Shown piece after piece: positions 1 through 64,000 of a stretch of 64,000 bases of DNA. The position numbers and the translations under genes are program-made. This DNA is from Sphingomonas phyllosphaerae. Lineage in GTDB: Bacteria; Pseudomonadota; Alphaproteobacteria; Sphingomonadales; Sphingomonadaceae. Position 1 is the stretch's first letter, and each line of letters begins with the position of its first letter. The notes beneath the pieces were generated by a model. It did no database searches, was not told where the DNA came from, and saw nothing but the letters and a program-made list of their open reading frames with translations. Location of the stretch: positions 1,495,001 to 1,559,000 of the forward strand of contig JAQIJC010000001.1 in assembly GCA_036946405.1 (NCBI GenBank), read 5' to 3'.

Positions 1-851
1 TCAAGGTTGAGCCCGTCGGTATTCGGACGACGCCCGATCGACACCAGCACATGGCTCGCCTCGATCGTCGTCGCGTCGCCACCCGCGGCGGGCTCGACGG
101 TCAGGATCGCCTTGTCGCCCTCGACCTTGATCGCGGTGACCTTGGTCGACAGCTGGAAGTCGATGCCCTGCTTCTTGAAGATCTTGTTCGATTCCTTACG
201 GATGTCGCCGTCGAACCCTGGCAGGATCTGGTCGAGATATTCGACGCACGTCACCTTTGCGCCGAGGCGGCGCCACACGCTGCCCAGCTCAAGCCCGATC
301 ACCCCGCCGCCGATCACGACCAGATGCTCCGGAACGGTCGGCAGGTCGAGCGCGCCGGTCGAATCCACGATAATCTTCTGGTCGATCTCGACGCCCGGCA
401 GCGGCGTGACGCTGGAGCCGGTCGCGATCACGATGTTCTTCGCGGTCACGGTCTGCCCGGCGACATCGACGCTATGCGCGTCCTTGAACGCGGCGCGGCC
501 CTTCAGCCACGTCACCTTGTTCTTCTTGAACAGATATTCGATGCCGCCGGTCAGCTGCTTCACCGCGTCGCGGCGCTGGCCGTGCATCGTGTCGAGATCG
601 AGTTCGACCGTCGTCTTGATCCCCAGCTTCGCCATCGCGCCATTGGCGGCATGGTCGTACAGCTCCGACGCGTGGAGCAGCGCCTTCGACGGAATGCAGC
701 CGACGTTCAGGCAGGTGCCGCCCAGCGTCTCGCGGCTCTCGGCGCACGCGGTCTTGAGCCCGAGCTGCGCAGCGCGGATCGCCGCGACATAGCCGCCGGG
801 GCCGGCACCGATCACGAGGACGTCATAGTCGTACTGCTGTTCGTCAGCCAT
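1..851 (-). CDS. lpd: Dihydrolipoyl dehydrogenase (E3), C-terminus outside window
   Basis: FAD-dependent E3 of the 2-oxoglutarate dehydrogenase complex; it reoxidises dihydrolipoyl groups and reduces NAD. About 283 residues are visible. The FAD dinucleotide motif GAGPGG is at residues 15-20, the redox disulfide GGTCLNVGC has Cys47 and Cys52, and a second Rossmann motif GGGVIG marks the NAD domain. The frame runs off the left edge, so the dimer interface domain with the catalytic His-Glu pair is not seen. The ATG at 851 is preferred over one six bases upstream because GGAG then sits 8 nt away. It is the last visible gene of the odhA-odhB-lpd series, 129 bp after odhB. Confidence 0.95.
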   Translation of the reverse strand, partial: MADEQQYDYDVLVIGAGPGGYVAAIRAAQLGLKTACAESRETLGGTCLNVGCIPSKALLHASELYDHAANGAMAKLGIKTTVELDLDTMHGQRRDAVKQLTGGIEYLFKKNKVTWLKGRAAFKDAHSVDVAGQTVTAKNIVIATGSSVTPLPGVEIDQKIIVDSTGALDLPTVPEHLVVIGGGVIGLELGSVWRRLGAKVTCVEYLDQILPGFDGDIRKESNKIFKKQGIDFQLSTKVTAIKVEGDKAILTVEPAAGGDATTIEASHVLVSIGRRPNTDGLNL

Positions 852-864
852 TTCCATGTCTCCA

Positions 865-968
865 CCCCGGCGCACGCCGGGGGCCAGTTACGGGCCGGAG
901 ATAGGGACCGCCGCGCCCGGTTACATCTGCTTTCCCAACTGGACCCCGGCGTTCGCCGGGGTGGTGCG
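865..968. repeat. Two REP-like palindromes between odhB and lpd
   Basis: The odhB-lpd gap holds a short palindrome at about 865-883 (CCCCGGCG cac GCCGGGG) and a larger element at 931-968 with tail TTTCCCAACTGGA followed by CCCCGGCG ttc GCCGGGG. The tail plus palindrome recurs at 6285-6318 and 6627-6662, so this is a dispersed repeat family. The stems could also stall RNases or attenuate transcription, but no T-run follows. Confidence 0.75.
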
Positions 969-980
969 TTGGGCTAGGTC

Positions 981-2192
981 TTACAGGTCGATCAGGATGC
1001 GCGTCGGATCCTCGATCGCGTTCTTCAGCGCGACGAGGAAGGTCACCGCCTCGCGGCCGTCGATCAGGCGGTGGTCGTAGCTGAGCGCCAGATACATCAT
1101 CGGCCGCACCACGACCTGACCGTCACGCACCACCGGACGCTCCTCGATGCGGTGCAGGCCGAGCACCGCCGACTGCGGCGGGTTGATGATCGGGGTCGAC
1201 ATCAGCGAGCCGAACACGCCGCCGTTCGAGATTGTGAAGGTGCCGCCCTTCATCTCGTCCATCTTGAGCGTGCCGTCCTTGGCGCGCTTGCCGAAGTCGC
1301 CGATCGTCCTCTCGATGCCCGCGACCGACAGGTCCTGCGCGTCGCGGATCACCGGCACGACCAGGCCGTTCGGCGCGCTGACCGCGACCGAGATGTCGGC
1401 ATAATCGTGGTAGACGATCTCGTCGCCCTCGACCGAGGCGTTGACCGACGGGATGTCCTTCAGCGCCATCGTCGCGGCCTTCACGAAGAAGCCCATGAAG
1501 CCCAGCCGGACGCCGTGCTTCTTCTCGAACAGATCCTTGTACTTGGCGCGCGCCTCGATCACCGCGGTCATGTCGACGTCGTTGAACGTCGTCAGCATCG
1601 CGGCGGTGTTCTGCGCTTCCTTCAGGCGCTTGGCGATCGTCTGGCGCAGGCGCGTCATCTTGACGCGCTCCTCCTTGCGGCCACCCGACGTCGGTGCCGC
1701 AGCCGGTGCGGCCTGCGCTTCCGGCGCGCTCGTCGGCTTGGTCGACGCCGCGGCGGCGACATCTTCCTTGGTCAGGCGACCGTCCTTGCCGGTGCCCTTG
1801 ACCGTCGAGGGATCGACGCCGTGTTCGAGCACCGCGCGACGCACCGACGGCGACAGCGCCGCCGCGGCATCACCCGAGGGCGCGGACGAGGCGGCCGGGG
1901 TCGGGCTTTCGGTCACCGCCGGCTGCGGCGCGGCGCTCTTCGCCGGCGCGCCATCACCGCTCTCGATCGTGGCGATCAGTGCGCCGACCTCGACCGTGTC
2001 GCCGACCTTGACCGCATGCTGCCCCATTACGCCTGCAACGGGTGAGGGGACTTCGACCGAGACCTTGTCGGTCTCGAGGCTCGCAATGGGCTCGTCGGCG
2101 GCGACCGCATCGCCGGGCTGCTTCAGCCATTCGCCGACCGTCGCTTCGGTGATCGATTCGCCCAGCGTGGGGACCAGAACTTCGGTTGCCAT
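981..2192 (-). CDS. odhB (sucB): 2-oxoglutarate dehydrogenase E2, dihydrolipoyllysine succinyltransferase
   Basis: E2 core of the 2-oxoglutarate dehydrogenase complex, transferring succinyl from lipoate to CoA. 403 residues, normal length. Order: lipoyl domain (1-75) with the lipoylated Lys43 in ETDKVSVEV; an Ala/Pro/Ser-rich linker; a peripheral E3-binding domain near 113-150 ([15 protein letters not shown]); a second linker; and the catalytic acetyltransferase domain (about 175-403) with the active-site signature HRLIDG, His374 and Asp378. It lies between odhA and lpd on the same strand, so E1, E2 and E3 are encoded in reaction order. Confidence 0.97.
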
Positions 2193-2240
2193 CTCAAACC
2201 TCGTCGTCGCGGCCGTGGCCGTTAAGTGTCGTTAGCAGAT

Positions 2241-2256
2241 CCCGGCGCATGCCGGG
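2241..2256. repeat. Short palindrome between odhA and odhB
   Basis: CCCGGC gcat GCCGGG, a short member of the same GC-rich palindrome type seen throughout these intergenic gaps. No T-run, so not called as a terminator. Confidence 0.5.
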
Positions 2257-2266
2257 ACCGTGATCG

Positions 2267-5236
2267 TCAGGCGGTTGGCGCCGCTGCCTTCTTCGTCGTC
2301 TCGGCCTCGCGCGTGCGGCGGATTTCGTCGCGCACGTTATGCCCCAAAGCGTCGGCGATCAGCGCGCCCTGTTCCGCCTGGTGACGCTTCATCAGGCCGG
2401 TGGCGGGCGAGGCCGCCGCGGTGCGGCCGGCATAGCGCGGCCGGGCGACGCGCGCCTTGGCGATGCCCAGCGCCTCCTCGATGAACGGCTCGACGAAGAA
2501 CCAGTAACCGTTGTTGCGCGGCTCTTCCTGCGCCCAGATCACCTCCTCGAGGTTAGGCATCCGCGCGATCCGCGCGGCGAGCGCCTCGGTCGGGAACGGA
2601 TAGAGCTGCTCGACGCGGACGATCTGCGTGTTCTTGTCGCCCGCTGCGTCGCGCGCTTCCATCAGGTCGTAGGAGACCTTGCCGGTGCACAGCACCAGCC
2701 GCTTCGTCTCGGTATCCGCCGGTGCCGACGGGTCGGAGAGGATGCGGCGGAAGTGCGAGTCGCCGAGGAAGTCCGCCGCGCTGCTCACCGCCAGCTTGTG
2801 ACGCAGCAGCGACTTGGGCGTGAACACCACCAAAGGCTTGCGGAAGTTGCGGTGCATCTGCCGGCGCAGCAGGTGGAAGTAGTTCGCCGGCGTGGTGCAA
2901 TTCGCGACCTGAATATTGTCGCCGGCGCACAGCTGCAGGAAACGCTCCGGGCGCGCCGAGCTATGCTCCGGACCCTGACCTTCGTAGCCGTGCGGCAACA
3001 GCATCACCAGCCCGTTGGCGCGCAGCCACTTGGCTTCGCCCGACGCGATGAACTGGTCGATCATGATCTGCGCGCCGTTGACGAAGTCCCCGAACTGCGC
3101 CTCCCACATCACCAGAGTCTTCGGGTCTGCGAGCGCATAGCCGTACTCGAACCCGAGCACGCCATATTCGGACAGCGGGCTGTCGAGCACCTCAAAGCTG
3201 CCGTGCGGGATCGTCCACAGCGGCACGAACTTGTGCTCGTCGGTCTGATCGACCCACACCGCATGACGCTGCGAGAAGGTGCCGCGGCCCGAATCCTGAC
3301 CGGACAGGCGGACGCCGTAACCCTCGTGAAGCAGCGAGCCGAACGCCAGCGCCTCGCCGGTCGCCCAGTCGAAGTTGCTGCCGGTTTCGAACATCTGCCG
3401 CTTGGCGTCGAGCACGCGCGACAGCGTCTTGTGGATCGCGATCGTCTCCGGGACCGTGGTCAGCGTGCGACCGATCGAGTCGAACAGCTTTTGCTCGATC
3501 CCGGTCTCGACGCTGCGCCGCGCGCTTTCGGCGTCGGCAGGCGCGTGGAGCCCCGACCAGCGGCCCGCGAACCAGTCGGCCTTGTTCGGCTTGTAGCTCG
3601 CCCCAGCCTCGAATTCGCCCTCGAGCAAGGTCACGTACTGCTTGACGTTGTCGTCGACCCACGCCTGATCCACCACGCCCTCGGCGACCAGCCGCTTGCT
3701 GTAGATGTCGCTGACCGGCGGATGCTCGCGGATCGCCTTGTACATCAATGGCTGGGTGAAGCCCGGTTCGTCGCCCTCGTTGTGGCCGAAGCGGCGATAG
3801 CACCACATGTCGATCACGACGTCGCGGTGGAACTTCTGGCGATATTCGATCGCCATCTTGGTCGCGAACGTGACCGCCTCGGGATCGTCGCCGTTGACGT
3901 GGAAGATCGGTGCCTGCACGCCCTTCGCGACGTCGGACGGGTAGGGCGACGAGCGCGCGAACTGCGGGCTGGTCGTGAAGCCGATCTGGTTGTTGATGAC
4001 GAAGTGGACGCAGCCGCCGGTGTTGTAGCCGCGAATGCCCGAGAAGCCGAGGCACTCCCAGACGATGCCCTGGCCCGCGAAGGCCGCGTCGCCGTGGATC
4101 AGCACCGGCAGCGAGCGCGAATGCGTCTCCAGATCGCCCGCGATCTGCTGGATCGCGCGCGTCTTGCCGAGCACGACCGGATCGGCCGCCTCGAGGTGCG
4201 ACGGGTTGGCGACCAGCGACATATGGACCTTGTGCCCGTCGAACTCGCGGTCAGTGGAGGTGCCGAGGTGATACTTCACGTCGCCCGAGCCGCCGATGTC
4301 GTCGGGGTTGGCCGAGCCGCCGGCGAACTCATGGAAGATCACGCGCAGCGGCTTGCCCATGACGTTGGCGAGCACGTTCAGGCGGCCGCGGTGCGCCATG
4401 CCGAACACGATCTCGTTGACGCCCGCCGCGCCGCCGTACTTGATGACGCTTTCCAGCGCGGGGATCATGCTCTCGCCGCCGTCGAGCCCGAAGCGCTTCG
4501 TGCCGACATATTTGCGGCCGAGGAACTTCTCCCACTGCTCGGCCTCGATCACCTTGTTGAGGATCGCCTTCTTGCCTTGCGCGGTGAACTCGACCTGCTT
4601 GTCCTTGCCCTCCATGCGCTCCTGGAGGAACTTGCGCTCCTCGACATCGGCGATGTGCATGAACTCGAGCCCGACGTTGCCGCAGTAATTGGCGCGCAGC
4701 GTGTCGACCAGTTCGCGGATCGTCGCCCATTGCAGCCCCAGCGAGCCGCCGAGATAGACCGGGCGGTCGATGTCGCTGTCGGAGAAGCCGTGATATTCGG
4801 TGGTCAGATCGGCCGGCAGCTCGCGCAGGCCCGACAGGCCGAGCGGGTCGAGGTTGGCGGCGAGATGCCCGCGGACGCGATAGGTGCGGATCAGCAGCTG
4901 CGCGCGGATCGAGTCCGCCGCCGCCTTGACGATCGCGTCCTGCGACGGCGCTGCGGCGGCCGGGGCTGCGGCGGGCTTCCCGCCTTTTGCGGGCTTGGGC
5001 GCCGGCTCCATCTGCGTCGGGTCGAGCCCGGCGGTCAGGTCGTCGGTGGTGGTCAGTGGCCAGCGCTTGTTGGTCCAGGACGGCGCGCTCATCGAGCCTT
5101 CGAGCCCTTCGAAGAAATTGCGCCAGCCGGTGTCGACCGAATCGGGCGATTCCTTGAAGCGCGCATAGAGCGCGTCGATGAACTGGGGGCTGACGCCTCC
5201 GGCGATGTCGCTGAAATCCTGGCCTTCGTAGCCCAT
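2267..5236 (-). CDS. odhA (sucA): 2-oxoglutarate dehydrogenase E1 component
   Basis: Thiamine-diphosphate E1 that decarboxylates 2-oxoglutarate and reductively succinylates the E2 lipoyl group. 989 residues from the ATG at 5236, which has GGGAAG about 7 nt upstream; an in-frame GTG 42 bases further up adds only a non-conserved leader. The N-terminal E2-binding helix region (DALYARFKESPDSVD) is present, followed by the ThDP domain with HGDAAFAGQG and the metal-side NNQIGF segment, and the transketolase-type pyrimidine-binding domain near residues 630-830. It is an undivided SucA-type protein with no fused E2 domain. Downstream partners odhB and lpd follow on the same strand. Confidence 0.97.
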   Translation of the reverse strand: MGYEGQDFSDIAGGVSPQFIDALYARFKESPDSVDTGWRNFFEGLEGSMSAPSWTNKRWPLTTTDDLTAGLDPTQMEPAPKPAKGGKPAAAPAAAAPSQDAIVKAAADSIRAQLLIRTYRVRGHLAANLDPLGLSGLRELPADLTTEYHGFSDSDIDRPVYLGGSLGLQWATIRELVDTLRANYCGNVGLEFMHIADVEERKFLQERMEGKDKQVEFTAQGKKAILNKVIEAEQWEKFLGRKYVGTKRFGLDGGESMIPALESVIKYGGAAGVNEIVFGMAHRGRLNVLANVMGKPLRVIFHEFAGGSANPDDIGGSGDVKYHLGTSTDREFDGHKVHMSLVANPSHLEAADPVVLGKTRAIQQIAGDLETHSRSLPVLIHGDAAFAGQGIVWECLGFSGIRGYNTGGCVHFVINNQIGFTTSPQFARSSPYPSDVAKGVQAPIFHVNGDDPEAVTFATKMAIEYRQKFHRDVVIDMWCYRRFGHNEGDEPGFTQPLMYKAIREHPPVSDIYSKRLVAEGVVDQAWVDDNVKQYVTLLEGEFEAGASYKPNKADWFAGRWSGLHAPADAESARRSVETGIEQKLFDSIGRTLTTVPETIAIHKTLSRVLDAKRQMFETGSNFDWATGEALAFGSLLHEGYGVRLSGQDSGRGTFSQRHAVWVDQTDEHKFVPLWTIPHGSFEVLDSPLSEYGVLGFEYGYALADPKTLVMWEAQFGDFVNGAQIMIDQFIASGEAKWLRANGLVMLLPHGYEGQGPEHSSARPERFLQLCAGDNIQVANCTTPANYFHLLRRQMHRNFRKPLVVFTPKSLLRHKLAVSSAADFLGDSHFRRILSDPSAPADTETKRLVLCTGKVSYDLMEARDAAGDKNTQIVRVEQLYPFPTEALAARIARMPNLEEVIWAQEEPRNNGYWFFVEPFIEEALGIAKARVARPRYAGRTAAASPATGLMKRHQAEQGALIADALGHNVRDEIRRTREAETTKKAAAPTA

Positions 5237-5274
5237 GTCACGCTTCCCCGGCCGCTCGGCTTCTCTCCTGTGCG

Positions 5275-5354
5275 TCACCCCGGCGAAGGCCGGGGTCCAG
5301 AGCCGCGAGCGGCCCGCCTGCCGCTCTGGATCCCGGCCTGTGCGCCGGGATGAC
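5275..5354. repeat. Double REP-like palindrome between sucD and odhA
   Basis: Two nested GC-rich palindromes: ACCCCGGCG aag GCCGGGGTCCAGAGC on the left and GCTCTGGATCCCGGCC tgtg CGCCGGGATGAC on the right. The pair can fold as one long imperfect hairpin, since CCAGAGC pairs with GCTCTGG. It fills almost the whole gap. Confidence 0.75.
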
Positions 5355-5365
5355 GTCGGGTCGTC

Positions 5366-6256
5366 TTACTTGTTGAGCACGCTCAGCAGCGTCGAGCCGA
5401 GCTCCGAAGGGCTCGCCGCGACCTTGATCCCGGCGTCTTCCATCGCCGCGATCTTGCTCTCGGCATCGCCCTTGCCGCCCGACACGATCGCGCCGGCATG
5501 GCCCATGCGACGCCCCGGAGGCGCGGTGCGGCCCGCGATGAAGCCAGCCATCGGCTTCTTGCGGCCACGCTTGGCCTCGTCGATCAGGAACTGCGCCGCC
5601 TGCTCCTCGGCGTCGCCGCCGATCTCGCCGATCATGATGATCGACTGCGTTTCCTCGTCGGCGAGGAACAGCTCGAGCACGTCGATGAAGTTGGTGCCGT
5701 TGACCGGATCGCCGCCGATCCCGACCGCGGTGGTCTGGCCGAGCCCGGCGTTCGAGGTCTGGAACACCGCCTCATAGGTGAGCGTGCCCGAGCGCGACAC
5801 GACGCCGACCGAGCCCTTCTTGAAGATGTTGCCCGGCATGATGCCGATCTTGCACTCGCCCGGGGTCAGCACGCCCGGGCAGTTCGGGCCGATCAGCCGC
5901 GACTTGCTGCCCGACAGCGCGCGCTTGACGCGGACCATGTCGAGCACCGGAATACCCTCGGTGATCGCGACGATCAGCGGCACCTCGGCATCGATCGCCT
6001 CGAGGATCGAATCCGCGGCGAAGGGCGGCGGCACATAGATGACGCTGGCGTTCGCGCCGGTCTTGGCGACCGCCTCCGCGACGGTGTCGAAGTTCGGCAG
6101 CCCCAGTTCCTCATGGGTGGTGCCGCCCTTGCCCGGCGTGACGCCGCCGACCATCTGCGTGCCGTAATCCAGCGCCGCCTTGGTGTGGAAGGTGCCGGTC
6201 TTGCCGGTCATCCCTTGCGTGATGACCTTGGTGTTCTTGTCGACGAGGATGCTCAA
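5366..6256 (-). CDS. sucD: Succinate-CoA ligase, alpha subunit
   Basis: Alpha subunit of succinyl-CoA synthetase: binds CoA and carries the phosphohistidine intermediate in the substrate-level phosphorylation step of the TCA cycle. 296 residues, full length. The N-terminal CoA-binding Rossmann domain includes [11 protein letters not shown]; the phosphorylated histidine is His253 in [13 protein letters not shown]. The beta subunit gene sucC, which precedes sucD in many bacteria, is not adjacent: upstream is a small GIY-YIG gene and then mdh. The partner must be elsewhere. Confidence 0.97.
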
Positions 6257-6284
6257 TGTCGTCTCCCTAAATTCGGGAAGGATT

Positions 6285-6318
6285 GTGCCCCGGCGAAGGC
6301 CGGGGTCCAGTCGGGAAG
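6285..6318 (+). repeat. Left arm of inverted repeat flanking a GIY-YIG gene
   Basis: GTGCCCCGGCG aag.. followed by CCGGGGTCCAGTCGGGAAGG. The reverse complement of 6627-6662 matches it over about 30 bases with about three mismatches, so the GIY-YIG gene sits between two opposed copies of one REP-like unit. Confidence 0.75.
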
Positions 6319-6322
6319 GCGG

Positions 6323-6619
6323 TCATGGCAGGGCGATGCGATCGTACAGGTCTTCCCAATCGGGATTGAACCCTTCGATCTCGCGCACCTTCCAGGCTCG
6401 CTTCCACTCCTTCATCTGCAGCTCGCGCTGCCGTGCCGCGTCAATGCTGTCATACGCCTCGTACCAAACGAGAAGATGACAGCCGTACTGCCGTGTGAAG
6501 CCACCGATGACGCCGTTGCGATGTTCCCATACTCGCTTGGGAAGGTCGCTGGTCACGCCAAGGTAGATCGTGCCGTTGCGTCTGCTCGCCATGATATAGA
6601 CGAACCCGGCCTTTTCCAC
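6323..6619 (-). CDS. Small GIY-YIG domain protein (YhbQ/UPF0213-like)
   Basis: 98 residues, essentially one GIY-YIG nuclease fold: FVYIMAS and GTIYLGVTSDL give the two signature strands (YLG replaces the second YIG), with an Arg at the start of the following helix and Glu in QRELQMKEW. Related single-domain proteins are widespread, and their role is unclear; they lack the UvrC partner domains. The start is GTG, with GGGAGAAG ten bases upstream lying inside the flanking repeat. It interrupts the mdh-sucD series and is bracketed by inverted repeats, which suggests a small mobile or passenger unit. Confidence 0.85.
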   Translation of the reverse strand: MEKAGFVYIMASRRNGTIYLGVTSDLPKRVWEHRNGVIGGFTRQYGCHLLVWYEAYDSIDAARQRELQMKEWKRAWKVREIEGFNPDWEDLYDRIALP

Positions 6620-6626
6620 TTCAGGG

Positions 6627-6662
6627 CTTCTCCCAACTGGGCCCCGGCCTCCGCCGGGGCAC
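6627..6662 (-). repeat. Right arm of inverted repeat flanking a GIY-YIG gene
   Basis: CTTCTCCCAACTGGGCC CCGGCctccGCCGGGGCAC, the opposed copy of 6285-6318. On the minus strand its GGGAGAAG tail is positioned as the ribosome binding site of the GIY-YIG gene. Confidence 0.75.
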
Positions 6663-6673
6663 GAAGGAAAGTC

Positions 6674-7756
<1,083 letters not shown>

Positions 7757-8851
7757 TTAAGCTGTGCCATGCCCTTCGGCAAGATAGCTTTCGGAGCGCA
7801 TTTCCTCCAGCCGGCTGACCGTCCGCTGGAACTCGAACGCGCCGTCACCGCGTGGGTAGAGCTGGTCGGGTTCGGCGTCGGCGGAGGCCAGCAACTTGAC
7901 CTTGTGCTCGTAGAGCGCGTCGATGAGCTGGACGAAGCGTGCGGCCTCGTTGCGGTTGTCCGGCCCGAGCACCGGGATGCCGACGAGGATCACGGTGTGA
8001 AAACGGCGTGCGATCGCGAGATAGTCGGCGGCGCCGCGCGCTTCGCCGCACAATTTCTTGAACGCGAAAACCGCCACGCCTTTCAATGTCTTGGGTATGC
8101 GCAACGTGCGACCCTGCACGAGCAACTCCTCGGAGGGCACGTGCTGGCGATCCTCGGGCGGGTAGTCGGTGAGGCGGAAGAAGGCGGCGGAGAGGTCGGC
8201 GGTCGCCTGCTCGCCGTTGGGGACGCACCATGTCTTCTGCGCGCCGAGCCGGTCGCGACGGTAATCGACCGGACCGTTGAGGGCGATCACGTCCAGCCGC
8301 TCCTCGACCAAGGCGATAAATCCAAGGAAATGCTCGCGATTCAGGCCGTTCTTGTAGAGGTCGGCCGGTGCGCGGTTGCTGGTCGTCACCACCGTGACCC
8401 CGGCTTCGATCAGCGCGGTGAAGAGTCGCGACAGGATCATGGCGTCGGGCGAGTTCGTCACCATCATCTCGTCGAAGGCGAGCAGCCGTGCTTCGTCGGC
8501 GAGCGCCTCGGCGACGGGGAGGATCGGGTCGCCCTGTTCCTTGCGGCGCTCGGCGGCGATGCGGGCGTGGACCTCAAGCATGAACTCGGCGAAGTGGACG
8601 CGGCGCTTCTTGGCAATGTCGACGTGATGAAAAAAGAGGTCCATTAACATGGACTTGCCGCGACCAACGCCGCCCCACATGTAGATACCGCGCGCAGGGA
8701 TCGAGCGGCGCCGGAACAGGCCGGCGGTGCGCGGCTTCTCCAGCTCGGCGGCCAGCGCATCGAGGCGGGCGGCGCCGGCGGCTTGCTCGGCGTCGGGACG
8801 CAGTTCGTCGGCGGCGATCAGCGTTTCATAGGCGGCGAGCACCTTGCCCAT
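7757..8851 (-). CDS. zapE: Cell division protein ZapE (AFG1-like ATPase)
   Basis: 364 residues from the ATG at 8851. P-loop ATPase of the AFG1/LACE1 family; in E. coli ZapE associates with the Z-ring, and mitochondrial relatives act in protein quality control. Walker A GGVGRGKS is at 60-67, followed by the family segment MLMDLFFHHV; Walker B (LLAFDEMMVTN) is near 135-145, and the sensor-like TTSNRAP follows. The position directly upstream of mdh is typical of alphaproteobacteria. About 290 bp of gene-free DNA separates it from the sdhB terminator side. Confidence 0.93.
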   Translation of the reverse strand: MGKVLAAYETLIAADELRPDAEQAAGAARLDALAAELEKPRTAGLFRRRSIPARGIYMWGGVGRGKSMLMDLFFHHVDIAKKRRVHFAEFMLEVHARIAAERRKEQGDPILPVAEALADEARLLAFDEMMVTNSPDAMILSRLFTALIEAGVTVVTTSNRAPADLYKNGLNREHFLGFIALVEERLDVIALNGPVDYRRDRLGAQKTWCVPNGEQATADLSAAFFRLTDYPPEDRQHVPSEELLVQGRTLRIPKTLKGVAVFAFKKLCGEARGAADYLAIARRFHTVILVGIPVLGPDNRNEAARFVQLIDALYEHKVKLLASADAEPDQLYPRGDGAFEFQRTVSRLEEMRSESYLAEGHGTA

Positions 8852-9067
8852 GTCGTTCCTTCCAGCGTCGATGTTGCTGTGCACAATAAAGGGCTGCTTT
8901 GGGCGAGCCGGCGCGGCGGATCAAGTCGGGGTGCGGTGACGCGTGGTGACGCCTTCGTCGCGGCGGGTGCCGGAACGTGCCCGAAAATACCCCCCTTCGG
9001 CCGCGAACGGTGGCGCGATCCGCGCGATCGGGGCGGCGATCGACAAGCCCGGTCGCAAACGGGAACA

Positions 9068-9101
9068 CAAAAAAACCAGCGCCCCGGACGGGGCGCTGGT
9101 T
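9068..9101 (-). terminator. Rho-independent terminator of sdhB
   Basis: On the minus strand AACCAGCGCCCC gtcc GGGGCGCTGGTT forms a 12-bp stem followed directly by a run of seven T. It begins about 40 bases after the sdhB stop codon. This is the best intrinsic terminator in the left half. Confidence 0.9.
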
Positions 9102-9142
9102 CGTGTTGCGTCGCTCGCGATGACGGCGGCGAGCGCCCGGCG

Positions 9143-9925
9143 TCAGACCAGCCGCTCGACTTCCATCTTCTTGATCTCCGCGATCGCCTTGGCGGGCGAC
9201 AGCCCCTTGGGGCAGGTGTTCGCGCAATTCATGATCGTGTGGCAGCGATAGAGACGGAACGGATCCTCCAGCGCATCGAGCCGCTCGCCGGTCATCTCGT
9301 CGCGGCTGTCGGCGAGCCAGCGATACGCCTGGAGCAGGATCGCCGGGCCGAGGAACTTGTCGCTGTTCCACCAATAGCTGGGGCACGACGTCGAGCAGCA
9401 CGCGCACAGGATGCATTCGTACAGCCCGTCGAGCTTGGCGCGCTCCTCCGGCGACTGGAGCCGTTCCTTGCCGGCGGGCGGCGGGGTGACGGTCTGCAGC
9501 CACGGCGTGATCGACGCATATTGCGCGTAGAAGCGCGTGAAATCGGGGACCAGATCCTTGATGACGTCCATCGCGGGCAGCGGCGTGATCTTGATCTCGC
9601 CCTTCACGTCCTCGATCGCGGTGGTGCAGGCGAGGCCGTTGCGCCCGTCGATGTTCATCGAGCACGACCCGCAAATGCCCTCACGGCACGAGCGGCGGAA
9701 GGTCAGCGACGGATCCTGCTCCGACTTGATCTTGATGAGAGCGTCCAGCACCATCGGACCGCATTCGTCGAGATTGACCTCGAACGTGTCGTAGCGCGGG
9801 TTCTCGCCCGAGTCGGGATCGTAGCGATACACTTTGAAGTTGCGCATCGTGCCGCCCGGTTGCGGCGAGGGATGCTTCTGCCCGCCCTTGATCTTGCTGT
9901 TCTTCGGGAGCGTGAACTCGGCCAT
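9143..9925 (-). CDS. sdhB: Succinate dehydrogenase iron-sulfur subunit
   Basis: Complex II electron-transfer subunit carrying electrons from SdhA FAD to quinone. 260 residues. The ferredoxin-like N-terminal domain has the 2Fe-2S cysteines in CREGICGSC and a later Cys (LACTT); the C-terminal domain has [12 protein letters not shown] and CANTCPKG for the 4Fe-4S and 3Fe-4S clusters. The usual neighbours sdhC, sdhD and sdhA are not present on either side; upstream lie three VOC genes. The gene has its own terminator, so it is probably transcribed alone. Confidence 0.96.
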
Positions 9926-10064
9926 GCGCGCGTCTCGTCTTCGTCAGGGATCGTCGGCGCACAGGGGGCGCACCGGCGCCGTTACTCGGGCGGCGGGTAC
10001 ACGATCGCGAGGCTGGCCGCAAACATGCCCGTCGCCCGCCTAGTTAGCCATTATGCCCCGCGGC

Positions 10065-10535
10065 TCAAGAGGCGATCGCACGGTCCAGCGCCGCGACGTC
10101 GATCCGCACCATCTCCATCATCGCCGCCATCGCCTTGGCCGCGTGCTGCGGGTCGTTCATCAACTCGGTCAGGCGACGCGGCACGATCTGCCACGCCACG
10201 CCCCAGCGATCCCTGAGCCAGCCGCATTGCATCTCCGTGCCGCCATCGGCGAGGAAGGCATCCCAGTAACGGTCGACCTCCGCCTGATCGGCGCAGTCGA
10301 CCGACAGCGACATCGCCTCGCTATGCTGTGGACCCGGGCCGCCGTCGAGCAGCGCGAAGTGGCGGCCGGCGAGCGTGAACTCGACCGTCAGCACCTTGCC
10401 GGCCGAACCGCCGGGATAATCGAGCGGTGCGCGCATGACCCGGTCGATCGCGCTGTTCGGGATCAGCGCGGTATAGAAGCGCGCCTGTTCCTCGGCGGTG
10501 CCGTTGCACCAGATCCACGTCGTGACCTTGTCCAT
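10065..10535 (-). CDS. VOC superfamily protein, PhnB-like
   Basis: 156 residues. Resembles the PhnB / 3-demethylubiquinone methyltransferase-like VOC group: TTWIWCNGTAEEQARFY at the start, a GGPGPQHSEAMSL central strand, and the family feature DRWGVAWQIVP near 110-130. These proteins are usually small metal- or ligand-binding beta-alpha-beta dimers of unknown substrate. The ATG at 10535 overlaps the previous gene's stop codon (TGATG), so translation is coupled. Last of three consecutive VOC genes. Confidence 0.85.
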   Translation of the reverse strand: MDKVTTWIWCNGTAEEQARFYTALIPNSAIDRVMRAPLDYPGGSAGKVLTVEFTLAGRHFALLDGGPGPQHSEAMSLSVDCADQAEVDRYWDAFLADGGTEMQCGWLRDRWGVAWQIVPRRLTELMNDPQHAAKAMAAMMEMVRIDVAALDRAIAS

Positions 10536-11311
10536 CACGCCCTCCGCGGCCCGACGAAGCCGATCCGCGCGCCGTCCGGATCGGCGGCGACGACCGAGAA
10601 GGCGTCACCGGGGATCGGATCCGGGCCTTGCAACACAATGCCACCCATCGCAGTGACCCGCGCGATCGCGGCATCGATATCCTCGACCTCGGCATAGAAG
10701 AGCCAGCCGGGTGCGCCGTTCGGCACCATCGGCATCGTCGCGCCGACGCACGCCGGCCCGGCGTCGAGGAAGCGATAGTCGCCGAGCGGCCCCATCGACA
10801 TGCCCCGTTCCTGGCTCCAGCCGAACAGTCGGGCGTAGAATGCCAGCGCGCGGTCCTGATCGGCGGTGGTCAGCTCGTTCCACACCATCTGCCCGGGCGC
10901 CGTCTCCGGCGGGACCGCGAACGCGCGCGACGGTTCGTCCATCGCGCCGCGCATCACGTAGAAGGGATGTCCTTCCGCATCGGCGAGCAGCGCCATGCGT
11001 CCGACTCCGTCCATATCGACCGGCGGCATCAGCAACGTGCCGCCAGCCTCCTGCGCGGTCGCGATCGCGGCATCGACGTCGTCGACACCGACGTAGAACA
11101 GCCAGCCCGGTGTCGCGTCGGGCTGCGGACGCGGCATCAGCCCCGCGACGCCTTCGCCGCCCGCCGTGCTGACGATCCGATAGTCCATGCCCGCCACGTC
11201 GCCCGATGGCGCGACCTGCCAGCCGAACACATGTTCGTAGAACGCCTGTGCGCGGTCGGCGTCGACGGCGTGATATTCGTACCAGATCGGGGTGCCGTGC
11301 GGATTCCTCAT
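10535..11311 (-). CDS. Tandem VOC (glyoxalase-fold) protein
   Basis: 258 residues formed by two VOC domains (about 5-120 and 135-255), each beginning with a WYEYH / VWNEL strand and containing GWLFY before a DIDAAIA helix. The internal duplication resembles the CFP-30/27 kDa antigen group of glyoxalase-like proteins. Its start overlaps the upstream VOC stop by 4 nt, and its stop overlaps the downstream start, so all three VOC genes form a coupled operon. Substrate unknown; detoxification of electrophiles or antibiotics is possible, but nothing in the sequence selects one. Confidence 0.87.
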   Translation of the reverse strand: MRNPHGTPIWYEYHAVDADRAQAFYEHVFGWQVAPSGDVAGMDYRIVSTAGGEGVAGLMPRPQPDATPGWLFYVGVDDVDAAIATAQEAGGTLLMPPVDMDGVGRMALLADAEGHPFYVMRGAMDEPSRAFAVPPETAPGQMVWNELTTADQDRALAFYARLFGWSQERGMSMGPLGDYRFLDAGPACVGATMPMVPNGAPGWLFYAEVEDIDAAIARVTAMGGIVLQGPDPIPGDAFSVVAADPDGARIGFVGPRRA

Positions 11312-11724
11312 GCTGCGTCTCCGGTCGGGGCGGAGTCGCCCATGTCCATGTGGACGGTTTCCCATGTGTGACCATCGGGATCCTCGAACGCGCCGCCGTA
11401 CATGAACTGCTGGTCGACGATCGGGCGGGTTTCCTTTCCACCTGCGTCGCGCGCGGCGGCATGGATCGCATCGACCGCCGCGCGATCGTCGAACGACAGG
11501 CACAACAAGGCCGCGCTGACCTGATGCGTGTCGGCGATCGGCTTGTCGGTGAAGGTCGCGTAGAAGCCGTGATCGAGCAGCATGACGCTGATCGCGTCCG
11601 ACCAGCGCATCGCGGCGGCGACGTCGTTCGAGAAGTCCGGGTTCTTTTCGAAACCGATCGCCTCGTAAAAGGCGGTGGCACGCGCCACGTCGCCGACCGG
11701 CAGGTTGATGAAGATCATCCGCAT
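11308..11724 (-). CDS. VOC superfamily protein, lactoylglutathione lyase-like
   Basis: 138 residues, a single VOC unit: IFINLPVGDVARATAFYEAIGF at the N-terminus and EDPDGHTWETVHMD at the C-terminus, typical of glyoxalase/bleomycin-resistance-like proteins. First gene of the three-gene VOC operon; a 4-nt overlap (ATGA) couples it to the tandem VOC protein. About 200 bp separates it from the divergent cobS, so both promoters should lie in 11725-11925; no convincing operator was seen there. Confidence 0.85.
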   Translation of the reverse strand: MRMIFINLPVGDVARATAFYEAIGFEKNPDFSNDVAAAMRWSDAISVMLLDHGFYATFTDKPIADTHQVSAALLCLSFDDRAAVDAIHAAARDAGGKETRPIVDQQFMYGGAFEDPDGHTWETVHMDMGDSAPTGDAA

Positions 11725-11925
11725 CGCGCTCGTCCTCTCCGAATCGTTGTCGCGCCATCATGCGCGAACGCCTGCGCGCGGCAAGTGGCGGGAAACCGGT
11801 GTCAAACGCGCGCGTTCACCCCGCATTCCCCAGCCCCGACCCGGCCGGGCGAGGCGTGCGGCGGGTTGACGCGGGCGCGCCGGCTTCGCAGTGGTCGGAA
11901 AACTCCAGCGAAACGGCGTTAACGC

Positions 11926-12930
11926 ATGACCGATATCCCGAACACGCAGCCCGACAGCCGCGACACCACGATCCTCGACGCGCCCGACAAGATGGTGCGC
12001 GTGCGCGACCTGTTCGGGATCGATTCGGACATGGAGGTGCCGGCCTTCTCCGAGGCGGACGAGCGCGTCCCCGATCTCGACCCCGCCTATGTCTTCGATC
12101 CCGACACCACGCTGGCGATCGTCGCCGGCTTCGCGCACAACCGCCGCGTGATGGTGCAGGGCTATCACGGCACCGGCAAGTCGAGCCATATCGAGCAGGT
12201 GGCGGCGCGGCTGAAATGGCCGTGCATCCGCATCAACCTCGACGCGCATATCAGCCGCATCGATCTGGTCGGGCGCGACGCGATCGTGCTGCGCGACGGA
12301 CAGCAGGTGACGGAGTTCCGCGAGGGGTTGTTGCCGTGGGCGCTCCAGACCCCGACCGCTTTGGTGTTCGACGAGTATGACGCGGGGCGACCCGACGTGA
12401 TGTTCGTGATCCAGCGCGTGCTGGAAACCGAGGGCAAGCTGACGCTGCTCGACCAGAATCGCGTGATCCGCCCCAATCCGTATTTCCGGCTGTTCGCGAC
12501 CGCGAATACGGTCGGGCTGGGCGACACCAGCGGGCTGTATCACGGCACGCAGCAGATCAACCAGGGGCAGATGGACCGTTGGAACGTGGTCGTCACGCTC
12601 AACTATCTGCCGGCGGTGACCGAGGCGCGGATCGTGCTGGCCAAGTCGGGCGAGTATGACAAGCCCGAGGGCAAGAAGCTGGTCGAGAACATGGTCCGCG
12701 TCGCCGACCTGACGCGCAAGGGCTTCGTCAACGGCGATATCTCGACGGTGATGAGCCCGCGTACCGTCATTACCTGGGCGCAGAATGCGTTGATCTTCGG
12801 TGACGTCGGGTTCGCGTTCCGGCTGTCGTTCCTCAACAAGTGCGACGAGGCGGAGCGCGCGCTGGTGGCGGAATATTATCAGCGCGTGTTCGGGAAGGAT
12901 TTACCCGAGAGCGTGGTGGCTCGCGGATGA
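11926..12930 (+). CDS. cobS: Cobaltochelatase CobS-like AAA+ ATPase
   Basis: 334 residues. AAA+ subunit that, with CobT and CobN, inserts cobalt in aerobic cobalamin synthesis. Walker A GYHGTGKS at 79-86, Walker [10 protein letters not shown] near 147-155, and a sensor [13 protein letters not shown]. An N-terminal specific region (30-60) is typical of CobS. CobT lies 1.4 kb downstream, but CobN is not in this window, so whether the pair serves cobalamin synthesis cannot be decided here. Its last 51 bp have a diverged duplicate at 13581-13631, and an ATGA overlap links it to the nucleotidyltransferase gene. Confidence 0.93.
12880..12930 (+). repeat. 3' end of cobS, copy A of a duplicated segment
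   Basis: 51 bp encoding [16 protein letters not shown] and the stop codon. The same segment, about 78% identical, recurs at 13581-13631. The two copies bracket the MntA/HepT-like pair. Confidence 0.85.
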
Positions 12931-13220
12931 CCCGCGCCGAGGCATTGCAACGGCTCCGTGCGCATCGCGACGATCTGCGAGCGATGGGGATCGAGCATGT
13001 CGCGATCTTTGGGTCGACGGCGCGCGGTAGCGCCGGTGCGCAGTCGGACCTGGACCTGGCAGTGCGACTTCGGGACGACATGCGATTGGGGTGGGATTTC
13101 TTCACGCTCGACGAACGCGTCGCCGCGCTGCTGGGCGTGCCGGTCGATATCGTTACCGAGCCCGTTTCGCGGCCCCGACTGCAAGCCGAGATCGACCGTG
13201 ACCGCATCGACGCTTTCTGA
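12927..13220 (+). CDS. MntA-like nucleotidyltransferase (antitoxin of HEPN/MNT pair)
   Basis: 97 residues from the ATG at 12927, which overlaps the cobS stop by 4 nt. Minimal nucleotidyltransferase: [18 protein letters not shown] matches the GSX10DXD signature of MntA exactly (Gly29-Ser30, Asp41, Asp43), with a third acidic site plausible at DIV near 79. In type VII HepT/MntA systems this protein neutralises the HEPN RNase by adding AMP to it. The next gene is the HEPN partner, overlapping by 23 bp. Confidence 0.85.
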
Positions 13221-13554
13221 CCGCACGCGATCACGATTGCGCGACATGATCGACGATGCCGATCGCATCCTGCATTTCGTGGACGGACTGACCCTTGCGA
13301 TGTTCGTCGCCGACGAACGCACGGTCTTCGCGGTCGAGCGGTTGCTTCAACGGATCACCGAAGCGGCCGTGCAGATCGCTCCTGCGGAAGCGGCGCAGCT
13401 CGGCCCCGATATTCCCGTCGCGAAGATGAGGGGCTTCGGCAATCGCCTGCGTCACGAATATCGCGAGATCGCCCGCGACGTAATCTTCGACCTGGCCCGC
13501 GTCGAGGTGCCCCTGATCCGTGCGGCCGCCGAACGGGCACTGGAGCGCCGATGA
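13198..13554 (+). CDS. HEPN-domain protein (HepT-like, DUF86), degenerate active site
   Basis: 118 residues from the GTG at 13198, overlapping the MntA-like gene by 23 bp. All-helical HEPN fold of the DUF86 type, with ERLLQRITEAAVQI and the C-terminal MRGFGNRLRHEYREI. The family RNase motif is RX4HXY; aligned on His86 and Tyr88 the arginine position is Gly81, so the catalytic Arg seems lost, although Arg83 and Arg85 lie nearby. The protein may be a weakened or inactive toxin. It sits between cobS and cobT with its antitoxin. Family assignment is firm; loss of activity is inferred. Confidence 0.8.
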   Translation: MTASTLSDRTRSRLRDMIDDADRILHFVDGLTLAMFVADERTVFAVERLLQRITEAAVQIAPAEAAQLGPDIPVAKMRGFGNRLRHEYREIARDVIFDLARVEVPLIRAAAERALERR

Positions 13555-13580
13555 GCACCGATACCTCCTCGTTTGCTTGC

Positions 13581-13631
13581 CAGCGTGTGTTCGGCAAGGA
13601 TCTACCCGGTCGCGTGGTGGCAAAGGGTTGA
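13581..13631 (+). pseudogene. Degenerate duplicate of the cobS 3' end, copy B
   Basis: Encodes [16 protein letters not shown] then TGA in open frame, about 78% identical to cobS bases 12880-12930, without any start signal. It is a scar: either the original cobS tail left behind when the toxin-antitoxin module arrived with a replacement tail, or the reverse. Confidence 0.85.
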
Positions 13632-13677
13632 TGTCAGGGGTGGGCTAAGGTAGTTAGTCCACCGGAGGAGACGAGCG

Positions 13678-13962
13678 ATGGCCGAGGCCGATCCGCAGAA
13701 GACCTTCAACGTTCACGAGGCGAAGACGCAATTGTCGCGGCTGATCGAGCGCGCCCATGCGGGCGAGGAGATCGTGCTGGCCAAGGCGGGCGTTCCTTAT
13801 GCCAAGCTGGTGCCTATCGATCCGCCGGTGCCAGCGCGGCGGGTGCCGGGACGGTTCCGAGGGTTGATGGACATGTCGCCGGAAGAGGCGGTCGCCTCCT
13901 GCTTCACCGACGCGGAACTGGACGAGATCGAGAACCGCAGCCTCTTCCCACCGGAGGATTGA
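13678..13962 (+). CDS. Phd/YefM-type antitoxin
   Basis: 94 residues with a strong ribosome binding site (GGAGGAG). The N-terminal DNA-binding domain TFNVHEAKTQLSRLIERA and the following GEEIVLAKAGVPYAKLVP strand are typical of Phd-like antitoxins; the C-terminal tail (FRGLMDMSPEEAVASCFTDA) would wrap the toxin. It is expected to bind the PIN toxin encoded directly after it and to repress its own promoter in the short gap 13632-13677. Confidence 0.92.
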   Translation: MAEADPQKTFNVHEAKTQLSRLIERAHAGEEIVLAKAGVPYAKLVPIDPPVPARRVPGRFRGLMDMSPEEAVASCFTDAELDEIENRSLFPPED

Positions 13963-14348
13963 TGCGGCTGTTGCTGGATACCCATGCGCTGCTTTGGTGG
14001 TGGTTCGACGACGCGATGCTGCCGGAACGGGCAGGGGCGGCCATCGGCGATCGCGCCAATGAAGTCTACGTCAGTGCTGCGTCGGGCTGGGAGATCGCGA
14101 CCAAGATGCGCAAGGGGCATTTGCTCGGGCTCGCCGACCACATGGCGAATTTCGAACGCTATCTGGCCGATGACGGGTTTCGCGCGTTGTCGATCACGAT
14201 GGCGCATGGCGTGCGCAGCGGTGCGCTGCCGGGCGCTCATAAAGACCCTTTCGACCGCATGTTGGCCGCTCAGGCCCTGATGGAGAACCTGACGCTGATG
14301 ACGTGCGATAAGGTTATGGCGAATTTCGGCTGTGAGACGTTCTGGTAA
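13962..14348 (+). CDS. PIN-domain toxin (VapC-like RNase)
   Basis: 128 residues. Starts at the ATG overlapping the antitoxin stop (TGATG) with GGAGG 4 nt upstream. PIN-domain acidic residues are all present: Asp6 in [10 protein letters not shown], Glu44 in SGWEIATK, Asp95 in [12 protein letters not shown] and Asp116 in MTCDK. Predicted Mg-dependent endoribonuclease inhibited by the Phd-type partner. Its stop overlaps the cobT start by one base (TAATG), so the toxin and cobT are translationally coupled, an unusual arrangement for a TA module. Confidence 0.92.
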
Positions 14349-16171
14349 TGACCACCGACACCCCCCTCGATCTGTTCAAGGCCGTGCTCGGCGGAACGGC
14401 GCGTGCGCTGTCCGACGAAGCGGAGGTGGAACTCGCCTATACCGCCGATGCGCCGGTGCAGTCCGGCAAGCATCTGCGCGTGCCGATGCCGGCGCGGACC
14501 TTGCCGGCCGAGCAGGTGGCGGAGGCGCGCGGGTTCGCCGATGGCTTCGCACTGCGGTTGCGGCACCACGACGACGCGCTCCACGCACGCGGCGCGCCGG
14601 CGGAGGCGAATGCGCGCTCGGTCTATGATGCGATCGAGACGGCGCGCGTCGAGGCGCTGGGCAGCCGCGGCTATGACGGGATCGCCGACAATCTCGCCCG
14701 CGCGCTCGACGTGCGGTTGCGGAGCGACCCGATCACGCGCGCGCGGACCAAGAGCGAGGTGCCGCTCGCCTCGGCGCTGGGGCTGATGGTGCGCGAGGCG
14801 CTGACCGGGCGGCTGCCGCCGGTCGAAGCCGAGCCGGGGCTGGCGTTGGTGCGCGAGTGGATCGACGGGAAGGTCGACCTGTCCGCGCTCGCGCTGGCGC
14901 TCGACGACCAGCGCGCCTTTCAAGGGCTGACGCGCAAGTTGCTCGAACAGCTCGAACTCGTCGAGGGCGAGCAGGAGCCGCAGGACAGCGACGAGGGCGG
15001 CGAGGACGAGGAAGGCGAGGACGGGCAGGACACCGACGAGGCCGACGAGGGCGAGGCGGAAGGGTCGGAGGGCGAGTCCGAGGTCGAGGCGCGCGGCCAG
15101 CAGCGTGACGATCAGTCGCAGGAAGGCGAGAGCGAACAGCTCGAAGGCGACGATATCGACGACGCCGAGGGCGAGCCGGGCGACGATGGCGAGGAGGGGA
15201 TGCAGCCGGTGCGCCCCAACCGCCCGCCCGCCGACCTGTCCGCGCAGTTCGACTATAAGGTCTGGACCGAGCGGTTCGACGAGGTCGTCGCGGCGACCGA
15301 ATTGTGCGACGCCGAGGAACTGGCGCGGCTGCGCGGCTATCTCGACCAACAGCTCGTCCATCTGCAATCGGCGGTGTCGAAGCTCGCCAATCGCCTCCAG
15401 CGGCGGTTGATGGCGCAGCAATCGCGGTCGTGGGACTTCGATCAGGAAGAGGGATTGCTCGACGCGGCGCGGCTGGCGCGGGTGGTGGTCAATCCGACGC
15501 AGTCGCTGAGCTACAAGATCGAGCGCGATACCGACTTCCGCGACACGGTGGTGACGCTGCTGATCGACAATTCGGGATCGATGCGCGGTCGGCCGATCTC
15601 GATCGCGGCGATCAGCGCCGATATCCTTGCGCGGACGCTGGAGCGGTGCGGGGTGAAGACCGAGATCCTCGGCTTCACGACGCGCGCGTGGAAGGGCGGG
15701 CAGAGCCGCGAGACGTGGCTGGCCGCCGGACGCCCGCCGCAGCCGGGGCGGCTCAACGACGTCCGCCACATCGTCTACAAGCGCGCCGACGAGCCGTGGC
15801 GGCGCGCGCGTCCCGCGCTGGGACTGATGATGCGCGAGGGGCTGCTCAAGGAGAATATCGACGGCGAGGCGCTGTTGTGGGCGCATGCGCGGATGATGGC
15901 GCGGCCGGAAGAGCGGCGCATCCTGATGGTGATTTCGGACGGCGCGCCGGTCGACGATTCGACGCTGAGCGTCAATTCGGGGTCATATCTGGAGCGGCAT
16001 CTGCGGCAGGTGATCGCGTGGATCGAGAAGCGTTCGCCGGTCGAGCTGGTCGCGATCGGGATCGGGCATGACGTGACGCGCTATTACAGCCGCGCGGTGA
16101 CGATCATGGATGCCGAGCAGCTGGGCGGCACGATCATCGAGCAGCTCGCGGCGTTGTTCGATGCGGAGTGA
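14348..16171 (+). CDS. cobT: Cobaltochelatase CobT-like subunit
   Basis: 607 residues. N-terminal CobT domain (1-200), a long Glu/Asp-rich linker (about 205-290), and a C-terminal von Willebrand A domain with the MIDAS motif DNSGSMRG near 406-413 and a second metal site [10 protein letters not shown] near 527. In the cobaltochelatase it forms ring complexes with CobS. The start overlaps the PIN toxin stop. The separation from cobS by four toxin-antitoxin genes is atypical; cobS and cobT are normally adjacent. Confidence 0.93.
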
Positions 16172-16479
16172 CGTCGGTTGCCGGACCGGCGCGTGACACG
16201 ATCGTGATCGCGCCACCGCCGGGCGGCTTCGTCGGACCGGTCAAGCGCTCGGTGACGATTGCCGGCCACGCGACCTCGGTCAGTCTCGAGCCGGTGTTCT
16301 GGACCGCGCTGGAACAGGCGGCATCGGCGCACGCCCTCCCGCTGTCGGCGCTGGTCGCGCGCATCGATGCATTGCGCATCGCGCAGGACGATCCGCCCAA
16401 CCTCGCCAGCGCGTTGCGATCCTGGCTGGTCAGCCGATTGGCCACGTTCAGCGACAATGATGCGATCCAATCTCATTAG
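16168..16479 (+). CDS. Ribbon-helix-helix domain protein (RHH_4-like)
   Basis: 103 residues, GTG start overlapping the cobT stop by 4 nt. The core [20 protein letters not shown] followed by two helices and [12 protein letters not shown] resembles the alphaproteobacterial ribbon-helix-helix family 4, in which the first strand would contact DNA. Probably a small regulator co-expressed with cobT; the target is unknown. Confidence 0.75.
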
Positions 16480-16507
16480 CATTGACACTGAAAGTCACTC
16501 GCAATAG
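16474..16507 (+). promoter_or_regulatory. Possible iron-responsive operator upstream of TonB receptor
   Basis: The AT-richer stretch CATTAGCATTGACACTGAAA followed by GTCACTCGCAATAG contains TGAC..GTCA symmetry and resembles the spacing of Fur-type boxes (GATAAT-like units). Its position 35-65 bp before the receptor start fits an operator. The match to the E. coli consensus is weak, so this is a suggestion only. Confidence 0.35.
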
Positions 16508-16539
16508 TCGGGCCTCCATAACAATGGGGGTTCTTCAAA

Positions 16540-18963
16540 ATGTCTTCGTCCTCGGCTTCGTTTCTGGCGCTGTCGTGCATCGGCTTCATCGCTTCGGCGC
16601 CGGCCACTGCCGATCCTGCGCGGCAGCCCGCATCGGAACAGGACGGCCGCACGCGCATCGACCGTGACGACGTGGTCGTGACCGGCGCGCGCGAGCGCGC
16701 ACCCGACCAGCTCGAAAGCCCGAAGGCGACCGCCGCGCTGCTCGACACGCCGCAGACGGTGACGGTCATTTCCGATCAGGTGCTGCGCAAGCAGAATTTG
16801 CTGACGCTGCGCGACGCGCTCCAGACGCTGCCGGGCATCACCTTCGGCGCGGGCGAAGGCGGCGGCGGCTATGGCGACAGCATCAACCTGCGCGGCTATT
16901 CGGCGAACAACGACATCACGATCGACGGGATCCGCGACAGCGCGCAATACAGCCGCACCGATCCGTTCAACCTGCAGCAGATCGAAGTCTATAACGGCGC
17001 CAATTCGGTCTTCAACGGATCGGGATCGGTGGGCGGGACGATCAACCTCGTCAGCAAGGAGCCGCGCCCGGAGGACCTGACGATCGCGCAGGCGGCGATC
17101 GGCACCGACGATTACTATCGCGCTGCGATCGACGCCAACGAGCGGGTGAACGAGCTGGTCGGGGTTCGCCTGAACGCGGCCTATCACCACAACGACGTGC
17201 CGGGGCGTGACGTCGAGAAATACGAGCGCTGGGGCGTCGCGCCGGCGGTGACGATCGGGATGGACGGGCCGACCAGCCTGACGCTCGCCTATGTCCACCA
17301 GCAGGACCGCAACACGCCGCTGTACGGCATTCCGTACTTCAACAACGATCTGGTCGGCGGCCTAATTCCGGGGGCGGATCGCAGCGACTATTACGGCTAT
17401 CGCAATCTCGACCGGCAGGACGTGGACGTCGACCGGCTGACCGCGACATTGCGCCATCAGGTCGACGATCATCTGTCGGTGCGCAATCTGACCCGCTGGC
17501 AGCGCGTCGGGCAGTATAGCGTGACCAGCGCGCCGCAGGGGACGTTCTGCCTGTCGAGCGGCACGCAGCCGGTGCAGGTGACGGGCGGCAGGACCGGCGC
17601 GGCGTGCACCACCACGGTCAACGGCGCGACCATCACCATTCCCGCAGGCCAATGGCTGCCGTCCGGGCCACGCGGGCTGGTGCGCGATCAGGTCAACCAG
17701 CTCTTCGCCAACCAGACCGATATCCGGCTGGAACATGGCGACAAGGGTGGCATCCGCAACGTCGCGAACGTCGGCGTGTCGTGGATGGTCGAGGATTACC
17801 GGATCGTCACCGGCTCGCTGCTGCGCAACGCCGATGGCTCGGCGACCGCGCCATTGCCGCTGCTGGCGATCAGCAACCCCGACACCCATTATCGCGGTCC
17901 GATCAACTATGTCTCCACCGCGCATTCCAAATCCTCGACGCGCAACGTGGCGGTCTATGCGTTCGACACGCTGGAGCTTGGGCGGCACGTCGAAGTGAAC
18001 GCCGGGGTCCGCTGGGAGCAGCAACATGCCGAGTTCGATCAATTGCCGGTCGGCGCAGCACCGGGGGTGACGCAGCCGGTCGCGGCACAAGCGCGCCAGC
18101 TGAACCGCGAACGGCTGTTCTCGTATCGCGCGGGGCTGGTCTATCACCCGGTTCAGGACGTCAGCCTCTACGCCAGCTACGGCAACGCCAAGACGCCGTC
18201 ATCGGCGACGGTGCGGCTCGGTTGCGTCAGCGTCTCGAACGCGGTGGTCACCAACACCTGCGGCGTCGCGCCGGAGACCGCGCGCAATTACGAGGTCGGC
18301 GTCAAGGCCGGGCTGTTCGGCCGTCGACTGGAGCTGACCGCGGCGGCGTTCCGCAACGAGCGGACGAACTATCGCATCCCCTCGAACGATCCGGCGCTGC
18401 CGACGGTGCAGGTGCTCGACGGGCGCAGCCGGGTCGACGGGATCGCGCTGGGCGCGTCTGGCAACATCACCCGCGACTGGACGATCTTCGCCAATTACAC
18501 CTATCTCGACAGTAAGGTCCTTCAGTCGGTATCGGATTATTGCCTCAGACATGCCGGTGCGTCGGGTTGCGGCAATTCGGTTGCCGTGCCCGATCCGCAA
18601 AAAGGCTTCGAACTGGTGCAGACGCCGCCGCATTCGGGGAGCCTGTTCACCACCTACAGGCTGCCGTTCGGGCTCGAGGTCGGCTATGGCCTGACCTATC
18701 AGGGGGCGTTCACCACCTATGTGCCGACGCTCGCCAATGCTGCGCTGCTGCGGACCGACGATTATCTGATCCACCGGGCCTATCTGGCGTACAGCTTCCG
18801 CGACGGGCTGACGATGCAGCTCAACGTGCAGAACGTCACCGACGAGAAGTATCTGACCAACGTGCGCAACAACGTCAATGCGACGACCGGCGTGGTCACC
18901 GGCGGCTGGGCGATGCCGGGCGAGCGGCGGCAGGCGACGCTGAGTGTGTTCTACAGCTTCTAG
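16540..18963 (+). CDS. TonB-dependent siderophore receptor (Fiu-like)
   Basis: 807 residues. Signal peptide (about 1-25), plug domain with DTPQTVTVISDQVL and the LRGYSANNDITIDGIRD segment typical of catecholate siderophore receptors, then a 22-strand barrel ending in the C-terminal aromatic LSVFYSF. Imports ferric siderophore across the outer membrane using TonB energy. The PKHD hydroxylase just downstream is the usual partner of Fiu/PiuA receptors. A GGGGG ribosome binding site lies 9 nt before the ATG. Confidence 0.92.
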   Translation: MSSSSASFLALSCIGFIASAPATADPARQPASEQDGRTRIDRDDVVVTGARERAPDQLESPKATAALLDTPQTVTVISDQVLRKQNLLTLRDALQTLPGITFGAGEGGGGYGDSINLRGYSANNDITIDGIRDSAQYSRTDPFNLQQIEVYNGANSVFNGSGSVGGTINLVSKEPRPEDLTIAQAAIGTDDYYRAAIDANERVNELVGVRLNAAYHHNDVPGRDVEKYERWGVAPAVTIGMDGPTSLTLAYVHQQDRNTPLYGIPYFNNDLVGGLIPGADRSDYYGYRNLDRQDVDVDRLTATLRHQVDDHLSVRNLTRWQRVGQYSVTSAPQGTFCLSSGTQPVQVTGGRTGAACTTTVNGATITIPAGQWLPSGPRGLVRDQVNQLFANQTDIRLEHGDKGGIRNVANVGVSWMVEDYRIVTGSLLRNADGSATAPLPLLAISNPDTHYRGPINYVSTAHSKSSTRNVAVYAFDTLELGRHVEVNAGVRWEQQHAEFDQLPVGAAPGVTQPVAAQARQLNRERLFSYRAGLVYHPVQDVSLYASYGNAKTPSSATVRLGCVSVSNAVVTNTCGVAPETARNYEVGVKAGLFGRRLELTAAAFRNERTNYRIPSNDPALPTVQVLDGRSRVDGIALGASGNITRDWTIFANYTYLDSKVLQSVSDYCLRHAGASGCGNSVAVPDPQKGFELVQTPPHSGSLFTTYRLPFGLEVGYGLTYQGAFTTYVPTLANAALLRTDDYLIHRAYLAYSFRDGLTMQLNVQNVTDEKYLTNVRNNVNATTGVVTGGWAMPGERRQATLSVFYSF

Positions 18964-18992
18964 ATTGATGGCTATTTGGGTAGCTCTCCCGA

Positions 18993-19060
18993 CCGTTCGT
19001 GCTGAGCCTGTCGAAGCGCGTGCCCGAAACACGCCCTTCGACAAGCTCAGGGCGAACGGA
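18993..19060. repeat. Dispersed inverted repeat, copy 1 (CGTTCGTGCTGAGCCTGTCG type)
   Basis: CGTTCGTGCTGAGCCTGTCG..AAGCGCGT and the opposed CTTCGACAAGCTCAGGGCGAACGG form a long hairpin. A second copy lies at 62998-63078 with a different central part. The arms are a common dispersed repeat in this kind of genome. Confidence 0.85.
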
Positions 19061-19091
19061 CGTGCATTGAAGTGACGGAAGGAGGGCCACC

Positions 19092-19775
19092 ATGCTGATC
19101 GCGATCCCCGATGTGCTCGACGCCGTGACGCTGGCGCAGGTGCGCGCGACGATCGATGGGGCGGACTGGGTCGACGGCAACGAAACGTCCGGGCCGCAGG
19201 CGGCGCTCGCCAAGCGCAACCGGCAGTTGCCCGAGGACGGCGCGGCGGCGCGCGCGGCGGGGGGCGTGATCCTCGACGCGCTTGGCCGGACGCCGCTGTT
19301 CGTCGCGGCGGCATTGCCGGCCAAGGTCTTCCCGCCGTTGTTCAACCGATATGAGGGCGGGCAGGATTTCGGCGTCCATGTCGACAATGCGATCCGGATG
19401 AAGCGTGGCAGCGACTTCCGCATCCGCAGCGACCTGTCCGCGACGCTCTTCCTTGCCGATCCGGACAGTTACGACGGCGGCGAGCTGGTGATCGAGGAGC
19501 AGTTCGGCACGCAGGCGGTCAAGCTGCCGGCCGGCCATATGGTGCTCTACCCGGCGTCCAGCCTGCACCGCGTCGCGCCGGTGACGCGCGGGGTGCGGCT
19601 GGCGAGCTTCTTCTGGATCCAGTCGATGGTGCGCGACGATGGCGCGCGGCGCATCCTGTTCGAGCTGGATCGCGGCGTGCAGTCGGTGGCCGCAGCGCAG
19701 GGGCAGGGCGCGGCGGCGACGGTGCAACTGACGGGGGTGTACCACAACCTGCTGCGCCGCTGGGCGGAGGTGTAG
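19092..19775 (+). CDS. PKHD-type Fe(II)/2-oxoglutarate hydroxylase (PiuC/YbiX-like)
   Basis: 227 residues, the usual length of the YbiX/PiuC family. Iron ligands His96 and Asp98 (HVD) and His159 (SSLHRVAPV), with Arg169 to bind 2-oxoglutarate. Family members accompany Fiu/PiuA-type TonB receptors in iron-starvation loci, which is the arrangement here; the substrate is not established. The intervening gap holds a dispersed hairpin repeat, so read-through from the receptor is uncertain. Confidence 0.92.
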
Positions 19776-19807
19776 CGCGGAGTGACGTTCTTATTGGTGT
19801 CCTGCTG

Positions 19808-20004
19808 CCCTCGCCCCTGGACAGGGGAGAGGGATAGCGGAGCTTGCCAGCTTGCTGGCTAGCGCAGCTTGGGTGAGGGGTTGAGCGAGCCGAAGGCTCG
19901 TGCGCTCGCTTTCGCGAGCGCCACCCCTCACCCAGCTTCGACTAAGACTTTGCTGCGCAAAGCCTAAGTCTGCGCAACCCTCTCCCCTCTGCGAGGGGCG
20001 AGGG
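19808..20004. repeat. Large composite palindromic repeat, about 200 bp
   Basis: Outer arms CCCTCGCCCCTGGACAGGGG..AGAGGG and CCCTCTCCCCTCTGCGAGGG..GCGAGGG are inverted, and inner arms GCTTGGGTGAGGGGTTG and CCACCCCTCACCCAGCTT are inverted too; further small hairpins lie inside (AGCCAGCAAGCTGGCA-like, GCTCGCTTTCGCGAGC). It looks like a non-coding mobile repeat (MITE-like) between convergent genes. It fills nearly all of the 300-bp gap 19776-20075; no gene is seen there. Confidence 0.8.
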
Positions 20005-20075
20005 CAGGGAAGGCAAGCATGAATCTCTCCTGTCCAGGGCAGAGGAAGACAAAGAGCCGGCACGCCCCAGATCGG

Positions 20076-20771
20076 CTATTTGCGGCGGAACAGGCAGTCG
20101 AATTCGACCGCCGAGGCGGGATCGTCCACCATCGTGTTGACGGTGCGGAACTGCGCAGGGACGAAGCCAAGCGCGTCGATATGCGCCAGCGCCTCGCTGA
20201 ACGACCAGAGCCCCTCATAGAGCGCGACGACCGGCAGCTCGAGCAACAGCGCGGTCGCCCGCGCGAGCGTCGCCGATGCACCGTCCAGCACCGCGCGCTC
20301 GTGCCCCTGCGTGTCGATCTTGAGAAAGATCGACCTCGCCGGATCATCGGCAAGCATGTCGTCGAGGGTTGCAATCGGCACCGTCTCGGTCCCGATCACG
20401 CGCGGGTCCACCGCCAGCCGCTGCGCAACGCCGTGGTCGAGCGCGTGGAGCGAGTTGAGCGTGTGATTGTCGTACAGGTTGATCTGCACCTCGCCGGGCG
20501 CTGCGCCGAGGGCGGCGCGCGACACCTGCCAGTTCGGATCGCGCGCGGCACGCTGTTCCAGCGCGGCGAAGACGTTCGACACCGGCTCGAACGAATGGAT
20601 GCGCCCGGCATAACCGCACTCACGCACCTGCCCGGCGAACTGGCCGAGGTTGCCGCCGACGTCGACGACCAGATCGATCGGGCGGGTGGCGATGAAATTC
20701 TTGAAGGTCGCGGCGCGCACCGCCTCAACACCGAAATGATTCAGGACCTTCTTGGCCACCACGTTCAGCAT
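20076..20771 (-). CDS. FkbM-family methyltransferase
   Basis: 231 residues from the ATG at 20771. SAM-binding motif I is VVDVGGNLGQFAGQVR (34-49), followed by IHSFEPVSNVF and LYDNHTLNSLHALD; motif FLKIDTQGHE near 149-158 is the FkbM-family signature, in which the Asp/His-containing strand follows the second domain. These enzymes O-methylate sugars or glycans. The gene stands alone between a repeat and the manganese catalase; no glycan cluster adjoins it, so the substrate is unknown. Confidence 0.88.
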   Translation of the reverse strand: MLNVVAKKVLNHFGVEAVRAATFKNFIATRPIDLVVDVGGNLGQFAGQVRECGYAGRIHSFEPVSNVFAALEQRAARDPNWQVSRAALGAAPGEVQINLYDNHTLNSLHALDHGVAQRLAVDPRVIGTETVPIATLDDMLADDPARSIFLKIDTQGHERAVLDGASATLARATALLLELPVVALYEGLWSFSEALAHIDALGFVPAQFRTVNTMVDDPASAVEFDCLFRRK

Positions 20772-20880
20772 CACCACCCCCCGGTCGTCCGAGGATGATG
20801 TCAGACCCGGTGCGGCGATGCCAGCCGAATTTCCCTGACGAGCGCCGGACGCCCTTTCGGCCGTCCGGCGATGCCGCGGG

Positions 20881-21735
20881 TCAGCCGATCTGCTTGTCCT
20901 GCGCGCCGCTGTCGGGGCGCGCCGGGCCGAGGATCGGCTCCTCGCCGAGCGGCTTGTTGGGGAAGACGGTAAATTCGCCGCGACCGTCGATCGACGGGCC
21001 GCTGGTCCAGCGACCTTCGGGGTAGCTGCCGTCCGCCGCGGTGGCGTAGAAATTGTAGTTGTTCTCCTGATCCTCCTGCTCCTGCAGGAAGCTGTTCGGG
21101 ATCGGGAGATTGGCCGCCGCGCCACCGAGTTCCTCGATCACCGCCAACCATTGCTGCTGGTGCATCGTGTCGCGCGCGATCATGTAATGGAGCATCTTCT
21201 TCATGCCCTCGTCATGTGCGGCGTTGAACAGCCGGACGGCCAGCACGCGCCCGGTGCTCTCGGCGGCGACGTTGCAATACATGTCGGCGGCGACGTTGCC
21301 GCTCGCATAGATGTGGCTCATGTTGAACGGCACGCCGTCGGAATCGATCGGCATCGCCGCGAGCCCGCCGGACAGCAGGTTCTTGTGGATCAGCCCTTCG
21401 ATCTCCTGCCGGCCGTTGCCACCGCCCATCACCGCGCCGACGATCCCGTCCGCGGCGCCTTCCTCCTGCAAAGAGGCCGGGGCCTTGTCGAGATTGAGCG
21501 CCACCGCGGTGGCGAGCATCTCGATATGGCCGATCTCCTCGGTGGCGGTGTGGAGCAGCATGTCGCGGTACTTTGGAGTCGGCGCGCGATTGCCCCAGGC
21601 CTGGAAGAAATATTGCATGCAGACGCGGATCTCGCCCTCCACGCCGCCGATCGCCTGTTGCAGCATCCGCGCGAAGGCGGGATCGGGCTTGTCGACCGTG
21701 ACGGGGTACTGAAGGCGCCTGTCGTGATAATACAT
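20881..21735 (-). CDS. Manganese catalase
   Basis: 284 residues from the ATG at 21735, with GGAG 8 nt upstream. Ferritin-like four-helix protein; di-manganese ligands are expected from GGVEGEIRVCMQYFF (Glu and the following helix), TATEEIGHIEMLATAV (ExxH), and later Glu in AAESTGR plus His in AAHDEGMKKM. It degrades hydrogen peroxide without haem and is often tied to desiccation or stationary-phase survival. The C-terminal 40 residues (PEGRWTSGPS) are the usual tail of the family. Confidence 0.93.
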   Translation of the reverse strand: MYYHDRRLQYPVTVDKPDPAFARMLQQAIGGVEGEIRVCMQYFFQAWGNRAPTPKYRDMLLHTATEEIGHIEMLATAVALNLDKAPASLQEEGAADGIVGAVMGGGNGRQEIEGLIHKNLLSGGLAAMPIDSDGVPFNMSHIYASGNVAADMYCNVAAESTGRVLAVRLFNAAHDEGMKKMLHYMIARDTMHQQQWLAVIEELGGAAANLPIPNSFLQEQEDQENNYNFYATAADGSYPEGRWTSGPSIDGRGEFTVFPNKPLGEEPILGPARPDSGAQDKQIG

Positions 21736-21890
21736 GCTGCTTCTCCGCTTGTGGGTACGGAGCGGCAATGCATGGGGGCGCGATTAGTCGTTCGGCGCGC
21801 GATATGAAAGCGCTTGTTTCTCAATGACCTAGATCAAATATTGTTCCATGTCAGGAGGAAAGTCGGTGCCGGTGAGACGAGCGCCGGCCT

Positions 21891-21915
21891 TCCCCTCCCC
21901 CGAAGGGGGAGGGGC
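21891..21915. repeat. GC-rich stem-loop downstream of gdhB
   Basis: CCCCTCCCCC gaa GGGGGAGGGG, a 10-bp perfect stem 10 bp past the gdhB stop. There is no T-run, so it may be a repeat or a 3' stabilising hairpin rather than an intrinsic terminator. Confidence 0.55.
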
Positions 21916-21924
21916 TTCAAGCGG

Positions 21925-24900
21925 TCAGCGCCCGAGCAGGACGCGCGCCTGTCCGGCGATCTGCGCGAGCATCGCGGCATTCGGGGCCTGTGCGTTGCGG
22001 GCGCGGTCGATCACCGCGCGGAATTGCCCGACGCGCGCGGCGTTCTTCGCCAGCCAGGCGTCGACCAAAGCGACCGGATCGCCCGTGCCGCCGCGACCGA
22101 GGAAATCGAGCCGCAATTGCTGGAAGTCGCGCGCGAGACCGGCGATCAACAGCCGCTCCCACGGGTCGCTGGGGTTGATGCGCGTCGCGGTGCCCTGTGC
22201 CCAGTCGAGCCCGAGCCCTTCGCCGAGCCGGGTGAAGGCGCGCGCGAGCTGCGTCTCGTCGATCGCGGCGCGCTCGCCGAGGTCGGCGAGCCCGACCGCG
22301 CCGTCCAGCTCGAACAGCCGCACGACGCTGAGCGCCAGATCGTGCGGCGCGCCCGCCGCCTCGAGCGTGTCAGCGATGCGCCGCGAATGCGCGCGCGCCT
22401 CGTCGAGCAGCAGGTCGTCGGTGGCGGCCGCGAGCCGGTCGATCCCGCCCGACAGCCGCGCGAGCACGGCGGAGGGGGCGGTGCCGGGCGCGGTGGCGCG
22501 GAGCAGGTCGGCGATCTGCGAGCGGACCGCGACCGCGACCTCGTCGAACAGCGCCAGCCGCCCGGCCTCGGGCATCGGCGTGGTTTCGATCGCCTGCCAC
22601 AGCGTGGCGAGCCCGAATTGCCGCTCGGCGACGACGAACATCGCGGCGATGTCGGCGAGCGTCGCGCCTTCCTCTTCGGCCAGCTCGAACGGGTGGAGGA
22701 TGCCGATGCGGTTGACGATGCGATTGGCGAGCTTGGTCGCGACGATTTCGTCGCGCAGGCGGTGCGCGTCGATCGCCTCCGCGAACCGCTCCTGCATCGC
22801 GCGCGGGAAGGCGGCGTGTAGGTCGGGGAGCAGCGCCGCGTCCTCGCCGAGCGACGAATGTTCGATCGCGTCCTGCAACGACAGTTTGGCGGTCGCCAGC
22901 AGCACCGCCAGCTCGGGGCGGGTCAGCCCGCGACCCTCGCCGGTGCGGCGCAGCAGGTCGGTGTTGCTCGCCAGCCCCTCGACCTGCCGGTCGAGCCGGC
23001 CCGATTCCTCGAACACCTCGATCAGCCGGACGTAGCTGGGCAGCGCCTGCGCGCCGCCGCGCTCGGCGATCGACAGGCCGAGCGTCTGGAGGCGGTTGTC
23101 CTCCAGCACCAGCCGCGCGACATCGTCGGTCATGCTGCCGAGCAGGACGTTGCGGTCCTCGAACGACAGCCGGCCCGCGATCATCTCGCGGTTGAGCGCG
23201 ATCTTGATGTTGACCTCGTTATCCGAGCAATCGACGCCGGCCGAATTGTCGATGAAGTCGGTGTTGATCCGCCCGCCGTGGCTGGCGAAGGCGATCCGCG
23301 CCGCCTGCGTGACGCCGAGGTTCGCGCCCTCGCCGATCGCGATCGCGCGGAGTTCCTCGGCATCGACGCGCAGCCGGTCGTTGGCGGGATCGCCGACGGT
23401 GGCGTTGTTCTCGGCCGCGGCCTTCACATAGGTGCCGATGCCGCCGAACCAGATCAGATCGGCCGGGCTCTTGAGGATCGCCGAGATCAGCGCGGTCGGC
23501 TCCATCCGGTCGGCGGTGATGCCGAGTGCGGCCTGCACCTGTGGCGTCAGGGGGATCGACTTCATGTCGCGCGCGAACACGCCGCCGCCCGCGGAGATCA
23601 GCGCCGGATCGTAATCGGCCCAGCTCGATCGGGGGAGCGCGAACATGCGGGCGCGTTCGTCCCAGCTTGCCGCCGGATCGGGATCGGGGTCGAGGAAGAT
23701 GTGGCGGTGGTCGAAGGCGGCGACCAGCTTGATCGCCTTCGACAGCAGCATTCCGTTGCCGAACACGTCGCCCGACATGTCGCCGCAGCCGACAACGCGG
23801 ATCGGCTGCGTCTGCACGTCGACGCCGCGCTCGGCGAAATGGCGCTGGACCGACACCCACGCGCCCTTGGCGGTGATGCCCATCGCCTTGTGGTCATAAC
23901 CCTGCGACCCGCCGCTGGCGAAGGCGTCGCCGAGCCAGAAGTCGCGGTCGAGCGCAATCTTGTTCGCGACGTCGCTGAACGTCGCGGTGCCCTTGTCGGC
24001 GGCGACGACGAAATAGGGGTCCTCGCCGTCGAGGATCGTCACGCCCTGCGGGTGAACGACCGTGCCGTTCTCGATGTTGTCGGTGATCGACAAAAGCGTG
24101 CGGATGAAGATGCGATACGCCTCGGTCCCCTCCGCGAGCCAGGCGTCGCGGTTGGAGGGGGCGGGGAGTTGCTTGGCGTAGAAGCCGCCCTTCGCGCCGG
24201 TCGGCACGATCACCGCGTTCTTGACGCGCTGTGCCTTCATCAGCCCGAGGATCTCGGTGCGGAAATCGTCGCGACGGTCGGACCAGCGCAGCCCGCCGCG
24301 TGCGACCGGGCCGGCGCGCAGATGGATGCCCTCGACGCGAGGGCTGTAGACCCACACTTCGCGCCACGGCAGCGGAGCGGGGAGGCCGGGAATCTTGGCG
24401 CTGTCGAGCTTGAAGGCGAGCGCCTCGTTCGCGGCTTCGGTGAAGGCGTTGGTGCGCAGCGTCGCGTCGATCACCGCGCGGAAGGCGCGCAGGATGCGGT
24501 CGTCGTCGATCCCGGTGACCGCGTCGAGCCCGGCGTCGATCACGCTTTGCGCCGCGTCGGCGTCGGCGGTCGCGGCGGGATCGTGGACCGCGACGAAGCG
24601 CGCGACCAGTGCCTTGGTCACGTCCTTCACGCGGGTCAGCGTGTCGACGACATTGGCGGGGCCGTAGCTCATCCCGGCCTGCCGCAAATAGCGATACCAG
24701 GCGCGGAACAGCACCACCTCGGACGGCGACAGCCCGGCCTCCAGCATCAGCCGGTTGAAACCGTCATCCTCGGCGCGGCCTTCGAGCACCTGCGCCAGCG
24801 CTTCCTGCAAGGTTTCGGCGCTGGCGAGCACCGCGGGGATGTCGGCCTTGGTCTCGAGCGTGAAATCGTGGATCGAGCTGCGTTCCTCGTCGGTCAGCGC

Positions 24901-26553
24901 GGTCGGCATTTCCTCGATCACGCGGAAGCCGAAATGTTCGAGCGCCGGCACCGCGTCCGACAGCGCGAGCGGGCCGCCCTGCCGATAGACCTTGAGGTGG
25001 AGCATCCCGTCGCCGCCGGCGGTGAAGCGCACCTCGCGATCGGCGTCGCCGACGAGATTGGCAATCGACACGATGTCGCGCGCCGCCTCGTCGGCGGTCG
25101 CGCCGGTGCGATAGCGGACCGGGAAGGCTGCGGCGTGGCGCAGCGCAAGCCGGGCGGCGCGCGCCGGGCCGACCTCGTCCGCCAGCGCGGCTTCGATCGA
25201 CGGCGCCCAGCCGCGCACCATCTTCTCGAGCTGCGCATCGAGCGTCAGCGCATCGGGGAGCACGCCCGCGCCGCGCAGGTCGATCGTGTAGCGGAGCAAC
25301 GCGACGCGCCCGTCCTCGACGCTGGTCGACCAGTTGAGCACCTGTCCGTTGGCGGCCTCGGCGAGCATCTCGCCGATCGCGACGCGGCGCGCGGTGGTCA
25401 TCTCGTCGCGCGGCAGCCATACGAACGCATAGAGGTGCCGGCCGAGCGGGGAGGGGACCAGCACCAGCTTCGGACGCGGACGGTCGGCGAGGCTCATCGC
25501 GGTGAGCGCCAGCTCCTCCATCGATGCCGCGCTGATCGCGGTCATCAGGTCGTGCGGCAGCGTCGCGATCGCGTGGGTCAGCGCCTTGCCGGTGTGACCG
25601 GCGGGGTCGAAGCCGAACTTCGCCTCGCTCGCCGCGAGGCGCTGGCGGAGCACCGGCACGCTGCGCGGCGGGGCGTTGAGCGCCGCCGAGGTCCACAGCC
25701 CGGCGTGGATCGACAGACCGGTGACGCGCCCGCCGGTGTGGAGCGGCACCACCAGCAGGTCGAGCGGGACGCGGCGGTGGACCGGCGAGATCAGGCTCGA
25801 CTTGAGCAGCAGCGGCGCCGCATTGCCGGCGACGAAATAGTCGACCGCCAGCCGCCGCGAGCGGTCGGCGAGGATCGGCACCGCATGGTCGTTGACGACG
25901 ATGCCGAGCGGGGCGGCGGCGTCGACCGTGCCGTCGGCGTGCCAGCGCTCATGCCCCAGCAGCGTGAAATGCCGGTCGAGGAACCAGCGCAGCAGCGCCG
26001 CGCCTTCCGGATCGCCGCCCACGTCGTCGATCACCCCGGCATCCGCCGCCAGCGTGCCCTGCATCGCGCGCCAGTCGCGCACCGCGACGCGGACGTCGGC
26101 TAGCAGCCGCTCGATCTCGTCGGTCAGCGCGCGCCGGTCACGCGCGTCGACGCGTTCCAGCTCGATATAGATCATCGATTCGGGCCGACCGTCGGCATCC
26201 TCGATATCGGTCAGCCGCCCCTCGGCATCGCGCGAGACGCGGATCACCGGGTGGATGACGCGATCGACCGCAATGTCGCGGTCGCCGATCGCCGCCGCGA
26301 CCGAATCGACCAGGAACGGCATGTCGTCGTTGACGATCGCCAGCCGCATCCGCCGCCGCGCGCCATCGCCGGGCAGTTGTTCCAGCGCCAGCACCGGCGT
26401 GCCGGGCGCGCGCACCGCGGCGGTCTGCGCGAGGAACGCTGCGGCCTCCGCCTGCTTGTCCTCGCCGAAGCCGGCAAGCTCGCCCGGCAGCGCGCGATAG
26501 GTGAGCCGCGCCGCCAGCGCAGCAGACAGTATCTGAAGAGACTTTTCCGGCAT
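21925..26553 (-). CDS. gdhB: NAD-specific glutamate dehydrogenase, large (GDH-180) type
   Basis: 1542 residues, the size of the large class of NAD-GDHs (L_180). It oxidises glutamate to 2-oxoglutarate and ammonia, feeding the TCA genes seen upstream. A long N-terminal region with ACT-like modules (about 1-650) precedes the catalytic part with GGLRWSDRRDDFRTEILGLM and VPTGAKGGFYAKQ (substrate Lys), followed by the NAD domain and an extended C-terminal helical region. The opposite strand has a 1081-codon open frame, which is a GC-codon artefact. No neighbour forms an operon with it. Confidence 0.96.
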   Translation of the reverse strand: MPEKSLQILSAALAARLTYRALPGELAGFGEDKQAEAAAFLAQTAAVRAPGTPVLALEQLPGDGARRRMRLAIVNDDMPFLVDSVAAAIGDRDIAVDRVIHPVIRVSRDAEGRLTDIEDADGRPESMIYIELERVDARDRRALTDEIERLLADVRVAVRDWRAMQGTLAADAGVIDDVGGDPEGAALLRWFLDRHFTLLGHERWHADGTVDAAAPLGIVVNDHAVPILADRSRRLAVDYFVAGNAAPLLLKSSLISPVHRRVPLDLLVVPLHTGGRVTGLSIHAGLWTSAALNAPPRSVPVLRQRLAASEAKFGFDPAGHTGKALTHAIATLPHDLMTAISAASMEELALTAMSLADRPRPKLVLVPSPLGRHLYAFVWLPRDEMTTARRVAIGEMLAEAANGQVLNWSTSVEDGRVALLRYTIDLRGAGVLPDALTLDAQLEKMVRGWAPSIEAALADEVGPARAARLALRHAAAFPVRYRTGATADEAARDIVSIANLVGDADREVRFTAGGDGMLHLKVYRQGGPLALSDAVPALEHFGFRVIEEMPTALTDEERSSIHDFTLETKADIPAVLASAETLQEALAQVLEGRAEDDGFNRLMLEAGLSPSEVVLFRAWYRYLRQAGMSYGPANVVDTLTRVKDVTKALVARFVAVHDPAATADADAAQSVIDAGLDAVTGIDDDRILRAFRAVIDATLRTNAFTEAANEALAFKLDSAKIPGLPAPLPWREVWVYSPRVEGIHLRAGPVARGGLRWSDRRDDFRTEILGLMKAQRVKNAVIVPTGAKGGFYAKQLPAPSNRDAWLAEGTEAYRIFIRTLLSITDNIENGTVVHPQGVTILDGEDPYFVVAADKGTATFSDVANKIALDRDFWLGDAFASGGSQGYDHKAMGITAKGAWVSVQRHFAERGVDVQTQPIRVVGCGDMSGDVFGNGMLLSKAIKLVAAFDHRHIFLDPDPDPAASWDERARMFALPRSSWADYDPALISAGGGVFARDMKSIPLTPQVQAALGITADRMEPTALISAILKSPADLIWFGGIGTYVKAAAENNATVGDPANDRLRVDAEELRAIAIGEGANLGVTQAARIAFASHGGRINTDFIDNSAGVDCSDNEVNIKIALNREMIAGRLSFEDRNVLLGSMTDDVARLVLEDNRLQTLGLSIAERGGAQALPSYVRLIEVFEESGRLDRQVEGLASNTDLLRRTGEGRGLTRPELAVLLATAKLSLQDAIEHSSLGEDAALLPDLHAAFPRAMQERFAEAIDAHRLRDEIVATKLANRIVNRIGILHPFELAEEEGATLADIAAMFVVAERQFGLATLWQAIETTPMPEAGRLALFDEVAVAVRSQIADLLRATAPGTAPSAVLARLSGGIDRLAAATDDLLLDEARAHSRRIADTLEAAGAPHDLALSVVRLFELDGAVGLADLGERAAIDETQLARAFTRLGEGLGLDWAQGTATRINPSDPWERLLIAGLARDFQQLRLDFLGRGGTGDPVALVDAWLAKNAARVGQFRAVIDRARNAQAPNAAMLAQIAGQARVLLGR

Positions 26554-26626
26554 GGGCGAAGCTATGCGCCCCGGATGCGTCTAGCTCAAGCGTTGCCGTA
26601 CTGCATTGGTGCAGCGTCGGATTGCG

Positions 26627-27865
26627 TCAACGCAGGCGGCGCAGCACCTGTGCCGCAAGCTTCGCATCGTCGCCGACGGTGCCGACGACGACGATCCCCG
26701 TTGCGGTGGCGCGGCCGAGCAGCACGACCGGCGCACCTTCGTCGAGCCCGCTGTCGATGGCGAGTTCGGCGAGTGGCGCTCGCGCGGCGAGCGGCAGTGT
26801 CGGGGCGGCGTGATCTTCGTCGGGCTGCCGCTGGGCGCGTTCGCTTGCGACGATACCTTTGATGCCGCCCTCCGCGCGCTCCAGCGCGTGTGCGAGTGCG
26901 CCCGCGGCAACGCCGCTGCGCTGCGCCCAGGCGAGGACGGTGGCGGCCTCGGTCAGTCGCGTCTTGTCGTGGTCCGCGCCGAAGACGAGCTTGGCGATCG
27001 CGGTCATCGGTGCGCGCGCCTGGACGCGGATATCGGCCGCGGCAAGCAATTCCTCCAGCCGCGCCGGATCGGCGGCGGCGGCGAGCGCGACGTCATGCGC
27101 GCGGCCGAGCGCGCGATAGAGCGCGGCATGGCTGCGCAGCCGCGCCGCGCGCGCCACCGCGGCGCTGTCGCGTGCGGCGGCGAGCAGATCGTCGAGCGTG
27201 GTGGCGGCGACCGCGGGTTCCGGCGCCGGCGCGGCGGCGCACGGACCGTCCGCCCATACGCCGCCGGGCAGCGGATCGTGGCGCGGCGCGCGGATCGCGG
27301 CCGCCAGTTCGGCGTCCAGCCCGGCCTGATCGTCGGCCGCGACCAGTTCCTTCCAGTTGATGACGCCGTAGACATAGTCGATCGACTGCGCATCGGACGA
27401 GAAGGGCATCAGGATGCCGCGGTACATCGTGTTGTGCCCGCGTATGCCGGTGAATTCGGCCTCGAACCCGATCGGCGCGCGATTGGCGATGATCTGCAGA
27501 TAATGGTCGGTCAGCCGCGACAGGAGCGAGCGCGACGGCACGTCGGAGATGCGCGCGATCGACAGGTCGACGGCGCATTCCTCGCGCAGCGCGCGGCCGA
27601 TGAACTGGATCGCCGGATCCTCGACGCCCTGCGAGAAATCGAGCAGCACGCTGTGCGCGCCGAAATCGGCGATGCTGTCGGGATCGAGATCCTCGATCGC
27701 GGGATAGGACCGCCCGCGCAGCAGCGACACCCAGTGATTGTAGGCGCGCACATGCATCCGGCGCTCGTCGGGGCCGATCGGCGCCGGCGATTCACCCACG
27801 CCGCCCTCGGTAGGGTCGTCGTCCTGGCGAAGATCGTCGTAGCCGTGCGCGCTGTCCATGCTCAT
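26627..27865 (-). CDS. PAS-domain protein (PAS_5-like), unknown output
   Basis: 412 residues from the ATG at 27865; an alternative start lies 27 bases upstream. The first half (about 30-190) resembles the alphaproteobacterial PAS_5 family: RAYNHWVSLLRGRSYPAIED, then LLDFSQGVEDPAIQFIGRAL and a C-terminal YVYGVINWKEL strand. The second half is Ala-rich and helical, with no recognised output domain. Such proteins are thought to sense or regulate envelope or motility functions, but no specific role can be read here. It is the last chromosomal protein gene before the tRNA and island. Confidence 0.75.
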   Translation of the reverse strand: MSMDSAHGYDDLRQDDDPTEGGVGESPAPIGPDERRMHVRAYNHWVSLLRGRSYPAIEDLDPDSIADFGAHSVLLDFSQGVEDPAIQFIGRALREECAVDLSIARISDVPSRSLLSRLTDHYLQIIANRAPIGFEAEFTGIRGHNTMYRGILMPFSSDAQSIDYVYGVINWKELVAADDQAGLDAELAAAIRAPRHDPLPGGVWADGPCAAAPAPEPAVAATTLDDLLAAARDSAAVARAARLRSHAALYRALGRAHDVALAAAADPARLEELLAAADIRVQARAPMTAIAKLVFGADHDKTRLTEAATVLAWAQRSGVAAGALAHALERAEGGIKGIVASERAQRQPDEDHAAPTLPLAARAPLAELAIDSGLDEGAPVVLLGRATATGIVVVGTVGDDAKLAAQVLRRLR

Positions 27866-28021
27866 CGTCCGTTCCGGCGAGCGGCCTGTCATTCGGCCGG
27901 ATTCGCGGACATGCTTGTGCCCGGTGGATGGTAAAGGCCCGGTAAAGCCGCGAAGCGCTTGTCAACGCCGCCGGCCGCTGCTAAGCGCCGCCTCCACGAC
28001 GTTCCGACGCGGAACGCACGG

Positions 28022-28097
28022 GCCGCTTTAGCTCAGCTGGTAGAGCATCGCATTCGTAATGCGGGGGTCACAGGTTCGAGTCCTGTAAGCGGCACCA
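28022..28097 (+). tRNA. tRNA-Thr (anticodon CGU)
   Basis: 76 nt with encoded CCA. Acceptor arms GCCGCTT and AAGCGGC pair fully, the D-loop has AGCTCAGCTGGTAGAG, and the anticodon loop TTCGTAA gives CGU (reads ACG); the T-arm is CAGGTTCGAGTCCTG. The 3' part from 28082 is repeated at 49329, so the 3' end of this gene was supplied by the integrated island. Confidence 0.97.
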
Positions 28098-28098
28098 C
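28082..28098 (+). other. attL of the genomic island (17-bp core)
   Basis: CCTGTAAGCGGCACCAC, the 3' end of the tRNA-Thr gene including CCA plus one base. Identical to 49329-49345. Confidence 0.88.
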
Positions 28099-28289
28099 AT
28101 ACTTTCACTAATTTCGTGAGATTACAGTGCTGTAGCGGCAGGCGACTCATGCGCTTCCCCTCAGGCGTTCCCACATTCCCGTGCGGCTTGTTCCGAACAG
28201 GTGCGAACAGTGGCGGCTTACGCGACTCGCTGTATAGGTCTTTCTCACGCTTCCTGATGCAGTCGGTCTGGGTAGCCAGGAGACCGACG

Positions 28290-28526
28290 TTGACCGCCTT
28301 CCACCCCGTTCCGCCAGCAAAAGCGATCCAGCTTGTCGAAGCGGCCGGCGTCCCGAACGCCGCGCAGCTCATCCGCGACTTCACCGCAGCCGGGTTGGTG
28401 AAGTCCTACGCGCTGGTGCTGGAGACGATCGAGCCGGCTGGCCGCAGGACGTGCGTACGAGGCGGCGCAGTACCAGCGGGGCTATGGCAGCGGATCGTTA
28501 GCGATGGTGTCGAGGATGCAGCATGA
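28290..28526 (+). CDS. Hypothetical protein at island left end
   Basis: 78 residues if started at the TTG at 28290, which has AGGAG 7 nt upstream; an ATG at 28257 has no good ribosome binding site. The N-terminal half (AKAIQLVEAAGVPNAAQLIRDFTAAGL) looks like a helix-turn-helix or helical pair; the rest contains RRTCVRGGAVPAGLWQRIV. No family recognised. Immediately followed by a DNA-binding protein gene, so both may form a small regulatory unit at attL. Confidence 0.55.
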   Translation: MTAFHPVPPAKAIQLVEAAGVPNAAQLIRDFTAAGLVKSYALVLETIEPAGRRTCVRGGAVPAGLWQRIVSDGVEDAA

Positions 28527-28538
28527 ATCGGTGGTACC

Positions 28539-28928
28539 GTGCGGCTGACCGGTGCCGATCTGATCGGGGGCAAGCCGGCCGTTTCTATCACGGGTATTGG
28601 GTTCAACGACAAGGATCTGCAACGGCTGATAGAGCACCAGCAGGGAGGCGCTCCCAAGCCCGCGGCCAAGAAGGCGCCCGTCGCGACCGTTGAGCATGTT
28701 GATGTACCACAACCTTTCACAACGCCGAAGCGTCGACCCGATCCAAGCGCCATCCCAGATGGGGCGTTCCTGGCCACGGTGAAGCAGGTTGAGGCAGCGT
28801 TGGGTTTCGGCCGGACGAAGGTCAACGAGCTGATGAACCAAGGGCGTTTGGAGCGGGTGGCAATCGACGGCGGCGTGCGGATAACTGTGGCGAGCGTCAT
28901 GGCTTTAGCCGGAGCGACCGAAAAGTGA
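28539..28928 (+). CDS. Helix-turn-helix protein, excisionase-like
   Basis: 129 residues, GTG start 12 bases after the previous stop. The last 50 residues (FLATVKQVEAALGFGRTKVN, then ELMNQGRLERVAIDGGVRIT) match the HTH_17/AlpA pattern: a winged helix-turn-helix ending in a basic recognition helix and a short beta wing. The N-terminal 75 residues are Pro/Lys-rich and probably flexible. At the tRNA end of the element it may act as a recombination directionality factor or repressor. Confidence 0.65.
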   Translation: MRLTGADLIGGKPAVSITGIGFNDKDLQRLIEHQQGGAPKPAAKKAPVATVEHVDVPQPFTTPKRRPDPSAIPDGAFLATVKQVEAALGFGRTKVNELMNQGRLERVAIDGGVRITVASVMALAGATEK

Positions 28929-29080
28929 GGCTTCGTTTCAGCAACGCGGTTATGCCAGCGATCAGCGGGTAAGCACCAGATTGCATTTCGTTATAGAGCC
29001 GATTGGCCCACGCGCAAAACCTGACGAAACTGTAGCGGCATGGATGGACAGGAAGTCGCATTGGATCATACAGATGCCGT

Positions 29081-30577
29081 GTGTCGCCCAAGCTGCCGCC
29101 ATACCTGCGCTCCCTTCTCACGGCTAACATAGTCGACGATTATACAGATGGATCGTCAGAGCCGACGTTGGAACGTTGGGTTCGAGAATACGCTCGTCAA
29201 ATGCGGGTTAGGTTGCGTCGTGCCGCTAGCGGTAACCGGATCGCGGCTGACCGCTTCGCCCGGGCCAAGTCTCGAGCCGCCCTCCGCGGACTCCGCAAGG
29301 AGCGGCCGCGACAGCTTGAGAAGGATGTCCTCATCTCACGCTATCGTCCATCTCCGATACTAGATGCTTTAGTTCCTCAGCGTCGTCAGCGATGGGTAGA
29401 CATCATGCGCCGCGACCAATTGTTGCATCCGAACTCGATAGAAGTGCATAATTTTTCCTTTCTAACCCACCCCAACGAGACATTGGCAGCACTAAAAAAA
29501 ATTGGTGAGTTCGAATCACGAGAACTCCGAGCTGTTATCAACTTTCGTGACCCACACTGCCTCGACGCGGGATCATTCCTCGTTCTAGCGGAGGTGTGGC
29601 CCCGAATGGCTCCGGTATTTGTTGGCGGACACATGGCGCGGTCTATTCAGCGCGTGCTCAGCGCCACAGGCGTCAGCCGCAACAACCGCATGCGCATGCG
29701 GGGAGTGCCTGGGGATGGGAAGGAGCAAGGAGAGAAAGTTGCCGACGTGTGGCCATTCCCGCTCCAGCGCCGTCGTCCGGCCTTATCGTCGAGATCAGCA
29801 ACGGTGCATCTCGACCCGCAGGCACGAGAGATCGCCTGCGGCCGGTTCTGCGATGCAGTGGACGATTGGCTTGGTGTGCCCGAGATTGACCAGCAGCTGA
29901 CGTTTGAGGGGAAGGGATGGCTTGCCAGCATTATCGGCGAGTTGCTGGATAACGCGGAACGCCACAGTCAGCCCGGTTCGAACGACGGGGATTGGTCTAC
30001 CACGGCATTTATGGTCCGTAGGACGATCGACGGGAAGGCTGTCCTGAAATGCTACATCGCCTTTCTCAGCGTCGGAAGGTCCTTCGCTGACAGTCTTGAG
30101 GACGCGGCCTCGGACGTACGAGAATCGCTGAAGGAATATGTCGACCGTCATGCGGGTTGCGGCCTGTCGCCAGCCTCGCTTGCGACGGTATATGCGCTTC
30201 AGGATACTATTACGTGCGATCCGGCTGCTCGTGAAGCGCGGTCGGGCGGCACCGGGCTTCAGGACGTGCTCACGTTCGTCCATGCTTTGGCCGGAGATGG
30301 TCCAGCATCAGCCGACTCGCGAGTGACCATTGTCTCAGGAAAGACGTGCATCGCGCTCACGAGCGATTATATACCCGGAGCTAGGAGAGGCGAGAAGCAG
30401 CCCCGACTCCAGTGGTGCAACAAGGACAACACGAGCGAATCTCCGCCGGACCGGGCGGTTGTATGCGATCTCGTGGAGCGTTTCGCAGGAACGCTCGTTT
30501 CAGTGGCGTTCACGTTGGATCCGGAATATCTCGCCGCGACCGTGGAGATTGACGAACATGCCAACGATCGATCTTGA
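29081..30577 (+). CDS. GHKL-type ATPase with STAS-like segment (system gene A)
   Basis: 498 residues, GTG start. Residues about 40-110 are basic (many Arg), about 116-198 look like a STAS-type alpha/beta segment (IEVHNFSFLTH, then AVINFRDPHCLDAGSFLVLA), and the C-terminal part is a GHKL ATP-binding fold with N-box GELLDNAERHS (286-296) and G2 box SGGTGL (388-393). The G1 box is degenerate (AFLSVGRSFADS), and no HisKA phosphoacceptor helix or sensor was found, so it is not an ordinary sensor kinase. It overlaps the STAS-like gene by 20 bp. A partner-switching kinase or ATP-driven sensor is the simplest reading. Confidence 0.75.
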   Translation: MSPKLPPYLRSLLTANIVDDYTDGSSEPTLERWVREYARQMRVRLRRAASGNRIAADRFARAKSRAALRGLRKERPRQLEKDVLISRYRPSPILDALVPQRRQRWVDIMRRDQLLHPNSIEVHNFSFLTHPNETLAALKKIGEFESRELRAVINFRDPHCLDAGSFLVLAEVWPRMAPVFVGGHMARSIQRVLSATGVSRNNRMRMRGVPGDGKEQGEKVADVWPFPLQRRRPALSSRSATVHLDPQAREIACGRFCDAVDDWLGVPEIDQQLTFEGKGWLASIIGELLDNAERHSQPGSNDGDWSTTAFMVRRTIDGKAVLKCYIAFLSVGRSFADSLEDAASDVRESLKEYVDRHAGCGLSPASLATVYALQDTITCDPAAREARSGGTGLQDVLTFVHALAGDGPASADSRVTIVSGKTCIALTSDYIPGARRGEKQPRLQWCNKDNTSESPPDRAVVCDLVERFAGTLVSVAFTLDPEYLAATVEIDEHANDRS

Positions 30578-30890
30578 GGCGCTGACCGGCGAGGGCCGCG
30601 TACAGAACCTGAGCGGCCGCCTTAGAGGCTTGGCGGCACGCGAGTTGTTTCAAGTCGACGCGCTGGACCACGAGGATGCACCTGTCGAAGTTCGCGTCCC
30701 AGATTATGTGTATTCTCTAACCCCGTCCTTTTTTCAGGGATTGTTCGGCCGTAGCGTTCAAACATTCGGTCAAAGCGAAGCGTCGTTTCGCCGACACTTT
30801 CATTTTGTCGCACCCGCGATCGTGCTTCAGCAGATCGAACAGGGGCTCTCGGCTGCTCTTACCAGTCGGAATCTTGGCGACGTTAACTGA
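30558..30890 (+). CDS. STAS-like protein, DUF4325 type (system gene B)
   Basis: 110 residues from the ATG at 30558, overlapping the ATPase gene by 20 bp. The core PVEVRVPDYVYSLTPSFFQG followed by LFGRSV fits the STAS-like DUF4325 pattern (strand, then a loop with Ser/Thr-Pro-Ser-Phe and a helix), and RRHFHFVAPAIVLQQIEQGL forms the C-terminal helices. DUF4325 proteins often sit next to stand-alone GHKL ATPases. By analogy with SpoIIAA/RsbV the Ser/Thr loop could be a phosphorylation switch; this is inference. Confidence 0.7.
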   Translation: MPTIDLEALTGEGRVQNLSGRLRGLAARELFQVDALDHEDAPVEVRVPDYVYSLTPSFFQGLFGRSVQTFGQSEASFRRHFHFVAPAIVLQQIEQGLSAALTSRNLGDVN

Positions 30891-30902
30891 GCCGTCTTAC
30901 CG

Positions 30903-31442
30903 GTGGAGACGAAGGATTACATCTCTCTCGGCCTGTCCTCCGCTGCGCTAATCACGACCATCGTGTGGAATATAGCCAATAGGCGCCACACCGATAACGT
31001 TGCTCGCCAGACACGAAGCGATAGCTTTCACCTGGACGAGTGGAAGGCGAAGCGGTCTGAGATTATGAAGGCGCTCAGAGAGGTCGAGGCCGGGTTCGCC
31101 CGGCTACATGCTCTTACAAAAGGCGCGCACGCTCCCAGGGAACTCAAGGAAGAAATTTCCAAAGAGGGCCGTGACCTGACCATCGCGCATCAGGCACTTA
31201 TTAGGGAACTCGAACGGGTCGACCCGGCATGGGGAGACTTGGCTTACGGCAACATTGACGCTGACGGCGAGCGCGACTGGGACCGTGTTCACACCGCAAT
31301 CGACGGCGCGAGACAAGCGAGATCTGCGGACCTTGGGCGAGTGGCGCTGGCAACGCTAACGCAGCACGCGCAATCCCTTAGATCCGGCGTTGAGGAGGAA
31401 CTGGCCATTAAGACTGCCGAGCACAATCCTATTAAACTGTGA
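30903..31442 (+). CDS. Membrane-anchored coiled-coil protein (system gene C)
   Basis: 179 residues, GTG start 12 bp after gene B with a weak ribosome binding site. One N-terminal transmembrane helix (about 6-26, ISLGLSSAALITTIVWNIAN) with a short outside segment, then a long charged, helical cytoplasmic part (ERVDPAWGDL, DGARQARSADLG). No enzymatic motif. As third gene behind an ATPase and a STAS-like protein it could be a membrane effector or docking subunit. No family recognised. Confidence 0.65.
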   Translation: METKDYISLGLSSAALITTIVWNIANRRHTDNVARQTRSDSFHLDEWKAKRSEIMKALREVEAGFARLHALTKGAHAPRELKEEISKEGRDLTIAHQALIRELERVDPAWGDLAYGNIDADGERDWDRVHTAIDGARQARSADLGRVALATLTQHAQSLRSGVEEELAIKTAEHNPIKL

Positions 31443-31595
31443 CAACCTGCGCTTAGCCGGATGCCAGTTCAAGCGGCCACCGCCGGCACCCTCCTCGCGC
31501 CGACCCCGCATACTCAAAATTCGCCGCACTCATGTTTCGCTGACACGAATTACCACCTGACGCCATCCATCCGAGGTTGGCTTAAACGTGCATTA
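31443..31595. other. Gap between convergent genes
   Basis: 153 bp between the membrane protein gene and the end of the minus-strand phage-like operon. No clear intrinsic terminator, repeat or gene was seen. Confidence 0.5.
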
Positions 31596-32189
31596 TCAGC
31601 AGACGAACATCGCCTCAACGATCGCCTGCATTAGCACACCGCGTGGCACGGGCACGCTTACCGACGTCCATCCCGCGTTCTGCGCCCGACGAAGCCCATA
31701 AAGACCAATCCACGATCGACCATGCTGCCGCCAGGCACGCTGCAACGCCGCCACCGGCATCAGCACGCACGTCGCTGCCGGCGCATGCGCGTACGCGATG
31801 AAGTCCGCGGCTAGCGGCTTCTGCACCCAGCCAGGCGACTTGCGCACCTCGTCCGACCATCGCTCCAGCAGGACGTCGGGCCAATCCTCGGTCCTGATCT
31901 TTTCGTCGACGGTGTAGGTTCGCCCGCACGCGAGCGTCAGCAGGCGATCGATGCCGCCGCGCTGTGCCCATCCGTCATGCTCGACAGCGACCGCCGACAT
32001 CAGCGTCGGGAATGCGCGGCGGTATATGGGGAGCCACCAATCCGGCCCGTACTGCGCCGCCAGCGCGTGACTGTCCTCGAACCGATGCACGCGGTTGAAG
32101 CCCGAAGTCCGCGCATGGCGAGCGATAGGCTGGTGGATGACGCGGCCGGGTGACGCCGGCTGCCACGGTGCGGTGCTATTGATCGCCAT
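31596..32189 (-). CDS. Putative PD-(D/E)XK nuclease-like phage protein
   Basis: 197 residues from the ATG at 32189. The central part RGGIDRLLTLACGRTYTVDE followed by KIR gives an Asp, then Glu-x-Lys 16 residues later, the arrangement of PD-(D/E)XK nucleases; Trp-rich segments flank it. No closer family recognised. It is the last gene of the overlapping minus-strand operon, overlapping its predecessor by 14 bp. A role in DNA processing of the element or in restriction is possible. Confidence 0.55.
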   Translation of the reverse strand: MAINSTAPWQPASPGRVIHQPIARHARTSGFNRVHRFEDSHALAAQYGPDWWLPIYRRAFPTLMSAVAVEHDGWAQRGGIDRLLTLACGRTYTVDEKIRTEDWPDVLLERWSDEVRKSPGWVQKPLAADFIAYAHAPAATCVLMPVAALQRAWRQHGRSWIGLYGLRRAQNAGWTSVSVPVPRGVLMQAIVEAMFVC

Positions 32190-32451
32190 CACGGTCGTCC
32201 TCGCGGTCGTGGGTGTCTTCGTCGTCGTCGCGCAGATCCTCCAGGTCCGGATCGCCGTCGATCTGGTCCATGCGATCGATCATGCGCTCAGTCAGGCGGG
32301 CCAGCTCGTCACGCGGCAAAACCGGAATCGCCGCGAACAGCGACCCCGTGCCGGGTAAATTGCTGGGTCGGCTCCACGCTCGTCGTCGCTCCCGCCGCCA
32401 CCGGGGACGGCGTTGCGGTGGCGGCGCAGGCGTGTGGAAGGCATGACCCAT
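32176..32451 (-). CDS. Small acidic-tail protein of phage-like operon
   Basis: 91 residues from the ATG at 32451. N-terminal half rich in Arg/Pro/Trp, then a regular helix IPVLPRDELARLTERMIDRM and a strongly acidic tail (DLEDLRDDDEDTHDREDD). The DELARLTERMIDRMDQIDGD segment is a motif common in short sphingomonad phage-type proteins. Overlaps the Cys-rich protein gene by 1 bp and the nuclease-like gene by 14 bp. Function unknown. Confidence 0.6.
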   Translation of the reverse strand: MGHAFHTPAPPPQRRPRWRRERRRAWSRPSNLPGTGSLFAAIPVLPRDELARLTERMIDRMDQIDGDPDLEDLRDDDEDTHDREDDRDGDQ

Positions 32452-32801
32452 CAGGCGCTCCCAGCCGCCACGCTGTAGCATCGACCATCATGCTGCAACG
32501 TCTGGCCATTCTCCGACAGCGCGCGCTGATGCGCCCGCCACAAATCCCAAACAGCGCCCGTCATGATCGCGCACCGGAGGTCGCACTGACCGCAGGCCCG
32601 CTCGCATGATGGTTCGGCGCAGATCATGGCGTCTGGCCGCTTCGGTGATCGCCGGTGTCCGTCCAGCGCGTCACGCGCTACCTTCAATCGCCTTGCCGTC
32701 TCCTCAGGCGGATCTCTGGTTTCCCACAGCGGAAAATTCCTGACGGGCCGGTCCGGCACGCGGTTGTCGGCCAGCGGGCGGATGTGTTCGAAGCCCTTCA
32801 T
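32451..32801 (-). CDS. Cys-cluster protein of phage-like operon
   Basis: 116 residues. A compact cysteine group CAEPSCERACGQCDLRC (about 61-77) suggests a small zinc or metal knuckle in the middle of an otherwise polar protein. Start overlaps the preceding stop by 4 nt. No family recognised. Confidence 0.6.
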   Translation of the reverse strand: MKGFEHIRPLADNRVPDRPVRNFPLWETRDPPEETARRLKVARDALDGHRRSPKRPDAMICAEPSCERACGQCDLRCAIMTGAVWDLWRAHQRALSENGQTLQHDGRCYSVAAGSA

Positions 32802-33034
32802 TGCGCCACCTCCCCGAAGCTGCGCTTTTCAATTGCGGCCTTGATCGCGTCCTGCCGGTCAGGGCGCCCAATCAGCGGTGCCATGACGGTGGTCAGATCC
32901 TCCGGGTGGCAATCGTCGACCATCAGGGCGAGCCGCCGGCCGGACATCAGCGCATAGCCGCCGCCGATCTGCGTCATGGCCGTCAGCCAGACGGCTGGAT
33001 CGAACGTGTCAGGACGCTCAAGGACTGTGGCCAT
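32798..33034 (-). CDS. Hypothetical phage-like protein
   Basis: 78 residues from the ATG at 33034. Regular alpha/beta composition (DPAVWLTAMTQIGGGYALMS, then EDLTTVMAPLIGR) with no signal or membrane segment. Coupled to the next gene by an ATGA overlap. Function unknown; probably a conserved element gene. Confidence 0.6.
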   Translation of the reverse strand: MATVLERPDTFDPAVWLTAMTQIGGGYALMSGRRLALMVDDCHPEDLTTVMAPLIGRPDRQDAIKAAIEKRSFGEVAQ

Positions 33035-33035
33035 A

Positions 33036-33269
33036 TCAGCGACCCTCCCGCTTTGGCGTACGGCCGAGTTGGACGGCGAAGTGGATACCGAACCACTGGA
33101 GCTCGAAATATCGCACCGGCCCTTCGCCGCCGACGTGAAGCCGACCACCTTCGTCGACGCGGATCTCCTGCATGCGCTCGACGTAGACTTCGCCCCAGTT
33201 GTACCACGGCTCGGTGGCAGCGATGATGCGATGGAGGCCGCTACGCATCTTCATGGCGACCATCGTCAT
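33036..33269 (-). CDS. Hypothetical phage-like protein
   Basis: 77 residues. Aromatic and beta-rich (EPWYNWGEVYVERMQEIRVD, GPVRYFELQWFGIHFAVQLG). Start overlaps the upstream stop by 4 nt. No family recognised. Confidence 0.6.
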   Translation of the reverse strand: MTMVAMKMRSGLHRIIAATEPWYNWGEVYVERMQEIRVDEGGRLHVGGEGPVRYFELQWFGIHFAVQLGRTPKREGR

Positions 33270-33466
33270 GCGTCCTTTCGTTCGCGCGACAAGGCCAACA
33301 GCCTTTCGGAAAGCTGGCGTCCAAGGTTGGTGAGCCCGTTCATGGCTGCGCAGAGACGATCGTCATTCTCGACGGACGCCTGGTTGGCGATGTATGAGGC
33401 GAGCATCTGGATGGTGGCCGCATCCTGCGAAGCGAAGAACACGCCGTCGCGCTGCTGAATGTTCAT
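33266..33466 (-). CDS. Small helical phage-like protein
   Basis: 66 residues, mostly helical (ATIQMLASYIANQASVENDD), charged C-terminus. Overlaps both neighbours by 4 nt. No family recognised. Confidence 0.6.
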   Translation of the reverse strand: MNIQQRDGVFFASQDAATIQMLASYIANQASVENDDRLCAAMNGLTNLGRQLSERLLALSRERKDA

Positions 33467-33963
33467 GATCGCGCCTCCCTTGCGAGGAACGGTTCGGCTT
33501 CGGCGAGCATGGTAGCGGCATCTCGCTCGCTGATGGTTGCTCCTTCGATGTTGACGACGGCCATCAACATCAGCTTGGCCAGCATCTCGCTTTCGGTTGT
33601 GGCCGGGGTCGTCATGATGCGCCGGTCGAGCTTGTTGACGGCAACGCAGGCGGCGTCATGCGCGGCGGTGCCATCGGTCAGCGTCTCTGCGCGGTTCAGC
33701 AATGTCCTGCGCTCCACAAGCCAAGCGGCGTGTCGATTGTCGCCGGGCGTCGTGCCGTGGGTGCGTGTCGGCGTCGCCTGCGCCGCTTCATGCAGTCCAT
33801 TGCTGAGCGCCTGCGCCATCTCGCCCAATCCATCGACCGCTTCCGCTGCGACCGACGTTTCCGGCGAGGCGCCCAAAGAGTCGCTGACGAGCGCGCACAA
33901 AGCAGAGATGGACGATGCCGTGCTCGCCGCGGCGAACAGGCGCTTCTCTTCGACTTGGATCAT
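33463..33963 (-). CDS. Hypothetical helical protein of phage-like operon
   Basis: 166 residues from the ATG at 33963, one base after the lipoprotein-like gene's stop. Ala-rich helical protein (EEKRLFAAASTASSISALCA; LLNRAETLTDGTAAHDAAC). No catalytic motif seen. Function unknown. Confidence 0.6.
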   Translation of the reverse strand: MIQVEEKRLFAAASTASSISALCALVSDSLGASPETSVAAEAVDGLGEMAQALSNGLHEAAQATPTRTHGTTPGDNRHAAWLVERRTLLNRAETLTDGTAAHDAACVAVNKLDRRIMTTPATTESEMLAKLMLMAVVNIEGATISERDAATMLAEAEPFLAREARS

Positions 33964-33964
33964 C

Positions 33965-34387
33965 TCAGCGGCCCTCCGCGCTCGAGATGCGCAGAACATC
34001 GGCGTTGATCTCCCTTAGCCAGTCCCGACCGTCGCCCATCTGGTGCTCGATCATGAAAGTCAGCTTGGTACGAAGATCGGTCAGCGTAGCAGCGGGGTAG
34101 ACAGCAACGGCGTCTAGTGCCTCTGCATAGGCATCGTTCAGCGCGTTGTTCTCGTCGATGGCAGCGTTGATAGCTTTCTGCCCTACGGCATTGTCGAGAA
34201 CGAAGCGCTGATGCTGATCCACGACGCCGTCGCGCGACTTGGCGTTGGCAATCAGGGCCGCCAGATCGAGACTGGCACCATCGGACGCGGGCTCTCCGGC
34301 GGTGCTTGCGCAAGCCGTGGCCGCGACGGCGATGACGGACAGCCCCGCCGTCCCGATCAGGGTGCGGCGTGAGGTGTTAATTCCCAT
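33965..34387 (-). CDS. Tat-signal, lipoprotein-like helical protein
   Basis: 140 residues. The N-terminus SRRTLIGTAGLSVIAVAATA ending in CAS looks like a twin-arginine signal with a possible lipobox Cys; the mature part is helical. An exported protein inside an otherwise cytoplasmic phage-like operon is unusual and might modify the cell surface. No family recognised. Confidence 0.6.
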   Translation of the reverse strand: MGINTSRRTLIGTAGLSVIAVAATACASTAGEPASDGASLDLAALIANAKSRDGVVDQHQRFVLDNAVGQKAINAAIDENNALNDAYAEALDAVAVYPAATLTDLRTKLTFMIEHQMGDGRDWLREINADVLRISSAEGR

Positions 34388-34390
34388 TGC

Positions 34391-34660
34391 TCAGCCCTCC
34401 CGTGCCAGAAGGCAGCCGTTGCCGGCATGCCGAGTAAACAGACGCTCGCACGCATCGGCCGCGATTACCGCTTCGATCGCGCGCTGCTGACGCGGCGAGG
34501 ACGCGCGGTGCTCGCCGGCGAGGGCGCGGGCGTATGCGCCGTGGTTGCCGGTGCGCAGTTGCAGGCGGGCCGTGTCGACTGCGCGCGCTGTGCTGACGCT
34601 CATGCTGTTAAGGGTGCGGTTGATCTTGGCCGGGCGCACGTCCGGCGTTACGATGTTCAT
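34391..34660 (-). CDS. First gene of the minus-strand phage-like operon
   Basis: 89 residues with basic composition (VRPAKINRTLNSMSVSTARA; ERLFTRHAGNGCLLAREG) and no recognised family. It starts 136 bp from the divergent XRE regulator gene, so its promoter should lie in 34661-34796. Confidence 0.55.
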   Translation of the reverse strand: MNIVTPDVRPAKINRTLNSMSVSTARAVDTARLQLRTGNHGAYARALAGEHRASSPRQQRAIEAVIAADACERLFTRHAGNGCLLAREG

Positions 34661-34748
34661 AGCCTATCACCTCTTCTTCAGGTGGTTTGGTCAGGCCGGA
34701 CGTGGAGGGCTCAATCTCCGCATCCGGCCGTACTGATCGCTTTCATAT

Positions 34749-34762
34749 CACCGTGAACGGTG
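34749..34762. promoter_or_regulatory. Perfect palindrome in divergent promoter, likely XRE operator
   Basis: CACCGT ga ACGGTG, a perfect 6-2-6 inverted repeat midway between the phage-like operon and the XRE gene, 35 bp before the regulator start. Position and symmetry fit an operator for the dimeric regulator encoded next to it; binding is inferred. Confidence 0.6.
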
Positions 34763-34796
34763 GCAAACAAGCGCGAAGTGATTTAAATGCGATCAC

Positions 34797-35036
34797 ATGA
34801 TGAAGGTTGAGCAATGCCGGGCCGCTAGAGCCCTGCTCGACTGGTCGGCGCAGCAGTTAGCTGAGCATGCCGGGGTAGGCGTCGCCACGGTGCGTCGTTT
34901 TGAAAGCGGGAGCACCGTCGCTGACGCCTCCGTGGAAGCCCTGACCAAGGCCCTAGTTGCGGCGGGGATTAGCTTGATCCCCGCTGGTGAGGCTTCACCC
35001 GTCGGCGGTGCGGGCGTCCGCCTCACCGCGCGGTAA
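34797..35036 (+). CDS. XRE-family transcriptional regulator
   Basis: 79 residues (a second ATG follows immediately). Single helix-turn-helix: ARALLDWSAQQLAEHAGVGV then ATVRRFESGSTVADASVEAL, the usual XRE pattern with recognition helix around VATVRRFESG. It faces the minus-strand operon across a short promoter region holding a perfect palindrome, the layout of a phage-type repressor switch. Confidence 0.85.
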   Translation: MMKVEQCRAARALLDWSAQQLAEHAGVGVATVRRFESGSTVADASVEALTKALVAAGISLIPAGEASPVGGAGVRLTAR

Positions 35037-35040
35037 CATT

Positions 35041-35511
35041 GTGGATTTGCCCAGCAACCTTCGCCCGTTTGCAGCTGCCGCGATCCCTTTCGCAGCGGTG
35101 ATCGCCTTTGCATCGTCGCCATTGATCCGCTTTGCCGACCCGACGTGGGTTTGGGCTGGAGGCTACAGCCTAGCTCTTGGCTTGGCGTTGATTCTCCTGT
35201 GGGCGACAGTCGACATCAAGGCGGAGTGGGCAGGATGGATCGGGGGTGCTTTCTTCTTGGTAGGCGCGGCAATGCTTTTCCGTGTCGGGGACCGAGCCAC
35301 AATCCTCTCGAAGGCGAACGACCGTAGGTGTCTCACCATCCAGCAGGATATGCTCAGCGCGCACCCGCGTCTTGCGAATGGGCACGACATCTTTCAGGCG
35401 CTTGGCTGTCAGCCGCAAGGGACAGAGGATCAGATCCGCGTGCCACCCACAGATCGTGAGCGGCTTGCGCGAAGGCCTCTTCCATGGGGCGGATACCCGC
35501 CCTCGCCTTGA
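35041..35511 (+). CDS. Three-helix membrane protein, unknown
   Basis: 156 residues from the GTG at 35041, 4 bp after the regulator gene. Three predicted membrane segments: PFAAAAIPFAAVIAFASS, WAGGYSLALGLALILLW and IGGAFFLVGAAMLF, followed by a soluble C-terminal 60 residues with two Cys. No family recognised. Probably co-transcribed with the XRE gene. Confidence 0.55.
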   Translation: MDLPSNLRPFAAAAIPFAAVIAFASSPLIRFADPTWVWAGGYSLALGLALILLWATVDIKAEWAGWIGGAFFLVGAAMLFRVGDRATILSKANDRRCLTIQQDMLSAHPRLANGHDIFQALGCQPQGTEDQIRVPPTDRERLARRPLPWGGYPPSP

Positions 35512-35796
35512 ACGAAGGTCTACGATCATCAACGGCAAGTCGCGCCACCCACACCTAAGCGCAGACGGCGCGACCTGCTGTCCGTGGGGTAAAAGCACCC
35601 CGCTCGCGCTCATGACGGGCAATCGTGGAGAGAAGATGGCGATCGGGCGGCAAGCGCGCCTCGCTCCAAGGGGAGTTAAGCCATGAGCGAGGCGCGGCAG
35701 GTCCGTAGCGACCTGAGCGTAGTGTGCATGGGGCTGACCGAGGAAGCAATTCCCGGCGGCGCGCATCCTGTCGCGGTTACCGGGCATTATGTCGCC

Positions 35797-36336
35797 ATGC
35801 CACGTAAGCTGAAGGTCTTCCGCACGTCTACCGGTTTTCACGACGCTTACGTTGCAGCGCCTAGCCGCAAGGCGGCCTTGGAGGCGTGGGGCGCTGATGT
35901 TGACCTTTTCGCTCGCGGCGCGGCGGAGGAGGTCAGCGATCCCGGCTTGATGGAGGAGGCGCTCGCCCGACCCGGGGAGATCGTCCGCAAGGTGCGCGGA
36001 ACGATGGAGGAGCATTTTGCTGCAATGCCCGACGAGCCAACTCGGTCGAACAAGGACGACGACGCAGAACCAGCCAAGAGGAAGCCGGCAGCGAAGGCAA
36101 AGCCGGTGCCTCGGCCATCTCGGTCGAAGTTGGATGAGGCCGAACACGCCTTTCAAGCGGAAGAGGCCCGCTATGAAGCGGCGCGGCGGGATCTGATGGA
36201 TAGCGAGGCGTCATTACGGGCCGAGCGTCAGGCGCTAGACGCTAAGCACGAACGGGAGCGCAGGCAACTCGAAGACGCACGCAGCGAGCAGGAGGCCAAA
36301 TACAAGCGCGCTGTTGAAAGGTGGCAGGCTAATTAG
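35797..36336 (+). CDS. Sphingomonad protein commonly named TolA-like
   Basis: 179 residues from the ATG at 35797. PRKLKVFRTSTGFHDAYVAA followed by APSRKAALEAWGADVDLFARG is the conserved start of a sphingomonad family annotated as cell envelope biogenesis protein TolA; the C-terminal half is a highly charged helix (ARYEAARRDLMDSEASLRAE). The TolA name reflects the coiled-coil composition only. An in-frame ATG at 35683 has a stronger ribosome binding site (AAGGGGAG) and would add 38 residues, so the true start is open. Confidence 0.75.
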   Translation: MPRKLKVFRTSTGFHDAYVAAPSRKAALEAWGADVDLFARGAAEEVSDPGLMEEALARPGEIVRKVRGTMEEHFAAMPDEPTRSNKDDDAEPAKRKPAAKAKPVPRPSRSKLDEAEHAFQAEEARYEAARRDLMDSEASLRAERQALDAKHERERRQLEDARSEQEAKYKRAVERWQAN

Positions 36337-36448
36337 AGCTGAAGTGGCGGCGGTCATCGCAATCGACACATGACCAGTAATTCACTATTCGCATCATGGA
36401 TGCAGGCGTAACTTCTTCGAGCCCGATCAACGGGCAGGAGGATGTTGA

Positions 36449-36646
36449 ATGCGCCGTTTCATCGCTGCTGCTGCTGCCCTCACGCTGGTGGCTGGCTCCG
36501 CGCCCGCTCTCGCTGCACCATGCAAAGACCCGAAGACGGGCAAATTCGTGAAGTGCGCGACGGCCCCCGCGAAGCCGACACGGTGCAAGGACGCCAAGGG
36601 CAAGTTCGCCAAGTGTGGCACAGCCGGAGCGAAGCCGGTTAGCTGA
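36449..36646 (+). CDS. Small secreted Cys-rich repeat protein
   Basis: 65 residues with a clear signal peptide (RRFIAAAAALTLVAGSAPAL, cut after ALA) and a mature part with two similar units: CKDPKTGKFVKCATAPAKPT and CKDAKGKFAKCGTAGAKPV. Four cysteines could form two small loops. Good ribosome binding site (GGAGGATGTTG). Such peptides are common in sphingomonads; function unknown. Confidence 0.75.
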   Translation: MRRFIAAAAALTLVAGSAPALAAPCKDPKTGKFVKCATAPAKPTRCKDAKGKFAKCGTAGAKPVS

Positions 36647-36731
36647 TCCAGCCCCAGATCATTGCGATCGTGCTGGCGGCGATCAGCACGCCAAGCACGA
36701 TCGCTTCTGCTCGGTGCAGATGCTCCCTCAC
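36639..36731 (-). CDS. 30-residue single-pass membrane peptide
   Basis: GTG start overlapping the stop of the DUF6961-like gene by 4 nt (GTGA), giving MREHLHRAEAIVLGVLIAAS then TIAMIWGWIS. One hydrophobic helix. Its end overlaps the convergent secreted-peptide gene by 8 bp. Small size keeps confidence moderate, but coupled translation supports it. Confidence 0.55.
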   Translation of the reverse strand: MREHLHRAEAIVLGVLIAASTIAMIWGWIS

Positions 36732-36910
36732 TGACGCGTCGCGCACATCAGATCATCCAGTCGGGCCGCTATCGCCTTGAAGCGCTCAACGCCTTCCACG
36801 TCGCCGGTCAGCGCCAGCGCACCGAGGCGCTCAGCTACCCAGCGCGGCACGTGGTCGCCGTATCGCTTCTGGATCGCAAGCGCTTCTGCAAGCCGCCAGT
36901 CAATGTTCAT
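36728..36910 (-). CDS. DUF6961-like small protein
   Basis: 60 residues from the ATG at 36910. The pattern WRLAEALAIQKRYGDHVPRW then VAERLGALALTGDVEGVERF matches a small sphingomonad family (VAERIGALALAGD). All helical, no catalytic residues evident. Followed with a 4-nt overlap by a membrane peptide gene. Confidence 0.7.
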   Translation of the reverse strand: MNIDWRLAEALAIQKRYGDHVPRWVAERLGALALTGDVEGVERFKAIAARLDDLMCATRQ

Positions 36911-36974
36911 TGAGTGCACCGCGAAGGACGGCCCGAGCCGAAGCCGTTTGATACCGTTCGGCTTCGGCTTAGAA

Positions 36975-37616
36975 TCATTTCGGGCTGACGGCATTCACCG
37001 GTGCCAGCGTCGCCGCTGGTGTCGCCACGGGAGCGGCAACTGTTGTCGAAGCGGCAGCACCTACCACCATTGGCTCGGCACCGGCGGCTGCCATCGCAAG
37101 CGGAACGTCCTCATCAAGGAAGCCTTTAACCACAGTGCCCGCGGGAACGGTTGCGCTGGTACCGGTGACGAAGAAGCCGGCAACCGGAAGCAACACAGCT
37201 GCGCCAACGACGCCTGCGGTACCCGCGGTGCCCTTATCGTCGAACGCACCCGAGAGCCTGATCTGCCTGCCGTTGACGGTCACGTAGAGGACGCGAGCGC
37301 CGAGGTGCCCGGACTTGCCCCACATGCCCTTGTTCTTCACGTCGGTGATCTCGCCCATTGCGGGGCTGCCCACCGGAATGACAGTCACACCTTGAACGAT
37401 GACCGGCTCGGCCGTTTCCAGGTGGACGCGTTGACCGACCCGCAATTTCTTGCCTTTCGTCGTCAGCTCCTCGGAAAGTCTGAGAGGCACTTCCGTACCG
37501 GTACGCAGCACGGCCGAGTTGGTGGTCGGAGCCGCAATCGGAGCGGTGGCCATCTGTGCGCTTACAGGCACGGCAACGAGTAGTGCGCTCGCGAGCGCGC
37601 CAACGTTCTTGATCAT
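36975..37616 (-). CDS. Secreted protein, RcnB-like repeat absent; conserved sphingomonad family
   Basis: 213 residues with a signal peptide (about 1-20). The core TEVPLRLSEELTTKGKKLRV followed by GQRVHLETAEPVIVQGVTVI and PVGSPAMGEITDVKNKG is shared with the partial gene at 63708 (TPVELMA..LFKLRVNKPVE..VPVGTPAFGQV), so this is a paralogous family. A hydrophobic Gly/Ala/Val patch follows (VVGAAVLLPVAGFFVTG). Probably periplasmic or envelope-bound; function unknown. Confidence 0.7.
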   Translation of the reverse strand: MIKNVGALASALLVAVPVSAQMATAPIAAPTTNSAVLRTGTEVPLRLSEELTTKGKKLRVGQRVHLETAEPVIVQGVTVIPVGSPAMGEITDVKNKGMWGKSGHLGARVLYVTVNGRQIRLSGAFDDKGTAGTAGVVGAAVLLPVAGFFVTGTSATVPAGTVVKGFLDEDVPLAMAAAGAEPMVVGAAASTTVAAPVATPAATLAPVNAVSPK

Positions 37617-37818
37617 CTTGAACCCCCATCTGCGCGGGTCCCCCGACCCGCAGTCACGAACATGCCGCTTCCTGTCGAAGGTGCAATGGCGCTAATCTAG
37701 ATTGTAAGGAATCGCACCGTGCTTCTTGTACCTTCCGCTAGGACACTCAGCATTGAGCCCCTTGAGGTTCCTTTACCAACCGCTGGTAAGACCCTGACCG
37801 ACCTGCTGGATAATCCAA
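37617..37818. other. Gap with divergent promoters
   Basis: 202 bp between the divergent secreted protein gene and the diguanylate cyclase gene. AT-richer stretches (CTAATCTAGATTGTAAGGAA) may hold promoters; CTAATCTAGATTGTAAG is partly palindromic. No gene. Confidence 0.4.
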
Positions 37819-38907
37819 GTGCCGACACTCGACTCTGCCACTGTCCACCTGTGCACCGTGCTGTCGAGCCTCTCGTTTGGCCTGCTGTTCGTTGCCCTTT
37901 GGCTCATACGAGAGCGAGGCTTCTTCTACCTGCTGTGCGGGGGCGCTAACCTCACATACGCTGCGACCCTAGCCGGCTTCAGCGTGCCCACTCACAGCGT
38001 CGCGGTGTCGACCGCCCTCTGCTTGGGCGTTGGCGCCTACAACAGCTACATGCTCGCGGCTCTCCGGCACTTTCAAGGCAAGCGAGCCGCAAACTGGCTC
38101 GTCGTCGCGCTGCCGGCACTATCCGGGCTCGCCTTTCTGGTCTTCGCCATCGATCCCGCCGGCATCCCGGCCGCCCGCATGGCCAACTCAATCGTTCTTG
38201 GCGTCTCAACGTTGGTCGTCGGCTTGATCTTTCTGCGTACCGCGGGATCACGCGCCCCGCGCAGTCAGCGGATCGTCGGCATCATTCAGATGGCGTACGT
38301 ACCCTCCTATATTGCCTCAGTCTTTCTGGATCTCGCCGGATTTGAGCAGCGCGATTGGCTTTCGCTCATCCCGCTGCTGAGCGACCAAGCACTGCTCGGC
38401 GTGCTCAATATCGCACTCCTTTCGATGCCCGGTGAACGCGCCGAAGCCGATCTTCGTGAGCAAGCGCTTCGTGATCCACTCACCGGGGTATGGAACCGCG
38501 CGGGGCTTGATTACCTTGGCAAGAAGACGGCCGCGCCCCTCGACGTGATCCTTTTTGACATCGACAACTTCAAGCAGTTGAATGATCAGTACGGCCACGC
38601 TGCTGGTGATGCGGTGCTAAAATCGCTTGCCTCTCAGGCTGCTGCTACCATCCCGAGCGATGGCCATCTCATCCGCCTTGGCGGCGACGAGTTTGCCGCC
38701 CTCGTGCCTACTTCGAACGATCCGCATCGAGGTGCAAAAGTCGCCGAAAAGCTGCTCCTGGCAGCGCGGATTGAGACGTCGTGCACGATCAGCGTTGGAG
38801 TAGCGCGAATGATGACTGACGAGGCAGACCTGCCTGCAACTTTCGAGCGTGCTGACAGGATGCTGTATGCAGCGAAAGCCAAGGGTCGGGACAGGGTGGC
38901 CGCTTAG
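37819..38907 (+). CDS. Membrane diguanylate cyclase (GGDEF)
   Basis: 362 residues, GTG start. About six membrane helices in the first 200 residues, then a GGDEF domain: DPLTGVWNRAGLDYLGKK, FDIDNFKQLNDQYGHAAGD and the active-site loop RLGGDEFAAL, all intact. Synthesises cyclic di-GMP from GTP; no RxxD inhibitory site is obvious before GGDEF. No EAL domain. As island cargo it could shift the host between motile and sessile states. Confidence 0.9.
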   Translation: MPTLDSATVHLCTVLSSLSFGLLFVALWLIRERGFFYLLCGGANLTYAATLAGFSVPTHSVAVSTALCLGVGAYNSYMLAALRHFQGKRAANWLVVALPALSGLAFLVFAIDPAGIPAARMANSIVLGVSTLVVGLIFLRTAGSRAPRSQRIVGIIQMAYVPSYIASVFLDLAGFEQRDWLSLIPLLSDQALLGVLNIALLSMPGERAEADLREQALRDPLTGVWNRAGLDYLGKKTAAPLDVILFDIDNFKQLNDQYGHAAGDAVLKSLASQAAATIPSDGHLIRLGGDEFAALVPTSNDPHRGAKVAEKLLLAARIETSCTISVGVARMMTDEADLPATFERADRMLYAAKAKGRDRVAA

Positions 38908-39009
38908 TAGGTCGCGTCTGCTAATCCAGAGAAATACGTATCCGATTGATTGAGCAGCGTTCCCTGTCGTAGCTGCCCGCCGCCTTCATTCGGGAGGCAG
39001 GGGGTATTG

Positions 39010-39498
39010 ATGAGGAAATTTGTAGCTGCAGTCTTTGCGGCAATGCTCGCGTGCGTGACTCAACCTGCTGCTGCGCAGATCACGGTTGAAGGTAACGGTG
39101 CTCGTGCCGATGGCGAATGGGGTGGTGAGCTGGGGATCGGCTACGGCTTCGGTGCAGCGGGCTTCAAGCTTACTCCGATCGTGGGCGCGCTTGTCTACGC
39201 TGGCGATAACGACCGCTACTTCGAAGATAACAACGGCGGAAACCCACGCTGCCGCGACGGCGATACCGGAAGGTACGCGAAAAGCAGCTACTGCGATAAC
39301 ACCGCTGTGAACATCTACGGCAAGGTCGAAGCCACCTATTCCATTCCGCTTGTCGCCACGATCGGGGCGGGTGTGCGCTTTAGCGAGCGCGACACTACTC
39401 CCTATGGCACTGTCGCTTTCCCGATCACGCCGGGCTTGAAGGTGAAGGGCAACATCGGCGACGGCTACTACGCTCTCGGCCTTCGGCTCGGTCTTTAA
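39010..39498 (+). CDS. Small secreted outer-membrane beta-barrel-like protein
   Basis: 162 residues from the ATG at 39010, with GGAGG upstream. Signal peptide RKFVAAVFAAMLACVTQPAA ending AQ. The mature part alternates short amphipathic strands (ELGIGYGFGAAGFKLTPIVG; ATIGAGVRFSERDTTPYGTV; GYYALGLRLGL) and has two Cys in RCRDGDTGRYAKSSYC. An eight-strand barrel is plausible. Followed closely by a lipoprotein gene. Confidence 0.7.
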   Translation: MRKFVAAVFAAMLACVTQPAAAQITVEGNGARADGEWGGELGIGYGFGAAGFKLTPIVGALVYAGDNDRYFEDNNGGNPRCRDGDTGRYAKSSYCDNTAVNIYGKVEATYSIPLVATIGAGVRFSERDTTPYGTVAFPITPGLKVKGNIGDGYYALGLRLGL

Positions 39499-39514
39499 TC
39501 GAGGGAATGGATCA

Positions 39515-39769
39515 ATGCGGCTGGGATTGGTGATCGGCTGTCTCGCCTTGGTGGCGACAGGCTGCATGAGCGAGCAGGCGGACGCAAAGCGGCGTTACTC
39601 ATTCTCGAGCGCGAAGAAGCGGTCTGGTCGGGTTCGCGGCCATTCCGGGTACGGCGCCCGGGGAACGACGGACGGCCCATGTCCATGTAACGGTGGGAAC
39701 GTCTGCATCGGACCGCGGGGAGGCCGGTACTGCATCACCAGCGGCGGTAATAAGCGCTACGGCGTGTAG
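39515..39769 (+). CDS. Small lipoprotein with PBCV-adaptor-like C-terminus
   Basis: 84 residues. Lipobox LVATGC with Cys17; a basic middle (KRRYSFSSAKKRSGRVRGHS); and a C-terminal motif CIGPRGGRYCITSGGNKRYG that resembles the short basic adaptor repeat GPRGG.Y...G.K.Y known from viral and bacterial surface proteins. Separated by 16 bp from the barrel-like gene, so both may act at the outer membrane. Confidence 0.7.
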   Translation: MRLGLVIGCLALVATGCMSEQADAKRRYSFSSAKKRSGRVRGHSGYGARGTTDGPCPCNGGNVCIGPRGGRYCITSGGNKRYGV

Positions 39770-39814
39770 GTGAGCCAAGGCGCGACGTCAGGACACGGCG
39801 TCGCGCTGTCTTCG

Positions 39815-40597
39815 TCAGCGTAGCACGTTGTTGAGATAGGCCGCCAGCCGAACGCCGCCCTTCTCAAGCTGCAACTCCATGCGCGGCGTGTTCTCGTAGA
39901 CGTACCGGTAGCCAAGCGAGATGTCGCCGGCAGCAGGGTACACCTGATCCCGCACGATCACGCTATCGGCCATCCATACCCTCGGATCAGCAGACGACCA
40001 TGCCTTGACGTCGGCCGGCGTGATGCGCGCGGTCAGCCACGCCGCCATCTCGAAATACGAAAGTTGCTCGTCGTCGACCAGTAGCGAGTCCCAGACGCTG
40101 TGCAGGTTGGTCGGTTTGCCGAACCACGTCACCTTCAGGTCGTTGCCGCCGCGATCTGTGCCGTTGCCGTTGTGGAGCGGCTGCGCGAGGTCGCCTACGA
40201 TGTGGATGATGAAACGTAGCGCCATGCGCTTGTCGTCGGCAGATGCCTTCCGGTCCCGTAGCGTAGCGCTGAACCGATCAAGCGCGGTGAGCGCGTCGCC
40301 TTCCGTCGGCGTACCGACCTGATCGTAGGTCTTCCCGGCCGGTATGGTCACGTAGTGCCAAGGGCTCGCCGTCTCCTGCCAGAACGGCGCAGGATCGGAC
40401 TTCATGAAGTCGGGCCAGTTCGACGCTTCGGCCATCGTCTCTGTGCCCAGGATCCGCTTCACTGCGGCACGCGCTTTGCCGCTCAGGTGAGTGTCCGCGA
40501 TCTGGCCTACGACTCGGTGTCCCGTCTTGCCCCAAGCGAGTGCCGGGGCGGGAAGGAGCGCAAGTAGCGCGGCGGGAAAAGCAAGGACCAAACGCAT
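39815..40597 (-). CDS. S1/P1 nuclease
   Basis: 260 residues from the ATG at 40597. Signal peptide ends at ALA, exposing Trp as mature residue 1 (WGKTGHRVVGQIA), which is the required zinc ligand of S1/P1 nucleases. Further Zn ligands are visible in SPWHYVTIP, FIIHIVGDLAQPLHNG and LHSVWDS. A secreted, three-zinc, single-strand-specific nuclease/3'-nucleotidase. Island cargo near another nuclease-like gene at 41463. Confidence 0.9.
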   Translation of the reverse strand: MRLVLAFPAALLALLPAPALAWGKTGHRVVGQIADTHLSGKARAAVKRILGTETMAEASNWPDFMKSDPAPFWQETASPWHYVTIPAGKTYDQVGTPTEGDALTALDRFSATLRDRKASADDKRMALRFIIHIVGDLAQPLHNGNGTDRGGNDLKVTWFGKPTNLHSVWDSLLVDDEQLSYFEMAAWLTARITPADVKAWSSADPRVWMADSVIVRDQVYPAAGDISLGYRYVYENTPRMELQLEKGGVRLAAYLNNVLR

Positions 40598-40655
40598 AGC
40601 GGGCCAGTGCGCCCGCAAGGTGGCGTTTTCGTGTCTGGTCAGGTGCCCGCTTTGC

Positions 40656-41432
40656 CTAGGCGAGTTCCTCGCCAGCGAAAGCCTGCTCAACGAGGCGATC
40701 GAATATCGGATGAGCCTGTACGCGTCGTGCATTCGCCAGCCCAACCTCGCTGTCGTGGCTCAACCTGTTGGCTTCGGCGATGTGATAGAAGGCTACCACG
40801 TGATCGATGCGCGTGAACCTTACCCCTGATGCGACAAGCCGGACGTAGAAGTCCCAATCGTTGCAGTTGTGGAACGAGGGATCAAAGCCGGAAACGGCTA
40901 CGGCGGCTGACCGCCGTACGATGGACCAGCTTGGCCCAATGGCGCCGGTAAGTGCGAGTGCTGACAGGACATCACCACCGACCCAAGCGCATTCCGGCTC
41001 GCCCGAGGAGCCACATGGCCAGACTCGACGGAACTGGCCAACTACAACGTCAGCCTTCGGTTCAGCCCCAAGCATCGCCGCAGCAGCACCCGGCAACCAA
41101 ACATCGTCGCTGTCGAGAAACGCAACCCATTCGGCACGGGCCAACGCCAATCCGGCATTCCTCGCGGCAGATGCTCCGACATTGCGGGGAAGGAGGACCG
41201 CGTGGACGGATGGATGTTGGCCTTCAAGTGAACGAAGGATGCCAGCGGTCTGATCTGAGGACCCATCATCGACTAGGATGATGCGAGCCGGAGCAGGATT
41301 TTGCGATAGGACGCTTTCGACAGACTGCTCAACGGTACGCTCACGGTTGAAGCAAGGGATGACGACGTCGTAAGTCTCGCCGCTCACGTCGTGAGAAGGG
41401 CACAGTCCGGTTTGTAGCATGATCAAGCGCAT
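40656..41432 (-). CDS. Glycosyltransferase family 2
   Basis: 258 residues from the ATG at 41432; another ATG 12 bases later is possible. GT-A fold: YDVVIPCFNRERTVEQSVES, nucleotide-binding LVDDGSSDQTAG, and the DxD-like metal site AFLDSDDVW. The acceptor side contains FHNCNDWDFYVRL (ED/WD catalytic region). Uses an NDP-sugar; acceptor unknown. Isolated from other glycan genes on the island. Confidence 0.88.
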   Translation of the reverse strand: MRLIMLQTGLCPSHDVSGETYDVVIPCFNRERTVEQSVESVLSQNPAPARIILVDDGSSDQTAGILRSLEGQHPSVHAVLLPRNVGASAARNAGLALARAEWVAFLDSDDVWLPGAAAAMLGAEPKADVVVGQFRRVWPCGSSGEPECAWVGGDVLSALALTGAIGPSWSIVRRSAAVAVSGFDPSFHNCNDWDFYVRLVASGVRFTRIDHVVAFYHIAEANRLSHDSEVGLANARRVQAHPIFDRLVEQAFAGEELA

Positions 41433-41462
41433 AAGGCGGGACGCCGGTAAGGGCAACGCGAT

Positions 41463-41876
41463 CTAATTGGCGTCCTTGCACCCACGCATCTCATATAGGC
41501 GCCAATAGCGATCCCAGCGCGTGGCCGCTCCGGACGCCAACGCCGCACACGACAGTGATTGGCCATCCGGCAGCGTGCAGCGGGCGACGACGCGCTTATA
41601 GCTGGTGCCCACCGGCTGACAGCTGAGCCGCTTGCCGAGCGTCAGCCGCTCCATAATCCGGCGGCCGCGCTTCGCTGCACGATCGTCGCAGACATAGGAT
41701 CGGCGCTGCGATGCTGGCCGCCGGCAAGGTGCTGCGCTTTCGAAGTCCGGCGCCTGTACACCAGCCACGCGGATCTTCACGCCTGATCGGCACCACAGCG
41801 GGCCGTCACCATCATGAACGCGGACGACGTGGCAGACGAGCGGTGGCGGCGGGGCGGCGATCATGACGAGCGTCAT
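41463..41876 (-). CDS. Thermonuclease (SNase)-like protein
   Basis: 137 residues from the ATG at 41876; two other ATGs are possible. VCHVVRVHDGDGPLWCRSGV then KIRVAGVQAPD resembles the staphylococcal nuclease OB-fold start, with an Asp near Asp21 and an Arg near Arg35, and several Cys not seen in the classical enzyme. The later catalytic Glu/Arg are uncertain, so it may be a divergent or inactive SNase. Possibly exported. Confidence 0.7.
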   Translation of the reverse strand: MTLVMIAAPPPPLVCHVVRVHDGDGPLWCRSGVKIRVAGVQAPDFESAAPCRRPASQRRSYVCDDRAAKRGRRIMERLTLGKRLSCQPVGTSYKRVVARCTLPDGQSLSCAALASGAATRWDRYWRLYEMRGCKDAN

Positions 41877-41981
41877 GTCAGTAAACCAGTGTTCCCGCAA
41901 TGTTCTTGCGAGTTAACGCGGCATCGGCGTAGCTTGCCGCCACCGCCGATCGACGGCGCACCGACATCGAGGAGCCTTGGC

Positions 41982-42065
41982 ATGGCGCACGATCTCCTGC
42001 TGCGTGCGGCTGCGCGCGCGATCTATGACGCCTGCTATCTGAGCGACGATTGGCCTGCGACCTGA
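41982..42065 (+). CDS. Possible 27-residue peptide
   Basis: ATG with GAGGAG 8 nt upstream encoding MAHDLLLRAAARAIYDACYL then SDDWPAT. Helical and amphipathic. Only the ribosome binding site supports it. Confidence 0.3.
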   Translation: MAHDLLLRAAARAIYDACYLSDDWPAT

Positions 42066-42069
42066 CCGT

Positions 42070-42570
42070 TCACGAGTTGTCGCCACCGCCAACGACGAAG
42101 TCGGTGAAATACGCACCATCCACGTTACCGCGATACCCATCGTGTTGAAGCTGCTGGTTCACGGCAGCCACGATGCGGGTGAGCATCTCCGCCTTACCGG
42201 CGTCCGTCATGACCGTGTCTTGAGGCATATCGGCGAGCGCCATCAGGATGGCCGATCGCAGAGCAGGATCATCATTCTTCAGCGCGCCGTTGGTCGCGGC
42301 ATAGTGGGTAGAGAGAGACACGCCCGCGTTGATGACGGCATCGCTGTCCTTGACGTTGATGACGATCTCTGGATCGAAGGTGTAGTAGAGAGGCTGGGGC
42401 TGACGTATTAATTCGGCCGGCACCGCATCCGCGTCCGCCGCGACATGATCGGCGTCGTTATCGATTTTGCCCGCCAAACCATCCCGCTGCATCCAAACGC
42501 CGATAGCCGTGCCGGCTGCCACGACGAGCAACGCCACCAAAGCGGCCAGGACTTTCGTTTTCTTCGCCAC
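42070..42570 (-). CDS. Orphan FliL-like protein
   Basis: 166 residues, GTG start. One N-terminal membrane helix (LAALVALLVVAAGTAIGVW), then the FliL core: YYTFDPEIVINVKDSDAVIN, LSTHYAATNG and MLTRIVAAVNQQLQHDG ending in YFTDFVV. FliL supports flagellar stator function at the basal body. No flagellar genes are nearby, so this copy is either a modulator carried by the element or a FliL-fold protein with another job. Confidence 0.78.
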   Translation of the reverse strand: MAKKTKVLAALVALLVVAAGTAIGVWMQRDGLAGKIDNDADHVAADADAVPAELIRQPQPLYYTFDPEIVINVKDSDAVINAGVSLSTHYAATNGALKNDDPALRSAILMALADMPQDTVMTDAGKAEMLTRIVAAVNQQLQHDGYRGNVDGAYFTDFVVGGGDNS

Positions 42571-42803
42571 CCCTATACCCCGTGCGAAAGGCCAAACAGT
42601 CCGCCATCTGTGATATGGAAGGCGAATGGACGATAAGTCCTGTAGGCGCGCGAGCCTTTCTATCGGCCTAACCTTTTGGAAGAATATCCAGATTGCTCGC
42701 GCGCAAGCCCGCTTCTTAGACCGTCCCTACCGCTCCCTATGGCAAGCAGCGTGCCCAGCGCCGTGCCCATCGCCACGCGCTGATCAACCTGACGCTTCAG
42801 GTT

Positions 42804-43037
42804 TTGCGCGAGGCGGCTCAGCGGTCGGCGCGCGAAGCGGTCGGCACGATTGAGGTTCGGCTTGCGCTGAACGTCCTTCGCCCCTTCGTGCGGGAGCAGC
42901 GGCTGCTGACCGAGTTTTGGAAGGCCGCGACGGCCGAACCGCGGCACCCGTGGACGAGCTGTCACCTGCCGTACCGATGGATTGCGCAACGGCTGATCGA
43001 ACAGGGTGCGGAGGTTGAGGAGGCGAACCAGCCCTGA
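42804..43037 (+). CDS. Hypothetical protein, possibly 5'-truncated
   Basis: 77 residues from a TTG. The open frame with similar composition continues upstream to a TAG at 42717 (HRHALINLTLQVLREAAQRS) without ATG or GTG, so the gene may have lost its start. The sequence (LNVLRPFVREQRLLTEFWKA, HPWTSCHLPYRWIAQRLIEQ) looks like a regulator or phage protein; no family recognised. Confidence 0.45.
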   Translation: MREAAQRSAREAVGTIEVRLALNVLRPFVREQRLLTEFWKAATAEPRHPWTSCHLPYRWIAQRLIEQGAEVEEANQP

Positions 43038-43090
43038 GCTATCGAAAAGCTAAGGTGTTCGCGCCATCGGGCGTATCGACGCCCTGCCTC

Positions 43091-43255
43091 TCACCGGCGA
43101 AACATGTCGTGCGCGTCCGCCGCTCGTTCCTTCTCTTCCGCAAACCGGAGTATCATCTCACGGTCGGCTTGCCCGCTTACGCCGTCAGCGAGGCGACGGC
43201 AGCGAGCCGCTTCTAGCCTTAAGCTGGTGGCGTCAAAAATCGCCTTCATCGGCAT
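43091..43255 (-). CDS. Small conserved helical protein, copy 1
   Basis: 54 residues from the ATG at 43255 (GGGGGGAG upstream). TSLRLEAARCRRLADGVSGQ then ADREMILRFAEEKERAADAH is a helical pattern shared with the gene at 44761 (LRSEAARWRRVAEGLTSKGD). In both places it lies downstream of a CrpP/Rmf-like gene. Confidence 0.65.
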   Translation of the reverse strand: MPMKAIFDATSLRLEAARCRRLADGVSGQADREMILRFAEEKERAADAHDMFRR

Positions 43256-43392
43256 GCGCTCCCCCCGGGCCATGATTCTCACGGCTCAGCCCCGTCAGTG
43301 AGCTACAGGATGTTCGATCGATGCCGAAACCGGTTGGACGCCTAGCAAGCTCATCCTGCCTCAGTCGCACTAATTTACATCGTATAATCGCA

Positions 43393-43560
43393 TCAGGCTT
43401 TTACTACCGGCTTAATCAACACCGGTACTTTCGACGATGTGAATCCGCGAAGCCATTCCTCGCGTTCGCGCCACATCAATGGCGTTCGATAAGGGCAATC
43501 GTCGAAATTCAAATTAGGAGTTCCCGCGGCGACCACTCCCTCGGAGTACGGATTATGCAT
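43393..43560 (-). CDS. Rmf/CrpP-like small protein, copy 1
   Basis: 55 residues from the ATG at 43560. NPYSEGVVAAGTPNLNFDDC then PYRTPLMWREREEWLRGF has the Rmf/CrpP pattern: A/Y-x-G-x-A-A..CPY..........W..G. Rmf binds dormant ribosomes; CrpP-named proteins were linked to ciprofloxacin modification, a role that is debated. Function here unknown; a second copy lies at 45086. Confidence 0.65.
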   Translation of the reverse strand: MHNPYSEGVVAAGTPNLNFDDCPYRTPLMWREREEWLRGFTSSKVPVLIKPVVKA

Positions 43561-43754
43561 GGCAATTTCTGACCCTCCGTTTCTAAGTGATAGTACACGC
43601 ATAAATGCGCAATGCACTGAGGATCGCATAATAATTATTTGCCATGAAGAAGAGGCCGCTTCGGATCGATTAATTGTAGAAGAGTTAGTCCGTCGCTAAA
43701 GTGAACAAAGCTTTGTAGCTTGAGGCATCAGACCGGTCGTGAGGTCACTCGCAT

Positions 43755-43982
43755 ATGTGCGATCGCTACCGCATGACCGAGGCGCAGATCGCGCTTGCCG
43801 CCCGCTACGGTGTCGAGGCACCTTCCCCGCCCAATCACACGAGCCCGCCACCTGAGCTATTCTCCGACAAGCCGGCATATTTGGTGCGCTAGGAGGACGG
43901 CACCCGCACGCTCGACGTCATGCGATGGAACTTCCCATGGAAGGTGTCGGACACACTGGGTCACTCGCCGGTTAGCAATTAG
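43755..43982 (+). pseudogene. SRAP (YedK/HMCES) pseudogene, 5' part
   Basis: Starts MCDRYRMTEAQIALAARYGV then EAPSPPNHTSPPPELFSDKP, the N-terminus of SOS response-associated peptidase-like proteins with the catalytic Cys2. Codon 46 is TAG (43890-43892), after which the family sequence resumes (EDGTRTLDVMRWNFPWKV) for 29 codons and stops. A normal SRAP protein has about 200 residues, so the gene is both interrupted and truncated. Confidence 0.85.
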
Positions 43983-44175
43983 CAGCCGAGGCGAAGCGCA
44001 TCAATGAAGGTCGGCCCGAAAGCCAAGTGTTTAGGGTAGGGCATAGCTCCTTAATCTCAGCGCATGACGAGATCGAGCGCGCCAAGGCGGTGAGTTTGCG
44101 CATTTCTATGTGCGAGACATGCGGTCCAATTTCATTTCGTAGAGCGCAAAGGAGTTGCGTGCTATGTCAGCTATA

Positions 44176-44415
44176 TCACTCAAGTATTCCGGCATCGTGC
44201 TGGGAAATTCCGAGATCTAGCCTTTTGCGATCCACATCGATCGCCAGCGCAATCTCTCTTAATTCGGCTAATGCGCTATCCGCTACCTTGAGTATCGACA
44301 GAAGCCTATCTTTGATCTCGTTGTCAGACTGGCTAGCAATCCTGCCATATAGGTCGTCTAGTTCGTGCTGTATTTGCTCAATGTATGTCTCGGCGTTCAC
44401 TTGGCACTCGTTCAT
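44176..44415 (-). CDS. Hypothetical coiled-coil protein
   Basis: 79 residues from the ATG at 44415. Nearly all helical with coiled-coil-like spacing (YIEQIQHELDDLYGRIASQS; KVADSALAELREIALAIDVD). Lower GC than the surroundings. No family recognised. Confidence 0.5.
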   Translation of the reverse strand: MNECQVNAETYIEQIQHELDDLYGRIASQSDNEIKDRLLSILKVADSALAELREIALAIDVDRKRLDLGISQHDAGILE

Positions 44416-44536
44416 CACCAACATAGGTTTGAGTGCGTTATATCGCAAACGATTGTCAAGGCGTTACCCGATAATGCTTTAAGCGCTATTGCGAGCCACG
44501 GTGCTTCACGCGTCCATGATCCCACCTCCTGAGCCG

Positions 44537-44695
44537 TTATGATCGCGCTTTGAGATCATTGGCGAACTTTCGGGCTTCCAGCTTGGTGTTGAAGAGCAGA
44601 TCCAGCCACCTGTCCTCCTCCGGGAGGTAGAGCCCCCACGGCCCATATGGCATCTCGCTGGTTCGACGGACGAGGACGCGAGGCGGTGCCTTCAT
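44537..44695 (-). CDS. Small hypothetical protein
   Basis: 52 residues: MKAPPRVLVRRTSEMPYGPW then GLYLPEEDRWLDLLFNTKLE and a basic helical end. The MPYGPWGLYLPEEDRWL core looks structured. Located behind the second CrpP cassette; weak ribosome binding site. No family recognised. Confidence 0.5.
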   Translation of the reverse strand: MKAPPRVLVRRTSEMPYGPWGLYLPEEDRWLDLLFNTKLEARKFANDLKARS

Positions 44696-44760
44696 CCCGG
44701 CGCTCGTATGAATCATGCATCGTTATGCCAAGCGGATCGCGAATCTCTCGAGAAGTTCGA

Positions 44761-44973
44761 TCAGATGTCGGCCCGCGAGGACGGTTCTGCGCCAAGTCCG
44801 CCTATCTTAGCTTGGCTGCGCTCCCATGAAGCCGCTGCCCGCTCAGTTTCCTCTGCCAGGCGGATGATGATGGCACGGTCGCCCTTGCTGGTCAGGCCCT
44901 CGGCCACTCGCCGCCACCGGGCTGCCTCGCTTCGAAGGCGAGAGCCGTTGGTCAATTGTGGATGCTCAACCAC
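44761..44973 (-). CDS. Small conserved helical protein, copy 2
   Basis: 70 residues, GTG start. GSRLRSEAARWRRVAEGLTS then KGDRAIIIRLAEETERAAAS parallels the gene at 43091. Preceded on its strand by the CrpP-like gene at 45086, as in the other cassette. Confidence 0.65.
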   Translation of the reverse strand: MVEHPQLTNGSRLRSEAARWRRVAEGLTSKGDRAIIIRLAEETERAAASWERSQAKIGGLGAEPSSRADI

Positions 44974-45085
44974 CTGTCGCGCCTCCGCTTCATGAGCGAT
45001 CGATGAAGGCGGCGTGGCTAATGGTGTTTGCTAATTTAGGCCAATGGCTCTGTCTTACAATGTAGGCGGTTCATCGGATTTTAGG

Positions 45086-45256
45086 CTAAGCTGTCCGCGA
45101 GGCAGCCCCGCCGCGATCCTCGCGGTACAAGGAGAAACCTCGCAGCCAGTCGGCACGCTCACGCGCAACAAGCGTGGTTCGATAAGGACAATCTGCCGCC
45201 GACGCCTGACGTGTTGCGCCCGCTTTCAAGCCCTCAGCATAAGCATTCTGTACCAT
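45086..45256 (-). CDS. Rmf/CrpP-like small protein, copy 2
   Basis: 56 residues: MVQNAYAEGLKAGATRQASA then ADCPYRTTLVARERADWLRG and a basic tail. The NAYAEG..AG....CPY....R..WLRGF pattern matches the Rmf/CrpP group and the copy at 43393. GGGG lies 6 nt before the ATG. Confidence 0.68.
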   Translation of the reverse strand: MVQNAYAEGLKAGATRQASAADCPYRTTLVARERADWLRGFSLYREDRGGAASRTA

Positions 45257-45377
45257 GTCCGACCCCTTGCGACTCGCGAACCCTCCCCGCAGCCATGTCC
45301 TACATTGGTTACATGATCATGGTAAACAAAGGTTAATAAGCGCGAGGCTTCAGGTGACCAAGGGAGGGTTCGGAGAC

Positions 45378-45403
45378 AAGACGCCCGGCACAACGGCCGG
45401 GCG
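45378..45403 (-). terminator. Hairpin downstream of the BLUF gene
   Basis: CGCCCGGC..GGCCGGGCG stem, followed on the minus strand by GTCTTGTC, a weak T-tract. The hairpin and about 30 flanking bases (GAGGTCAGGA..CC..AGG..GGGGCA) recur at 46395-46442, so this is also a repeated unit. Confidence 0.5.
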
Positions 45404-45473
45404 AGGTCAGGAACCCTCAGGTAGGGGCACGAGATAGGTGTTAGATGATCGATGAGGCTACAAGCGAGCCGGA

Positions 45474-45890
45474 CTATGGGTTTCGCCTCTTGCTCGCAAG
45501 GCGTGCGAAGCCGATGAATTGAGCCCGCATATGCGTGTCCGCCACCAGGCTGACATCGGCTTTTACCTGCTCGACAAACTGCTCAAGATCCTCCCCGTAC
45601 CGCGGGGGTTCCTCCATCGACCAATGCGGAAACTCACGGCGGTCGATCTCACCGTTGAATATGTCCACGATGTCGCTGTGGTTCGGGTTCCGCACGATAC
45701 GCTCCATCAGGTTCTCGACGACGGGACGGGCTCCTTCGATCGCTTGCAGAAACCGTACACCGTCATACAGGAACAAGCCGGTGATGCCGTCGCGAAGATT
45801 GCGTTGGGTCGAGGTCTCGCAAAGCGCCCTCAACTCGTCGTCGTTGAGGAAATGCGTGGCGCGACTGGAATAGATGATGCGATAGAGCAC
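45474..45890 (-). CDS. BLUF-domain blue-light photosensor
   Basis: 138 residues: one BLUF domain (1-95) plus a short helical tail. The photocycle residues are present: Tyr7 (RIIYSS), Asn31 (QRNLRDGITG), Gln49 (RFLQAIEG) and the Trp90/Met92 pair (FPHWSM). FAD-binding short-BLUF proteins act through partner proteins; no EAL domain or obvious partner follows. A complete light sensor in a decayed part of an island suggests recent acquisition or selection. The GGDEF protein at 37819 is a possible but unproven target pathway. Confidence 0.92.
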   Translation of the reverse strand: MLYRIIYSSRATHFLNDDELRALCETSTQRNLRDGITGLFLYDGVRFLQAIEGARPVVENLMERIVRNPNHSDIVDIFNGEIDRREFPHWSMEEPPRYGEDLEQFVEQVKADVSLVADTHMRAQFIGFARLASKRRNP

Positions 45891-46011
45891 TGCCGATCCT
45901 TGACGGTGGACGACCCCTGATAGTGAGCTGCCGAGGGCGCGACAGGTAATAGACCTATGTTGTAAGTTTTTTCTTTCAGGCAGAGCGTGACGCCAATGCC
46001 GGGTGAGGTCG

Positions 46012-46173
46012 ATGCCGGTGCCGCTCTACGAGAAAGGCGAGGAGCGGTAGCTGACGTGCTCGTTCGACGATGCCGTCGCGCTGGCCAAACCGTTCCCTTC
46101 GCAGTTGATGACAGCCCGTCAGGATGCATCAACAAGCGCCTTTGACGGCGGGGCTGGGCCACTGTTCGATTAG
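46012..46173 (+). pseudogene. SRAP (YedK/HMCES) pseudogene, 3' part
   Basis: MPVPLYEKGEER, then TAG in place of an expected Trp codon, then LTCSFDDAVALAKPFPSQLM and a stop at 46171. This matches the C-terminal AMPV..........WL....A..L..PFP..LM pattern of SRAP proteins. It may be the tail of the piece at 43755, 2 kb away, or an independent remnant. Confidence 0.7.
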
Positions 46174-46271
46174 TGGGCGCAAATCCGGACCAGTTGGCGA
46201 CCGAGACATACGTTGGCGACGGCCGCCAGCGTGAACAACGAGCCGATAGCATAGCCTGCGATGACGATCAT
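46170..46271 (-). CDS. 33-residue membrane peptide
   Basis: MIVIAGYAIGSLFTLAAVAN then VCLGRQLVRICAH, one hydrophobic helix with a basic end. GGAGCG lies 8 nt upstream. Overlaps the SRAP remnant end on the other strand. Unsupported by family. Confidence 0.4.
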   Translation of the reverse strand: MIVIAGYAIGSLFTLAAVANVCLGRQLVRICAH

Positions 46272-46386
46272 GTGAGGCGCTCCGTCCGCATGGGTGAGCT
46301 GCCTCATCTAACCCAAATGGGTTAATGATCCCGCTACGATGCTATGGATGTCGCGCCTGACCCGCGACGCTGATCAAACGTCTCAC

Positions 46387-46415
46387 GCAAAAAGCGCCCG
46401 GCACGATGGCCGGGC
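46387..46415 (-). terminator. Rho-independent terminator of the AlpA operon
   Basis: On the minus strand CGCCCGGCC atc GTGCCGGGCG then CTTTTTG: an 8-bp GC stem and a five-T run, 44 bp after the last gene of the operon. Confidence 0.8.
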
Positions 46416-46458
46416 GAGGTCAGGATCCCCACAGGATGGGGCATGCTACGGTTAAAGG

Positions 46459-46626
46459 CTAAACGCGAAGCGTGGCTCCACTTTGAGCAACGGCGGCACC
46501 CTCCTCGCACAGCGTCTTATGGACGAGATAGCGCAGGTGGTTGCTGGTGAGCGCCGCCAGTTCGGCGGCGGCGATGCTGGTATCCACGCCGCGGTGGTTC
46601 CCGGCGGTTTCAAAGGGGTCAGCCAT
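46459..46626 (-). CDS. Small protein, last gene of AlpA operon
   Basis: 55 residues: MADPFETAGNHRGVDTSIAA then AELAALTSNHLRYLVHKTLC and a polar tail. Overlaps the upstream gene by 8 bp. Probably a conserved element protein; function unknown. Confidence 0.6.
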   Translation of the reverse strand: MADPFETAGNHRGVDTSIAAAELAALTSNHLRYLVHKTLCEEGAAVAQSGATLRV

Positions 46627-46819
46627 CAAACGCCTCCGTCGTCAGCGGCGGCAGGCCATGCTTTTCCAGCAGGATGCGCAGCCAATTCGCCTGCTTTTCG
46701 GTGGGCAGGTTGGCATCGAATGCCATGCCACCGAGGAACTGGCCCTCGCGCTGCCGGAGCGCGGCACCACTGGTCAGCAGGGCCATCGCGGCGGACTGGT
46801 GGTCGAGAAACGGCGTCAT
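46619..46819 (-). CDS. Small phage-like protein of AlpA operon
   Basis: 66 residues from the ATG at 46819, coupled by ATGA overlap. MTPFLDHQSAAMALLTSGAA and LPTEKQANWLRILLEKHGLP are a pattern seen in short phage-type proteins of this lineage. Function unknown. Confidence 0.65.
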   Translation of the reverse strand: MTPFLDHQSAAMALLTSGAALRQREGQFLGGMAFDANLPTEKQANWLRILLEKHGLPPLTTEAFDG

Positions 46820-47025
46820 GCAGCCTCTCCCCAAACAAGCGAGCTGATCAGCTCAGCGCGCAACCCCACGACTCCATAAAGAGCGGATAGTCGTTGAAGG
46901 CGGAAATAGGAGATGCTATCTGCGGTGCTGTTGCTGCTGATGTAATTCGTGGTGCCCCGCGGACCCTGCCAGGTCGTGCGGGGCGCTTCGTTTTCAGGCC
47001 GAAGCGCCGCCTTTAAGGGTTTCAT
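46816..47025 (-). CDS. Hypothetical protein of AlpA operon
   Basis: 69 residues, polar N-terminus (RPENEAPRTTWQGPRGTTNY) and a helical C-terminus (LQRLSALYGVVGLRAELISS). Starts 6 bp after the AlpA-like gene and overlaps the next gene by 4 nt. Function unknown. Confidence 0.6.
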   Translation of the reverse strand: MKPLKAALRPENEAPRTTWQGPRGTTNYISSNSTADSISYFRLQRLSALYGVVGLRAELISSLVWGEAA

Positions 47026-47031
47026 CAGCGC

Positions 47032-47199
47032 TCAAGCCGCCTGATCCACGAGCGCGCGGATGCTGTCGGTTTTGATCAAGGTGCGGCGCCCGATCTTAAC
47101 AGTCTTCAGGCGGCCTTCGCCGATCAGCTCGTAAATTTTGGTGTGACCGAGGCCGAGCGCTTTCTTGGCGCCGTCGACGGTAACGGTGATGGGTTCCAT
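47032..47199 (-). CDS. AlpA/excisionase-like helix-turn-helix protein
   Basis: 55 residues: VDGAKKALGLGHTKIYELIG then EGRLKTVKIGRRTLIKTDSI, a complete HTH_17 unit with recognition helix HTKIYELI and basic wing KIGRRTLI. AlpA-type proteins activate or direct excision of P4-like elements. It heads a four-gene operon behind the integrase pair and ends at a terminator. Confidence 0.85.
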   Translation of the reverse strand: MEPITVTVDGAKKALGLGHTKIYELIGEGRLKTVKIGRRTLIKTDSIRALVDQAA

Positions 47200-47309
47200 G
47201 CCTGTCGCTCCTGAACGCTGGCGATGGCCAGCGGGCGACTAGCTACTGATACGAACGGGGGCGGGCTGTCCGCCAGCAATGCCGGCAATGCGCCGACAAT
47301 TAATTCTTG

Positions 47310-47951
47310 TCAGAGCTTCTTGCGTTCCAAAAGGTCGATGACGGCTCGCGCGGCTGGTTGAACCGTTGAACGCGAAAGACCTTCGATACCGTCTGCTGCC
47401 ATCAGATCGGCAACCTTATTGATCAGGGCATCGACGCCTTCCTCACGAACGATGTCAGGTGCTGCTATAACGAGGTATGCGATCCAATCATTCCATAGCT
47501 CGCTTCGACGACGGCCGGCCCTGCCAACCGCGTGGTTCTCTAACGCCTCGCTTGACGTTACTGTGGTGATGGCATTCGACGCCGCTTGACTTGGCCATAT
47601 CCGGTCAATTGTTGTCGCTTCAAATTCGAGGCCAACCAACTTCACATACTTGATGGCGCCGTCCCGGTCGCCGGCGAGATGAAATATGCCGGTGACCCAG
47701 TCCATCTTTAGATCACTAGTTAGGTCCCAAGCCCAAACCGGGACAGGCGCGTCGCGAGCTTCGACTTTGTCTCTGGGGCCGTCGTCTTCAATGGTGACTT
47801 CCCACATGTACCGGCATCTCGCCGGCAGGATTGTGCGAGCATAGTCGACGATTGCGTACTCGATACTCCTCAATTCGATCGTGTCACTAACGTTTCGGCG
47901 GTCAGCTATAAGTTGACGCGTATCAAAGGCGGTCAGCCAGCGCTCACCCAT
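47310..47951 (-). CDS. Integrase-linked hypothetical protein
   Basis: 213 residues; ATG overlaps the integrase stop by 8 bp, so it is translationally coupled. The first half is mixed alpha/beta with many Trp (VTIEDDGPRDKVEARDAPVP); the second half is helical (GRRRSELWNDWIAYLVIAAP; RSTVQPAARAVIDLLERKKL) and might bind DNA. No family recognised. Coupling suggests a role in integration or excision control. Confidence 0.65.
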   Translation of the reverse strand: MGERWLTAFDTRQLIADRRNVSDTIELRSIEYAIVDYARTILPARCRYMWEVTIEDDGPRDKVEARDAPVPVWAWDLTSDLKMDWVTGIFHLAGDRDGAIKYVKLVGLEFEATTIDRIWPSQAASNAITTVTSSEALENHAVGRAGRRRSELWNDWIAYLVIAAPDIVREEGVDALINKVADLMAADGIEGLSRSTVQPAARAVIDLLERKKL

Positions 47952-49185
47952 GTCTCAGATCCTGACTTGAATTGGCAATGAGGAAAGAGCCCCAGGCTTG
48001 CAGCAAGGTGCTGCGCATTTCGATAAAGCTAGTCCGTTTGTAGGCGCGAACCACCTTGTCTGGGACGGCATGCGCGAGTGCCGCTTCCGCGACGGGATCA
48101 GGTATTTCCGGCATTTTCTCCGCCGCCCAATCGCGAAATGAGCTGCGGAAACCGTGTGCGTCATACGGCTGATCGGCCGATCGCAGCACCTTGTTCATCG
48201 TCATATCGGACAGCATGGCGCCGCGCAGGCCGGGGAAGACCAGGTCGTCTGCCTTCGGCTTCTTGTCCCCCTTCGCCTGCTCCAGCAGCGCTAAGGCCGC
48301 GTCGTTCAGCGTCACTGTGTGGGAAGGGGCATCAACGCCCTTCATCAGCTCGGACGGCCTGTTCCACTCGCGCTTGGCCAGATCGACCTGCCCCCATCGT
48401 GCGCCGCGCACCTCGCCGGGACGCGCGGCGGTGTAAATTTGAAAGAGCAGCGCCAGCCTGCCGTTCGTCGCCGGCTTCTCCTTGAGTGCCGTGACGAAGG
48501 CCGGGACGTCCACGTAGGGCATCGCGTCATAGTTGCCGCCCTTAGGCTGACGGGGCAGGCCGACTGTCACCGAGCGTCCCGGCGCTTCGGTCGCGCGCCA
48601 TCCCTTGCCGTGAGCGAAGTTCAGGACGGTGCCGATGCGCTGGCGCACCTTGCGCGCCATGTCGGGCTTGGTCGTCCAGATCGGTGCCAGAACGCTGGTG
48701 ATGTCGGCCGCGGTGATCTGGTCGACACGAGTACCGCCCAGCTTATCGAACGTATGATTTTCCAGCGAGCTGATGAACGTGGCAGCGCCCTTCACCGACC
48801 ACCCCTCCTTCAGCGCAGCATGAGCTTCCTTCGCCGCCTTCTTGAACGTCGGGACCTGGAACCGCTCACGATCGCGCTCGGCCACGGGGTCTAGGCCTGA
48901 CTTTGCCGCCACCCTCAGCATAGACGCCTTCTCTCGCGCCTCGCTCAGCGTCAGCACCTTGCGATGAAGGATTTGGATGATGATCGGTGATGCCTCACCT
49001 TTGCCCATCGCGCGCGGCGACGTGTCGACCGTGCCCAGCCCAACGTCCCGACGCTTGCCATCGACCTGCACGCGCAGCAGCCAAGACTTGGCGCCGGTCG
49101 GCTTTACGAGCAGGTATAGACCCTCGCCATCGGCGTGCCGGCCGGGCTTGGCGTTCTTCACCGATAAGGCAGTGAGCTTAGGCAT
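47944..49185 (-). CDS. int: Tyrosine recombinase (P4-type integrase)
   Basis: 413 residues. N-terminal DUF4102 arm-binding domain (LTALSVKNAKPGRHADGEGL), SAM-like core-binding domain, and catalytic domain with Arg255 (TAARPGEVRGARW), His344 and Arg347 (HGFR), His372 and nucleophile Tyr382 (VRAYKR). All catalytic residues are intact. Its 5' end faces the right att site 143 bp away. P4-type integrases insert at tRNA 3' ends, matching the tRNA-Thr target found 21 kb to the left. Confidence 0.95.
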   Translation of the reverse strand: MPKLTALSVKNAKPGRHADGEGLYLLVKPTGAKSWLLRVQVDGKRRDVGLGTVDTSPRAMGKGEASPIIIQILHRKVLTLSEAREKASMLRVAAKSGLDPVAERDRERFQVPTFKKAAKEAHAALKEGWSVKGAATFISSLENHTFDKLGGTRVDQITAADITSVLAPIWTTKPDMARKVRQRIGTVLNFAHGKGWRATEAPGRSVTVGLPRQPKGGNYDAMPYVDVPAFVTALKEKPATNGRLALLFQIYTAARPGEVRGARWGQVDLAKREWNRPSELMKGVDAPSHTVTLNDAALALLEQAKGDKKPKADDLVFPGLRGAMLSDMTMNKVLRSADQPYDAHGFRSSFRDWAAEKMPEIPDPVAEAALAHAVPDKVVRAYKRTSFIEMRSTLLQAWGSFLIANSSQDLRHG

Positions 49186-49328
49186 TCCGCTCCCGATTCC
49201 GTTCCCTCATTCTGAAGCGGCTAGGGACGAACGTCAACGAACAAGTGCGGAACACCAAACGTGAATCAACAGGGAACGTCAAGGCGTAGGCGGGTAGGGG
49301 CGAACAACGGCGAACAACGGGTTAGATG

Positions 49329-49345
49329 CCTGTAAGCGGCACCAC
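49329..49345 (+). other. attR of the genomic island (17-bp core)
   Basis: CCTGTAAGCGGCACCAC, identical to the tRNA-Thr 3' end at 28082-28098. The bases before it do not continue the tRNA, so this is the displaced original 3' end and not a second tRNA. Confidence 0.9.
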
Positions 49346-49491
49346 CTAAAAATCAGAGTTTGCCGGGCATTTTAGCCTCCCTTCGCTGGGGAGGCGATCG
49401 ACTGGCTCCTGTGTCGTTCCGGTGCAGGGAGCCTGAAGCGGCAATCCTACCCATGCACCTGTGCGACAACCTTCGATCAGCGCCGCCGCAA

Positions 49492-50604
49492 TCAGATGAC
49501 GCGCCGTATGCCCGGCACCGTTCGCGCGAGACCCGCCAACGCGAACGAAGCGCCGCATGCAGCTAGACCCACGAGCAGAAACTTCAGCAATGGTGCAGCG
49601 TGCCAAGATGCCGCCATGACGCTCAAGGCAACCAGCACTGGCGGGTGGATGATGAAGGCGCCGAACGCGCCAGCCGCAAGCCACTCCGTCGTCGGGGAAG
49701 CTGCTGGCGATCGACGCCTGGCCCAGACCAGCAGCCCGAGGATCACGCCCGTCGCCACGCACGGCTCCCATAGCGCGTAGTAGAAGGCGTTCAGGTTCAT
49801 CCCGCCTTCGAATCCTCCTGCAGCGCCTCTGGTCGCCGCGACCAGCGGGAGCGATGCGATCGCCAGCCCGGCGACGATCAGCCACGGCAACGCTGCCCGA
49901 AAGCTGATACGCTCGAGCAGGCGGGTTGGCGCTGCAACCGTCCCCGCCGCAAACAAGGCAATGTAGCTCGGGAAGAAGCCGAGCTGGAGCCACAGGATCT
50001 CGCGACCGACCGGCATGACCAGCCGCACGATGAACGCGGCCAGCCCGATCGCGGCGATCGCCAGCAGGACGACGGGCCACCGGGGGAAGACCGCGGTCAG
50101 GGCGCTTCCGTGCGGCCGCACTGCTCGCCACGCTGCATAGGCAAAAGCGAAGATCAGCAGCGCGATCGCGAACCACAAGGGTCCGGGACCATACGGGCCA
50201 TGCGCCATTCTCCTCAGCCAGCCCTCGACGACGCCTGATCCGCCGGCGGCATCGGCCAGCGCGTTTGTGAGCGGGTACAGCACGAAGAAGAAGGCGAGGA
50301 GCGGGATGCCTAACCTGACGAGACGATCCGCCAGATAAGGCAGCGGCCCCTTACGGTCGAACGATCGCGGCGTGTAATATCCGGCCAGCAGGAAGAACAG
50401 GCCCATGAAGTAGGACTGGTTGATCGCGTTGAACATGACGAGGGGCAGGTTCGACGCGTTCGGCTGCTCACGCCAGAACCACCCGCCCGAACCACCATAT
50501 TCAATTGCCGTGTGGTGCAAGATCACCAGCATCGTCATGACAATGCGGACGGTATCGATGCCGGAGTTGCGCGGCATGGCTCTGGCATGAGGTGATTTCG
50601 TCAT
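49492..50604 (-). CDS. Acyltransferase 3 family membrane protein
   Basis: 370 residues from the ATG at 50604; an ATG at 50577 is also possible. About ten membrane helices; the motif DTVRIVMTMLVILHHTA has the family histidines (HH near the first helix) and FFLLAGYYTPRSFDRKG the Arg-rich loop. Transfers acyl groups, typically to exopolysaccharide or lipid-linked sugars at the inner membrane. Lies directly right of the island end with no partner; 146 bp of attR-side DNA precede its stop. Confidence 0.9.
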   Translation of the reverse strand: MTKSPHARAMPRNSGIDTVRIVMTMLVILHHTAIEYGGSGGWFWREQPNASNLPLVMFNAINQSYFMGLFFLLAGYYTPRSFDRKGPLPYLADRLVRLGIPLLAFFFVLYPLTNALADAAGGSGVVEGWLRRMAHGPYGPGPLWFAIALLIFAFAYAAWRAVRPHGSALTAVFPRWPVVLLAIAAIGLAAFIVRLVMPVGREILWLQLGFFPSYIALFAAGTVAAPTRLLERISFRAALPWLIVAGLAIASLPLVAATRGAAGGFEGGMNLNAFYYALWEPCVATGVILGLLVWARRRSPAASPTTEWLAAGAFGAFIIHPPVLVALSVMAASWHAAPLLKFLLVGLAACGASFALAGLARTVPGIRRVI

Positions 50605-50921
50605 GAGCGCGGCTATGAAGCTAAGTAGCCGGAACGCCAAGGAAGGAGCGCGGCGGCGGCGCTGGCCCCCATCAGGGTGCGGGTATCAGCAGGGTGGAGC
50701 GGGCACGGCGCAGCGCTATCTTCCGACGCAATTTGCGACCGAGGCGGAGGACGCGTCCGCCTTCTCAGGAGTTGGAGCCTCCGACAAACACGGCGCGGTT
50801 CGCTCCGCCCCAGCGTGAGGGCAAGAGGTGAGGTCCTCCCAACTGGCGCTTGCGGGCAATCATGGCATAGAACACCCTCCGAAGAGGGAGCGTTGCAGCG
50901 TTCCCAAGCAGGAAGGTTCTT
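50605..50921. other. Divergent promoter region of acyltransferase and IclR genes
   Basis: 317 bp without a gene. It contains the palindrome described at 50886-50905 and the repeat-like GAGGTCCTCCCAACTGG. No small ORF with a ribosome binding site was convincing. Confidence 0.5.
50886..50905. promoter_or_regulatory. Palindrome before IclR gene, possible operator
   Basis: GGGAGCGTTGCAGCGTTCCC matches its own reverse complement at 16 of 20 positions and lies 16 bp before the IclR start. Fits an autoregulatory operator; binding is inferred. Confidence 0.45.
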
Positions 50922-51737
50922 ATGCGCCGGCGCAACGTTCCACCCGATGACGAAAGTCTGTCCCCGTCCGCCCCCGTCGGGGCAGGGAGTCAGACGTTGA
51001 TGCGCGGGCTCGACGTGCTCGAGGCACTGACCGACGAGCAATTAACGGTCGCCGAGTTGGCCGAGCGGGTCGGCCTGAACAAGAGCACCACGTACCGGCT
51101 TGCCTCGGCGCTGGTCGATCGCGGGTATCTCGCCGCGACGCCGCGCGCGGGGTACCGGCTGGGGCCGAAGCTGCTGACGCTGGGTTCGGCGGCGCGCGAT
51201 CAGGTCGATCTGGTGCAGGCGGCGCGGCCGATCATCGAGGATTTGGCGGCGCTCACCGAGGACACGGTGCATCTGGGCGTGCTTGATGCCGATCAGGCGC
51301 TGTATCTCGATAAGGTGCCGGGGCGGCGGCGGGTCGTCGTGTCGAGCCGGGTAGGGGATCGTCACCCGCTGACCTCGACCGGGCTCGGCAAGGCGCTGAT
51401 GCTCGATCACGACCCATCCTATTGGGAGGAGCGGCTTGCCGCCGAACAGGGCAACGCGCGTCGCACATGGGCGACGTGGAAGACCCGAATGATCGATTAC
51501 AAGCAGCACGGTCGCGCCTTCGACCTCGAGGAAAACGAGGACCGCATCCGCTGCGTGGCCGCGCCGATCCGCGATGTGCACGACCGAATCATCGCCGCGA
51601 TCAGCGTCTCGGGCGCGGCGCATTATATGGAAGATGCGCGGATGGATGCGTTGAGCCGCGATGTGCTCGCCGCGGCCGAACAGATCAGCGCCGCGGTCGG
51701 GCATCAATCGACAGGCGGCAAGCGGCCGAGAAGATGA
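50922..51737 (+). CDS. IclR-family transcriptional regulator of rhamnose locus
   Basis: 271 residues. N-terminal winged helix-turn-helix (AELAERVGLNKSTTYRLASA) and C-terminal effector domain (HLGVLDADQALYLDKVPG; RHPLTSTGLGKALM; IRCVAAPIRDVHDRIIAAIS), the full IclR layout. GGAAGG lies 6 nt upstream of the ATG. Placed first in the L-rhamnose locus, it probably senses a pathway intermediate such as rhamnonate or a deoxyrhamnonate and controls the genes to the right; no effector residue proves this. Confidence 0.93.
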   Translation: MRRRNVPPDDESLSPSAPVGAGSQTLMRGLDVLEALTDEQLTVAELAERVGLNKSTTYRLASALVDRGYLAATPRAGYRLGPKLLTLGSAARDQVDLVQAARPIIEDLAALTEDTVHLGVLDADQALYLDKVPGRRRVVVSSRVGDRHPLTSTGLGKALMLDHDPSYWEERLAAEQGNARRTWATWKTRMIDYKQHGRAFDLEENEDRIRCVAAPIRDVHDRIIAAISVSGAAHYMEDARMDALSRDVLAAAEQISAAVGHQSTGGKRPRR

Positions 51738-51898
51738 TCCTCAGGATGTGGACTTATTTCCATATAGTGACTAGTCAGCGCTTGCGATGAAAGTATCCGG
51801 CGGTGCCGGTCACGTCCTGCGACCCGGACTTGGCGGACGAAGAGCCGACTGACGGGAAGCGGGGCGGGGCCGCGCGGTCGGCGCGGGGAGATGGTTTG

Positions 51899-54800
51899 AT
51901 GCCGAGGCGACGTTCCGTTTTGCTGGGGGCCGGCGCCGGCCTTGCCCTTTTGCCGATGCGTGACGGTGCGCTTGCCGCGATGACCGGGGTCCCGGCATGG
52001 GGCGTCGATGGCCTGCTGGTCGGTGGCTTGCGCGAACCGATGGGGCTGCACGATCCGCAGCCGCGGCTGTCATGGCAGCTTCGCTCCAACCGGCGCGGGG
52101 CCCGGCAGGCGGCGTGGCGGGTTGGGGTCGCCTCGACGCGGGCGGGTGCCGAGGCAGGACGATTCGATCTATGGGACAGCGGCCAAATCGCGGGCGAACG
52201 GTCTTTCGACGTCGCTTATGGCGGTGCGCCGCTGACATCGCGCCAGCGGGTCTGGTGGCGAGTGACCGCCTGGGACGAGCACCGGACGGCGGCGACCTCA
52301 CCGGTTTCGTTTTGGGAGATGGGGCTACTGGCCCCGACCGACTGGTCGGCGTCCTGGCTGTCCGCGGAAACGCCGCTGCAACGCGCCGATCGAGAGGCCG
52401 GGCTGGGCTGGCGGGCAGCGCCGGTAGCGAAGCGTGGCGAGCGCCAGATGTTCCGGCTGCGCTTCGATGCTCCCACCGATGGTGAACTGACCGCGCTGAT
52501 CGGGTGCAGCGGCAACTGCACCGTGCGCGTGGATAGGAACGAGATCATCGCGCCGAAGCGCGGCGGCTGGGGATCGCCCGGTCCGCGCAGCGCGGTCGTG
52601 CCGGTCACGGCGGGCGCCCATACGCTGACGATCGAGACACGCGCGCCGGGTGATGCGCCGGCACGGGCCGCGGCGCTGCTGCGAGTGATCACCCCCGACG
52701 GGCGCACGGTGCGCTTCGGCGGCGAGCGGCTAGAATGCCAGGCGGGTGCGGACGAGGCGGGCTGGGTGGCGACAAACGCTGCGGACGGACAGGCGACGAT
52801 GCCGGCGCGCGCCGCGACGCTGCTGCGCAAAGGCTTCCGCGTCGATGGCCGCGTCGCCAGCGCGCGGCTCTACCTGACCGCGCTCGGCATGTACGAAGCC
52901 GAACTCAACGGCAAGCGGCTCGACGATGCGCTGCTGCGGCCCGAATTCACCGACTATCGCAAACATTGCCTTTATTGCGTCGAGGATGTTGCCGACACGC
53001 TGGTGCCCGGCGACAATGTGCTGGGCGTGCATATCGCCGATGGCTGGTACGGCAGCTATATCTCGCCGGACGGGCGCTTTTCGTATGGCGAACCGCCGTT
53101 CCGCCTCTTCGGGCAGCTCGAGATCCGCTACGAGGACGGACGCACGCAGACCGTCGCGACTGGCCCGGGCTGGATGGTGGCGGAATCGCCGGTGACGAGC
53201 GCGACGATCTACGACGGCGAACATTACGACGCCCGCCGTGCGCTGGACGGCTGGAGCCGGGCCGGCTTCACCCCCGGGGCCAGCTGGTCGCCCGCAGTGG
53301 AAGCGACGCCGGCGACCGCGGCGCTGGTGGCGGCGACCGTGCCGCCGATCCGTCGCAAGGAACGCCTGCCCGCGCAGACGATCGCGACGCTATCCGATGG
53401 CGCGTCGGTGGTGGATTTCGGACAGAACTTCACCGGCTGGACGCGCGTCGTGCTGAAGGGGCGACGCGGCACGACGGTGCGGCTGCGCTATTCGGAACTG
53501 ATCAATGCGGATGGCAGCGTCGACCAGAGCAATCTGCGTGCCGCGGACGCCACCGATCATTATACGTTCGCGACCGATGGCGAAGCGGAAGGCTACGAAC
53601 CACGCTTCACCTATCACGGCTTCCGCTACGTGCAGGTGGAGGGGCTCGGCCGACCGATCACCGCCGCGGAGATCACCGGCATCTCGATCCGCAGTGACCT
53701 GACCGAGACCAGCGACCTGCAGCTCGGCAGCTATGTACCGCAACGGCTGTGGCTCAACAGCCGGTGGAGCCAGCGGTCGAACTTCACCGGCATCCCGACC
53801 GATTGCCCACAGCGTGACGAGCGGCTGGGCTGGACCGGCGATGCGCACGTGTTCTGGGACGCGGCGAGCTTCAACATGGACACTGCGGCGTTCACGCAAC
53901 GCTTCATGCGCGACATGCGCGATGCACAGCTTGAAAGCGGCGGCTATTCGGACATCGCGCCGATCGCAGGGCACGACCATATCTCCGACAAGGGATCCGC
54001 TCCGGGTTGGGGCGATGCAGGCGTCGCGCTGCCGTGGACGGTATGGCAGCGCTATGGCGACACCGGGATCATCGACCAGCATTGGGCGTCGATGGAGCGG
54101 TTCCTCGCCTCCATCCAGACGAGCAACCCCGATCTGGTCTGGTCGAAGGCGCGCGGCTCCGACTACGGCGACTGGCTGGCGCTTGACGCCGTCAATCCCG
54201 GCGATCCGACGACGCCCAAGGATCTGATCGGTACCGCTTTCTGGAAGGCCGCTGCGGACCAGATGGCAGACATGGCGCGCGCCAGCGGGCGGCCGCAGGA
54301 GGCGGCACGTTACGCCGCCTTGTCGGGCAAGCTGGCTGCGGCGTTTCGGGGTGCGTTCGTGCACGCCGACGGGTCGATCGGCAACGGGTCGCAGACCGGC
54401 TACATCCTCGCACTGCATTTCGATCTGCTCGCGCCGGGGGCGAGAGCAGGGGCGGTGCAGCGTCTGGTGGCGGATATCAGACGGCGCGGTACGTTGCTGT
54501 CGACCGGTTTCCTCGGCACGCCGTACAGCCTCGACGTGCTGGCGGATGCGGGGCAGATCGCACTGGTCTACGACCTGTTACTGCGCACCGACTATCCGTC
54601 GTGGGGCTATATGATCGCCAAGGGCGCGACGACGACCTGGGAGCGGTGGAACAGCGACGCGGGCGACCGATCGATGAACTCCTTCAACCATTACGCATTG
54701 GGCGCGGTGGTCGGCTTCATGTTCCGCCGCATCGCCGGGATCGCGCCGACCGCCCCCGGCTTCACGCGCTTCACGGTTCGTCCGCTGCGCGACGCGCGCA

Positions 54801-55045
54801 TGACGTCGGCGGGCGCGACCTATGACTCGCGGCTTGGGCGGATCAGCACGCGCTGGCAACAGGACAAGGACCGCTTCTCGCTCGACCTGACCGTACCGGT
54901 GGGCAGCGTGGCGCGCGTCCATCTGCCCGCGGCGCAGGGCGCGCGACTGTCAGAGGGCGGCAAGCCGGTGACCGTCGAACAACGCACTGCACAGGAGGCG
55001 ATCCTGAGCGTGCCGGCGGGACGCTACCACTTCGACGTCGGCTGA
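51899..55045 (+). CDS. Alpha-L-rhamnosidase (GH78), secreted
   Basis: 1048 residues from the ATG at 51899. N-terminal twin-arginine-type signal (PRRRSVLLGAGAGLALLP). Then the fibronectin-like and carbohydrate-binding beta-sandwich domains of GH78, the (alpha/alpha)6 catalytic barrel with CPQRDERLGWTGDAHVFWD near 634-652 holding the general acid Glu, and a C-terminal beta domain ending in ARVHLPAAQG. Releases L-rhamnose from rhamnogalacturonan, flavonoid glycosides or similar. It is the sugar-supplying enzyme for the pathway encoded downstream. Confidence 0.93.
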   Translation: MPRRRSVLLGAGAGLALLPMRDGALAAMTGVPAWGVDGLLVGGLREPMGLHDPQPRLSWQLRSNRRGARQAAWRVGVASTRAGAEAGRFDLWDSGQIAGERSFDVAYGGAPLTSRQRVWWRVTAWDEHRTAATSPVSFWEMGLLAPTDWSASWLSAETPLQRADREAGLGWRAAPVAKRGERQMFRLRFDAPTDGELTALIGCSGNCTVRVDRNEIIAPKRGGWGSPGPRSAVVPVTAGAHTLTIETRAPGDAPARAAALLRVITPDGRTVRFGGERLECQAGADEAGWVATNAADGQATMPARAATLLRKGFRVDGRVASARLYLTALGMYEAELNGKRLDDALLRPEFTDYRKHCLYCVEDVADTLVPGDNVLGVHIADGWYGSYISPDGRFSYGEPPFRLFGQLEIRYEDGRTQTVATGPGWMVAESPVTSATIYDGEHYDARRALDGWSRAGFTPGASWSPAVEATPATAALVAATVPPIRRKERLPAQTIATLSDGASVVDFGQNFTGWTRVVLKGRRGTTVRLRYSELINADGSVDQSNLRAADATDHYTFATDGEAEGYEPRFTYHGFRYVQVEGLGRPITAAEITGISIRSDLTETSDLQLGSYVPQRLWLNSRWSQRSNFTGIPTDCPQRDERLGWTGDAHVFWDAASFNMDTAAFTQRFMRDMRDAQLESGGYSDIAPIAGHDHISDKGSAPGWGDAGVALPWTVWQRYGDTGIIDQHWASMERFLASIQTSNPDLVWSKARGSDYGDWLALDAVNPGDPTTPKDLIGTAFWKAAADQMADMARASGRPQEAARYAALSGKLAAAFRGAFVHADGSIGNGSQTGYILALHFDLLAPGARAGAVQRLVADIRRRGTLLSTGFLGTPYSLDVLADAGQIALVYDLLLRTDYPSWGYMIAKGATTTWERWNSDAGDRSMNSFNHYALGAVVGFMFRRIAGIAPTAPGFTRFTVRPLRDARMTSAGATYDSRLGRISTRWQQDKDRFSLDLTVPVGSVARVHLPAAQGARLSEGGKPVTVEQRTAQEAILSVPAGRYHFDVG

Positions 55046-55086
55046 TCCGCAGGCGACGCCAGGCTTGGTGTGAATATTGGTCCGTC

Positions 55087-55437
55087 GTGCCCCGTGCACG
55101 GCGGGCCTTCTTTATGGCCGTTCGCAGCGAGCACCGGGCCGGGCTCGCAAAAAAGGCGCTTTACGATACCGAAGACAAAATGGTGCTGGCGCGTAACAAT
55201 CTGAACGGCGGCGACGGCACGTATCTGGTCGCGAATTACGAGAACGGCGTGGGTGATACCGACGGCACGAGCATCGTGGTGATCGACGTCCGTAACTCCA
55301 ACTCAGCGTCGCTCCTCGGTCGAACCCCCGACCTCGTGCTCAACATCGCCTATGCGTCGAAGACGGCGGTGAGCGGCGGTGGATTCTATCCCGGCGGGGT
55401 GAACGGCACGATCAAATACAGCAACGCCGCAAGCTGA
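55087..55437 (+). CDS. Hypothetical protein or surface-protein fragment
   Basis: 116 residues, GTG start, N-terminus uncertain. The C-terminal 80 residues (MVLARNNLNGGDGTYLVANY; GVGDTDGTSIVVIDVRNSNS) are Gly/Asn-rich and beta-like, as in secreted or calcium-binding surface proteins; no signal peptide is seen. Sits 42 bp behind the rhamnosidase on the same strand. It may be a remnant of a larger gene. Confidence 0.45.
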   Translation: MPRARRAFFMAVRSEHRAGLAKKALYDTEDKMVLARNNLNGGDGTYLVANYENGVGDTDGTSIVVIDVRNSNSASLLGRTPDLVLNIAYASKTAVSGGGFYPGGVNGTIKYSNAAS

Positions 55438-55491
55438 TTGCCTGTCGGAGGCGGGGCAGTGCTTCCCCGCCTCTAGCGTTCCGACGCCGGA

Positions 55492-56253
55492 TTATTGCAA
55501 ATTCACGAACGCGCCCCCGTCCACCAGCAGCGCGGCGCCTGTGACGTAGTGGGCGAGGTCGGAGGCCAGGAAGACGATCGGCCCGGCGAGATCCTCGGGC
55601 TCGCCGAGGCGGCCAAGCGGAATGCGTGACGCCATCCGCTCACGCTTTGCAGGATCCGCGAGGTCATCCTTGTTGATGTCAGTCAAGATCGTACCTGGCA
55701 GCACCGAGTTGCAACGGATGCCGTACCGCCCCAGCGCGATTGCTGCCGATTGCATCAAGGAGTGTACGCCCGCCTTGGTCGGGGTATAATGCGTCTGATA
55801 CTCGCCGCCGACCAGGGCGGAGATTGAGGATACGGCGACGATCGCGCCGCCGCCGCCCTGACGCACCATCTGATTGGCCGCAGCCTGCACCATGTGGAAC
55901 GCGCCGTGCAGGTTGACGCGCATGGTGCGCTCGAATGTCGCGGCCGGCATGTCGAGAAAGGCGTGGAAGGGGCAAATGCCGGCGTTGCTGACGAAGATGT
56001 CGATACCGCCCAATGCCGTGGTCGCTTCCGCGATGAAGGCGGTGGCTGCCGCGGGTTCGGCCACATCGCCTGCGACCGCGATCGCGCGTCGGCCAAGCGC
56101 CGTGATTGCCGCGACGGTTTCGGCGGCGCCGTCGTCATCGTCGAAGTGGTGAAGCGCGACGTCGGCGCCCTGCCGCGCGGCCTCGATCGCCGCCGCGCGC
56201 CCGATTCCGCGCGATCCACCCGTGATAAGAAATCTCTTTCGTTCCAGTAGCAC
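55492..56253 (-). CDS. lra1: L-rhamnose 1-dehydrogenase (SDR)
   Basis: 253 residues from the GTG at 56253 (GGAGAGG 6 nt upstream). Classical SDR: TGGSRGIG at 11-18, NAG near 90, Ser143, Tyr156 and Lys160. Oxidises L-rhamnose to L-rhamnono-lactone, first step of the non-phosphorylating pathway described in Azotobacter and Sphingomonas sp. SKA58. Assignment to lra1 rests on the surrounding pathway genes. It is divergent from the dehydratase operon, sharing the 175-bp promoter region. Confidence 0.8.
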   Translation of the reverse strand: MLLERKRFLITGGSRGIGRAAAIEAARQGADVALHHFDDDDGAAETVAAITALGRRAIAVAGDVAEPAAATAFIAEATTALGGIDIFVSNAGICPFHAFLDMPAATFERTMRVNLHGAFHMVQAAANQMVRQGGGGAIVAVSSISALVGGEYQTHYTPTKAGVHSLMQSAAIALGRYGIRCNSVLPGTILTDINKDDLADPAKRERMASRIPLGRLGEPEDLAGPIVFLASDLAHYVTGAALLVDGGAFVNLQ

Positions 56254-56428
56254 GCCATTCCTCTCCGCCAATCGCCGCGGTCACTGCCTCATCCGACTGG
56301 TCCTCACTCGAACGATCATCGGTCGGTTGACGCGGTAAATGCCACTTTGTAAAGTATGTGCTCAGCATGTAGGAAAAAATCGGCTGCATTGGTAGGCCGG
56401 TGTTGTGAGAGCCGGGAGAGCATGCGCG

Positions 56429-57616
56429 GTGGGATTGTCGAAGATCAAGCATGTCCGCGCCTTTACCGCGAAAGGTGGTGGTGCGGACTATCACGACCAG
56501 CAGGGCGCGCACTGGATCGACGATCATATCGCGACCCCGATGAGCCGCTATCCCGAATATCGCCAGTCGCGGCGCTCGTTCGGGATCAACGTGCTCGGCA
56601 CGTTGGTGGTGGAGATCGAGGCGGAGGACGGCACGGTCGGCTTCGCGGTGACGACCGGTGGCGAGCCGGCCTGCTATATCGTAGAGAAGCATCTCGCCCG
56701 TTTTCTGGAAGGGCGCGATCCGGTCGAGGTCGAGAAGATCTGGGACCAAATGTATTTCTCGACGCAATATTACGGGCGCAAGGGGCTGGTCATCAACGCG
56801 ATCTCCGGCGTCGACCTCGCGCTGTGGGATTTGCTGGGCAAGCTGCGCGGCGAACCGGTTTGCCACATGCTCGGCGGGGCGGTGCGTGACGAGTTGCAAT
56901 TCTACGCGACCGGTGCGCGCCCCGACATCGCGCGCGAGCTGGGCTTCATCGGCGGCAAGCTGCCGCTCCACCACGGTCCGGCCGAAGGGCTGGAGGGGCT
57001 GGAGAAGAACATCGCCTTGCTTGCAGACATGCGCGGCAAGTGCGGCGACGATTTCTGGCTGATGTACGATTGCTGGATGAGCCTCGACGTCGATTATGCC
57101 ACGCGGCTCGCGCATCGTGCGTGGAACGAATGCGGGCTGAAGTGGATCGAGGAGGCGCTGAGCCCCGACGATTACTGGGGCTATGCGCAGCTCAGGAAGA
57201 ACGCGCCGCGCGGCCTGCTGGTGACGACCGGCGAGCATGAGGCGACGCGCTGGGGTTTTCGGATGCTGCTCGACATGGAATGTTGCGACATCATCCAGCC
57301 CGATGTCGGCTGGTGCGGCGGCATTACAGAACTCATCAAGATCGCGAACTATGCCGACACGCGCGGCGCGATGGTCATTCCGCACGGCTCGTCGGTCTAC
57401 AGCTATCATTTCGTGGTGACGCGCCATAATTCGCCGTTTGCCGAATTCCTGATGATGCATCCCGGTCCGACCGAGGTGGTGCCGATGTTCGCGCCGCAAT
57501 TGCTGGGCGAGCCGGTGCCGGTGAACGGCCGCATCCGCGCGTCGGCGCTCGATCGTCCCGGTTTCGGGGTCGATCTCAATCCCGACGTTCCGCTTCACCG
57601 TCCCTATATCCATTGA
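56429..57616 (+). CDS. lra3: L-rhamnonate dehydratase (enolase superfamily)
   Basis: 395 residues from the GTG at 56429 (GGGAGAG 9 nt upstream); a GTG at 56405 is the alternative. Enolase-superfamily mandelate racemase-like fold: [19 protein letters not shown] start, metal ligands near [23 protein letters not shown] and [10 protein letters not shown], and catalytic His in [13 protein letters not shown]. Dehydrates L-rhamnonate to 2-keto-3-deoxy-L-rhamnonate. First gene of the operon that continues with lra6, lra5, lra2 and rhaT. Confidence 0.92.
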
Positions 57617-57626
57617 GGACTTGCCG

Positions 57627-58475
57627 ATGAAATTCTGTCGTTTCGGCGCGATCGGCGCCGAACAGCCCGGCGTCATCGACGCGCAGGGTCGCGTGCGCGA
57701 TCTGTCCGCGCAGGTGCCCGACCTCACCGTCGAACGCCTGGCGCAACTCGCCACGATCGATCCCGAGACGCTGCCGCTCGCGCCCGAGGGCGTGCGCTAC
57801 GGCGTGCCGATCACGGGGGTCGGCAAGATCGTTGCGATCGGGCTCAACTATCGCGACCATGCGATCGAGTCGAACCTGCCGATCCCGACCGAGCCGATGA
57901 TGTTCATGAAGGCGGTCACCAGCCTGTCCGGTCCGAACGACGACGTCATGCTGCCCGAGGGCGCGATGCACGGCGACTGGGAGGTCGAGCTGGGCGTCGT
58001 GATCGGGCGGACATGCCGTTATGTCGCGGAGGCCGACGCGCTCGATCATGTCGCAGGCTATGTGCTCGCCAACGACGTGTCGGAGCGCTTCAACCAGAAG
58101 GAGCGCGGCACGCAATGGTCGAAGGGCAAGGGGCACGACACCTTCTGCCCGGTCGGCCCGTGGCTGGTGACGCCCGACGAGATCGGTGATCCACAGGCGC
58201 TCGACATGCGGCTCGACGTGAACGGCGAGCGGATGCAGACCGGCAACACGCGCACGATGATCTTCGGCGTCGCCGAACTGATCGCCTATGTCAGCCGCTT
58301 CGTCACGCTGTTGCCCGGCGATCTCCTGATCACCGGCACGCCACCGGGGGTGGGGGAGGGCAAGAAGCCCGAGAAGATCTTCCTGAAGCCTGGCGACGTC
58401 ATGGAACTGGCGATCGAGGGGCTGGGCACGCAGCGCCAGCAGGTCGTCGGCTTCGACAGCGCGAGGCTGGGATGA
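57627..58475 (+). CDS. lra6: L-2,4-diketo-3-deoxyrhamnonate hydrolase (FAH family)
   Basis: 282 residues. Fumarylacetoacetate hydrolase fold: IGLNYRDHAIESN, metal-site HGDWEVELGVVIGR and DTFCPVGPWLVTPDE, ITGTPPGVG near the C-terminus. In the SKA58 pathway it cleaves 2,4-diketo-3-deoxy-L-rhamnonate to pyruvate and L-lactate. Its start is 10 bp after lra3, and its end overlaps lra5 by 4 nt. The absence of an lra4-type aldolase supports this route. Confidence 0.88.
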   Translation: MKFCRFGAIGAEQPGVIDAQGRVRDLSAQVPDLTVERLAQLATIDPETLPLAPEGVRYGVPITGVGKIVAIGLNYRDHAIESNLPIPTEPMMFMKAVTSLSGPNDDVMLPEGAMHGDWEVELGVVIGRTCRYVAEADALDHVAGYVLANDVSERFNQKERGTQWSKGKGHDTFCPVGPWLVTPDEIGDPQALDMRLDVNGERMQTGNTRTMIFGVAELIAYVSRFVTLLPGDLLITGTPPGVGEGKKPEKIFLKPGDVMELAIEGLGTQRQQVVGFDSARLG

Positions 58476-59221
58476 CAAGCTTCGCTGGGAGATTCGACGG
58501 GCGGGCGGCGATCGTCACCGGCGGCGCGTCGGGGCTCGGCCGCGCCACCGCCGAACGGATCGTGCGCGAAGGCGGGCGCGTCTGCCTGTGGGATCGTGAG
58601 GAAGAGGCGCTGGCGGAAGCGGCCGTGGCGATCGGCGCGGCGGGCACCTGCGCGATCGACGTCGCGGACGCAGGCGCCGTCGCCGCCGCGGCGCAAGACA
58701 GCGTCGCGTTGTTGGGGAAGGTCGATATCCTCATCTGTTCGGCGGGGATCACCGGCGCGACCGGCCCGGTACAATCCTATCCGCTGGACAGTTGGCAGCG
58801 CGTGATCGAGGTCAATCTGAATGGCCTCTTCTACTGCTGCCGCGCGATCGTGCCGTACATGCTGGCGAATGGGTACGGCCGGATCGTCAACATCGCTTCG
58901 GTCGCCGGCAAGGAGGGCAATCCCTTCGCCTCCGCTTATTCTGCGTCGAAGGCGGGGGTGCTGGGTTTCACCAAGTCGCTGGGCAAGGAGGTTGCGGAGA
59001 AGGGGATCATCGTCAACGCGCTGACACCGGCGACCTTCGAAAGTCCGATCCTCGCGCAGCTGCCACAGAGCCAGGTCGACTATATGAAGGGCAAGATCCC
59101 GATGGGAAGGCTGGGCGAGGTCACTGAATCGGCGGCGATGGTATGCTTCATGGCCTCGGCGGAATGTAGCTTCACCACCGCGGCGACGTTCGACACCTCG
59201 GGCGGGCGAACGACCTACTGA
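58472..59221 (+). CDS. lra5: 2-keto-3-deoxy-L-rhamnonate 4-dehydrogenase (SDR)
   Basis: 249 residues. SDR with TGGASGLG at 16-23, Ser143, Tyr156 and Lys160. The pathway partner of the FAH hydrolase: it oxidises 2-keto-3-deoxy-L-rhamnonate at C4. ATGA overlap with lra6 upstream; its stop overlaps the lactonase start (TGATG). The exact substrate comes from context; the fold itself is generic. Confidence 0.85.
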   Translation: MTSFAGRFDGRAAIVTGGASGLGRATAERIVREGGRVCLWDREEEALAEAAVAIGAAGTCAIDVADAGAVAAAAQDSVALLGKVDILICSAGITGATGPVQSYPLDSWQRVIEVNLNGLFYCCRAIVPYMLANGYGRIVNIASVAGKEGNPFASAYSASKAGVLGFTKSLGKEVAEKGIIVNALTPATFESPILAQLPQSQVDYMKGKIPMGRLGEVTESAAMVCFMASAECSFTTAATFDTSGGRTTY

Positions 59222-60228
59222 TGCGCGAGCCCTCGCAGCCGATGGCGGGCGCGCCGCGCGGCAGAGAGGCCGCGGCGCGCCCGCCGTTCGTCGATGCGCA
59301 TATCCATCTCTGGGATCTCGACCGGCTGCGCTATCCGTGGCTGACGCCGCCGTTCACCGACCACGGGCCGAACGGCAGCGTCGCGGCGATCGCGCGGACC
59401 TTCACGGTCGCCGATTACCGGGCGCAAGCGTCGCGGTGGAACATGGTGGGCGCGGTGCATGTCGATGCCGGCGCCGACCCCGCGCAATCGCTCGAAGAAA
59501 CCCGCTGGCTGGAGGAAATCGCCGGGGCTGACGGTCTGCCGACCGGGATCGTCGCCTTCGCGCCGCTCGACGATCCGCAGGTCGAGCGGCTGCTGGAGGC
59601 ACAGGCCGCGCATCCGCGCGTGTGCGGCATCCGGCAGATCGTCAACTGGCACCCCGATCCGCGGCGCAGCTATCAGCCGCACGACCTGACGCAGTCGTCC
59701 GCGTGGCAGGCAGGGTTCGCGCGGCTGGCGCGGCATGGGCTGTCGTTCGACCTGCAATGTTACCCCGGTCAGATGCCCGGGCTGGCCACGCTGATCGCGC
59801 GGCACCCGGATGTGACGGCCATCATCAACCATCTCGGGATGCCAGTGCTTTCCGACCCGGACGGGCTGGCACAATGGCGCGTCGGTGTACGGCGGCTCGC
59901 CGCCTTGCCGAACGTCGCGATCAAGCTGTCGGGGCTCGGCTTCGTCGACCGGCACTGGACCGACACATTGGTGCGTCCGCTTTTGGCGGAAGCGATCGAG
60001 CTGTTCGGACCGGCGCGCTGCCTGATCGCGAGCGACACGCCGACCGACACCTTGTTCGCGCCCTTCGATCGCTGTCTGGAAGTACTCGCCGCGGCGACCG
60101 CCGCCTTTTCGGAGGACGAGCGGCGCGCGATGTGGGGCCGCAACGCCGATCGCCTCTACCGCCTCGGGCTCGGTCCGCGGCTCGCACCATCATCCGAACG
60201 CGGAGGACGCCGATGCTCAATCCCCTGA
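59221..60228 (+). CDS. lra2: L-rhamnono-1,4-lactonase (amidohydrolase family)
   Basis: 335 residues. Amidohydrolase-2 TIM barrel: VDAHIHLWDLDRLRYPWL with the HxH metal pair, central IVNWHPDPR and INHLGMP, and late Asp in LIASDTPTDTLF. Opens the lactone formed by rhamnose dehydrogenase. Coupled to lra5; its last 16 bp overlap the rhaT start region. Confidence 0.88.
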   Translation: MREPSQPMAGAPRGREAAARPPFVDAHIHLWDLDRLRYPWLTPPFTDHGPNGSVAAIARTFTVADYRAQASRWNMVGAVHVDAGADPAQSLEETRWLEEIAGADGLPTGIVAFAPLDDPQVERLLEAQAAHPRVCGIRQIVNWHPDPRRSYQPHDLTQSSAWQAGFARLARHGLSFDLQCYPGQMPGLATLIARHPDVTAIINHLGMPVLSDPDGLAQWRVGVRRLAALPNVAIKLSGLGFVDRHWTDTLVRPLLAEAIELFGPARCLIASDTPTDTLFAPFDRCLEVLAAATAAFSEDERRAMWGRNADRLYRLGLGPRLAPSSERGGRRCSIP

Positions 60229-61274
60229 TCGGCGTCTTCTACCATTGGCTTGGCGGGCTGTCCTCGGCGAGCTTCTACGTGCCGTATCGCGGCGTACGCG
60301 GCTGGAATTGGGAAGTGCTCTGGCTGACCGGCGGGCTGTTCTCGTGGCTCGTGGCGCCATGGCTGTTCGCGGCGGTGATGACGCACGATCTGGGCGGCGT
60401 ACTGGCGCAGGTGCCCGCGCACACCGCCGGGATGTGTATTCTCTTCGGGGCGCTCTGGGGCTTCGGCGGGCTGACCTATGGGCTGACGATGCGTTATCTG
60501 GGACTGTCGCTGGGAATGGCGGTGGTGCTGGGGCTGTGCACGGTCTTCGGAACACTCCTTCCGCCGATCGTTCACGGCGAGTTCGCCGCGAAGCTGCTCG
60601 ATACGACCAGCGGGCGGGTCATTCTGGTCGGACTGGTGGTGACACTGGCGGGTATCGTCGTGGTCGCGGCGGCGGGCGCGCGCAAGAATGCCGCGCTGGA
60701 TGGCACGGAAGCGGCGGATGCGGTGGCGGAGTTCGACTTCCGCAAGGGTATCGGCGTCGCAATCTTCTCGGGCATCATGTCATCGTGCTTCGCGTTCGGG
60801 CTGGCGGCGGGCGAGCCGGTCAGGGCGTTGTCCTCGGCCGTAGGGACCGGGCCGCTCTGGACGGGGCTGCCGGTGCTGTGCCTCGTCATGTTCGGCGGTC
60901 TGGTTACCAACGCCATCTGGTGCGCGGCGCTGATCATACGCAACCGTTCCGGCGCGCAATGGCTCGGGCGTGCCCAAGCCGCGACGATCAAGCGCCCGGC
61001 GCTCGCGCGCAATTACCTGCTTGCCGGGCTGGGCGGGACGTTGTGGTATTTTCAGTTCTTCTTCTACACGATGGGCGAGAGCCAGATGGGACGGCTCGGC
61101 TTCTCGTCATGGACGTTGCACATGGCGTCGATCATCATCTTCGGCACACTCTGGGGCTTTGCGGCTCGCGAATGGCGCGGGACGCCCCGCTCGGTGCGCG
61201 CGACCGTCTGGGCGGGCATCGCGCTGCTGGTCGCCGCGACCATCGTCATTGGGTACGGCAACAGTCTGGCGTGA
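60213..61274 (+). CDS. rhaT: L-rhamnose/proton symporter RhaT
   Basis: 353 residues, about ten membrane helices, close to the length of E. coli RhaT. The start LIGVFYHWLGGLSSASFYVP and internal WGFGGLTYGLTMRYLGLSLG are typical. GGAGG lies 5 nt before the ATG inside the lactonase end. Brings L-rhamnose released by the GH78 enzyme into the cell; it closes the operon. Confidence 0.93.
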   Translation: MLNPLIGVFYHWLGGLSSASFYVPYRGVRGWNWEVLWLTGGLFSWLVAPWLFAAVMTHDLGGVLAQVPAHTAGMCILFGALWGFGGLTYGLTMRYLGLSLGMAVVLGLCTVFGTLLPPIVHGEFAAKLLDTTSGRVILVGLVVTLAGIVVVAAAGARKNAALDGTEAADAVAEFDFRKGIGVAIFSGIMSSCFAFGLAAGEPVRALSSAVGTGPLWTGLPVLCLVMFGGLVTNAIWCAALIIRNRSGAQWLGRAQAATIKRPALARNYLLAGLGGTLWYFQFFFYTMGESQMGRLGFSSWTLHMASIIIFGTLWGFAAREWRGTPRSVRATVWAGIALLVAATIVIGYGNSLA

Positions 61275-61620
61275 CCGTACGGGACATTCGCGCCCGTCCT
61301 TGCCGACATCATGGCCGATCGTGATGGAAGACCGCGCGCAGTATCGATAAGCGTGCGTGGGGGGAGGGCAAGTGTCGCCGTGCGCAGGACGCTGTGATAC
61401 TCACTCCCGACCGGCGATCGAGGGCGGCGGCGGCGTACGCCCGCTGAATTATCTACCGCGCAGCCGAATGACCGGGCACACGCTCGTCAAGCAGGTTCAG
61501 CCGCTGCGTCTGTAATGGGGAGAGGTGTCGGCCGGTGGTCGTCGGGTGGCAACTGCCTGTATTTTCGCGACCCAGGATGCGCCGCCCCCGCCAGCGTCTC
61601 GATCCGCCATGACACGAACA

Positions 61621-61670
61621 ATCCCGCAAGCGTGATGGTCGCCCTGTTGTCTGCCGTCCGCTTGCGGGAT
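61621..61670. repeat. 12-bp inverted repeat downstream of an OM-protein remnant
   Basis: ATCCCGCAAGCG (61621-61632) and CGCTTGCGGGAT (61659-61670), perfect, 26-bp spacer. It lies just past the stop of the remnant at 61688 on the minus strand and could be its former transcription-end hairpin. Confidence 0.6.
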
Positions 61671-61687
61671 CGATGATCTGTCGGTCG

Positions 61688-61786
61688 TTAGAAGGTGTGG
61701 CGCAGACTGACCCCGATCTCGCGATCGTTGCTGTTGCAGTCGCCACTCGTTGAGGCTCGCACGCAAAATCCGGACAACGTCGCTCT
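61688..61786 (-). pseudogene. C-terminal remnant of an outer-membrane barrel protein
   Basis: Minus-strand frame FCVRASTSGDCNSNDREIGV then SLRHTF and TAA. The terminal aromatic after alternating residues is typical of the last strand of TonB receptors or porins, and the Cys pair resembles a receptor loop. No start or upstream barrel is present, so only a 3' scrap remains. The rest of 61275-61687 shows no gene. Confidence 0.5.
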
Positions 61787-61907
61787 GCCAGAGATCAAAC
61801 CCGAATCGATCCAATTGCCGGGAAAGGAGGAAAAGGCGACAAAGCGGCAGCGCTGATGGTCGAACCGTGCCGGTGTTCCCCGGCGCCGGCCTTCATCTAG
61901 CCCGAGA

Positions 61908-62099
61908 CTAGAGCGTTACCGGACCAAGTTGAACCACCGTCATCGCCCTGCGGGCGACCGCTGCGCGGCGGGGCGCTTTCGGTGTGATGCCGCGTTGCTC
62001 GTCGGTCACGATGCTTTTGCATCGCTCCCTCCTCACGCCTCGCACCACACCAAAATCTCCTCCGTGCCGATGATCCAACTTGGTCCGGTAACGCTCTAG
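61908..62099. mobile_element. 192-bp MITE with 24-bp perfect terminal inverted repeats
   Basis: Left end CTAGAGCGTTACCGGACCAA GTTG (61908-61931) is the exact reverse complement of the right end (62076-62099). Both ends carry CTAG, consistent with a CTAG or TA target duplication as used by some IS5-group elements. No transposase is encoded; an open frame crossing it is incidental. A non-autonomous element mobilised in trans is the likely explanation. Confidence 0.85.
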
Positions 62100-62200
62100 C
62101 CGGCGAAAAGCCGCCGGTTTCGACCGGCGCATGACCATCCCGATCGCACCGTCACCCAGCGAACACTTCGACTTGGCGTCGAATATCGCTAAGTGGCTGT

Positions 62201-62965
62201 ATGGAATGGACTTTCGTAATAGCCTACTTCGATGAAGCGGAGTATCTTCCCGCAACGCTCGCATCGCTTGCCGCGCAGACGCTCAAGCCGTTCCGCCTGA
62301 TCCTCGTCGACAATGGATCGACCGACGGCTCGGCGGCGATCGCGCGCGGGGCGATCCTGCCGGGAGTCGAGGTGATCCATCTCGCGGAAGCGCGCCCCGG
62401 CAAGATCTTCGCGCTGGAAGCCGCGATGCCGCACCTCGCGACCACCTATGTGGCGTTCGGCGATGCCGACACCTATTATCCGCCCGATTATCTGGCGATC
62501 GCCGATGCCGCTTATGCGACGTCCGATATCGTCGCGGTGATGGCGACCGACGTGCCCGCCGATCCGGCCGCCGCCTTGCGCAAGCGCCGGCACAATCAGG
62601 TCGCGAGCCGGCTATGGCCGAAGCAGACGCACACCGGCGGGTTCGGGCAGACGTTTCGCACGCGGGCCTTGCTGGCCGCGGGGGGCTATGCCGAACGGTT
62701 CTGGCCGTATGTGCTCATGGATCACGAGATCATGCAGCGCGTCGTGCAGCAGGGGCGGGTCGTCTATCCCTTCGACCTGTGGTGTATTCCGTCCGATCGC
62801 CGCACCGACCGCACACGCGTGCGCTGGACGCTGGCCGAGCGGCTGCTCTACCATTTCACGCCGGCCGCGGCGAAGGACTGGTATTTCCATCGCTTCTTGG
62901 GCCCGCGGTTGAAGGCGCGCAAGCTGGGCCAGTTGAACCTGCGCGAGAAGACGTGGAAGCAGTAG
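62201..62965 (+). CDS. Glycosyltransferase family 2
   Basis: 254 residues. GT-A fold: FVIAYFDEAEYLPATLASLA, LVDNGSTDGSAAIARG and metal site VAFGDADTYYPPDYLA; a later KQTHTGGFGQTFRTRALL segment. Uses an NDP-sugar with unknown acceptor. The C-terminus is basic (RFLGPRLKARKLGQ), perhaps membrane-associated. Start ATG shortly after the MITE; no operon partner. Confidence 0.85.
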   Translation: MEWTFVIAYFDEAEYLPATLASLAAQTLKPFRLILVDNGSTDGSAAIARGAILPGVEVIHLAEARPGKIFALEAAMPHLATTYVAFGDADTYYPPDYLAIADAAYATSDIVAVMATDVPADPAAALRKRRHNQVASRLWPKQTHTGGFGQTFRTRALLAAGGYAERFWPYVLMDHEIMQRVVQQGRVVYPFDLWCIPSDRRTDRTRVRWTLAERLLYHFTPAAAKDWYFHRFLGPRLKARKLGQLNLREKTWKQ

Positions 62966-62997
62966 AGCTGCGCGCGCTGAACCCGAATCGCTCATCC

Positions 62998-63078
62998 CGT
63001 TCGTGCTGAGCCTGTCGAAGCACGTGAGCCAAGCGAAATGCCCGGAACACGCACTTCGACAAGCTCAGCGCGAACGGG
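62998..63078. repeat. Dispersed inverted repeat, copy 2 (CGTTCGTGCTGAGCCTGTCG type)
   Basis: Arms CGTTCGTGCTGAGCCTGTCG AAG and CTTCGACAAGCTCAGCGCGAACG match copy 1 at 18993-19060; the centre differs. Long hairpin after the glycosyltransferase gene. Confidence 0.85.
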
Positions 63079-63197
63079 TCAGGTTGCAAGCTTGTCGCTC
63101 TAGCGACGGTGCAGCGAAGGTCCGATCGGGCTCGATCGGCGCGCAACGTCACGGGGAGGGCCGGCGGCGCCCGCCCTCCCCGGCGCGGTGCGGCGTG

Positions 63198-63572
63198 TTA
63201 CTTGGCGGCCGCGGTGAACTTGACGGCCGTTCCCGTCGCGTTGGTCTTGCCCCAGCTCGTGAGCGAGACGTGCGAGTCGCCGTACTTGGCATTGATGACG
63301 GCGTCTGCGCCCAGCTTCTCGGCGCGTTCCCAAAGCTCGCGATAGATCTTCTTCTGCGAGGCTTCCTTGCTGAACACGGACGCCTTGCGGACACCGGCCT
63401 TCACCTCGCCCACGACCGTGTACGGACGATCGGTCAGGTCGTAGGCGAAGACGGGCACGCCGACGTCTTCGTTGACGACAACATATTGTTTTACTTCTTT
63501 TTCCTTTGCGCTGGCGCTGCCCGGCACAAGAGCGAGTGCAATGGCGAGCGCGAAGGCGCGAGCGATCATCAT
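63198..63572 (-). CDS. Secreted YbjQ-like protein
   Basis: 124 residues; signal peptide about 1-22 ending SASA. The mature part DRPYTVVGEVKAGVRKASVF, KKIYRELWERAEKLGADAVI and GTAVKFT follow the YbjQ/UPF0145 pattern (VVGEV.., E(L/A)..KA..LGADAV). YbjQ-like proteins form small beta-barrel rings; a secreted version is unusual. Function unknown. Confidence 0.7.
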   Translation of the reverse strand: MMIARAFALAIALALVPGSASAKEKEVKQYVVVNEDVGVPVFAYDLTDRPYTVVGEVKAGVRKASVFSKEASQKKIYRELWERAEKLGADAVINAKYGDSHVSLTSWGKTNATGTAVKFTAAAK

Positions 63573-63707
63573 GGTTATTCCCCCGTTTGCAGAGCGGGCA
63601 TATTTACCCGTTGCGGGTGGCTCTTCGGATTTTTGACGACGACTGGCAACATCTTGCGTGGCCAGGTTTGACGGCGCACAGTCGGGCGTCTGTGGGGGAT
63701 TCGATCG

Positions 63708-64000
63708 ATGATGTTGTTTGCGCTGGCGCTTCAGGCGTCGACGCCAGTGATCGGCGTGCCGGTGACGGCACAGGCGGATGCCAGCGCTTCGGTGACGCTG
63801 CCGCAGGATACGCCGGTCGAGCTGATGGCGCCCGCGGAGGTGAGCACCGCGGACGCCGTCCCCGGGCAGCTGTTCAAGCTGCGGGTCAACAAGCCGGTCG
63901 AGGTCGGGGGGCGGGTGGTCGTGCCCGTCGGGACCCCGGCATTCGGGCAGGTCGTGTCGGCCGTCGATTCGGGAGGGCTGGGGAAGTCGGGCCGGATGAC
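63708..64000 (+). CDS. Secreted protein related to the one at 36975 (partial)
   Basis: 97 residues visible before the window ends. Short signal-like start, then TLPQDTPVELMAPAEVSTAD, LFKLRVNKPVEVGGRVVVPV and GTPAFGQVVSAVDSGGLGKS. The arrangement TPV.L....L.VG..V.L...V....VPVG.PA.G.+....GK.G matches the island protein at 36975, so an island gene and a chromosomal gene are paralogs. Confidence 0.75.
   Translation, partial: MMLFALALQASTPVIGVPVTAQADASASVTLPQDTPVELMAPAEVSTADAVPGQLFKLRVNKPVEVGGRVVVPVGTPAFGQVVSAVDSGGLGKSGRM

What the first reader, a model, noticed from the sequence alone, without database searches (positions are those of the whole stretch)
12880..13631. MntA/HepT-like pair bracketed by a duplicated cobS 3' end
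The last 51 bp of cobS (12880-12930) recur at 13581-13631 with about 78% identity and an open [16 protein letters not shown] stop. The TA pair sits exactly between, as if it came in with a cobS-tail homology or the element targets the gene end and regenerates it, as integrons or tRNA-targeting islands do.
Basis: partly seen in the sequence, partly recalled or inferred. Interest (0 to 1): 0.72.

Follow-up and report, generated by a model that had tools for sequence, protein, structure and literature searches.

The report
Recombination scar at toxin-antitoxin swap site
In sphingomonad bacteria two conserved neighbouring genes often hold one of several unrelated toxin-antitoxin pairs between them, and here a second pair was added beside an older one, leaving a short copy of the neighbouring gene's end as a scar that suggests how the new pair got in.

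Summary
The repeat is real: the last 51 bp of cobS recur at 13581-13631 (40/51 identical, z 14.6 against shuffles). It is not the mark of a site-specific element. The cobS-cobT junction is a variable site in this genus. Of 120 junctions read through to cobT, 41 are empty, 29 hold mntA/hepT, 15 phd/pin, 33 something else, and 2 (this genome and G092) hold both pairs; only those 2 show a second cobS tail. Single-tail relatives show that tail 2, its 46-bp spacer and phd/pin are the old arrangement. So mntA/hepT most likely came second, bringing its own cobS end (tail 1) and about 29 nt of a cobT start (13551-13580), and displaced the old tail downstream. This fits homologous recombination anchored in cobS with an illegitimate right end, as proposed for Vibrio T6SS effector-immunity modules. 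In the genus this HepT lineage is nearly confined to the site (33 of 35 matches beside cobS).

The parts
11926..12930 (+). cobS (334 aa), with tail copy 1 as its present 3' end
   Evidence: TIGR01650 CobS equivalog 602 bits, cut-off 559
12880..12930 (+). tail copy 1, inferred to have come in with mntA/hepT; its stop overlaps the mntA start
12927..13220 (+). mntA-like antitoxin (97 aa) with GSX10DXD motif
   Evidence: PF01909; NCBIfam MntA_antitoxin 45 bits, below its cut-off of 60; PADLOC PDC-S09; motif
13198..13554 (+). hepT-like toxin (118 aa, GTG start assumed), without the RX4HXY motif
   Evidence: PF01934 57.7 bits; NCBIfam HepT_toxin 30 bits, below its cut-off of 60; motif
13551..13580 (+). 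relic resembling the first ~29 nt of a cobT gene; its ATG overlaps the hepT stop
   Evidence: alignment and shuffles, position
13581..13631 (+). tail copy 2: displaced old 3' end of cobS; with the relic it makes an open 26-codon frame
13639..13663 (.). palindrome before phd, probable operator of phd/pin (imperfect here)
   Evidence: arms beyond all 20 shuffles in 14 of 17 phd/pin loci
13678..13962 (+). phd (Phd/YefM antitoxin, 94 aa)
   Evidence: PF02604
13962..14348 (+). PIN-domain toxin (128 aa)
   Evidence: PF01850
14348..16171 (+). cobT (607 aa)
   Evidence: TIGR01651 831 bits, cut-off 759

Best explanation
The cobS-cobT junction of Sphingomonas and its kin is a chromosomal exchange site that holds alternative toxin-antitoxin pairs. 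The ancestor of this genome had cobS-phd-pin-cobT. DNA from a relative with cobS-mntA-hepT-cobT then recombined in. Its left end was anchored by homology inside cobS; its right end, about 29 bases into the incoming cobT, was joined to the resident cobS 51 bases before the stop. The new pair was therefore added beside the old one instead of replacing it, and the old cobS end was left between them as a scar. Shown: the single, empty and stacked states, the scar, and its spacing. Inferred: the order of events, the crossover in cobS and the illegitimate right join. That HepT acts as an RNase neutralised by MntA, and PIN by Phd, follows from the families and was not tested.
For: Tail 2 lies 46 bp before phd, as the cobS stop does in single-tail G249, G034, G255 and G273. 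G092 tail 2 is 50/51 to the G249 cobS end, and its spacer is 43/46 to G249 and 44/46 to G034. G249, G034 and G255, which group with G000 and G092 (98% bootstrap), have phd/pin alone. mntA/hepT is 92-94% identical between G000 and G092 but 72-79% to other carriers, while flanks, phd and pin are about equally alike across the group. The relic before tail 2 aligns to cobT starts and its ATG overlaps the hepT stop. Second tails appear only in the 2 stacked loci. 33 of 35 HepT matches in 295 genus genomes lie beside cobS.
Against: Branches inside the five-species group have only 40-59% support, so order and shared ancestry of the stacked state are not firm. The crossover inside cobS cannot be placed, because cobS is too conserved. 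The cobT-start match is not exceptional in a free scan of the region (z 0.9 and 1.1); it rests on position and on 1 of 300 and 4 of 300 shuffles. The tail alone does not identify a class: G092 tail 2 is also 49/51 to an mntA/hepT genome, and G000 tail 2 is only 44/51 to its best match. G000's own spacer is only 36-38/46 to the group. No microhomology was found at the right join.
Confidence: 0.72

Rival explanations
1. Reverse order: the locus was cobS-mntA-hepT-cobT, and phd/pin came second with its own upstream cobS tail, joined into the start of the resident cobT.
For: It gives the same final order; the relic would then be the resident cobT start. Both TA classes occur alone in the genus.
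Against: The three other members of the five-species group have phd/pin alone, and phd, pin and cobT are about as alike across the group as the other flanks.
Confidence: 0.13
2. Tandem route: a transient duplicate of the cobS-cobT segment carrying both alleles lost the stretch between the first cobT start and the second cobS end.
For: It gives the same product without an illegitimate insertion, and needs only one deletion joint.
Against: No tandem intermediate was seen in the 140 loci read (not searched for specially).
Confidence: 0.1
3. A site-specific element inserts at the cobS 3' end and regenerates it, as integrons or tRNA-targeting islands do.
For: Exact position at the gene end; one site occupied by different cargo.
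Against: None of 29 mntA/hepT-only and 15 phd/pin-only loci has a comparable second tail. No recombinase in the few inserts annotated. Distances from cobS stop to mntA start vary.
Confidence: 0.03
4. The 26-codon frame of relic plus tail 2 is kept as a small functional peptide or as a translational bridge.
For: The frame is open in G000, and in G092 as read from the sequence.
Against: Tail 2 in G000 has changed residues (GR for ES) and there is no ribosome or conservation evidence; two sequences are too few.
Confidence: 0.02

Closest known systems
Displacement of T6SS effector-immunity modules in Vibrio cholerae by homology-facilitated illegitimate recombination (PMC5361080; passages read)
   Same: A toxin module enters at a core locus through a homologous upstream anchor and a non-homologous right end; the older module is shifted downstream with the 3' end of the upstream gene left behind.
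   Different: Here the cargo is an intracellular toxin-antitoxin pair, the anchor is the unrelated core gene cobS, and both pairs are intact.
Plastic TA insertion loci in enterobacteria: relA-mazG and folA-apaH intergenic regions (PMC7167474; passages read)
   Same: Different TA pairs, other elements or nothing between the same two core genes in different strains.
   Different: The review says the mechanism of TA movement is unelucidated; here a scar bears on it, and the pairs are stacked.
Type VII HepT/MntA TA system (PMC7641770; passages read)
   Same: HEPN plus MNT gene pair; MntA with GSX10DXD.
   Different: HepT here has GNxLRHxY in place of RX4HXY.
Core defence hotspots of Pseudomonas aeruginosa (PMC10250203; abstract and outline seen)
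   Same: Variable defence or TA-like cargo between conserved genes.
   Different: Those are kilobase islands (medians 26 and 6 kb); this site mostly holds one two-gene pair.

Membership tests
Type VII HepT/MntA TA (class I) | Adjacent HEPN (PF01934) and MNT (PF01909) genes | tested here: met
Type VII HepT/MntA TA (class I) | GSX10DXD in MntA | tested here: met
   window yes; 30 of 31 loci
Type VII HepT/MntA TA (class I) | RX4HXY in HepT | tested here: not met
   0 of 31 loci; a looser R-X4-6-H occurs somewhere in 10 of 31
Type VII HepT/MntA TA (class I) | NCBIfam equivalog cut-offs | tested here: not met
   45.3 and 30.1 bits against 60 each
Type VII HepT/MntA TA (class I) | HepT RNase toxicity blocked by adenylylation | not testable with these tools
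   needs bench work
Phd/PIN type II TA | Phd/YefM antitoxin next to a PIN toxin | tested here: met
   PF02604 and PF01850
Site-specific element that regenerates its target gene end | Duplicated gene end in every occupied site | tested here: not met
Homology-facilitated illegitimate recombination product | One homologous end | tested here: inconclusive
   crossover in cobS not placeable
Homology-facilitated illegitimate recombination product | One non-homologous joint | tested here: met
   cobT-start relic fused to cobS tail, no microhomology at the joint

The most novel reading that the evidence does not exclude
The cobS-cobT junction is a dedicated toxin-antitoxin exchange locus: two unrelated TA lineages have become residents of this one site in sphingomonads and move between species almost only by allelic exchange through cobS and cobT, with rare stacking. 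They may be kept there because they work with the apparently orphan CobS/CobT pair, for example in phage defence (MntA matches the PADLOC candidate PDC-S09; no CobN found in this genome).
Probability: 0.25. Interest if true: 0.75.

Novelty: new variant of a known kind. Interest (0 to 1): 0.48.

Why it matters
[quoted passage not shown] This locus offers empty, single-pair and stacked states in near relatives, plus a scar that records the ends of one import. It suggests that TA pairs without mobility genes travel as passengers of flanking core genes, which can be tested by transformation in laboratory strains.

Tried and rejected
Microhomology between the cobT start and the cobS end at the right join: none at the joint. 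Further scars in other junctions: none convincing. The next tail hits are G273 (z 5.0, about 136 bases after the cobS stop, inside phd) and G189 (z 4.4); G087 has a cobT-start hit of z 4.9 that was not followed up. Among 80 named loci the best is L099, an alphaproteobacterial MAG, at z 6.3, not followed up. Whether the first residues of cobT tell the cargo class: they do not. TA and cobT divergence: loosely correlated for hepT and mntA (r 0.31, 0.27), more for pin and phd (0.66, 0.62). Promoter/terminator scan: nothing. Literature on TA genes at cobS/cobT: searches listed no paper about it in title or abstract; this covers open-licence PMC papers only, and the listed papers were not opened.

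Rows dropped and sampling: G277 was left out because its cobS is split over contigs. In 20 of 140 loci cobT was not seen, partly because the contig or stretch ends. Of 140 genomes fetched, 110 were taken from the list, which is ranked by cobS similarity and from which some were skipped. The other 30 were added by hand, ten of them because they had a HepT match, so class frequencies are not an unbiased sample. The fuller figure is HepT beside cobS in 32 of 295 genomes. No control was run on other adjacent gene pairs, so that cobS-cobT is an outlier is not shown. Structure prediction was not used.

Full report
WHAT IS THERE. The repeat is real: 12880-12930 and 13581-13631 match at 40 of 51 bases. 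Order on the + strand: cobS 11926-12930; mntA-like 12927-13220; hepT-like 13198-13554; a 30-base stretch 13551-13580; the second cobS tail 13581-13631; a palindrome 13639-13663; phd 13678-13962; PIN toxin 13962-14348; cobT 14348-16171. CobS and CobT pass their NCBIfam cut-offs; the others match NTP_transf_2, HepT-like, PhdYeFM and PIN in Pfam. TIGR02257 finds no CobN in this genome but matches in 5 of 14 control genomes, so CobS/CobT look like an orphan pair here. The assembly's only two PF01934 matches are the gene here and one on contig C5.

IS IT MORE THAN CHANCE. I scanned 99 cobS-downstream regions for a second copy of each one's own cobS end, with 60 shuffles each. G092 scores z 24.0, this genome 14.6, the next 5.0. 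Among 80 named loci the best is 6.3.

THE SITE IN RELATIVES. CobS is found in 289 of 295 genus genomes; named relatives of the CobS are Sphingomonas and near genera. I fetched the junction in 140 genomes and used 139 (G277 dropped), plus contig C5 of the own assembly, 140 loci in all. The sample leans to close relatives and to HepT carriers (see Tried and rejected). In 120 loci cobT was seen downstream: 41 empty (gap 40 bp or less), 29 mntA/hepT, 15 phd/pin, 2 both (G000, G092), 33 other. The others include a third TA type (DUF433 with DUF5615 in G181), sulfotransferase-like, PEP-CTERM, HTH/WYL and methionine-synthase-like proteins, proteins without a Pfam match, and short gaps without a long ORF. 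On a cobS tree of the 120 loci with the tail left out, mntA/hepT needs 20 changes (100 shuffles: 23-31) and phd/pin 12 (14-17). Cargo is patchy, with some phylogenetic signal. Sister pairs differ: G002 has mntA/hepT and G046 is empty; G273 has phd/pin and G035 is empty (both pairs 100% in the joint tree).

RESIDENT LINEAGES. Of 35 HepT matches in 33 of 295 genus genomes, 33 lie within 1 kb of cobS; the other two are weak (E about 1e-4). In the family sample (397 genomes, 26 matches) 12 have cobS or cobT within 1.5 kb, or 9 of 23 without the own assembly's two and one of the same genus. In the class sample 0 of the 29 fetched loci other than this one do; not every match was fetched. For PIN (matches in 103 of 295 genomes), of 47 matches of at least 105 bits I knew the cobS place for 27: 24 adjacent, 3 not; of 15 weaker matches checked, none adjacent. 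Both toxin lineages are thus largely residents of this site in the genus, and less so outside it.

WHERE EACH TAIL COMES FROM. In single-tail phd/pin genomes G249, G034, G255 and G273 the cobS stop lies 46 bp before phd; in G000 and G092 tail 2 does. G092's spacer is 43/46 to G249 and 44/46 to G034, and its tail 2 is 50/51 to the G249 cobS end. G000 has drifted more: spacer 36-38/46 to that group, tail 2 44/51 to G249. Tail 2 is therefore the old cobS end by place and by likeness. The tail alone does not identify a class: G092 tail 2 is also 49/51 to an mntA/hepT genome, G099.

THE RELIC BEFORE TAIL 2. Bases 13551-13580 begin with an ATG that overlaps the hepT stop, where cobT begins in several cobS-mntA-hepT-cobT loci. 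The G000 stretch aligns to the cobT start of G273 at 23 of 29 columns with one gap. Of 300 shuffles, 1 (G000) and 4 (G092) reach the best score against 120 cobT starts. In a free scan of the region the match is unexceptional (z 0.9 and 1.1), but in both genomes the best hit falls at this position and at cobT base 1. Relic and tail are open for 26 codons; nothing shows translation.

ORDER OF EVENTS. G000, G092, G249, G034 and G255 form one group (98% bootstrap; inner branches 40-59%). G249, G034 and G255 have phd/pin alone. cobS, cobT, most flanks, phd and pin are about equally alike across the group, while mntA/hepT is 92-94% identical to G092 only and 72-79% to the other four carriers compared. 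So phd/pin is most likely old here, and mntA/hepT was added in an ancestor of G000 and G092 or passed between them.

HOW IT PROBABLY WORKED. Shown: empty, single and stacked states, the scar and its spacing, and the near-confinement of this HepT lineage to the site in the genus. Inferred: import from another cobS locus, a crossover inside cobS (not placeable), and a non-homologous right join (no microhomology). The closest published model is displacement of T6SS effector-immunity modules by homology-facilitated illegitimate recombination (PMC5361080, passages read). Reverse order, and a transient tandem copy followed by deletion, would give the same product.

REGULATION. A palindrome of the form TGGACTAA-n-TTAGTCCA precedes phd. 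Its arms beat all 20 plain shuffles in 14 of 17 phd/pin loci and not in G059, G225 and G283. It is probably the pair's operator. mntA overlaps the cobS stop here and probably shares the cobS transcript (inference).

MEMBERSHIP. MntA keeps GSX10DXD in 30 of 31 loci. HepT has RX4HXY in 0 of 31; 30 of 31 read GNx[LM]RHxY. I call it HepT-like, not a class I type VII toxin; PMC11586414 (passages read) says only class I HEPN has the canonical motif. The same GN..RH form occurs in HepT-like proteins elsewhere in the class, so it is not peculiar to this site.

VERDICT. The pair probably came with a cobS end, but not as a site-specific element. The double tail itself is one recombination scar. The wider find is a TA exchange site between cobS and cobT, which searches (open-licence papers, listings only) did not show as described. 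Whether this junction is an outlier among gene pairs was not tested.

Noticed in passing
contig C5 of the own assembly (L003, 17,837 bases): C5 is syntenic with window 286-16431 at about 76-88% identity, repeats core genes such as sdhB, cobS and cobT, and groups with G265. The assembly is rated 4.2% contaminated, so C5 is probably a contaminant from another sphingomonad.
   Followed up: partly
window 13198-13554 and 30 further loci: The HepT-like toxins read GNx[LM]RHxY where type VII HepT has RX4HXY, with the expected Arg replaced by Gly; either a different active site or class.
   Followed up: partly
window 11926-16171: CobS and CobT are present but CobN was not found in the genome (TIGR02257), so the pair may do something other than cobalt chelation.
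   Followed up: no
window 13639-13663: A conserved palindrome before phd, kept in loci whose toxins are only about 50% identical; a likely operator.
   Followed up: partly
L013 2515-3119 (G181): A third TA type, DUF433 with a DUF5615 PIN-like toxin, sits in the same cobS-cobT junction.
   Followed up: partly
G168 and G182 junctions (L012, L014): Their hepT reads out of register in the middle and the mntA of G182 lacks its motif, as if these copies are decaying.
   Followed up: no
G046 and G278 junctions (L202, L205): In these empty junctions cobT starts with GTG, and many other empty junctions seem to start with GTG or TTG where loaded ones have ATG.
   Followed up: no
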